DNA of 29,707 bases from a virus. Each line of letters opens with the position of its first letter. Within the stretch, counting starts at the first letter, position 1. The notes beneath the pieces are model-generated. The model was given only the letters and a program-made list of their open reading frames with translations, did no database searches and had not been told where the DNA came from. Made by a program: the position numbers and the translations under genes. The DNA lies in the IMG/VR virus record IMGVR_UViG_3300001849_000285, positions 1 to 29,707 of that record, one strand, 5' to 3'. Positions 1 to 29,707 of this stretch are shown piece by piece.

Positions 1-72
1 CATGTGTCGTTTACGGCGACGTTTCCTGAAATGCACGATTTTTGGACGCACTGTCAACAATTAGCGATATAG
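1..72 (+). CDS. C-terminal end of an unidentified protein (partial)
   Basis: Frame 1 is open from the window edge to a TAG at 70-72 and gives about 23 residues ending ...WTHCQQLAI. It is chosen over the other two frames because its stop lies 11 nt before the ATG at 84, which matches the tight spacing of the following genes. Frame 2 is also open, to 64, so the assignment is not certain. Too little is visible to name a function. Confidence 0.4.
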   Translation, partial: HVSFTATFPEMHDFWTHCQQLAI

Positions 73-83
73 AGAGAACACGT

Positions 84-839
84 ATGCAACTACCTGATTT
101 AACCCTCGTTCGGCAATTAGTGTCGATTGATTCCCGTATGGATGCCACGCTTGATAGTGGTGTAAAGATGGATTCGTATTTTCATACGGCTACGGCGTCT
201 CAGTGGCTTCGAAAAGATTTTATTGATACGGTGCGCCAGTATCGCAGTAAAGAGAAATATACCTCAGGCTATGAATATTTTTGTGGAAATGGATTACTGG
301 GGTTTGAAATGCTTGGCTTTAATTTTGTCGAGCATATGACATTTACGGATTATTACGATGTCGCCTTACAGGAATGTATGGATACGGCATTTTTTAATGG
401 TTTGACTTCACGAGTTCGCACACAGTGCGTGACCAGTGTCAGTGAATTACCATCTACCACACAATTTGATTTCGTGGTCAGTGTTCCTCCTCATATTAAT
501 GGTACCTTACATGATGTGCGTCAACGGTTATTGACAACACCTTCAGTATGGGCACCGGGATACCCCAAAGCGGCTGATGCTGAAAATATTTTACGAATGG
601 TCGATGAGGATTGGGCACAACATTCCGACTTCTTTACGCATCTGGGTGCTCACACGACCGAAGACGTGGATGTGTTTATATACGAACCGTTGTTATATCC
701 CGAATTAATCGCGTCCATTCAAGAAGGCGGTTTCTATATTTACGAAGGATATGATATTCCACACTTGTTTGAACAGATGCCCGCCAAAGCGCAACCTGAA
801 ATTCATCAGTATGGAAAGATTTATCATTTGAAAAAGTAA
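84..839 (+). CDS. SAM-dependent methyltransferase-like protein
   Basis: A 251-residue protein that looks like a class I methyltransferase. Residues 64-72 (YFCGNGLLG region) match the glycine-rich SAM-binding loop, D89 sits where the acidic residue ending strand 2 is expected, and SVPPHI (133-138) resembles the (N/D/S)PP motif IV of enzymes that methylate planar nitrogens. The ATG at 84 is preferred over a TTG at 42 because AGAGAGA lies just upstream and the TTG would overlap the preceding reading frame. Six nt separate it from the next gene, so the two are probably co-transcribed. The substrate is unknown; the neighbours suggest a sugar, glycan or nucleotide. The motif I match is moderate, so the fold is likelier than the exact chemistry. 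Confidence 0.55.
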   Translation: MQLPDLTLVRQLVSIDSRMDATLDSGVKMDSYFHTATASQWLRKDFIDTVRQYRSKEKYTSGYEYFCGNGLLGFEMLGFNFVEHMTFTDYYDVALQECMDTAFFNGLTSRVRTQCVTSVSELPSTTQFDFVVSVPPHINGTLHDVRQRLLTTPSVWAPGYPKAADAENILRMVDEDWAQHSDFFTHLGAHTTEDVDVFIYEPLLYPELIASIQEGGFYIYEGYDIPHLFEQMPAKAQPEIHQYGKIYHLKK

Positions 840-844
840 GAACT

Positions 845-1864
845 ATGAAAATTCTTGTGACGGGTGGTGCAGGATTTATCGGGCACCACCTCATTGAATC
901 ATTATTAGTGGAAACTGATTGGGACATTGTTTGTGTAGATCGATTGGATTATAGTGGTAATCTCAATCGACTGCATGAAGTCTTATCGCACTATTCTGAA
1001 CAGGACCGGCGACGAGTCTCGTTTGTGTTTCATGATCTCCGTGCGCCGATTAATCCGCAAGTACGAAAAGCGATTGGCACAGTACAGTATATTGTACATC
1101 TAGCCGCAGGTTCCCATGTAGATCGTTCTATCGAATATCCGCTTGATTTTGTGATGGATAATGTGGTCGGTACCGCACATCTATTAGAATATGCTCGCAC
1201 GTGTACCGATTTGGATTTATTGGTCTATTTTTCGACCGATGAAATTTTTGGACCTGCGGATGCCTTGACCGCGTTTCGAGAAAATGATCGGTATAATTCC
1301 ACGAATCCCTATTCTGCGACCAAAGCCGGGGGTGAAGAACTTGTTGTCGCGTATGCAAACACATATCATGTTCCGGCGATTGTTACGCATACCATGAATG
1401 TCTTTGGACCTCGCCAACATCCCGAAAAGTATATTCCCTCATGCATTCGTAAAATTCGAGATGGAGAAACTATCGCGGTTCATGCGAATCCGTCAAAAAC
1501 AAAAGCGGGTTCTCGACATTATATTCATGCCAGCGATGTTGCCTCAGCGGTTTTATTTTTATTACGATTTAATCGGTCTGAATTACTGCGTCAACCCAGT
1601 GCAACCCTCTGTCAGAAATTTAATATTGTCGGGTCTCAAGAAATCGATAATTTAGAACTTGCACAGATTATTGCTCACATTCAACAGAAACCGTTATGTT
1701 ATGAATTGATTGACTATCATACGGCCCGACCCGGACATGATTTGCGATATGCCTTAGATGGGTCGAAGATGCGTAATATGGGTTGGCAACCGGCCCCCAT
1801 TCATGATAGACTGATACATACGGTTCAATGGTCGTTACTTCATCATAGGTGGCTCGAAATATGA
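845..1864 (+). CDS. NAD-dependent epimerase/dehydratase, dTDP-glucose 4,6-dehydratase-like
   Basis: A 339-residue extended short-chain dehydrogenase. It begins MKILVTGGAGFIG, the GxxGxxG NAD-binding Rossmann motif (residues 7-13). It has STDE at 130-133, the Thr-Asp-Glu signature of RmlB-type 4,6-dehydratases, and the catalytic YxxxK as YSATK (156-160). Its length is typical of RmlB (about 340-360). The enzyme would convert an NDP-glucose to its 4-keto-6-deoxy form in the cytoplasm. No rmlA, rmlC or rmlD partner is visible here, so it probably draws on host sugar nucleotides or acts on a related substrate. Its stop overlaps the next start as ATGA (1861-1864), indicating translational coupling. 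Confidence 0.85.
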   Translation: MKILVTGGAGFIGHHLIESLLVETDWDIVCVDRLDYSGNLNRLHEVLSHYSEQDRRRVSFVFHDLRAPINPQVRKAIGTVQYIVHLAAGSHVDRSIEYPLDFVMDNVVGTAHLLEYARTCTDLDLLVYFSTDEIFGPADALTAFRENDRYNSTNPYSATKAGGEELVVAYANTYHVPAIVTHTMNVFGPRQHPEKYIPSCIRKIRDGETIAVHANPSKTKAGSRHYIHASDVASAVLFLLRFNRSELLRQPSATLCQKFNIVGSQEIDNLELAQIIAHIQQKPLCYELIDYHTARPGHDLRYALDGSKMRNMGWQPAPIHDRLIHTVQWSLLHHRWLEI

Positions 1865-2649
1865 CGTTTTCAACAATTGTTCGTCCGACCGTGTTTAAAC
1901 CAGCACGAGAGACGTTTGTCAAGACTCAACCCTTATCTTATTGTGTGATTGATAATTTTGTAGAACCTGCGATTGCTGAACAATTAGTCGCAGAATTTCC
2001 ATCATACACCGAGGAATCGCTGTGGAATGGGAATTATGCCAATCCTCTAGAAATTAAAAAGACATGTAATATTTGGGATCGTTTTCCACAAACTACCTAT
2101 TCCGTTTTACAATATTTTCAATCTGCGTTGTTTGTTTCATATCTGCGGTATTTGACTCATGAGATTGAATTACTCGTTGATCCCGGATTACATGGTGGCG
2201 GATGGCATAGTCACGCACGCGGGGGTATTCTTAATCCACATATGGATTATGATGCCCATCCGAAGATTCCGAATTTTCAACGTCGATTGAATATGATTCT
2301 GTATCTGACTCCGGCATGGCAAGAGACATGGGGTGGGCATCTTGGTTTATTTGGAAATTCAACCGATGCGCCCTATATCGAAATTGCACCGTTATTTAAT
2401 AGGGCTGTGATTTTTATTACAACAGATCAGTATCATGGTATCAGTCGTCCCATTACCTGTCCTTCAACCGTATCACGGCAATCTCTTGCGGTGTATTATG
2501 GTATTCCATTAACACAACAGAATCGGACTCGACGCCGCGCTCTCTTTGCTCCAACAAAAGACCAACAAGATGATCCGACCATTCAGGATTTAATTGAACG
2601 TCGTAAAGATGTCACATCGGAACATGTTATGGATTGGAGTCGAATCTGA
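1861..2649 (+). CDS. 2-oxoglutarate/Fe(II)-dependent oxygenase (prolyl-4-hydroxylase-like fold)
   Basis: A 262-residue protein with the facial triad of 2OG-Fe(II) oxygenases: HMD (H127, D129) and a distal histidine in QYHGISRP (H192). A downstream arginine in SRQSLAVYY (R206) is placed to bind 2-oxoglutarate. The preceding LNMILYLTPAW...GGHLGLF segment is typical of the prolyl-hydroxylase-like double-stranded beta helix. These enzymes hydroxylate peptides, sugars or nucleobases; the target cannot be read here. The ATG at 1861 is chosen because it overlaps the previous stop as ATGA. An upstream GTG at 1849 is possible but would only add four residues. Confidence 0.8.
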   Translation: MTFSTIVRPTVFKPARETFVKTQPLSYCVIDNFVEPAIAEQLVAEFPSYTEESLWNGNYANPLEIKKTCNIWDRFPQTTYSVLQYFQSALFVSYLRYLTHEIELLVDPGLHGGGWHSHARGGILNPHMDYDAHPKIPNFQRRLNMILYLTPAWQETWGGHLGLFGNSTDAPYIEIAPLFNRAVIFITTDQYHGISRPITCPSTVSRQSLAVYYGIPLTQQNRTRRRALFAPTKDQQDDPTIQDLIERRKDVTSEHVMDWSRI

Positions 2650-4040
2650 TGATTTGGGCATTTGAAAAAGCATTTCCAGAATATGTCAATTTTATTGATT
2701 GTCCTGACGTAAATGCGTCTGGTATTCGTCGTTTTACACAGTCCCCGGTTTTTGGCACGTTTTTAACGGATTATCATTTTGGAAATGATTATATTTCTGC
2801 GACACGAACACAGAAGCACGATTTTTTACAGTTAGATGGGCAGACCTATACTTTTCAAACCAAACGTGTCACATCGTTAAATGACACAGATCGGTATGTT
2901 ATTCCCACGGGCGTCACACATCATCCTGAAAATTGGTGTGGAGACCCCGCAGGATTTTATCGTGTGCAAAATGCTCACGATGTTAATAAACGAAATCTGT
3001 TTCATTATTTACATCCTCGATATCTTCGTGATTTACAACAACAGCGGGCATTCTTATTACTTGATCAAACTCATGAAGGATATCAAACAGAATGGTTATG
3101 GGGATGGTTTCACTATCATTTGGAGCGATATCAAATTCCTGCTACGCAAATCATTTATATCACGGGAAATATGAAATCTCGCGAACAATATGAGCGATGG
3201 TGTGAGGTCCAGCATATACGCACACGCATGTATGTCGTACCCTTTCCGATTTTTGAACGAATGATTTATATGACGGCTCTGTATCGTGAAAAAGATCAGG
3301 GTCTTCCGCCACTTCCAACACTGGATGAACAAATTCAATTTAAGACACAACATCTTGAAGATATTCGTGCATTTAATATTCTTCAAAAACGTTTGCGTCG
3401 TCATCGTATGTGGTTTTATAAATTACTATCCGACCATGATTTATTGCGTGATGCGATTGTTAGTATGAATAAATTTACTGGGCATGATACACGCTATAAT
3501 GGTCGAGAAATGACACAGGATGATATTGAACGGTTGAATCAGAATTTGCCATTAGTTCCTCCACAGTATTTTTCACGGGATCCGTATTTGATCGATTTTA
3601 CCAGTGATCCCGGCGAGCCATACCAAAAAGAAATGAGTGAAGATATTATTCTTCGAACATGGGTATCGGTTATTAGTGAAGCGTCATTTGGGGATGATGA
3701 ACATACGTGTTTTATTAGTGAAAAAACATTTAAGAATTTTGCAACATGTCATCCGTTTTATATCATGGGGAATCGATATTCATTAGAAGTTCTTCGAGAA
3801 ATGGGATACCAGACATTTAGCCCCTATATTGATGAATCATATGACCGGTATTCGACATGGGAACGATTTGATGCCATCATTGAAAGTATGAAACGATTTT
3901 CTTTAAAAACGCCAAAGGAGAAACTCTTTGGTTTCTTAGGGTTACAAGAAATTTTACGTGAAAATCAAGAAAATTTGAAACGAAACGTGAAACAATTTCC
4001 TTCCGTCTTAGCGGATATGTTCAAATATATCGGAGAATAA
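2649..4040 (+). CDS. Putative glycosyltransferase-like protein of the surface/decoration cluster
   Basis: A 463-residue protein starting at an ATG that shares one base with the previous stop (TGATG), with GGAG upstream. Its clearest landmark lies around residues 354-390: FISEKTFKNFATCHPFYIMG followed by LREMGYQTF. This resembles the (I/V)(S/T)EK...(H)P...G donor-binding region of GT-B enzymes such as the alpha-1,3-fucosyltransferases. No classical N-terminal signature is obvious. Its place between an oxygenase and an SGNH-like protein in a tightly coupled run supports a role in glycan assembly. The family call is tentative; it could be a phage-specific enzyme of unknown activity. Confidence 0.45.
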   Translation: MIWAFEKAFPEYVNFIDCPDVNASGIRRFTQSPVFGTFLTDYHFGNDYISATRTQKHDFLQLDGQTYTFQTKRVTSLNDTDRYVIPTGVTHHPENWCGDPAGFYRVQNAHDVNKRNLFHYLHPRYLRDLQQQRAFLLLDQTHEGYQTEWLWGWFHYHLERYQIPATQIIYITGNMKSREQYERWCEVQHIRTRMYVVPFPIFERMIYMTALYREKDQGLPPLPTLDEQIQFKTQHLEDIRAFNILQKRLRRHRMWFYKLLSDHDLLRDAIVSMNKFTGHDTRYNGREMTQDDIERLNQNLPLVPPQYFSRDPYLIDFTSDPGEPYQKEMSEDIILRTWVSVISEASFGDDEHTCFISEKTFKNFATCHPFYIMGNRYSLEVLREMGYQTFSPYIDESYDRYSTWERFDAIIESMKRFSLKTPKEKLFGFLGLQEILRENQENLKRNVKQFPSVLADMFKYIGE

Positions 4041-4043
4041 CAC

Positions 4044-5072
4044 GTGTATTCTAGACAGTATGAATTTATCAATACAGATTTACGCCGAACTCGCGCTGCC
4101 GTGATTGGAATGGGCTGTTCTTTTGTGGAAGGTCAAGGCGCATTTGATGACGAAATGTATGAGATGTATGATTTTGAGGTCAAACGAGTTGGTCGTCCTG
4201 CCGCACTAGACGTTTCTGTAGAAGAACTTCGGCGTATTTCCATACGATATGATATTCCTTTTGATGAACAGACTCAAAATGTGAATTGGACGGTTATGGA
4301 ATATCGAAATGCTTTTGTGAATGTGTTATGCTCAAAATATCTTTTTCATGAATATACTCCCATTAATTTAGGATTACGGGGTCATGGTAATCGCGCTACT
4401 ATTAAAGAAGTTTATGCTCATCCCGCAATCGACTGGCATTTAATTGATAAATTAATTGTTGTATGGATGCCTTCGGGGTTAGAACGTTTTGATTTTGTAT
4501 CTGATATGTGGTTTGATGCTGCACATTGGGCGTGTTTATGGCCACAACCAGAAAATGTTCCTGTGAATAAACCTCGCTATAATATATGGAAAGGTTACAA
4601 AGAAGCTATATGGAGCGATAAATCAGAAGTACTTGAACAAATTATGAATGCCTGTGAATTGCAGACATGGTGTCAAGCGCATAATGCCGATTTGATCATT
4701 ACCCCTGCTTTTGATACAAGATATACTCGTGAATATTTTTTAAGTGCGCTCCGCAAAAATTATCATCGAACAATGGAATTGGAACGTCAAGAGAATCCTT
4801 ATATTCCAGAATGGCACAATGAGAACTTTCGGGCCGAGCATTTAATTGATTCTTTTCCGTGGAATAATTTTTTTCGGCCACAAGATTTTTTAACATTTTC
4901 TGATTTTACCTTGCAACAAGAAGGCATTTGTGGTAATAATATATGGGAATGGCTTGGAATAGGAACTCCGAAGCGATGGATGACTCCATGTTGTCATCCG
5001 TCAGCCAAAGCTCATGATTTATATGCAAAATTATTGAGCGAATATTTAGTGAATCAACAAATAGTCACATAA
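4044..5072 (+). CDS. SGNH/GDSL-hydrolase-like protein
   Basis: A 342-residue protein starting with GTG at 4044, served by GGAGA at 4032-4036, 3 nt after the previous stop. Residues 21-32 (IGMGCSFVEGQG) fit block I of SGNH hydrolases in the GCS variant, with S26 as candidate nucleophile. Near residue 317, CCHPSAKAHDLYA resembles block V, with His as catalytic base, although the usual Asp three residues before the His is not in place. SGNH enzymes are esterases or O-acyltransferases often acting on glycans. Two more SGNH-like genes lie at 10133-11852. Activity is inferred only from fold-level motifs. Confidence 0.5.
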   Translation: MYSRQYEFINTDLRRTRAAVIGMGCSFVEGQGAFDDEMYEMYDFEVKRVGRPAALDVSVEELRRISIRYDIPFDEQTQNVNWTVMEYRNAFVNVLCSKYLFHEYTPINLGLRGHGNRATIKEVYAHPAIDWHLIDKLIVVWMPSGLERFDFVSDMWFDAAHWACLWPQPENVPVNKPRYNIWKGYKEAIWSDKSEVLEQIMNACELQTWCQAHNADLIITPAFDTRYTREYFLSALRKNYHRTMELERQENPYIPEWHNENFRAEHLIDSFPWNNFFRPQDFLTFSDFTLQQEGICGNNIWEWLGIGTPKRWMTPCCHPSAKAHDLYAKLLSEYLVNQQIVT

Positions 5073-5075
5073 ATA
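5068..5075 (+). promoter_or_regulatory. T4-late-type promoter octamer CATAAATA
   Basis: CATAAATA resembles the T4 late -10 element TATAAATA. It straddles the end of the SGNH-like gene and lies 23 nt before the start of the 36-residue ORF. Similar octamers also occur inside genes by chance in this AT-rich DNA, so only the position supports it. Confidence 0.35.
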
Positions 5076-5098
5076 TTTTATAAAAAAGGAGGAGTCGT

Positions 5099-5209
5099 AT
5101 GAATGTTATAGTGTCATTCTATAAATGGATCTTGCGTCGAATTCGCATTTATAAGATACGGCGACATATTGATAAAATTCGCAAACACGATCCGTATATT
5201 TACGATTAA
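5099..5209 (+). CDS. Small basic protein, 36 residues
   Basis: A short ORF, MNVIVSFYKWILRR... to ...DPYIYD, ending in TAA at 5207-5209. It has a near-perfect Shine-Dalgarno (AAGGAGGAG, 5086-5094) at ideal spacing, the strongest in this part of the window, and fills the space between two larger genes almost exactly. It is rich in Arg, Lys and Ile with a hydrophobic start (residues 3-12), so it could be a peripheral membrane or nucleic-acid-binding peptide. No family is recognised. Confidence 0.6.
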   Translation: MNVIVSFYKWILRRIRIYKIRRHIDKIRKHDPYIYD

Positions 5210-5220
5210 AAAGGATAATT

Positions 5221-6738
5221 ATGAGTGAGTATGGGCTTTCTGCTGATGTGGCTGAATCGCAATTAAAAGAAATTTCGCCAACGATGTGTTATGCGAAATG
5301 GCTTCAAGTTTCGTTACATTTAACGAATGGTCGTACTCATAGTTGTTATCATCCCCCCACGCATATTATTCCTCTAGAAGATTTGAAACGTAATCCATCT
5401 GTGTTGCATAATACTTCGCAAAAAAAGATGGAACGCGAACAAATGTTAAATGGAGAAAAACCTGAAGGTTGCTCGTATTGCTGGAATATTGAAGCCACGG
5501 GCAATCGAAGTGACCGAATTTATCGTTCTGGTGAATATTGGGCACAAAATGGACGCCGAGACATTGAAGAAGCCGGTTCGACCGGTGATGTTCGTCCACG
5601 ATATGTTGAAGTTAATTTTAATCAAGCCTGTAATTTTAAATGTATGTATTGTTCACCGCATCTCAGCCATAGTTGGGAAGAAGATGTCCATGAACATGGG
5701 CCATTTATGATTACCAATCCGTCTGGACATCGAGTAGGACATAATGATATTGTTTATCTTGAAAAAGAACAATTAATGCCGTTTAAAGGGAATCCTCAAG
5801 ATAATCCATACGTGGAAGCCTTTTGGAAGTGGTGGCCAGATATCTATCGTCATCTTGAAGTTTTTCGTTTAACCGGTGGCGAACCGTTGATGGATGTCAA
5901 CACATATAAGATTTTAGATTTTATCTATGAACATCCAAATGCATGGCTTGAATTAAGTATTACGTCAAATTTATGCCCCCCAAAATCGAGTTTGTTTGAG
6001 ACATTTGTTGAAAAACTTCAAAACATTGAAAAGACTCAAGTATGGCATGACCCACTTCGGTTTAATCCGGGTTCTGGGAATAATTGGTATGTCAATAATG
6101 CGGTTAAACACACATCTATTTTTGTGAGTTTAGATTCAGTCGGGTCTCAGGCTGAATATATTCGTGATGGTTTACAATTTGATCTGTTACAGAAAAATGT
6201 TCGTCATTTATTAGATAATACCATTTATACGACGGTTACGTTTATTAACACGTTTAATGCCCTAAGTGTACCTCGTTTTGAAGATTTCTTGGCATATATT
6301 TTATCGCTTCGTCGCGAATATGCCAAGAGTCGTCAAGGAATACGCTATGTAAAAATTGATGTTGATGATCCATATATGACACATCCTGATCGAGAAGTAT
6401 TACCTGTTCAACGGGTATGGTTTGATATTCCATTGCTTCGTTATCCGGATTGGCAAAGTATTCAAGTTCTTCCCAATAAATACGTTTCATACATGGAAAA
6501 TGCGATTCAATTCATGGAAGAAAATCAAAATGTTGATGATTTTGTTGGATTCTATGATTTTGAAATTGATAAAGCCAAGAGAAATTGGCAGTGGATGAAA
6601 GAGCGTTCCAAGTTACCGATTACAGAGATACGACGCCATAAGAAAAACTTTATAGATTTTTATAAACAATATGATTTGCGTCGAAACAAAAATTTTATTA
6701 AAACCTTTCCAGAATTAGCTGAGTTGTTACATGATTGA
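5221..6738 (+). CDS. Radical SAM enzyme (phage 'twitch'-type)
   Basis: A 505-residue protein with the radical SAM cluster motif CX3CX2C as CNFKCMYC (C137, C141, C144). GGEP follows in RLTGGEPLMD near residue 219, the SAM-binding motif of the partial TIM barrel. An upstream GCSYCW pair (C84, C87) and a further Cys at 42 may bind metal or structure the N-terminus. The enzyme would generate a 5'-deoxyadenosyl radical; its substrate is unknown. AAGGA precedes the ATG at 5221. Its last codons overlap the carbamoyltransferase start (ATGATTGA, 6731-6738), so the two are translationally coupled and probably act in one pathway. Confidence 0.88.
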   Translation: MSEYGLSADVAESQLKEISPTMCYAKWLQVSLHLTNGRTHSCYHPPTHIIPLEDLKRNPSVLHNTSQKKMEREQMLNGEKPEGCSYCWNIEATGNRSDRIYRSGEYWAQNGRRDIEEAGSTGDVRPRYVEVNFNQACNFKCMYCSPHLSHSWEEDVHEHGPFMITNPSGHRVGHNDIVYLEKEQLMPFKGNPQDNPYVEAFWKWWPDIYRHLEVFRLTGGEPLMDVNTYKILDFIYEHPNAWLELSITSNLCPPKSSLFETFVEKLQNIEKTQVWHDPLRFNPGSGNNWYVNNAVKHTSIFVSLDSVGSQAEYIRDGLQFDLLQKNVRHLLDNTIYTTVTFINTFNALSVPRFEDFLAYILSLRREYAKSRQGIRYVKIDVDDPYMTHPDREVLPVQRVWFDIPLLRYPDWQSIQVLPNKYVSYMENAIQFMEENQNVDDFVGFYDFEIDKAKRNWQWMKERSKLPITEIRRHKKNFIDFYKQYDLRRNKNFIKTFPELAELLHD

Positions 6739-8203
6739 ATGGGGAATTACCGCAGGGTCACATGATGCATCTATTGCGGTCATTGATGGACACTATATTC
6801 GTTATGCGTCACAAGCCGAACGATATAGTGGTCGTAAGAATGATAAAGAGTTAAACAATGCGTTAATAGAAGCTGCTCTTCAATATGGTGAGCCGACGCT
6901 TATTCATTGGTATGAAAATTCCTATAAAAAGCGATTGCGCCAGTGGTGGGCGGGTCAACCATCATCACCAATTCATCCATCTCATACTCTTCAAAATTTT
7001 GATGCTTTTAAGAAAATTACCACTCCATTTAAATGGATGAATGGAAATCATCATAAGAGTCATGCCGCCGCAGGATTTTATACCTCAGGATTTGATGAAG
7101 CGGCTATTCTTGTTGTCGATGCCATTGGGGAATTTGTGACAACAAGTATTTGGAAAGCTCATGATCAAACGATGAAATTGCTCTATGAAGAACGCTATCC
7201 GAATTCTCTAGGATTGTGGTATTCAGCAATGACTCAACGAATTGGTTTAAAGCCCAATGAAGAAGAATATATTTTGATGGGTGCTGCGTCCTATGGAGAC
7301 CCTTCTGTCTTTTATAAAGATATTAAAAAAACATTCTTCGAACCTTCGGATACCTATTCATTAAAAGAAAATCTTCATCGTGGGTGTTTGTGGTGGAGAG
7401 CCGATGAAGAATGGGATGAACAAACAAAATATGATATTGCCGCATCAACCCAATTAATTTATGAAGAAATTTTTGAACGATTGGTTTATAAAACTCTTCG
7501 TATGACCAAAATGAATAATTTGGTATTGATGGGTGGTTGTGCATTAAATTGCAAGGCTAATACGATTTCGCTTAAATATTTTGATAATGTATGGATTATG
7601 CCGAATCCCGGAGATTCTGGTTCTGCCATCGGTGCCGTTGTTGCCAATCGTCCACGTTCGCTCTATTGGCTTGGTCCCTACTTAGGTGAAAATATTGTAG
7701 GGTCGTATCCTATTGATAAAATTATTCATCATTTACAAACACGACAGATTGTTGGTGTCGCCAATGGACGAGCAGAATTTGGTCCTCGCGCACTGGGGAA
7801 TCGAAGTTTATTTGCCGACCCACGTTCAAAAGATATTCGTGATCGTGTAAACGAAATTAAAAAGCGGCAAGCCTTTCGACCATTTGCTCCTGTTATTCTT
7901 GAGCAGTATGCGAATCAATATTTTGATATGCCAATTAGTCAGACTCCGTATATGCAATTTGTCGTGAAGTGTCGGTATCCCGAAGAGTATCCCGGTATTG
8001 TTCATGTCGATGGCACAAGTCGTGTACAAACAGTATCGTTTGATCAACATCCAGAATTATATAAACTACTTAAAAAATGGTTTAGTTTGACCGGTTGCCC
8101 AATGCTGTTAAATACTAGTTTAAATATTCGCGGAGAAGCTATGGTTAATAATAGAGCAGATGCCCGTCGATTTCAAGAGACATATCATGTTCCTGTTGTG
8201 TAA
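6731..8203 (+). CDS. Carbamoyltransferase (NodU/CmcH/TobZ family)
   Basis: A 490-residue O-carbamoyltransferase. The N-terminal Kae1/Hsp70-like domain shows GITAGSHDASIAVI and NHHKSHAAAGF (the metal-binding histidine region), then LMGGCALNCKAN and PGDSGSAIGA. The C-terminal YrdC-like domain carries the hallmark EFGPRALGNRS (around residues 347-358). Such enzymes make carbamoyl-adenylate from carbamoyl phosphate and ATP and transfer the carbamoyl group to a hydroxyl of a sugar or small molecule. It is somewhat shorter than NodU (about 560-600). Coupling to the radical SAM gene and proximity to sugar-nucleotide and methyl/hydroxyl-modifying genes suggest modification of a glycan or nucleotide. 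Confidence 0.9.
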   Translation: MIEWGITAGSHDASIAVIDGHYIRYASQAERYSGRKNDKELNNALIEAALQYGEPTLIHWYENSYKKRLRQWWAGQPSSPIHPSHTLQNFDAFKKITTPFKWMNGNHHKSHAAAGFYTSGFDEAAILVVDAIGEFVTTSIWKAHDQTMKLLYEERYPNSLGLWYSAMTQRIGLKPNEEEYILMGAASYGDPSVFYKDIKKTFFEPSDTYSLKENLHRGCLWWRADEEWDEQTKYDIAASTQLIYEEIFERLVYKTLRMTKMNNLVLMGGCALNCKANTISLKYFDNVWIMPNPGDSGSAIGAVVANRPRSLYWLGPYLGENIVGSYPIDKIIHHLQTRQIVGVANGRAEFGPRALGNRSLFADPRSKDIRDRVNEIKKRQAFRPFAPVILEQYANQYFDMPISQTPYMQFVVKCRYPEEYPGIVHVDGTSRVQTVSFDQHPELYKLLKKWFSLTGCPMLLNTSLNIRGEAMVNNRADARRFQETYHVPVV

Positions 8204-8205
8204 TC

Positions 8206-8484
8206 ATGGCCCACGTTATTCAATTCCCACAAAAATTTGAACGCAAAAAAATTCGTATACCGATACGAACGCAAAAAGAACTCGATTTTCTTTTATTTGC
8301 TGTGAATGTATTTTATTGGCAAACAACAGATACGCCTGTATGGATGACAATTCAAGATTTAAGTAAACTTGATCCATATATTGTGATTGAAGCTATTGAC
8401 AAAGCCCTCGACAATGTATTAATATCTACTGAAGTCAAGTTAACTCTTAGACACATTCGTTCACAAATTGAAGAACTCCCATGA
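8206..8484 (+). CDS. Hypothetical protein, 92 residues
   Basis: A small protein starting 2 nt after the carbamoyltransferase stop and overlapping the next start by ATGA (8481-8484). Its N-terminus is basic (QKFERKKIRIPIRTQKE), followed by an amphipathic helical stretch. No signal peptide, metal site or known motif is seen. Tight coupling on both sides argues that it is a real gene. Confidence 0.65.
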   Translation: MAHVIQFPQKFERKKIRIPIRTQKELDFLLFAVNVFYWQTTDTPVWMTIQDLSKLDPYIVIEAIDKALDNVLISTEVKLTLRHIRSQIEELP

Positions 8485-9020
8485 ATATTTTTTATCTTGA
8501 TCCGAAGCCAGAAACTTGTGCTCAAATGCATTGTGATAAGCACGTTGTTAAAATGATTCTTGAATATGCTCAACTCATGTCTACGGCTCATCGTGTGTTA
8601 GACGGGTATCTTGAAGAAGACATTCAAAATAACCGCAAGATTAAACGATGGCATTTGACTGATGAAAAAGAACATATCTTGTATAAAGCCTCCCACATTA
8701 ATCATCCCTCAGCTATTTGGGTTCGTGAAAGTGAATCAAATTATTTGTGGTTGTATACCATGTGGTGCGAACTGTTAAAAGAATATACAGAACGTTATGG
8801 AAAACATCATGCATCCGAAGCTCTTAGAATGTATTTGAGCGTTCTTCCACGACACATTCCAAAGGGCCAATATACTGAACCACCTCCAGCTATGCCTGAT
8901 AAATATAAAGTTGCAGATAATTCTGTTCAATCATACAAAAATTATTATTTGCACGAAAAAAATCATTTTGCAACATGGAAACATGGAAAAGTTCCGTCGT
9001 GGTGGATTGTAAACGTATAA
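8481..9020 (+). CDS. Conserved phage protein with HCDKH motif, function unknown
   Basis: A 179-residue protein starting MNIFYLDPKPETCAQ and carrying HCDKHVVKM (residues 17-25) followed by AQLMSTAHR. Histidines, cysteine and aspartate packed this way suggest a metal site or catalytic centre. A second conserved-looking segment is NHPSAIWVRES. I recall this N-terminal pattern as recurrent in T4-like marine phages, but know of no proven function. It is coupled to the gene before it and followed by a late-type promoter octamer. Confidence 0.7.
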   Translation: MNIFYLDPKPETCAQMHCDKHVVKMILEYAQLMSTAHRVLDGYLEEDIQNNRKIKRWHLTDEKEHILYKASHINHPSAIWVRESESNYLWLYTMWCELLKEYTERYGKHHASEALRMYLSVLPRHIPKGQYTEPPPAMPDKYKVADNSVQSYKNYYLHEKNHFATWKHGKVPSWWIVNV

Positions 9021-9023
9021 ATA
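9016..9023 (+). promoter_or_regulatory. T4-late-type promoter TATAAATA
   Basis: An exact match to the T4 late promoter octamer, overlapping the preceding stop codon and 15 nt upstream of the FmdB-like start, with GAGAG in between as a ribosome binding site. Confidence 0.5.
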
Positions 9024-9038
9024 AAAAGAGAGAATTGA

Positions 9039-9293
9039 ATGCCCAACTATGATTACCATTGTGAAGCATGTGGTTATAAATTTGAAAAATTTTATACTAT
9101 AGCTAATAGAAATACGCCCGAAAATGAGCCTTGTCCTTCATGTTCGGAAATGAATGTCAAGCAATCTCCGTGTTCCCCTGCATTTGGGGATGCGGTTCGA
9201 TTAGGTGTGAAAAAACCAGATAAGGGATTCAAAGAAGTTTTACAAAAAATCCATGAAAAAACACCCGGTTCTATCCTTAATAAAAACTTCTAA
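9039..9293 (+). CDS. FmdB-type zinc-ribbon protein
   Basis: An 84-residue protein beginning MPNYDYHCEACG, the typical start of FmdB/'putative regulatory' zinc ribbons. Four cysteines in two CxxC knuckles (C8/C11 and C32/C35) form the ribbon. The family is small and widespread, and its biochemical role is not settled. In a phage it could bind nucleic acid or a host protein. It is followed by a strong intrinsic terminator, so it closes the leftward accessory run. Confidence 0.85.
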   Translation: MPNYDYHCEACGYKFEKFYTIANRNTPENEPCPSCSEMNVKQSPCSPAFGDAVRLGVKKPDKGFKEVLQKIHEKTPGSILNKNF

Positions 9294-9320
9294 TCAATCT
9301 ACTCTTTCTCCGTCCTTATG

Positions 9321-9350
9321 ACCCATGAGCCATAACTCATGGGTTTTTTT
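9321..9350 (+). terminator. Intrinsic terminator
   Basis: A perfect 9-bp stem, ACCCATGAG (9321-9329) with CTCATGGGT (9336-9344), has a 6-nt loop and is followed directly by a run of T to 9350. It ends the + strand accessory transcript after the FmdB-like gene. Confidence 0.9.
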
Positions 9351-9377
9351 ATTTTCCTATTTTTCCAAAGGCCCGGT

Positions 9378-10136
9378 ATGTCTACCAAGAAAAACAAGAA
9401 AAACAAGGATTTTGAAATTGCTATTTCTTCAGAAGAAAAGAAAGTTCATATTGAAACAAATAAATGTAAAGTATCCTATGAAAACTTGCGCCATATTAAA
9501 CCCATAACAGAAACCCAAAAATCATTTTTTAAAAATTATGATTCCGGCGCAAAAACCTTTTTATTACATGGTGTCGCAGGAACTGGAAAAACATTTATTG
9601 CGTTATATAAAGCCTTGGAAGAAGTTCTTCGTAATCGACAACAGCAGAAAGTAGTTATTATTCGCTCTGCGGTGCCTTCACGTGATATTGGGCACTTACC
9701 GGGCGACGAGAAAGAAAAATCTGAAATATATCAAATTCCTTACATTGATATCTGTGAACGTCTCATTAATCATTCTCAATCGTTTTCTCGTCTCCAAGAA
9801 CAAAAATCTCTTGAGTTTCTTATTACTTCATTTGTCCGTGGTATCACATTAGATAATGCTATTATTATTGTGGATGAATGTCAGAATATGACTGATATGG
9901 AAATCAATTCCATTATGACACGCATTGGAAATAATAGCAAAATTATTTTCTGTGGAGATTTTCGTCAAACAGATTTAAATAAGAAAAATGATATGAGTGG
10001 CTTACAGGAATTTATTCAAACCATCAAATTAATGCCATCATTCCATATTTTAGAATTTGGAATAGACGATATTGTTCGGTCAGAAATCGTTAAGAGTTAT
10101 ATTATTGCTCGATTGACGTATGCCGATCAGCATTAG
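9378..10136 (+). CDS. phoH: PhoH-family ATPase
   Basis: A 252-residue P-loop ATPase. Walker A is GVAGTGKT (residues 65-72), and Walker B is IIIVDECQNM, with the acidic pair DE and a following Gln-Asn as in PhoH. FCGDFRQTDL matches the PhoH sensor region. PhoH is common in marine phages, where it is linked to phosphate stress and possibly RNA metabolism; its phage function is unproven. The ATG at 9378 is chosen over an upstream start at 9339 because the latter lies inside the terminator and adds an unlikely hydrophobic leader. The 3' end overlaps the convergent SGNH-like gene by 4 nt. Confidence 0.93.
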   Translation: MSTKKNKKNKDFEIAISSEEKKVHIETNKCKVSYENLRHIKPITETQKSFFKNYDSGAKTFLLHGVAGTGKTFIALYKALEEVLRNRQQQKVVIIRSAVPSRDIGHLPGDEKEKSEIYQIPYIDICERLINHSQSFSRLQEQKSLEFLITSFVRGITLDNAIIIVDECQNMTDMEINSIMTRIGNNSKIIFCGDFRQTDLNKKNDMSGLQEFIQTIKLMPSFHILEFGIDDIVRSEIVKSYIIARLTYADQH

Positions 10137-11047
10137 TATTGAGAACGGACGCCATCAAGTTTTTCAATAATAATATTAGCTAAACGTTCATTCGCTTGAG
10201 GTCCGGGATGAATTAAATCTCGCGCCATGCACTCGGGTTTGTGTGTTGATTGAAAGTAAAGTGGATCTTTAAAGTATGACTTATCAATCAACACATAATT
10301 TTTTTGTTCGTATGGCAATTCAATAAATGTGTCCAATCCTTCGATAAGAATGAGTGGTATATGTAAAAGCTGACAAATCGATACAACCATATGTATTGAT
10401 AAAAGATGTTTAAAATTATTGGCTCCTGATTCAATCTGACGAATAAAATAGTCGCTTTCATGCGTAATTGGCACATTCTCAGATTTTTGTGGGGCCGTTT
10501 GCATCTCTTTTGTTTCTAAGGCTATGGACTTATTTTTCACGGCCCATGAACCCAACACATTAATAGGTGAATAATTATTAATACTTTTTTTATGTGTCAA
10601 ACGAGAACGTTGTGTAATTTGAAAGATAACAAATTGGGGTTTTTTAATAGTAATCAATGAAAGCAAATTAAAGACACCTATCTCATTTGATGCCGCAGGG
10701 ATTCCTGCATTATAAATGGGAACATGAATTTTTTCAGAAACTTGTTCCAGAAAAGTATCATGTTTGTGAATGCCCACTCCTGCCGTTAAACTACATCCGA
10801 TTCCCAATCCATAATCCTCTGGAAAATCTTGTAAATCCAAAGCATTACGATGACCCTGAGAATTAAAAGTATACGTTAAACTTTCTTCCGTGTCTTTATA
10901 GAACCACGATTCTCCCATTTTTTCCCTATTGATTTTATACAAATTTGGATTATCAGATGAACACCAAAAATCTGTCACACGAGTATTTTCTTGTGGAGAA
11001 CGATTAAAATAACCAATAATTGAGTTGGGAAGCAGAATTTTATTCAT
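10133..11047 (-). CDS. SGNH-hydrolase-like protein A (tandem paralogue)
   Basis: A 304-residue protein. DYGLGIGCSLTAGVG (around residues 78-92) is SGNH block I in the GCS form, with S86 as nucleophile; RDLIHPGPQANERLA near residue 288 is block V with the Asp/His pair DxxH. It shares many residues with the adjacent 11040-11852 product (GHRN...L.D....YGL.IGCS.T.GVG, PIYNAG..., SN.I..FN, IFQ.T.R.R), so the pair arose by tandem duplication. The start at 11047 is chosen because it overlaps the upstream gene's stop (ATGAATAA). Likely an esterase or acyltransferase acting on glycans; substrate unknown. Confidence 0.65.
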   Translation of the reverse strand: MNKILLPNSIIGYFNRSPQENTRVTDFWCSSDNPNLYKINREKMGESWFYKDTEESLTYTFNSQGHRNALDLQDFPEDYGLGIGCSLTAGVGIHKHDTFLEQVSEKIHVPIYNAGIPAASNEIGVFNLLSLITIKKPQFVIFQITQRSRLTHKKSINNYSPINVLGSWAVKNKSIALETKEMQTAPQKSENVPITHESDYFIRQIESGANNFKHLLSIHMVVSICQLLHIPLILIEGLDTFIELPYEQKNYVLIDKSYFKDPLYFQSTHKPECMARDLIHPGPQANERLANIIIEKLDGVRSQY

Positions 11048-11852
11048 AGGATTGAAGTAAAGAAAAAAGTTGTTGGGCCATATTTGTATGACTACGAGAA
11101 CCCGGATGATTGCGGTCTCGTGCATAATCATCTTTCACAAATGTCCATGGGAGATATTGAATACGAGATTCAGCTAATAATGAGCGCATTTGTGTATTAA
11201 TAAAAAATTTAGGAAGAACATCAATAGCTTCAACAAAAATAATAGGTATATTCAATAGACGGAAATATTGAATCAGAGATATAAACATAAAAATATGATT
11301 AAATTCCGTAATACCCTCTTGACTATATTTAGTGAATAATGTTTGTAAGTGTGGTTCGGATTGAATACACCATGGACCTATATGACGTATTTGGTCTATA
11401 ATTGTTTGGTGACGCATTTTCATGGATGGAAAGCGGTGTCGGTCTGTCACTTGAAAAATAATAAAACGCGGTGGTTTAATTCGTGAAATTTCTATCGTAT
11501 TAAAACATGAAATAGCATTACTTGAACCATTTAATCCTGCATTATATATAGGAATGTGTAATCGTTGGCTTAATTGATTACTATACATATCATGGACATT
11601 TAATCCTACGCCAAATGTATAACTACACCCTATGGCTAATCCATACGGTGTATCGATATCTTCGAGTTCATAATCATTTCGATGCCCAAACGAATTCACT
11701 TTGTATCGTACGGGTTTTGTGCTATACTCCCAGTTGGTAAATTTTTGTTGATTTTCAATAAATGACTTTTCACTATCAGGATTGAGATAATCAAATTCCT
11801 TCTGCTGTGAATCAACATGGGTACCAATAATAGTATTATAAAGTTTCAACAT
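11040..11852 (-). CDS. SGNH-hydrolase-like protein B (tandem paralogue)
   Basis: A 270-residue paralogue of the gene downstream. Block I is GLAIGCSYTFGVG (around residues 71-83; S77), and block V is RDRNHPGSRSHTNMAQ near the C-terminus, with the Asp/His pair. It is about 34 residues shorter than its partner, chiefly between the central strands and block V. No signal peptide is seen, so both act in the host cytoplasm or are packaged. Its ATG is only 13 bp from the divergent exonuclease start, and no clear ribosome binding site precedes it. Confidence 0.65.
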   Translation of the reverse strand: MLKLYNTIIGTHVDSQQKEFDYLNPDSEKSFIENQQKFTNWEYSTKPVRYKVNSFGHRNDYELEDIDTPYGLAIGCSYTFGVGLNVHDMYSNQLSQRLHIPIYNAGLNGSSNAISCFNTIEISRIKPPRFIIFQVTDRHRFPSMKMRHQTIIDQIRHIGPWCIQSEPHLQTLFTKYSQEGITEFNHIFMFISLIQYFRLLNIPIIFVEAIDVLPKFFINTQMRSLLAESRIQYLPWTFVKDDYARDRNHPGSRSHTNMAQQLFSLLQSYE

Positions 11853-11865
11853 ACAGCGAGTTTAT

Positions 11866-12552
11866 ATGAATTATACACATGTCCATAATTATTCTGATTT
11901 CGCACAATCTTTTACAAAAAGTGATGGCACTCGTATTTATCGCACGCTCACAGGTTCTGTCTATCCTTCTGTCACTACGGTGATGTCCCATCATACTAAG
12001 CCCGGAATTATGGCGTGGAAAGAGTCTGTTGGACCAGAAGAAGCCAATAAAATTTCTCGACAGGCTACCATACGTGGTTCACGAGTACACAATCTTGTGG
12101 AACAAACACTTAAAAATAAAGATTATCAGCCGTATTCTTTAACGCTGCCTCTACCGGTTTTAATGATGTTTGATAGTCTTCTTCCATACCTACAGAAGAT
12201 TAACAATATTCATGCTATTGAAACGGCATTGTATAGCGATTTTTTACGGTTAGCCGGTCGAGTAGATTGTATTGCCGAGTATGAGAATGAATTATCGATC
12301 ATTGATATCAAAACAGCATCGAAGGCAAAAAAGAAAGAATATATTTCTCATTATTTCATGCAGTGTTCTGCATATGCCATTATGTATGAAGAATTGACGC
12401 ATATCCCTGTTCCTAATATTATCGTTATTATGGCGGTTGAAGATGATTATCCAATTATTTTTAAAGAACGCCGAAATACATGGGCCAAACAACTTCTCTC
12501 TGTTCGAGACCAATTTGAGACCGATAACCACTTGACTTACGCTCAGGTTTGA
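11866..12552 (+). CDS. PD-(D/E)XK exonuclease (MGME1/RecB-like)
   Basis: A 228-residue nuclease. RGSRVHNLVE (70-79) is the N-terminal RG...H motif; GRVDCIAEY (D134) and IIDIKT (D147, K149) form the PD-(D/E)XK core; FMQCSAYAIMYE (Q166...Y170) is the trailing QxxxY motif of RecB/MGME1 exonucleases. PSVTTVMS near residue 34 also matches the family. It would degrade single-stranded or flapped DNA and probably serves phage recombination or replication. It lies directly upstream of the tmRNA gene. Confidence 0.85.
   Translation: MNYTHVHNYSDFAQSFTKSDGTRIYRTLTGSVYPSVTTVMSHHTKPGIMAWKESVGPEEANKISRQATIRGSRVHNLVEQTLKNKDYQPYSLTLPLPVLMMFDSLLPYLQKINNIHAIETALYSDFLRLAGRVDCIAEYENELSIIDIKTASKAKKKEYISHYFMQCSAYAIMYEELTHIPVPNIIVIMAVEDDYPIIFKERRNTWAKQLLSVRDQFETDNHLTYAQV
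11870..11875 (-). promoter_or_regulatory. Possible sigma70 -10 hexamer for the SGNH pair
   Basis: On the minus strand this reads TATAAT, an exact -10 consensus 17 nt upstream of the SGNH B start and inside the first codons of the divergent exonuclease. No good -35 is seen at 17-18 nt, so this is a weak call. Confidence 0.25.
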
Positions 12553-12557
12553 GATAG

Positions 12558-12565
12558 TATAAATA
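12558..12565 (+). promoter_or_regulatory. T4-late-type promoter TATAAATA for the tmRNA
   Basis: An exact T4 late octamer just after the exonuclease stop and just before the tmRNA acceptor piece. A sigma70-like alternative overlaps it: TTGACT at 12532-12537 with TAGTAT at 12555-12560, spacing 17. Confidence 0.5.
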
Positions 12566-12632
12566 ATACTACAATCGTTGATGTTTTGTGAAATTTGTTA
12601 GGACGGCGGTTCGAACCCGCCCGCCTCCACCA

Positions 12633-12733
12633 TAAACGTATATGTGAGGGGCTAGTTGCATGGCACACACGAACAAAATGCAACCCATCGCGCAATAGTG
12701 TACATAAAGGCGATGAGCATATACGTTTTTGAT
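12633..12733 (+). other. Intervening segment of the permuted tmRNA precursor
   Basis: This 101-nt segment between CCA and the coding piece would be removed during maturation. It is closed by a perfect 11-bp helix (12634-12644 with 12718-12728). Two inner hairpins follow: GTTGCAT/ATGCAAC (12655-12661 with 12678-12684) and CATCGC/GCGATG (12686-12691 with 12710-12715). The closing helix sits next to the acceptor stem, so it would hold the two halves together before processing. Confidence 0.8.
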
Positions 12734-12809
12734 GGGGGCGACTTTGGATTCGACTGGCAGACGTAGGAAGACGGAGATTGTTGACTAGCAAAGTGCTAAA
12801 ACAATAAAT

Positions 12810-12845
12810 GCTAACAATAACGTAGCATATGCAGTAGCGGCCTAA
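12810..12845 (+). other. tmRNA proteolysis-tag reading frame (ANNNVAYAVAA, stop TAA)
   Basis: From a GCT resume codon at 12810 the frame encodes A-N-N-N-V-A-Y-A-V-A-A and stops at TAA (12843-12845). The terminal AVAA matches the degradation signal of known alphaproteobacterial tags. The stop codon lies in the loop of a hairpin (GCAG 12831-12834 with CTGC 12853-12856, GGC with GCC inside), the usual helix 5 arrangement. Upstream, ATTGTT/AACAAT (12777-12782 with 12800-12805) enclosing TAGC/GCTA is in the place of pseudoknot 1. Confidence 0.9.
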
Positions 12846-12861
12846 AAGCCATCTGCGGGGT

Positions 12862-12900
12862 ATGGACACCACCTAGCAACAGAACGGGTCCATTTTTATT
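12862..12900 (+). terminator. Hairpin and T-run ending the tmRNA coding piece
   Basis: ATGGAC (12862-12867) pairs with GTCCAT (12888-12893), extended by the flanking ACC/GGGT region, and is followed by TTTTTATTTT. It probably ends the tmRNA transcript, though a 20-nt loop is long for an intrinsic terminator. Confidence 0.5.
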
Positions 12901-12922
12901 TTCCTTTAAAGAAAGGTAATAT

Positions 12923-13489
12923 ATGAAAAGTCTTAATAGCTTTTTAAAATCATTTTGGATGTTATTCATTATTCTTGGTATGTTACACCATACACTGAAT
13001 TATGTACAAACACGTATCGAAAATGAATGGAGAGTGTATACGACCGAATCATATTCTACATTTATTCATTTGAAGAAAGAAATTTCATACCGCGATTTAA
13101 TTATCAAGAAAAATGAAATTAAATGTTTAGCCGATAATATCTATTATGAAGCGGCTACTGAATCTTATAAAGGACAGTTAGCGGTAGCCACTGTAACATT
13201 GAACAGAGTCAAAAATAAAAATTTTCCTAAAACATTCTGTGAAGTGGTCTATCAACATTACTCAGGAACATGTCAATTTTCGTGGACGTGTACATCACAA
13301 AAAAAGCCGATTCCACATTTATATAAAATCGCACATGATATTGCTATTAAAGTAATTATTGATAATTTTCATCTTGAAACATTACCTGCAAATGTATTAT
13401 ACTATCATTCTGATTATATACAACCTAATTGGAAATTACAGCGAGTAGCCCAAATAGGTAGACATATTTTTTATAAAACAGAAGCGTGA
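12923..13489 (+). CDS. Membrane-anchored SleB-type cell wall hydrolase (candidate endolysin)
   Basis: A 188-residue protein with one N-terminal membrane segment (about residues 9-25) and a Hydrolase_2/SleB domain: CLADNIYYEAATESYKGQLAVATVTLNRVKN (68-98), in which E76 is the candidate catalytic glutamate, then FCEVVYQ...CQFSWTC and YYHSDYIQPNW. SleB-type enzymes cleave peptidoglycan glycan strands. The uncleaved-looking anchor suggests a signal-arrest-release type endolysin exported by the host. No holin is recognised next to it. AAAGG before the ATG is the ribosome binding site and can pair with CCTTT upstream (12903-12916). Confidence 0.82.
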   Translation: MKSLNSFLKSFWMLFIILGMLHHTLNYVQTRIENEWRVYTTESYSTFIHLKKEISYRDLIIKKNEIKCLADNIYYEAATESYKGQLAVATVTLNRVKNKNFPKTFCEVVYQHYSGTCQFSWTCTSQKKPIPHLYKIAHDIAIKVIIDNFHLETLPANVLYYHSDYIQPNWKLQRVAQIGRHIFYKTEA

Positions 13490-13495
13490 TAAATA
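13488..13495 (+). promoter_or_regulatory. T4-late-type promoter octamer GATAAATA
   Basis: GATAAATA overlaps the stop of the wall hydrolase and lies 15 nt before the gp33-like start, with AAAGGGG between them as ribosome binding site. Confidence 0.4.
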
Positions 13496-13510
13496 AAGGG
13501 GTAATACATA

Positions 13511-13786
13511 ATGGAATTAGTCATGGAAGCTGAAAAAATTACAAATGCTTTTTTAATTACTAAAGAGTTTCAAAGCTCAACTGAATTTTCAATGTTCATC
13601 GAGCGTGAAGCCAAAAAAAGAAAGACCACATATCTCGATATGATTGTGGACTATTGTCAGAAAAAAGATATTGAAATGGAATCGATTACCAGTATTATTA
13701 CCCCTTCCCTCAAAGAAAAAATCAAATTTCAATCCAACGAATTGAATCTTCTCAAGAAAAAAATTAAAAACAAATTACATTTTTAG
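13511..13786 (+). CDS. gp33-like late transcription coactivator
   Basis: A 91-residue protein, ITKEFQSSTEFSMFIEREAKKRKTTYLDMIVDYCQKKDIEMESITSIITPSLKEKIKFQSNELNLLK. The pattern YxDxxxxYC...V/I...LI.PSLKEKI...A/S.ELN matches the short late-promoter accessory proteins (gp33) of T4-like marine phages as I remember them. In T4, gp33 bridges RNA polymerase and the gp45 clamp to fire TATAAATA promoters. Location two genes before gp32 echoes the T4 order (32-59-33). AAAGGGG at 9-nt spacing supports the start. The call rests on pattern recognition, not alignment. Confidence 0.65.
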   Translation: MELVMEAEKITNAFLITKEFQSSTEFSMFIEREAKKRKTTYLDMIVDYCQKKDIEMESITSIITPSLKEKIKFQSNELNLLKKKIKNKLHF

Positions 13787-13787
13787 C

Positions 13788-13816
13788 TTGACAATCATTA
13801 TGACATTTTGTATTCT
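13788..13816 (+). promoter_or_regulatory. Sigma70-type promoter
   Basis: TTGACA (13788-13793, perfect -35) and TATTCT (13811-13816) are separated by 17 bp, the optimum spacing. A TATACA overlaps just downstream. It drives the small bipolar protein and probably gp32, so these can be made early by unmodified host polymerase. Confidence 0.8.
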
Positions 13817-13839
13817 ATACATGGAGGTTTTATAAAGCA

Positions 13840-14034
13840 ATGGGCAAAACCCACAGAAGAGATAAGTATCATGACCACGATGACAAGGGGTTTGTCAAAA
13901 AGAATAAGAAGAGACTTTTGAAAAAGCAACTACAGCATTTTCAAAATATTTCAGTCTCGGAAGATGATGAAAAAGTTGAAGAAGTTTGGGATGAGATGTA
14001 TGATGAGTATAGTGATTATGAAGAGTATGAGTAA
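13840..14034 (+). CDS. Small bipolar (basic/acidic) protein
   Basis: A 64-residue protein with a strongly basic first half (THRRDKYHDH..., then KKNKKRLLKKQ) and a strongly acidic second half (SEDDEKVEEVWDEMYDEYSDYEEYE). GGAGG is well placed before the ATG, and a good sigma70 promoter lies directly upstream. The charge layout suggests binding to nucleic acid through one end and to a partner through the other. No family is recognised; the position next to gp32 and gp33 suggests replication or transcription. Confidence 0.7.
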   Translation: MGKTHRRDKYHDHDDKGFVKKNKKRLLKKQLQHFQNISVSEDDEKVEEVWDEMYDEYSDYEEYE

Positions 14035-14087
14035 TTGTGATACACATCGTAATATAGCGTTAATCAATCGTTAATAAGGAGAATTAT

Positions 14088-14990
14088 ATGTCGTTTACAT
14101 CGTTTGCTGAAATGCGTCGTAGTAGTAATTTTGATGAACTCAAGAAGGAAATGGATCGTCTTACCACCTCTTCATTTGAAAAGAAGACCGATGACCGTCT
14201 ATGGAAGGTCTCAATGGATAAGGCAGGAAATGGTTCTGCGGTTATTCGTTTTCTTCCTGCACCTAAGGGTGAGAAGTGGCCTTGGGTTCGCGTTTGGTCA
14301 CATGGTTTTCAGGGTCCAACCGGAAAGTGGTATATTGAAAATTCACTGACGACACTTAATCAGCCAGATCCCGTGTCTGAACTGAATAGTCAGTTGTGGA
14401 ATTCTGGTATTGAAAGTAATAAGGATATTGTTCGTAAGCAGAAGCGTCGTACAGACTACTATGCGAATATCCTTGTGGTGAAGGATCCCGCAAATCCTCA
14501 GAACGAAGGAAAGGTGTTCATTTTCAAGTTCGGGAAGAAGATCTTTGATAAGATCAAGGATTTGATGAATCCCCAGTTTGAAGATGAGAAGCCGGTCGAT
14601 CCGTTTAATTTCTGGGAAGGTTGCAATTTTAAGCTGCGTATTCGTCGCGTTGAAGGATATGCCAACTATGATAAGTCTGAGTTTTCTGAACCCAGTCCAC
14701 TTTCTGATGATAATGATTATATCGAAGGTATCTGGAATCAGCAACACTCGTTGAGTGCATTTATTGATCCAAGCAACTTCAAGACATATGATGAATTGAA
14801 GTCTCGTTTGGAAAGTGTCCTCAAGCCTAGTGCAAGTGGTTCAACCTTTGCTCGCTTGTCTGCTGAAAAGTCACAGTTGACTGACCCAGATGACGAAATG
14901 TATGTCAAGAGTGCCGTTGCCGCATCATCAAATGCCGCTCCAAAGCCATTAGATGATGATATGGAAAGTTTCTTTGAAGGTCTGAAGTAA
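14088..14990 (+). CDS. 32: gp32-like single-stranded DNA-binding protein
   Basis: A 300-residue homologue of T4 gp32. Matches in order: LWKVSMDKAGNGSAVIRFLPAP, HGFQGPTGKWYIE, KRRTDYYANILVVKDPANPQNEGKVFIFKFGKKIFDKI, and PFNFWEGCNFKLRIRRVEGYANYDKSEF, followed by an acidic C-terminal tail (DDDMESFFEGLK). It coats ssDNA during replication, recombination and repair. The zinc-binding Cys/His cluster of T4 gp32 is absent: its place holds LTTLNQPDPVSELNSQLW. AAGGAG is ideally placed upstream, and a strong terminator follows. All 29 lysines use AAG, unlike the neighbouring genes. Confidence 0.95.
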   Translation: MSFTSFAEMRRSSNFDELKKEMDRLTTSSFEKKTDDRLWKVSMDKAGNGSAVIRFLPAPKGEKWPWVRVWSHGFQGPTGKWYIENSLTTLNQPDPVSELNSQLWNSGIESNKDIVRKQKRRTDYYANILVVKDPANPQNEGKVFIFKFGKKIFDKIKDLMNPQFEDEKPVDPFNFWEGCNFKLRIRRVEGYANYDKSEFSEPSPLSDDNDYIEGIWNQQHSLSAFIDPSNFKTYDELKSRLESVLKPSASGSTFARLSAEKSQLTDPDDEMYVKSAVAASSNAAPKPLDDDMESFFEGLK

Positions 14991-14997
14991 ATCAATT

Positions 14998-15021
14998 GGG
15001 GGGCTTCGGCCCCCCTTTTTT
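14998..15021 (+). terminator. Strong intrinsic terminator after gp32
   Basis: GGGGGGC (14998-15004) pairs with GCCCCCC (15009-15015) around a TTCG tetraloop, followed by six T. The next gene's ATG begins immediately after the T-run. Confidence 0.95.
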
Positions 15022-15597
15022 ATGTTCAAAAAACTCATCATTGGAATACTGTTGTTCGTGTTTTCCACAACAGTATCTGCACAAAATAATTGTTTAAAAC
15101 CAACGAATTTAACTCATCGAGTGCATGAACCTGCTCGATTAAATTACAAATTTATAGGCGGGTCGTGGACAGATGCCACCAAACAATGTGTAATAGATGC
15201 GTTTTATTCGTGGAATATTGCATTGCGTCAGGGGAATAGAAAAATTCAATTTATTTCTACACCTTTTAGACCAGTCAATATTAGTATAGTTCGTTCACCA
15301 CTACCGGTCGAAATTGGTGGAGCATTAACGGATATTAAATTAGGGGATAAGAATTATTTTCAATCGTCTGGGTTAATTATTACATCAGATACACAAATAG
15401 TTAATAATTGCTCAACCATTTATAAAATTACATTACATGAAATCGGACATATTTTGGGATTAGCAGATTTTACTTATAATAAATTTGTTAGCGATAGACC
15501 GATTCCATCTGTGATGAATGCTATGGGTGGCAATGATGATGATCGAGAATTTATTCCATTATTTCCCACAGTGTGTGATATCAATGCTATTCCGTAA
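15022..15597 (+). CDS. Secreted metzincin-like zinc protease
   Basis: A 191-residue protein with a signal peptide (FKKLIIGILLFVFSTTVSA, cleavage likely after A20). It carries the zinc motif HEIGHILGLAD (H139, E140, H143, D149), which fits HExxHxxGxxD with Asp as third ligand, as in snapalysin-type metzincins. SVMN (M165) is a plausible Met-turn. It would be exported to the periplasm or outside to cleave protein. The start lies right against the gp32 terminator with no ribosome binding site, so expression is puzzling. Its 3' end overlaps the convergent glycosyltransferase by 11 nt. Confidence 0.75.
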   Translation: MFKKLIIGILLFVFSTTVSAQNNCLKPTNLTHRVHEPARLNYKFIGGSWTDATKQCVIDAFYSWNIALRQGNRKIQFISTPFRPVNISIVRSPLPVEIGGALTDIKLGDKNYFQSSGLIITSDTQIVNNCSTIYKITLHEIGHILGLADFTYNKFVSDRPIPSVMNAMGGNDDDREFIPLFPTVCDINAIP

Positions 15598-16282
15598 TTA
15601 TGTCTTGTTGTGCTTTCCAGTAATAATATTCCTCATACCATCTATCTGAATAAAACGTTTGTTCATAGCCTTTAAACCATGGACCCCCATCGGTATAGTG
15701 AATGGCTTTAGGCTGTTCAAGATGATAATAGTCATCTAAACAATTCCATTCTAATGGCAATGAACCAATTTCTGTATCATCTAACCATGAAAATTGATGT
15801 AATAATACACCGGGCATGATTGTATTAATTAACTCTGGTGTCAATTTTTTATTAGAGGGATGAGCATTATTGAATAGCATTAAACTGGCCCAATTCTTTC
15901 GATACGCCACGTGCTGTTTAATACCATCCATTTTGATAGCTGTGCGAGGATTGTAAGAAGGATGTTTACATACCGATACAGCTTTCGTTGGATCGGCATA
16001 TTTAAGAATAGAAGCAATATCCTCCACGAAAATAAAATCACAGTCACAAAATACAGACCAACCTGTATAATTATTTAAGAATGGTACCATAAACCGTGTA
16101 TAGGTAAATTCTGTTGATTGATTAGGTTCGGTGGGGCGATTAAAAGCGGGGAATAAACTGCTTTTCTGTAATAAATGGACTGGTACCGTAGAACGCCGTT
16201 GAAGAGAAGAAACACACACATTCACAGCAGTTTCAATTCTTGGGTCATACCCGACATAGACATTCAAAGCTGTTGCATCCAT
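15587..16282 (-). CDS. Glycosyltransferase, GT8-like
   Basis: A 231-residue GT-A fold enzyme: LNVYVGYDPRIE at the N-terminus, the metal-binding DxD as FCDCDFIF (D80, D82), and near the C-terminus AIHYTDGGPWF, the His-Gly-Gly-Pro region typical of GT8-type retaining transferases. The ATG at 16282 is preferred over a GTG at 16288 because GAGG lies at good spacing before it. It begins 9 nt after the upstream glycosyltransferase. Its product could decorate virion proteins or a surface polysaccharide. Confidence 0.75.
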   Translation of the reverse strand: MDATALNVYVGYDPRIETAVNVCVSSLQRRSTVPVHLLQKSSLFPAFNRPTEPNQSTEFTYTRFMVPFLNNYTGWSVFCDCDFIFVEDIASILKYADPTKAVSVCKHPSYNPRTAIKMDGIKQHVAYRKNWASLMLFNNAHPSNKKLTPELINTIMPGVLLHQFSWLDDTEIGSLPLEWNCLDDYYHLEQPKAIHYTDGGPWFKGYEQTFYSDRWYEEYYYWKAQQDIITE

Positions 16283-16291
16283 ACCCACACC

Positions 16292-17125
16292 TCATGTTCT
16301 TAAAAATTGAAATAATTTTGTATTTTGTGGAAATTCATACGTTGAAAATATTTCATTTGTATGTCGTATTTTTTGACGACTATGCTCAAAATACGTTTCA
16401 ATATTATTTAGAAAAGTTTCTTCGCATTGTGTTTTAATAGCCGCATTAAAAAAAGCATGTTGCGATACTGAGACTTTCGAGGAAAAAACAATCATAGGAA
16501 TTTGGAAAAGCCGTGCTATCCATGCCGTTGACCCATGATATCCAATAAATCCACGTGCCCGACTTAATACTCGATATAACTCGGCAATTGGTGTTCGATA
16601 ATCTACTTCTACAATTTTATATTTTGTAGATAAATTTTCAATCATCTGTTTCCAGCCTTCTTGACCAATCGGATCTTTCCATCCTTTTCGTCCAATTTTC
16701 TCTGAAGGAAGTTTTTCAAATGTCTTTAAACTTTCCGAGTTATTATGACTTCCTCCAATAACAAGGGTATCAAAATTCGATGTCACACACGTTTCTGTAG
16801 AATACCAAAAATTATGGTATTGATCTTTGTATTCATAAACCATCGAATCCCTTTTAACTCCATATTCAAAAAGCATATCCGAAGATAAACGTGATGAAAA
16901 AATGTGTGTTAACGTTACGTCTTGTGGAACCATTCGCTGAAAAATATAATTTGCTCGTTCATCTAATGTTTCCGCATCTAACGGATTAATTTTAACACCT
17001 TGTTTATGTGGCCAATGAAAACGTAAATCTACAGGAATGTCAAAACGACATGCTATATTATGAGCATAACAAATTGGAGACGCAATATCTCCATAACCGA
17101 TTTTACCTTTCCAATTTAAGACCAT
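16292..17125 (-). CDS. GT-B (GT9-like) glycosyltransferase-like protein
   Basis: A 277-residue protein. The C-terminal half has LYRVLSRARGFIGYHGSTAWIARLFQIPMIVFSS, resembling the donor-binding segment of heptosyltransferase-type (GT9) enzymes, where a small-residue turn is followed by a helix and a P-x-(I/V)-(V/A) strand. Earlier FDTLVIGGSHNNSE may begin the second Rossmann domain. It starts with MVLNWKGKIGYGD, suited to an N-terminal nucleotide-sugar domain. The start codon lies within a 31-bp tandem repeat. Family assignment is moderate. Confidence 0.5.
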   Translation of the reverse strand: MVLNWKGKIGYGDIASPICYAHNIACRFDIPVDLRFHWPHKQGVKINPLDAETLDERANYIFQRMVPQDVTLTHIFSSRLSSDMLFEYGVKRDSMVYEYKDQYHNFWYSTETCVTSNFDTLVIGGSHNNSESLKTFEKLPSEKIGRKGWKDPIGQEGWKQMIENLSTKYKIVEVDYRTPIAELYRVLSRARGFIGYHGSTAWIARLFQIPMIVFSSKVSVSQHAFFNAAIKTQCEETFLNNIETYFEHSRQKIRHTNEIFSTYEFPQNTKLFQFLRT

Positions 17126-17156
17126 AACCGATTTTACCTTTTCAATTTAAGACCAT
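17091..17156. repeat. 31-bp tandem duplication over a gene junction
   Basis: Two copies with a 31-nt period (17091-17121 and 17122-17152, plus 4 nt of a third) differ at one position (17111 versus 17142). The repeat contains the start of the glycosyltransferase and the end of the tape-measure-like gene. In the upstream copy on the minus strand the duplicated start reads ATG GTC TTA AAT TGA, closed by the single mismatch. Confidence 0.95.
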
Positions 17157-20100
17157 GTATGTCGTTTTTCATTAAATCGCACAAAACTATTATCAGTAGA
17201 ACGGAGTGAGGGTCGTTCAATCATAATAGGCGGCGTCGATTCACTTGGAGCCGATGTGGGCATAGTTTGTGGAACCGAAGGATTTGCTATAAACGGAGGA
17301 GGTGTTGCATCTTCCGTTAATTGAGCCATGGGCATACTAACATTATTCGTTCCTGTTTCAGCTAATGGGGTGGTTGAGGATTCTCCTCCACCAAAAACTC
17401 CCATATCACGAGCCGCTAACGCTGCATCAATACCAACCGAGGCGGCTGTTCCAAAACCGGGTAATGTTGATGCGGCACCGGATGCTAATTCTAATCCGGC
17501 CCCTGACCAGTCTCCGCTCATAGCTCGTTGGGCCGCAAAAGCACCACCAGCCAACAGACCGGCTAACGGTATTTTTTTCAATAAAGATTTGCCAAGAGCT
17601 TTTCCACCAATTTTTGCAGCTTCTTTGCCAGCTAATTTTAATCCAGCTTTTTCTGCAACTTTAACACCTTCTTTTTCAATAATTTTACCTGCGCCTTTAC
17701 CGAGAATTTTTTTCATTTTCCCTTTGGCCAAGCGGGTTATAGCTTTGGCTTTTTTACCCAATTTTCCAGTGCCGGGAATATTTGAAAGAGTATCAGCAAT
17801 ATTCATACCGGTATCAATAATAGAACCAGAACCTTCTTCTCCTCCAGACCCACTTGTAGACGGTGAAGACTCTTCCCCATCGCCAAATGGTAATTGCGGT
17901 TGACTAGATACGGGAGCAATTTCTGGTTTAACTGGTTCGGGTTTAGCGGGAGCATTAATATCAAATCCCGTTTCTTCTTTAATTTGTTCTTGTCGTAAGT
18001 CTTCTTCTTTATCTGCTTTTTCTTCGCCCTCTAGTGGCAATTCACCTTGCTTAGGGACAATTTTAGCTGGTTCTGGCTCTAGTGATAATTTACCTTGTTG
18101 TGTCGCGATTTGGTCTTTGGGTTGAACCATTTCTTCGCTAGTCTTTTCAAGAGTTTTTTCAACCTTTTCTTGAGTCTTTTCAATTTTAGTAATATTCGAT
18201 TCTTCAGTTTTTTCTATTTGTTTTGTCTGTTTTTCATTGCTTGATGTAACTTTTTCTAACGCGGCAATTAGTTTATCAATACTTTGAATTAATGAATCAA
18301 AAGTTTTTTCGAGAGAATCAGAATTTTGAGAACCACGTGAAACCCGAGAACGCTTAGGTGCGGTGACTTCAGATTCTTCAGGTTTATTTGATTCAGACGG
18401 TTTTTCTGTAAATAATGATGGTTGGGTATTATCATTTTTAGACACACTGTGGTCTTCAAGCATTTTGGCTTCGGGCCGCAACACTTCATCAAATTGAGAT
18501 TGAATTTTATTTTTTAATTCATTTTGTTGTTTATTTTTTTTATTTTGTTCAACTGAACCTAATACTTTCTTTTCTAATAATTCTCGTTTTCTTTTATTGG
18601 GAACAAATAAATCATATTCCCATTCACCCGGTCTAAAAATTTCTTCAATAGGTGGTTGAGTTAAAAAGTCTTTGGATGTTTTAACTGCGGCCTTTCCAAG
18701 CGAGCGAACATTTTCAGCAAAACTTTGATTCTTTCCAAAACTAGGTTCAAGATTCCAATCTCGTTGCGCTTTCCCTTTCAAACGAGACATAAAAGTATCA
18801 GGTTCTTCTTCAGAAATACCATATTTTTTAAAGAGAGACTTGCGAGCCTGTTGGGTAACATCTTCCCCGATTTTTGTCATTTCTGGGCGCTTATATTTTT
18901 CGCCCAATGTCCTGACTTCCTCTCCTATTTTGACAAGTCTGAGAATAGATTTTTCAAATTTTTCATTGGTATCCGTTTGTAGATCGGTGATAGCTTTTAA
19001 CGTTTGTTCAAGAACATCTTTTTCATCACCCTTCAAATCGGCTAATAATTCAACATTCATCGATTTCAAGTTTTGAGAAAATGATTTCAAAAATTCTTGT
19101 TGAGTGTTGATATTTTCTTCTGACTGTCCAGTCGTTGAGGAAAGACGAACAGCGTTGCGAATTTGATCGAGAAAATATTCTTTTTCTGGAACATCACCAA
19201 TTGTCCGTGTTGGTTGTTTTAATTTATCTAATGGTAATGGTAGTTGTTCGGGTTTTTGTTCTTCAGAAAAATCTAATGGTAATTCGGGTGAATTTGTAGG
19301 TCGAACATTCGAGGCACTCAAATCAAGAGGTTCATTAAATTGTTGTGTTAATTCTTCACCAAAAACAATTTCTTTTTGTCTCTGAATAATCTCTTCCGGA
19401 ACGGGAGCCATTTGAATGGCGTCTAGACGTTTTTGTTCCTGAATTTCTTCCTCTGTTTTTTTGATTTTTTCTGCTTGTTTCTTTGTTCCACGAATTTCTT
19501 TTTTACCAACGTCAATTTTCTTTTTTGGAGGAACCACTTTCTTAGGTTCTTGAGTTGGTTCAGATTTCTTTGGTTTTTCGGGAACAACTTCTTTGGCCGC
19601 AGATACAACCGGTTCCTCTGTTTTTGATTCTGGGACGGGTGTTGTAGTTTTAACCGAAGACGGTGCAGTAGTAGGAACAGGTGCCGCCGTTTTAACTTGT
19701 GTAGCAGAAGTGGCTGGCGTTTGTGCCGTTCGAGCAGGCGCAGGCGTACGAGGTTTGGGTGTGGCTTTGGAAGACCCTACCGGTGCAATAGGTTTTGTTT
19801 TTTGTGTAGAAATTTTTTCAGCGGGCGTTGGTTTTGGCTGTGTTGGCTGACGAATAAACGTTTCTTTTGGTCTAGCCGTTTCTTTTCCGGGTTCAACATC
19901 TGTTTCTACACCAAAAGATTGCAAGACCACCTTCTCAATATTTAAACTACCCTGATCTATATCCGAAAAAGGATTATTTTTAAAAAGTCCTTCTTCACCC
20001 GTTAAAAAGGCATTTAAATACGAAGGAATAGATAACGAATCTGGAGTGGCAGGACCACCAATTTTCGTTAGACTATATGTCTTATCTTTTCCAGTTGTCG

Positions 20101-20275
20101 GATCAGTAAATGAAAATTTGTTGACAGAAATATCATGATGCAAACTCTCAAGAGCCGAATCCAAATATGGAGCATATTTGCCCTGTGTTAATTTGGCAAA
20201 GCCATTATCTTTTAATGCTGCAACAACTTTTCTTTTGAATTCATGAACAACTGGAGTTTTTTTGATTTGAATCAT
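17147..20275 (-). CDS. Tape-measure-like tail protein, 1042 residues
   Basis: A long protein beginning MIQIKKTPVVHEFKRKVV. Residues about 145-260 are low-complexity, rich in Pro, Thr, Ala and Lys. The middle is mostly charged helix/coiled coil. The C-terminus is rich in Gly/Ala (KGAGKIIEKEG..., then IPLAGLLAGGAFAAQRAMSGDWSGAGLELASGAASTLPG), as I recall from many myovirus tail-length or core structural proteins. Its position directly after the gp26-like gene and its -1 frame extension matches the chaperone-then-tape-measure order of tailed phages. It could instead be another hub or internal structural protein. A hydrophobic tail-tip segment would suit membrane insertion during DNA ejection. 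Confidence 0.55.
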   Translation of the reverse strand: MIQIKKTPVVHEFKRKVVAALKDNGFAKLTQGKYAPYLDSALESLHHDISVNKFSFTDPTTGKDKTYSLTKIGGPATPDSLSIPSYLNAFLTGEEGLFKNNPFSDIDQGSLNIEKVVLQSFGVETDVEPGKETARPKETFIRQPTQPKPTPAEKISTQKTKPIAPVGSSKATPKPRTPAPARTAQTPATSATQVKTAAPVPTTAPSSVKTTTPVPESKTEEPVVSAAKEVVPEKPKKSEPTQEPKKVVPPKKKIDVGKKEIRGTKKQAEKIKKTEEEIQEQKRLDAIQMAPVPEEIIQRQKEIVFGEELTQQFNEPLDLSASNVRPTNSPELPLDFSEEQKPEQLPLPLDKLKQPTRTIGDVPEKEYFLDQIRNAVRLSSTTGQSEENINTQQEFLKSFSQNLKSMNVELLADLKGDEKDVLEQTLKAITDLQTDTNEKFEKSILRLVKIGEEVRTLGEKYKRPEMTKIGEDVTQQARKSLFKKYGISEEEPDTFMSRLKGKAQRDWNLEPSFGKNQSFAENVRSLGKAAVKTSKDFLTQPPIEEIFRPGEWEYDLFVPNKRKRELLEKKVLGSVEQNKKNKQQNELKNKIQSQFDEVLRPEAKMLEDHSVSKNDNTQPSLFTEKPSESNKPEESEVTAPKRSRVSRGSQNSDSLEKTFDSLIQSIDKLIAALEKVTSSNEKQTKQIEKTEESNITKIEKTQEKVEKTLEKTSEEMVQPKDQIATQQGKLSLEPEPAKIVPKQGELPLEGEEKADKEEDLRQEQIKEETGFDINAPAKPEPVKPEIAPVSSQPQLPFGDGEESSPSTSGSGGEEGSGSIIDTGMNIADTLSNIPGTGKLGKKAKAITRLAKGKMKKILGKGAGKIIEKEGVKVAEKAGLKLAGKEAAKIGGKALGKSLLKKIPLAGLLAGGAFAAQRAMSGDWSGAGLELASGAASTLPGFGTAASVGIDAALAARDMGVFGGGESSTTPLAETGTNNVSMPMAQLTEDATPPPFIANPSVPQTMPTSAPSESTPPIMIERPSLRSTDNSFVRFNEKRHTWS

Positions 20276-20281
20276 GATTGT

Positions 20282-20467
20282 TTAGTAACCTTCGCTTTTA
20301 TTTTTATCCGCTTTTTTCTGTAGATGTGTTAATAACAAACCTACATAAACTTCCCTTTCCCACGGCATCATCATTTCTAATTCGGTTAGAGAATAATGAT
20401 GTTCTTGCATTAATAAAAAATTGGTTCGATAAAAATTTGGTAAATTATCGTGTGAAAGGGTTAATCG
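20282..20467 (-). CDS. -1 frame extension of the gp26-like protein
   Basis: An open frame, -1 relative to the gp26-like gene, starts at the slippery site and ends with TAA at 20284-20282, 6 nt before the tape-measure-like start. It encodes 61 residues including FYRTNFLLMQEHHYSLTELEMMMPWEREVYVGLLLTHL, whose well-mixed composition and PWERE(V/I)Y segment look like genuine protein. Frameshifting would yield a 288-residue fusion. The alternative is independent initiation at the ATG at 20410 (42 residues, MQEHHYSLTE...), but no ribosome binding site is visible there. This arrangement parallels the G/GT chaperones upstream of tape-measure genes. Confidence 0.65.
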   Translation of the reverse strand, partial: RLTLSHDNLPNFYRTNFLLMQEHHYSLTELEMMMPWEREVYVGLLLTHLQKKADKNKSEGY

Positions 20468-21147
20468 AAAAAACTTTCTATGCCGTCAACAATAATGGTA
20501 TTTTTTTGTTCGCATTTTTCACACACATATTCAATCGTGTGTTCAATACGAGGAATAGTGACAAAAAATTCTGCAATTTTTGCAAATAAATCTGGTGTTA
20601 AATCATTTACAAAGGCTTTAATATCATTTGGATTTTCATCTTTTGTTGATACACTTTCTTCGTTAGTGTAAATAACATCGATACAGGTTGCAACCATATC
20701 TAAGGTATCCATCATTCCTTCTAGAGCTTCACTGGCTGTTGGATACCGCATGATGACACCTACATCGTCCGTCAATGGAATTTTTTTGGTATGCCCTTCA
20801 AAAAATTTAGGTTGTATATCCGATAAATTTAATGTAAATGGACGACGGTCTTCACAGTTGCCACAAACAAGATTAAATTCAGATTCCTCACCAATAGAAT
20901 TAGAACGTAATTTAATAAAAATGTTTTGCAATTCGAAAAACGGTAATTTGGTTCCATCAATTATCTCATTACTACACGCGGTAATCACATCTTGCATCGC
21001 TCGAATCATTTCACGGGTTTCACCACTTTCTGCGGCCATGATTAAGAGCTTTTCTTCTTTGACCACAAATGGACGCATTCGAACCGTTTCATTAGTAGTC
21101 AGCAGCGTCACATCAAAAGTGGGAATTGCAATTTTAGGTATTGCCAT
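20461..21147 (-). CDS. gp26-like baseplate hub/tail assembly protein (0-frame product)
   Basis: A 228-residue protein, MAIPKIAIPTFDVTLLTTNETVRMRPFVVKEEKLLIMA..., resembling the gp26 hub proteins of T4-like phages. Two CxxC knuckles (C95/C98 in LVCGNCEDRR and C209/C212 in EYVCEKCEQKN) probably bind zinc. AGGAGA stands before the ATG. The frame ends ...ESFFD with a T TTT TTC heptamer two codons before the stop, allowing a longer -1 product. In T4, gp26 is needed for hub assembly. Confidence 0.75.
   Translation of the reverse strand: MAIPKIAIPTFDVTLLTTNETVRMRPFVVKEEKLLIMAAESGETREMIRAMQDVITACSNEIIDGTKLPFFELQNIFIKLRSNSIGEESEFNLVCGNCEDRRPFTLNLSDIQPKFFEGHTKKIPLTDDVGVIMRYPTASEALEGMMDTLDMVATCIDVIYTNEESVSTKDENPNDIKAFVNDLTPDLFAKIAEFFVTIPRIEHTIEYVCEKCEQKNTIIVDGIESFFD
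20467..20473 (-). other. Canonical -1 ribosomal slippery heptamer T TTT TTC
   Basis: Read on the minus strand in the gp26-like frame the heptamer is T TTT TTC (X XXY YYZ). GAT and TAA follow. A 6-bp hairpin CGATAA/TTATCG (20450-20445 with 20432-20427) starts 16 nt downstream. Slippage by -1 opens a 61-codon extension. Confidence 0.65.
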
Positions 21148-21148
21148 G

Positions 21149-22102
21149 TTATCTCCTATTCAAAATTCGTTTAACAATATTAATAATTAATTGAGATGTG
21201 TAAATATATTGACCGTGTGTTTTAGAATCTTCTGGTGTTGTCGTTTTTTGATAATCTTGATCAGGAATACCAGACAGCCCAGATTGTATTTTTCTTTGGC
21301 GTCGAGGATCTGTTGGTAACGGTAAAAGTTCTTGATCTTTAGGTGTTCGGTTTTCCAAAGTAAAGCCTTTTTGATAATTTGGATTAACGTCTTTGTCTAC
21401 AAGATTATCGAATCGTACCATATCTTCTGGCCCTAAACCACCTAATGCTATTTTCTTTGCATAGTCTCCAAAATTAATGTCAGCATTAACCGTGGCATCA
21501 TATTCTGGTTCAAAAGGACTAAATTCAGGACGTTCGGGATTTGGTGTTTGCACCGGTAATTCTTTGCGAGTTTCCCACTTTTTATAGGTAAACGTCACTG
21601 CAATTCTATGAATACTAGGATTGTTATGTGATACTGGTAATGGGGCAATCGCTCGCGGATAGGCTTCAAAAATTTCAAACTCTTGAATAACATTATCTTG
21701 GGTATCAAGAGCTTTGATAATTAATGTGGTTGAATAATTTGTTTTAAGACCTTCTTTATAGAAGGCAATTTCACGTGTCTTTGGGTCAATAATTTTCCGC
21801 ATCCATGTATCAAAATATTCTTTGATCAAAAATTTTTGATCAGAATAAAACGTAAAATTTAACTGATTACCACCAAAATCAATTGTTGAAGCACGAGGAA
21901 TATTTAAATTATTAATACGAATAGGAGCCGAGTTTATCATTAAACCCGGAAACGCAGTTTCTTCACAAAATAAATTAATAAGCGGTTGCGTTTTAATGCC
22001 CATAATAGTAGGAGTCTGAATTTCAACTTCAAATCTATTTGCTTTGGCAAGATTTTCGACGCCAACCGTTGAACGAAATTGCTGAATATTAGTTTGAGCC
22101 AT
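21149..22102 (-). CDS. gp54-like baseplate/tail-tube initiator
   Basis: A 317-residue protein starting MAQTNIQQFRSTVG, with ANRFEVEI, LFCEETAFPG, PRASTIDFGGNQLNFTFYSDQKFLIKEYFDTWMRKI and VTFTYKKWE. This is the tail-tube fold seen in gp19, gp48 and gp54. Length matches T4 gp54 (about 320), which caps the baseplate and starts tube polymerisation. The ATG at 22102 is preferred over a start at 22198, which would run through the end of the upstream gene; GGAG precedes it. A tube-protein paralogue is an alternative. It ends 1 nt before the gp26-like start. Confidence 0.65.
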   Translation of the reverse strand: MAQTNIQQFRSTVGVENLAKANRFEVEIQTPTIMGIKTQPLINLFCEETAFPGLMINSAPIRINNLNIPRASTIDFGGNQLNFTFYSDQKFLIKEYFDTWMRKIIDPKTREIAFYKEGLKTNYSTTLIIKALDTQDNVIQEFEIFEAYPRAIAPLPVSHNNPSIHRIAVTFTYKKWETRKELPVQTPNPERPEFSPFEPEYDATVNADINFGDYAKKIALGGLGPEDMVRFDNLVDKDVNPNYQKGFTLENRTPKDQELLPLPTDPRRQRKIQSGLSGIPDQDYQKTTTPEDSKTHGQYIYTSQLIINIVKRILNRR

Positions 22103-22706
22103 ACATTCTCCGAGAATCTTCAAAAACTTTTTGTTTGGTGGCCTTTTGGAAATTATCCACAGGTAAGAAGATGGCGGCTTTCCATTCTGTTGGAGCAATC
22201 TTCATGAACCGCGTTTTGACATGCGTATTTAAATATTGTTTGATACACGGTTGCATATATTTAATCGTTGATAGTCCTTTTAATAATTCCCAACTGATTT
22301 GCATTTTTGTTGTTGAAGATGGTTCTCCATCAGTGTAGTCTAATAATGATCCCAAGATTTTCGTACGGACCATATACGGCACATAATGCAGATTCAAACC
22401 ATAGAAACCTTTATTCGTATAGTCAATTGGAATGACTAATGGAAAAATATCATAATATGGTAATGTCTTTTTAAATTTGGGGTCATAGGCATACAAATAC
22501 ATGGACCCAATTTCTAAGTAGCTTTCCAGTGTTCCTAAATCGGAGCGAAGAGCTTTGTCGCCAGTCATGTTCGCGCCAATAAGTTCTCGAATTTTCCGCA
22601 TGTACCAATCAAACGAATGATCGACACCTTTGGCCGTTAAACGAAGTTTTTCAAAACTTGTAACGAAACGGCCTGTTTTGGGATTTCTAAATGTCATTTG
22701 TGCCAT
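22089..22706 (-). CDS. gp2-like DNA end protector / head protein
   Basis: A 205-residue protein, MAQMTFRNPKTGRFVTSFEKLRLTAKGVDHSFDWYMRKI..., containing YLYAYDPKFKKTLPYYDIFPLVIPI and GLNLHYVPYMVRTKILGSLLDY. I recall this block from proteins annotated as gp2 (DNA end protector) in T4-like marine phages. T4 gp2 protects packaged DNA ends from host RecBCD. It follows the gp4-like gene as gp2 and gp4 neighbour each other in T4. Its 3' end overlaps the gp54-like start by 14 nt. A late-type octamer lies upstream. Confidence 0.6.
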   Translation of the reverse strand: MAQMTFRNPKTGRFVTSFEKLRLTAKGVDHSFDWYMRKIRELIGANMTGDKALRSDLGTLESYLEIGSMYLYAYDPKFKKTLPYYDIFPLVIPIDYTNKGFYGLNLHYVPYMVRTKILGSLLDYTDGEPSSTTKMQISWELLKGLSTIKYMQPCIKQYLNTHVKTRFMKIAPTEWKAAIFLPVDNFQKATKQKVFEDSRRMYGSN

Positions 22707-22711
22707 ATGTA

Positions 22712-23170
22712 TTATTTATGCGGTATACCAAGTTCTTTTTCTGTTAAAATCAAAAATTGCCATCCTCGATCTAAACAGTATTCTTTAGCGTATTTCCATT
22801 TGGCTTGGTTCACAGACCATGTAATGACTTCATGTAAAAATTGCTTTGTTTTTCGCTTGGGAATGGGTGGTTCTTTGGTAAATTTGAGAGGTTTGATTTC
22901 AATCAGATATTTTTGAACTTTATTATTTCGATCTTTTACTTTGATATAAAAATCTACAAAATATCGATGAATATGGTTATCAACAGGTGATAAATAAGGT
23001 ATAACGACTTCTTCTGACCCCCATGCCACGACTGAGGGGGTAAAGTCACACCATTTCATGAATTTTAATTCATAACTTGAACGAAAAATGATTCGTGTGT
23101 GGTCTCCCACATACTTTTCCGGATGGTGGATTTTATAAAACCCTTTTAACGTTTCCTTTGAATGACTCAT
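22712..23170 (-). CDS. 4: gp4-like head completion protein
   Basis: A 152-residue protein: KGFYKIHHPEKYVGDHTRIIFRSSYELKFMKWCDFTPSVVAWGSEEVVIPYLSPVDNHIHRYFVDFYIKVKD...YLIEIKP. It matches the gp4/gp50 head completion family, which has an endonuclease-like fold: E in SYELKFMKW, D in FVDFYI and E-x-K in LIEIKP fit a PD-(D/E)XK-type core. It closes the filled head before tail joining. It is divergent from the gp48-like gene, 49 bp away. Confidence 0.88.
   Translation of the reverse strand: MSHSKETLKGFYKIHHPEKYVGDHTRIIFRSSYELKFMKWCDFTPSVVAWGSEEVVIPYLSPVDNHIHRYFVDFYIKVKDRNNKVQKYLIEIKPLKFTKEPPIPKRKTKQFLHEVITWSVNQAKWKYAKEYCLDRGWQFLILTEKELGIPHK
22713..22720 (-). promoter_or_regulatory. T4-late-type promoter octamer CATAAATA (minus strand)
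   Basis: On the minus strand CATAAATA lies 6 nt upstream of the gp2-like start, overlapping the gp4-like 3' end. The close distance leaves only a very short leader. Confidence 0.35.
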
Positions 23171-23177
23171 ATAAATA
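23170..23177 (+). promoter_or_regulatory. T4-late-type promoter TATAAATA for the gp48-like operon
   Basis: An exact late octamer in the 49-bp divergent spacer, 42 nt upstream of the gp48-like ATG, overlapping the gp4-like start codon on the other strand. Confidence 0.55.
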
Positions 23178-23208
23178 TTAGTTACAGTTTATTTCCCTTT
23201 TTAAAGGA

Positions 23209-23216
23209 TATTTATT
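23209..23216 (-). promoter_or_regulatory. T4-late-type promoter octamer AATAAATA for the gp4-like operon
   Basis: On the minus strand AATAAATA lies 38 nt upstream of the gp4-like ATG, facing the + strand octamer at 23170-23177, so the two transcripts would overlap at their 5' ends. Confidence 0.45.
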
Positions 23217-23219
23217 CAC

Positions 23220-24380
23220 ATGGCAGAAGAAACAAAACCTCAAGGTTCGTTTGATCGGGATGCTATAGTTCGTTCTAATTCAATAGCAACGAATAAAAAT
23301 GGTGCAGAAACAAAAACAATATTAAAATACCCAGAGCAAGTTGGTACTTCTGAAGTACCAAATTATGTGATGTTTTATCCTTTAGTTCGCGGAAATTCAA
23401 TAGTAAATCAACCAACTCGTAGTCGTGCTCTTACCGACACTGGCGAAAATCGCGCCGAAAGTCAGAATGCAACAGAAACGCAGGCGGTGGCATCAGGACT
23501 AGCATATGGCGGATTACGATTTGCTTTATCAAAAAGCACAGATACCAGATTATTTTCAAAGAGTAGTTCTAAAAATAAATTGGGTAATCCATTGAGTAAA
23601 CAACAAAAACAAGTTGTAAATAGACGAGCCGCATGGTCAGGAGTGAAAGGTCTCGTCCAAGGTGCCGCTATGGGTGTGGGAAGTAGTCTGATTCAAGGTA
23701 CAGACACATTATATTCAAGCACGACAGCCATTGCACTACAAGTGCAATCCAATCCTGCATTTAAATACAGTGCGTCGTGGAGTTCGGCTGATTTGGGGTC
23801 ATTTGTTGGTGCCTTTGCCTCTGGTAATTCAGGATTGGCAAATATGTTAGCCAATCCCCTTGATACCGCAGGTATTGCATTACGAAATGCGTCTAAAATG
23901 TCAAAAGCTACAAAAGGCACAACCAATCCATTATCCGCTCTTCCATCAAATGATTTAGTTCAAGCCTTTTCAAAGAAAGTCGAAAATCCATATAAAGAAC
24001 AGCTTTTTCGTTCGATGGGATTCCGACAGTTTCAATTTACATATCGATTTGCACCCGAAAGTGAAGCAGAATTTGAAGATGTAAAAAACATTATTCAAAC
24101 CTTTGCTATTCATATGCATCCAGAACAAGATGATTCTGGTTATTTTTTCATTTATCCATCAGAATTTGTGATTGCATATTATTATAAAGAGAAAGAAAAT
24201 GAAAATATTCGAAAGATTGCTCAATCAGCCTTAATTAACATGGATGTTTCATACGGTGGCCAAGAAGGTTTTACAACATTTTTATCGAATGTTGGAGGTA
24301 AACCTACTGAAATTACTTTAACATTAACATTCCAAGAATTAGAACTGTTAACTAACAAACGCGCAAAGCAAGGGTTCTAA
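23220..24380 (+). CDS. 48: gp48-like baseplate tail-tube cap protein
   Basis: A 386-residue protein. The N-terminal half is polar and Gly/Ser-rich with AKNKLGN...QGAAMGVGSSLIQGTDTLY; the C-terminal half has MGFRQFQFTYRFAPESEAEFEDVKNIIQTFAIHMHPE and ends ITLTLTFQELELLTNKRAKQGF, like the end of T4 gp48 (TLEI/TF.E...L). Length matches T4 gp48 (about 364). It forms the layer between baseplate hub and tail tube. First gene of the rightward baseplate operon. AAAGGA precedes the ATG, partly within a CCTT...AAGG inverted repeat. Confidence 0.75.
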   Translation: MAEETKPQGSFDRDAIVRSNSIATNKNGAETKTILKYPEQVGTSEVPNYVMFYPLVRGNSIVNQPTRSRALTDTGENRAESQNATETQAVASGLAYGGLRFALSKSTDTRLFSKSSSKNKLGNPLSKQQKQVVNRRAAWSGVKGLVQGAAMGVGSSLIQGTDTLYSSTTAIALQVQSNPAFKYSASWSSADLGSFVGAFASGNSGLANMLANPLDTAGIALRNASKMSKATKGTTNPLSALPSNDLVQAFSKKVENPYKEQLFRSMGFRQFQFTYRFAPESEAEFEDVKNIIQTFAIHMHPEQDDSGYFFIYPSEFVIAYYYKEKENENIRKIAQSALINMDVSYGGQEGFTTFLSNVGGKPTEITLTLTFQELELLTNKRAKQGF

Positions 24381-24381
24381 T

Positions 24382-24870
24382 ATGTTTAATTTATTTCCTG
24401 TTATTCAATATCCTTTTGACGGTTCTAGAAAATTAACCACTGATATTTTTGTTCGTGTGTCGGCAAATAGTTATCTTCGAAATTTAAGTTATTTAGATCC
24501 GATTACAATTCAAGAAGGTGAAACGCCGGAAATTTTATCCCATTTATTATATAAGACTCCTCATTATCATTGGACATTTTTTATTGTTAATAACATGACT
24601 GACCCTAGACAGGAATGGCCTTTAAATCAAAATGATTTAATTAATTATGCAATTGATAAATATGGAGATTTGGAATCTATTTACGAAACTCATCATTATT
24701 GTTTAGAAAGCAATCCGACCGTTATTGTTGATGAAGGAACTGAAGGTTCTATTGAAGTGACAAATATTGATTATGAAACACAAATGAACGAAACCAAACG
24801 TAATATCTTAGCCATTTCTCCCAGTCAAATAAATAACTTTTTGATGGAATTTAACCGTTTGCTGAAATAA
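24382..24870 (+). CDS. 53: gp53-like baseplate wedge protein
   Basis: A 162-residue protein: MFNLFPVIQYPFDGSRKLTTDIFVRV, then PEILSHLLYKTPHYHWTFFIVNNMTDPRQEWPLNQNDLINYAIDKYG, and a C-terminal SPSQINNFLMEFNRLLK. These match T4 gp53, whose LysM-like core has (P)EELANAIYGNPQLYWVLLMCN and ends DINSFMNDLIRIM. gp53 joins neighbouring wedges and triggers ring formation. It begins 1 nt after the gp48-like stop. Confidence 0.88.
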   Translation: MFNLFPVIQYPFDGSRKLTTDIFVRVSANSYLRNLSYLDPITIQEGETPEILSHLLYKTPHYHWTFFIVNNMTDPRQEWPLNQNDLINYAIDKYGDLESIYETHHYCLESNPTVIVDEGTEGSIEVTNIDYETQMNETKRNILAISPSQINNFLMEFNRLLK

Positions 24871-24877
24871 TTGACGC

Positions 24878-26311
24878 ATGGAACCTACTCAACCACGTAT
24901 ACCGGGCGACGTTCTGATAGAACGTCTAGAATTACGCAATACTAAAGGCGAAGTCTTAGATGTAAATAATTTCTTAGTTGAAATTGTTATATTTGAAGAT
25001 ATGTACTCCAATGCACTTCATGGGCATCTTATTTTAAGTGATTCAAAAAATCTGTTAGGCACATTTCCTATTATTGGGAATGAATATATCACCATGCAAA
25101 TTATTACGCCCGGTTTTGGTGGAAGTGATGACGATTATATTGCAAAGTCGTTTGCCGTATATTCTATTCAAGATCGTGTATTGAATGAAGATCGAGAACA
25201 ATTATTCAAATTAATGTTTTGCTCTATGGAAGCCATCGAAGATAATATTACTCGATTAAGTAAAAAATATGATGATACGACTGATATGATCGCAGAAGAA
25301 ATTTTTAATGATCATATTTCTATGAAACGGTTTGTAGATCCTGACGACCCAATTGTTAGTGAATTAGTTATTGGAGATCGCCCACATCGTTCTCGGTCTG
25401 CATTTTTACCAACGTTTTGGACTCCATTTAAATGTTTAAATTATTTAGCCAAACGTGCTCAGGGTAAAGAAAATGCGGCCCCCAGTTATTTATTTTTTGA
25501 AACCACTAAATCATTTTATTTTGCCTCGTTAGAAAGTATCATTAAAGAACAATTAAATGCTCAAATGATTTTCTCGGAATATCAATATACAAAGAAACCT
25601 GTGTCTGAAATTAAAGGTGAAGTATTAAATCCAGAAGAACATCCAGAGTCCGTATTTAAACAAGGCAAAATTAATATTGATTATGGATATAAAATTATTG
25701 AAGAGATTAAATTTCCTAAACAAAATGATTTATTGTTTTCGCAGGATAGTGGTCACTTTGCCAGTGTTTTAACAACCTATGATTTATTAGATAAACAGGC
25801 CGAAACGTTTGAACACGATCATGTTTTTTATTTTCCGGATGTTGTTCATATGGAAAATTATAAAGCCAATCAAGGAAACGTGAATTATACTCCCGCAAAT
25901 GATAATATGACATTTCCTTTTAACGTGCCGCGTAATATTGAATCGAGAAGATTTTTTTCGATTATTCATAAAAAGAATTTGACCAATGATAATCAATATA
26001 GCGAAATGCGACCGTTTGATTATATTACACAGCGCAATAGTATTTTTGGAGATATGAATAATTTGAAAGTGGAAATCACGGTTCCCGGACGTACCGATGT
26101 TGAGGTAGGTAATTTAATTTATTTAAAATATCCGAGTGTCGGCAATAAAAAAACAGGAGACAACGAAGCGACATTATGGGATCCATTTATTTCTGGCATT
26201 TATATGATCACTGCCGTTCGTCATTTAATTACCCCTCTTCGTCATACTATGAATATAGAAATTGTCAAAGATTCGTATAATACACCTATTCAGGAATTAG
26301 TGAGATTTTAA
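24878..26311 (+). CDS. 27: gp27-like baseplate hub protein
   Basis: A 477-residue protein starting MEPTQPRIPGDVLIERLELRNTKGEVLDVNNFLVEIVIFEDMYSNALHGHLILSDSKNLLGTFPIIG. The tube-like hub domains of gp27/VgrG begin in this way. The C-terminal segment has EVTVPGRTDVEVGNLIYLKYPSV...ISGIYMITAVRHLITP, the second barrel. Length exceeds T4 gp27 (391). It forms the trimeric hub holding the gp5-like spike. The stop shares a base with the next ATG (TAATG, 26309-26313). Confidence 0.85.
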   Translation: MEPTQPRIPGDVLIERLELRNTKGEVLDVNNFLVEIVIFEDMYSNALHGHLILSDSKNLLGTFPIIGNEYITMQIITPGFGGSDDDYIAKSFAVYSIQDRVLNEDREQLFKLMFCSMEAIEDNITRLSKKYDDTTDMIAEEIFNDHISMKRFVDPDDPIVSELVIGDRPHRSRSAFLPTFWTPFKCLNYLAKRAQGKENAAPSYLFFETTKSFYFASLESIIKEQLNAQMIFSEYQYTKKPVSEIKGEVLNPEEHPESVFKQGKINIDYGYKIIEEIKFPKQNDLLFSQDSGHFASVLTTYDLLDKQAETFEHDHVFYFPDVVHMENYKANQGNVNYTPANDNMTFPFNVPRNIESRRFFSIIHKKNLTNDNQYSEMRPFDYITQRNSIFGDMNNLKVEITVPGRTDVEVGNLIYLKYPSVGNKKTGDNEATLWDPFISGIYMITAVRHLITPLRHTMNIEIVKDSYNTPIQELVRF

Positions 26312-27363
26312 TGGAAAATTTCTTTTCAAATAGTAGCAAAGGTTTTAATTGGTGGCTTGGTGTAGTGGAAGATCGGGACGACCCCCTTCGAATTGGAAGA
26401 TGTCGAGTCCGTATCTATGGTTATCACACATCGAGTACAGAAATTTTACCAACCGGTGATTTACCATGGGCGTGGCCTATTATGCCCGTTACTTCAGCAG
26501 GAATTAGTGGCATTGGGTGGTCGCCTACCGGTCCTGTTGAAGGTTCAACGGTCTTTGGATTTTTCCTTGATGGTGAAGAATGTCAACAACCAGCTATGTT
26601 AGGCGTGATGGTCGGGAAACATGCAAGAACGAATTTTGATGAAACCCCTACAAATACACCCGTATTAGGTCCGGGAGATGGGTCTGGTCAAACGAATGGA
26701 GCAGATCGTGCCAATCCCGAAATTAATCCCTTGGCTACCCCACTTGAAAGTGCAAGTGTGAGTCCAGAAATGTCGAGTACAACACCTATGCCGAATACGT
26801 CTTCACTTTCGTCAACCGGAGCGCCTCCTGCGTCATCTGGTCCTGCTCCAGCGGCTGTTGCCAGTCCAGAACAAGAATTCTGGACAATTGTGGCTGTGTG
26901 TTCTCGTGAAGAGAATTATGCTCAAGGATGGGCTGATGTTGCCCAAGTTATTTACAATCGTATGAAATGTGGTCAATATCATGGTCAAGGTGCTGTAGAA
27001 AACATTACGGCAAATTCACAATTTGAACCGACATGGCGTTTTCCACAACTCGGAGAGAATGGAAAGGCCAATCCTGAATGGAAAAAAATTACTGATGTGC
27101 GGTCAGCCGCTTTAGCCACTGGGCAATCAGTTGAACATTTAAATCGTGTGGCTGAAGCCTTGAAAAATAAAGAATATCAAAAGAATGCCGCCGCATTTGT
27201 GGAAGGCCGCACAGATTTCAAGGGGGTAGGTCAACCAGCTAACAATATGATTGGGCGCGTCCAACGCAATCAGAATACCAATCAATTTGGTTGGCAATAT
27301 AATTATAAACAAAATGTGGTAGCCGGAATACCAAAATTGACGACTGAAACGGAGTTAGCATAA
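26311..27363 (+). CDS. 5: gp5-like hub protein with OB-fold and SleB-type wall hydrolase domain
   Basis: A 350-residue protein. Residues about 12-105 (WWLGVVEDRDDPLRIGRCRVRIYGYHT...PWAWPIMP...GSTVFGFFLDGEE..PAMLGVMVG) are the gp5 N-terminal OB-fold. A Pro/Ser/Thr linker (about 115-185) follows. The C-terminal domain, FWTIVAVCSREENYAQGWADVAQVIYNRM...NITANSQFEPTWRFP, resembles SleB/Hydrolase_2, not the T4-type lysozyme; E197 is a candidate catalytic residue. No beta-helix is present here; it lies on the next gene. It would locally open peptidoglycan during infection. Confidence 0.85.
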   Translation: MENFFSNSSKGFNWWLGVVEDRDDPLRIGRCRVRIYGYHTSSTEILPTGDLPWAWPIMPVTSAGISGIGWSPTGPVEGSTVFGFFLDGEECQQPAMLGVMVGKHARTNFDETPTNTPVLGPGDGSGQTNGADRANPEINPLATPLESASVSPEMSSTTPMPNTSSLSSTGAPPASSGPAPAAVASPEQEFWTIVAVCSREENYAQGWADVAQVIYNRMKCGQYHGQGAVENITANSQFEPTWRFPQLGENGKANPEWKKITDVRSAALATGQSVEHLNRVAEALKNKEYQKNAAAFVEGRTDFKGVGQPANNMIGRVQRNQNTNQFGWQYNYKQNVVAGIPKLTTETELA

Positions 27364-27364
27364 T

Positions 27365-29707
27365 ATGTTGTCTGATGCATTAGGAAATACACAAATAGGA
27401 CCATTAACACAAGAAGAAATTGTAAAATTAATGGAAACAATTGCTCAAGATGTTTCCAAAAAAAATTATTCTTTTGTGGCACTTGATGGAAAAATGGGTG
27501 CATATGGTTTTAATGCTCAATCACTTGAAACCGTTGGTGTTCTGAAACCAGAATCGTGTGATCGTTTACTAAAAAAATATGAAAAAGAACAAGCCGAAAT
27601 TCTCGAAGAACCCGTGGTAAAAGAATGGGATAAAACTAAATCAGACGATCTATTTTTAAAGTTAGGATTGGAACCAAAAATCGGTAAGCGTATTGGTGTT
27701 GACTATGCCAAAAAAGCGAAAGAATCATTAGGACTATCGTATAATCTTGAAGATATTTCTCCTGATAAAAAATCAAATGTGAATTTCGCGGCATTAGCCA
27801 CACCATCTATGTGGTCTACTCCACAAGGCAGTGCGGCTCATACGTTTGTGGCAGGTGTGAATACGGCTACCGCAGCAATTGTTGGAAAATCAAATTGGTT
27901 AATTCAAGAATTGAATCAAATGAATGCCTTGATTCAATCCAAAATGCCCAATATTGCTACTGATCCGATGCAATATGGAGCAGTGCGTTCAGCAATTTCA
28001 AAGTTAAAAAATAAAGTCAAAAAGGGTTTATCTGAAACTGTCGGGGCAGTTGATGCGTCATTAAAAGCTAAAACTGCAAAACAAATGAAAGTATTTGGTC
28101 GAAGTATTAATACTTTAAATCTTGAAAATACTTCGATGCAACTATTAAATGCATTAGCCGTTGGTGCAATTGCTTCATTACAAAAAACAATTGCTCAGGT
28201 TGATCCGATTTTTAAATTAGTTCAAAAAAATCCATCATCAGAAGCTCTACATATAGCTGTACAAACGATGATTCGACTTCTACAATCAACGGCTTTATTA
28301 ACCACAACAGAATTTATTAATACAGTTGCAGAAGAGACACCAAAATTGGGTGGCGGGCCTTCAAGTTTTCTAGGTAATAAAGAGGCTCAAGACAAAGCGA
28401 TGTTTTCGTTATTGTCAAAAAATTATTATAGTTTACGTGTTTCTCGCGTCGTTAATGATGCAACTCCAAAATCGCAAGTAGCAGGATTATTGACGGTAGC
28501 CAATGCTCAAGGACCGGAACAAGCTATTCGGTTTGCCAAAGGTTCAAATAAAACTTCCGCGTTGACAACAAAAACGTCACAAGATATTTTTAATATTGGT
28601 GCCGCAGGTATCAATACCAGTAACCGTATCACGACTACGGAAACGCCGAATAATCAATTGAGCACATGGCCGTTGCCGGGAATTGACGCACAACCCTCCA
28701 ACAATTCCATGCGTTTAAATGACCCCCAAACAGGATTTCGTGATCCTTCTAATCGATATCCCAAAGTGGAGGAAGTTGGTCGCCCCGATACCAATAATTT
28801 GGCAACCGGCGTTCGTCCCTTGGTGCCGATTAGTTCGCGTGAATCAAATACCATTTTAGGAATTAAGAATTCATCACGAGCACGATTGGTTCGCGTCACT
28901 AATCGTAAAGGTGAAACATGGGATCAACCGAAATCACCGTATGCGGGACAATATCCTCATGTCCATGTATTTCAATCTGAATCAGGTCATCTCTTAGAGT
29001 TTGATGATACTCCGAAAGCGGAACGTGTCCATCTCGCACATCGTCAGGGGTCATTTATTGAAATTGACGCTAATGGTACACAAGTTAATAAAATTGTAGG
29101 AAATGGATACACGGTTATTGATAAAAATGGATACATTTATATTGATGGACGAGCCAATGTGAATGTAGCCGGGACATGTAATATTTTTGTGGGAACTGAT
29201 GCCAATATTACCGTACAGGGAAAAACACAATTGGATTTCCATAATGATGTCGATGTAAATATTGCGGGTAAATTAAATCTGACCGTTGGTAAAGGCATGT
29301 ATGTACGAAATGATGGTGAATTATCGTATGATGGCGCAAAAGTCATGAATATTAATACGTCCGAAGGATTAAATGTTGGAATCGCTAAAGATATCAATGT
29401 TATTTCCGGTAAAGGGTCTATTAATTTTGAATCGAAAAATAACATCAATGTAAAATCCGATGAGGGTAAAATTAATTTACAAAGTAATGATGATATTAAT
29501 TTAAAACCAAGTGGTTCGGTCAAATTAGGCGGGTCAACTACCGAAGTATCGGGGATTCTGCGTGCTCGTTCAACAACAAATTTGAAAGCTGGATTGATTA
29601 ATGTTGTAGGCACTGGTGCATCCAGTCCATCAGAGGCAACACTGGCTACACCACCACAGACTTTAGTGGTCGATGACCCAATTGTATTCATGACGCCACA
29701 AGAAACC
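27365..29707 (+). CDS. Baseplate spike protein with gp5/VgrG-type beta-helix (partial, runs off the window)
   Basis: Open for 781 codons from an ATG 1 nt after the gp5-like stop to the window end, no stop seen. Residues 1-70 include FVALDGKMGAYGFNAQSL, which faintly recalls the (K)YQF region of phage muramidases. Residues about 70-500 are helical and unassigned. From about residue 515 a gp5C/VgrG pattern appears: HVHVFQSESGHLLEFDDTPKAERVHLAHRQGSFIEID, then repeated short strands (INVISGKGSINFE..NINVKSDEGKINLQSNDDINL), the triple-stranded beta-helix of the membrane-puncturing spike. Confidence 0.8.
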   Translation, partial: MLSDALGNTQIGPLTQEEIVKLMETIAQDVSKKNYSFVALDGKMGAYGFNAQSLETVGVLKPESCDRLLKKYEKEQAEILEEPVVKEWDKTKSDDLFLKLGLEPKIGKRIGVDYAKKAKESLGLSYNLEDISPDKKSNVNFAALATPSMWSTPQGSAAHTFVAGVNTATAAIVGKSNWLIQELNQMNALIQSKMPNIATDPMQYGAVRSAISKLKNKVKKGLSETVGAVDASLKAKTAKQMKVFGRSINTLNLENTSMQLLNALAVGAIASLQKTIAQVDPIFKLVQKNPSSEALHIAVQTMIRLLQSTALLTTTEFINTVAEETPKLGGGPSSFLGNKEAQDKAMFSLLSKNYYSLRVSRVVNDATPKSQVAGLLTVANAQGPEQAIRFAKGSNKTSALTTKTSQDIFNIGAAGINTSNRITTTETPNNQLSTWPLPGIDAQPSNNSMRLNDPQTGFRDPSNRYPKVEEVGRPDTNNLATGVRPLVPISSRESNTILGIKNSSRARLVRVTNRKGETWDQPKSPYAGQYPHVHVFQSESGHLLEFDDTPKAERVHLAHRQGSFIEIDANGTQVNKIVGNGYTVIDKNGYIYIDGRANVNVAGTCNIFVGTDANITVQGKTQLDFHNDVDVNIAGKLNLTVGKGMYVRNDGELSYDGAKVMNINTSEGLNVGIAKDINVISGKGSINFESKNNINVKSDEGKINLQSNDDINLKPSGSVKLGGSTTEVSGILRARSTTNLKAGLINVVGTGASSPSEATLATPPQTLVVDDPIVFMTPQET

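Follow-up and report, generated by a model that had tools for sequence, protein, structure and literature searches.

Two-piece tmRNA was reportedly described in Caulobacter by Keiler and colleagues in 2000, and the tmRNAs of mycobacteriophages Bxz1 and Wildcat and of Bacillus phage G are not known to be other than one-piece molecules. These last three are among the other phage-encoded tmRNAs described to date (PMC4131195), and an earlier survey of phage genomes arrived at 53 suggested two-piece forms in 133 unique tmRNA structures (50 marine or aquatic; PMC9004378). Permuted phage tmRNA genes are already known, and we find them to be widespread in IMG/VR contigs and common in aquatic phages; the gene described here is itself one more member of the known phage two-piece tmRNAs. 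It lies in a stretch of 29,707 bases (hereafter the window) that is a whole IMG/VR virus record and carries genes of a T4-like aquatic myophage (PhoH, exonuclease, gp33, gp32, baseplate hub and tail tube cap).

The nearest systems for comparison are the Pelagibacter (SAR11) phage Mosig (MT647606) and the Methylophilales (OM43) phage Melnitz (MZ577097), which like the window have a permuted tmRNA in a Kyanoviridae myophage, with the annotated SsrA placed, as here, between a PD-(D/E)XK exonuclease and the late-transcription coactivator gene (gp33). The spacer between the two pieces is 101 nt in the window and 142 nt in Melnitz, and the tag is ANNNVAYAVAA as opposed to ANDNYVPVDYALAA and GEDNFALAA in the Melnitz/Mosig pair. 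Also unlike that pair, the window has a cell wall hydrolase gene between the tmRNA and gp33, no Rfam match to a glutamine riboswitch in the vicinity of the gene, and a promoter that is late-type and not clearly early. The alphaproteobacterial two-piece tmRNA (RF01849) has the same gene order and the same split into acceptor and coding pieces, and has in common with the window the 3' domain GGGGU...ACCU...GCAACAGAA and the spacer ends CCACCAuaaa...uuuugau. The window, however, has the canonical T-loop TTCGAAC together with GGATTCGAC, where the alphaproteobacterial consensus has a different T-loop and GGAUCGAC, and in the window the P2-to-tag region is shorter and the spacer longer.

The gene and its two predicted pieces

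The original prediction was of a circularly permuted phage tmRNA gene in which the T-arm, the acceptor 3' strand and CCA lie 5' of the acceptor 5' strand, and it is borne out by covariance model, ARAGORN, structure and synteny alike (Table 1). A search with covariance models for permuted tmRNA, which had been put forward as a check, matched Rfam RF04321 (tmRNA_permuted) at 12570-12845 (+) with 98.2 bits against a gathering score of 47 (E 3.3e-18) and covered the model over its whole length (1-213 of 213), while RF01849 (alpha_tmRNA) matched 12528-12894 with 72.2 bits. ARAGORN independently called a permuted tmRNA (tmRNA*) with the tag ANNNVAYAVAA*. The alternative of a chance tRNA-like sequence, which has no point in its favor, is refuted by the covariance match and the synteny; given the E of 3e-18, independent calls by two programs and tmRNA genes at the equivalent position in relatives, its probability is practically nil. 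That the permuted, phage-encoded, two-piece tmRNA gene is real is thus supported.

Table 1. Positions in the window of the tmRNA features and of the neighboring genes.
Feature	Position	Strand	Remarks
Exonuclease, upstream member of the exo-ssrA-gp33 neighborhood	11866..12552	+	PHROG 298, E 1.6e-64
T4-type late promoter octamer TATAAATA	12558..12565	+	6 bp before likely start 12571
Acceptor piece (~62 nt): P2 3' strands, T-arm, acceptor 3' strand, encoded CCA	12571..12632	+	5' end inferred
Intervening segment, 101 nt, expected to be excised; 12-bp outer stem and two inner hairpins	12633..12733	+	folding
Coding piece: acceptor 5' strand GGGGGCG, GGATTCGAC domain, P2, tag frame, 3' pseudoknot	12734..12898	+	3' end approximate
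Tag reading frame, ANNNVAYAVAA and stop	12810..12845	+	ARAGORN, structure reading
Terminal pseudoknot motif (PK2-like): S2 GGGU/ACCU, S1 AUGGAC/GUCCAU, conserved AACAGAA	12858..12893	+	
Cell wall hydrolase	12923..13489	+	PF07486, E 2.6e-23
gp33-type late transcription coactivator	13511..13786	+	PHROG 254
gp32-type single-stranded DNA binding protein	14088..14990	+	

The sequence itself shows the acceptor piece finishing with GGAC-GGCGG-TTCGAAC-CCGCC-CGCCTCC-A-CCA at 12632, and GGGGGCG begins at 12734, in agreement with the predicted ends; the acceptor piece, expected to be about 60 nt, comes to ~62 nt. When the two predicted pieces (12571-12632 and 12734-12784) were co-folded, both helices that had been proposed to form between the two parts were recovered, namely a 7-bp acceptor stem (P1, CGCCUCC/GGGGGCG) with G-U as its third pair (G3-U70) and an 8-bp P2 (UUUGUUAG/CUGGCAGA), along with a canonical T-arm (5-bp T-stem GGCGG/CCGCC, loop TTCGAAC) and a further helix, UGUUUU/AAGACG, beyond P2. 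P2 was absent from the best, minimum-energy fold of the whole coding piece with the acceptor piece. A G-U at the third acceptor pair (G3-U70) is the alanine identity element of tmRNA. The tag frame is open and has a hydrophobic, alanine-rich end (ANNNVAYAVAA*).

These features bear on the possibility that the RNA is a decoy that inhibits the host system by binding its SmpB or ribosomes and leaving trans-translation unfinished, as proposed for mycobacteriophage DS6A, since an RNA of the DS6A type, consisting of the tRNA-like domain only, inhibits tmRNA (PMC11915505, PMC4131195). For the window this seems improbable: a decoy would have no need whatever of the coding piece, yet here the tag frame is intact with its hydrophobic ending, CCA and G3-U70 are kept, and the tags of relatives differ while their frames stay open. 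The best explanation, in which we place high confidence, is that a T4-like (Kyanoviridae-type) aquatic phage carries a permuted ssrA in complete form, whose two paired pieces would serve ribosome rescue dependent on host SmpB.

Pseudoknots and the spacer

The region 3' of the tag has the layout of a terminal pseudoknot (GGGUAUGGAC...ACCU...AACAGAACGGGUCCAU), and a similar layout can be drawn in other compared phage tmRNAs with other base pairs; for the window copy alone the PK2-like motif is not significant, with 24 of 100 shuffles doing as well. Upstream of the tag no classic PK1 was recognised by structure reading, a 5-bp hairpin (UAGCA/UGCUA) being found there instead. The gene is indeed as small as first proposed, with little room for pseudoknots 2-4, but the oddness attributed to this does not stand: compactness is expected because two-piece tmRNAs typically keep PK1 and PK2 only (review, PMC3985003).

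The outer 12-bp stem of the spacer extends the acceptor stem, and the folding z is −2.0 for the spacer alone and −5.0 with the acceptor stem included. For comparison we used the 81 non-redundant phage loci with spacers of 40 nt or more among the loci listed, 67 of which form an outer helix of 8 bp or more (vs. 4.4% of shuffles). No inner architecture is shared across these 81 listed loci, and the number of inner hairpins is the same as in shuffles. The outer spacer stem is a general feature of the permuted phage tmRNA group, and it may hold the two halves close to each other so that RNase P cleavage and 3' processing can take place, while the inner part varies freely. Rfam gave no known riboswitch in the spacer, and a match to mir-1277 (26 bits vs. 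a cut-off of 81) was discarded as below threshold and implausible in a phage.

Two permuted tmRNA genes on viral contigs, L046 (3312-3342) and L118 (G005:C1:36900-37900, ~470-500), are nearly spacerless; a 6-nt loop (ACTCAT and ATTCAC, respectively) caps their acceptor stem and neither gene encodes CCA, so that either the 3' end would have to be trimmed and a CCA added, or the RNA would remain in one piece. The 142-nt spacer of Melnitz (L075, MZ577097, ~9291-9432) has an open frame after a GGAG motif (MFKWLSKTRLVVITRDYFRERNRK...), which continues into the coding piece.

Promoter motif and proposed rescue

The late promoter octamer TATAAATA adjoins the start of the covariance-model match. Its three copies in the window are no more than expected by chance in number, and each of them precedes a gene by 6-43 bp on the coding strand. 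Among the loci listed, 112 phage permuted tmRNAs have enough upstream sequence for a count, and ATAAATA precedes 32 of them compared with 3.9 in shuffles (maximum 10), an enrichment of ~8-fold, with a single occurrence in the downstream control for the same 112.

A weak sigma-70 candidate in the window (TTGACT-17-TAGTAT, 9 of 12 matches) overlaps the late octamer, which leaves the timing of expression uncertain. A perfect TTGACA at sigma-70 spacing stands before some of the ATAAATA-type loci, L021, L139 and Melnitz among them, and most of the T4-like ones, the window included, are without one. The 26 listed T4-like loci with ATAAATA comprise 19 with at most 3 of 6 matches to the -35 box at 16-18 bp and 7 with 4-6 matches, so most look late-type and both promoter classes occur. 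The notion that the octamer is merely a sigma-70 -10 box is thereby disfavored for most of these 26 listed loci, given the poor -35 (at most 3/6) in 19 of them. It is likely that TATAAATA would act as a late promoter for the window tmRNA; for Melnitz, its authors proposed early expression (PMC9004378).

Building on the observed gene, structure, tag frame, synteny and promoter motif, we infer transcription start, cleavage, charging and rescue from known tmRNA biology. The TATAAATA late promoter at 12558 would probably drive the synthesis of a single precursor, after which host RNase P would cut before GGGGGCG (12734) and 3' tRNA processing by 3' nucleases would expose the encoded CCA at 12632, the 101-nt spacer being lost through these two cleavages. 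The acceptor and coding pieces would remain paired via P1 and P2, be charged with alanine (G3-U70) and bind SmpB, which the host would have to supply, as none of the scanned window proteins was recognised as SmpB. The addition of ANNNVAYAVAA would then rescue ribosomes that stall on broken mRNAs in the course of infection.

Prevalence and genome neighborhood

Pattern scans of IMG/VR gave 10 loci with a 3-7 nt spacer (counted after CCTCCA) and, with the spacer counted after CCTCCACCA, 93 loci at 15-45 nt, at least 120 at 60-90 nt and 63 at 91-121 nt. Because known members supplied the sequence features on which the patterns rest, divergent forms are undercounted. In bacterial genomes two patterns, aimed at the tmRNA of a host or at long spacers in bacteria, returned nothing, which says little because they required GGATTCGAC and the alphaproteobacterial consensus is GGATCGAC. 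A blastn search with the gene region had no match among 50,697 phage records, indicating no isolate close at the DNA level. A single mismatch separates the window from a second contig, IMGVR_UViG_3300001842_000212, along a match of 10,852 bp, and this contig also has the tmRNA gene.

The gene was predicted to sit between an exonuclease and a wall hydrolase in a T4-like phage, which the matches to PHROG 298 upstream and PF07486 downstream confirm; with the exonuclease and the gp33-type gene on the same strand as the tmRNA, the Kyanoviridae-type neighborhood is present. The order exonuclease, tmRNA, gp33 is common to L077, L046 and L028. Removal of near-duplicates left 117 non-redundant permuted tmRNAs among the IMG/VR loci listed, 73 of which have T4-like core genes on the fetched stretch; within 4 kb and on the same strand, the exonuclease lies upstream in 53 and gp33 downstream in 46. 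When exonuclease relatives were fetched by protein, ARAGORN called a tmRNA in 2 of 42 stretches (L076, the near-identical second contig, and L077), so the gene is patchy across the wider group.

This synteny also bears on whether the gene is a non-functional remnant of host ssrA that the phage gained through recombination, such as might occur during integration, as ssrA is a common integration site and fragments of it occur in prophages (PMC9004378). We consider such an origin highly improbable, given that the gene is complete and full-length by covariance model, that divergent T4-like phages hold it in the same neighborhood in many cases, and that no integrase family appears among the matches of the window proteins scanned. 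On the preferred reading of a working phage ssrA, we would suggest, tentatively, that the permuted gene has long been settled in the exonuclease-gp33 region of many T4-like aquatic phages, and that in part of them, this phage included, a late promoter of the phage itself would supply rescue late, not early as for Melnitz, with the long spacer perhaps persisting as a stable excised RNA.

Elsewhere in the window, positions 42-8203 hold a block of sugar/modification type (nucleotide-sugar epimerase, radical-SAM-like protein, Nol-like carbamoyltransferase) that also has two long proteins without a PHROG match. A 191-aa protein at 15022-15597, with no PHROG or Pfam match, has a signal-like start and a zinc-protease-like motif (HEIGHILGL). 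The opposite strand (10133-11852, −) encodes, in the interval separating PhoH from the exonuclease, two adjacent paralogue-like proteins with no PHROG match that have motifs in common, such as YGLxIGCSxTxGVG and HPG.
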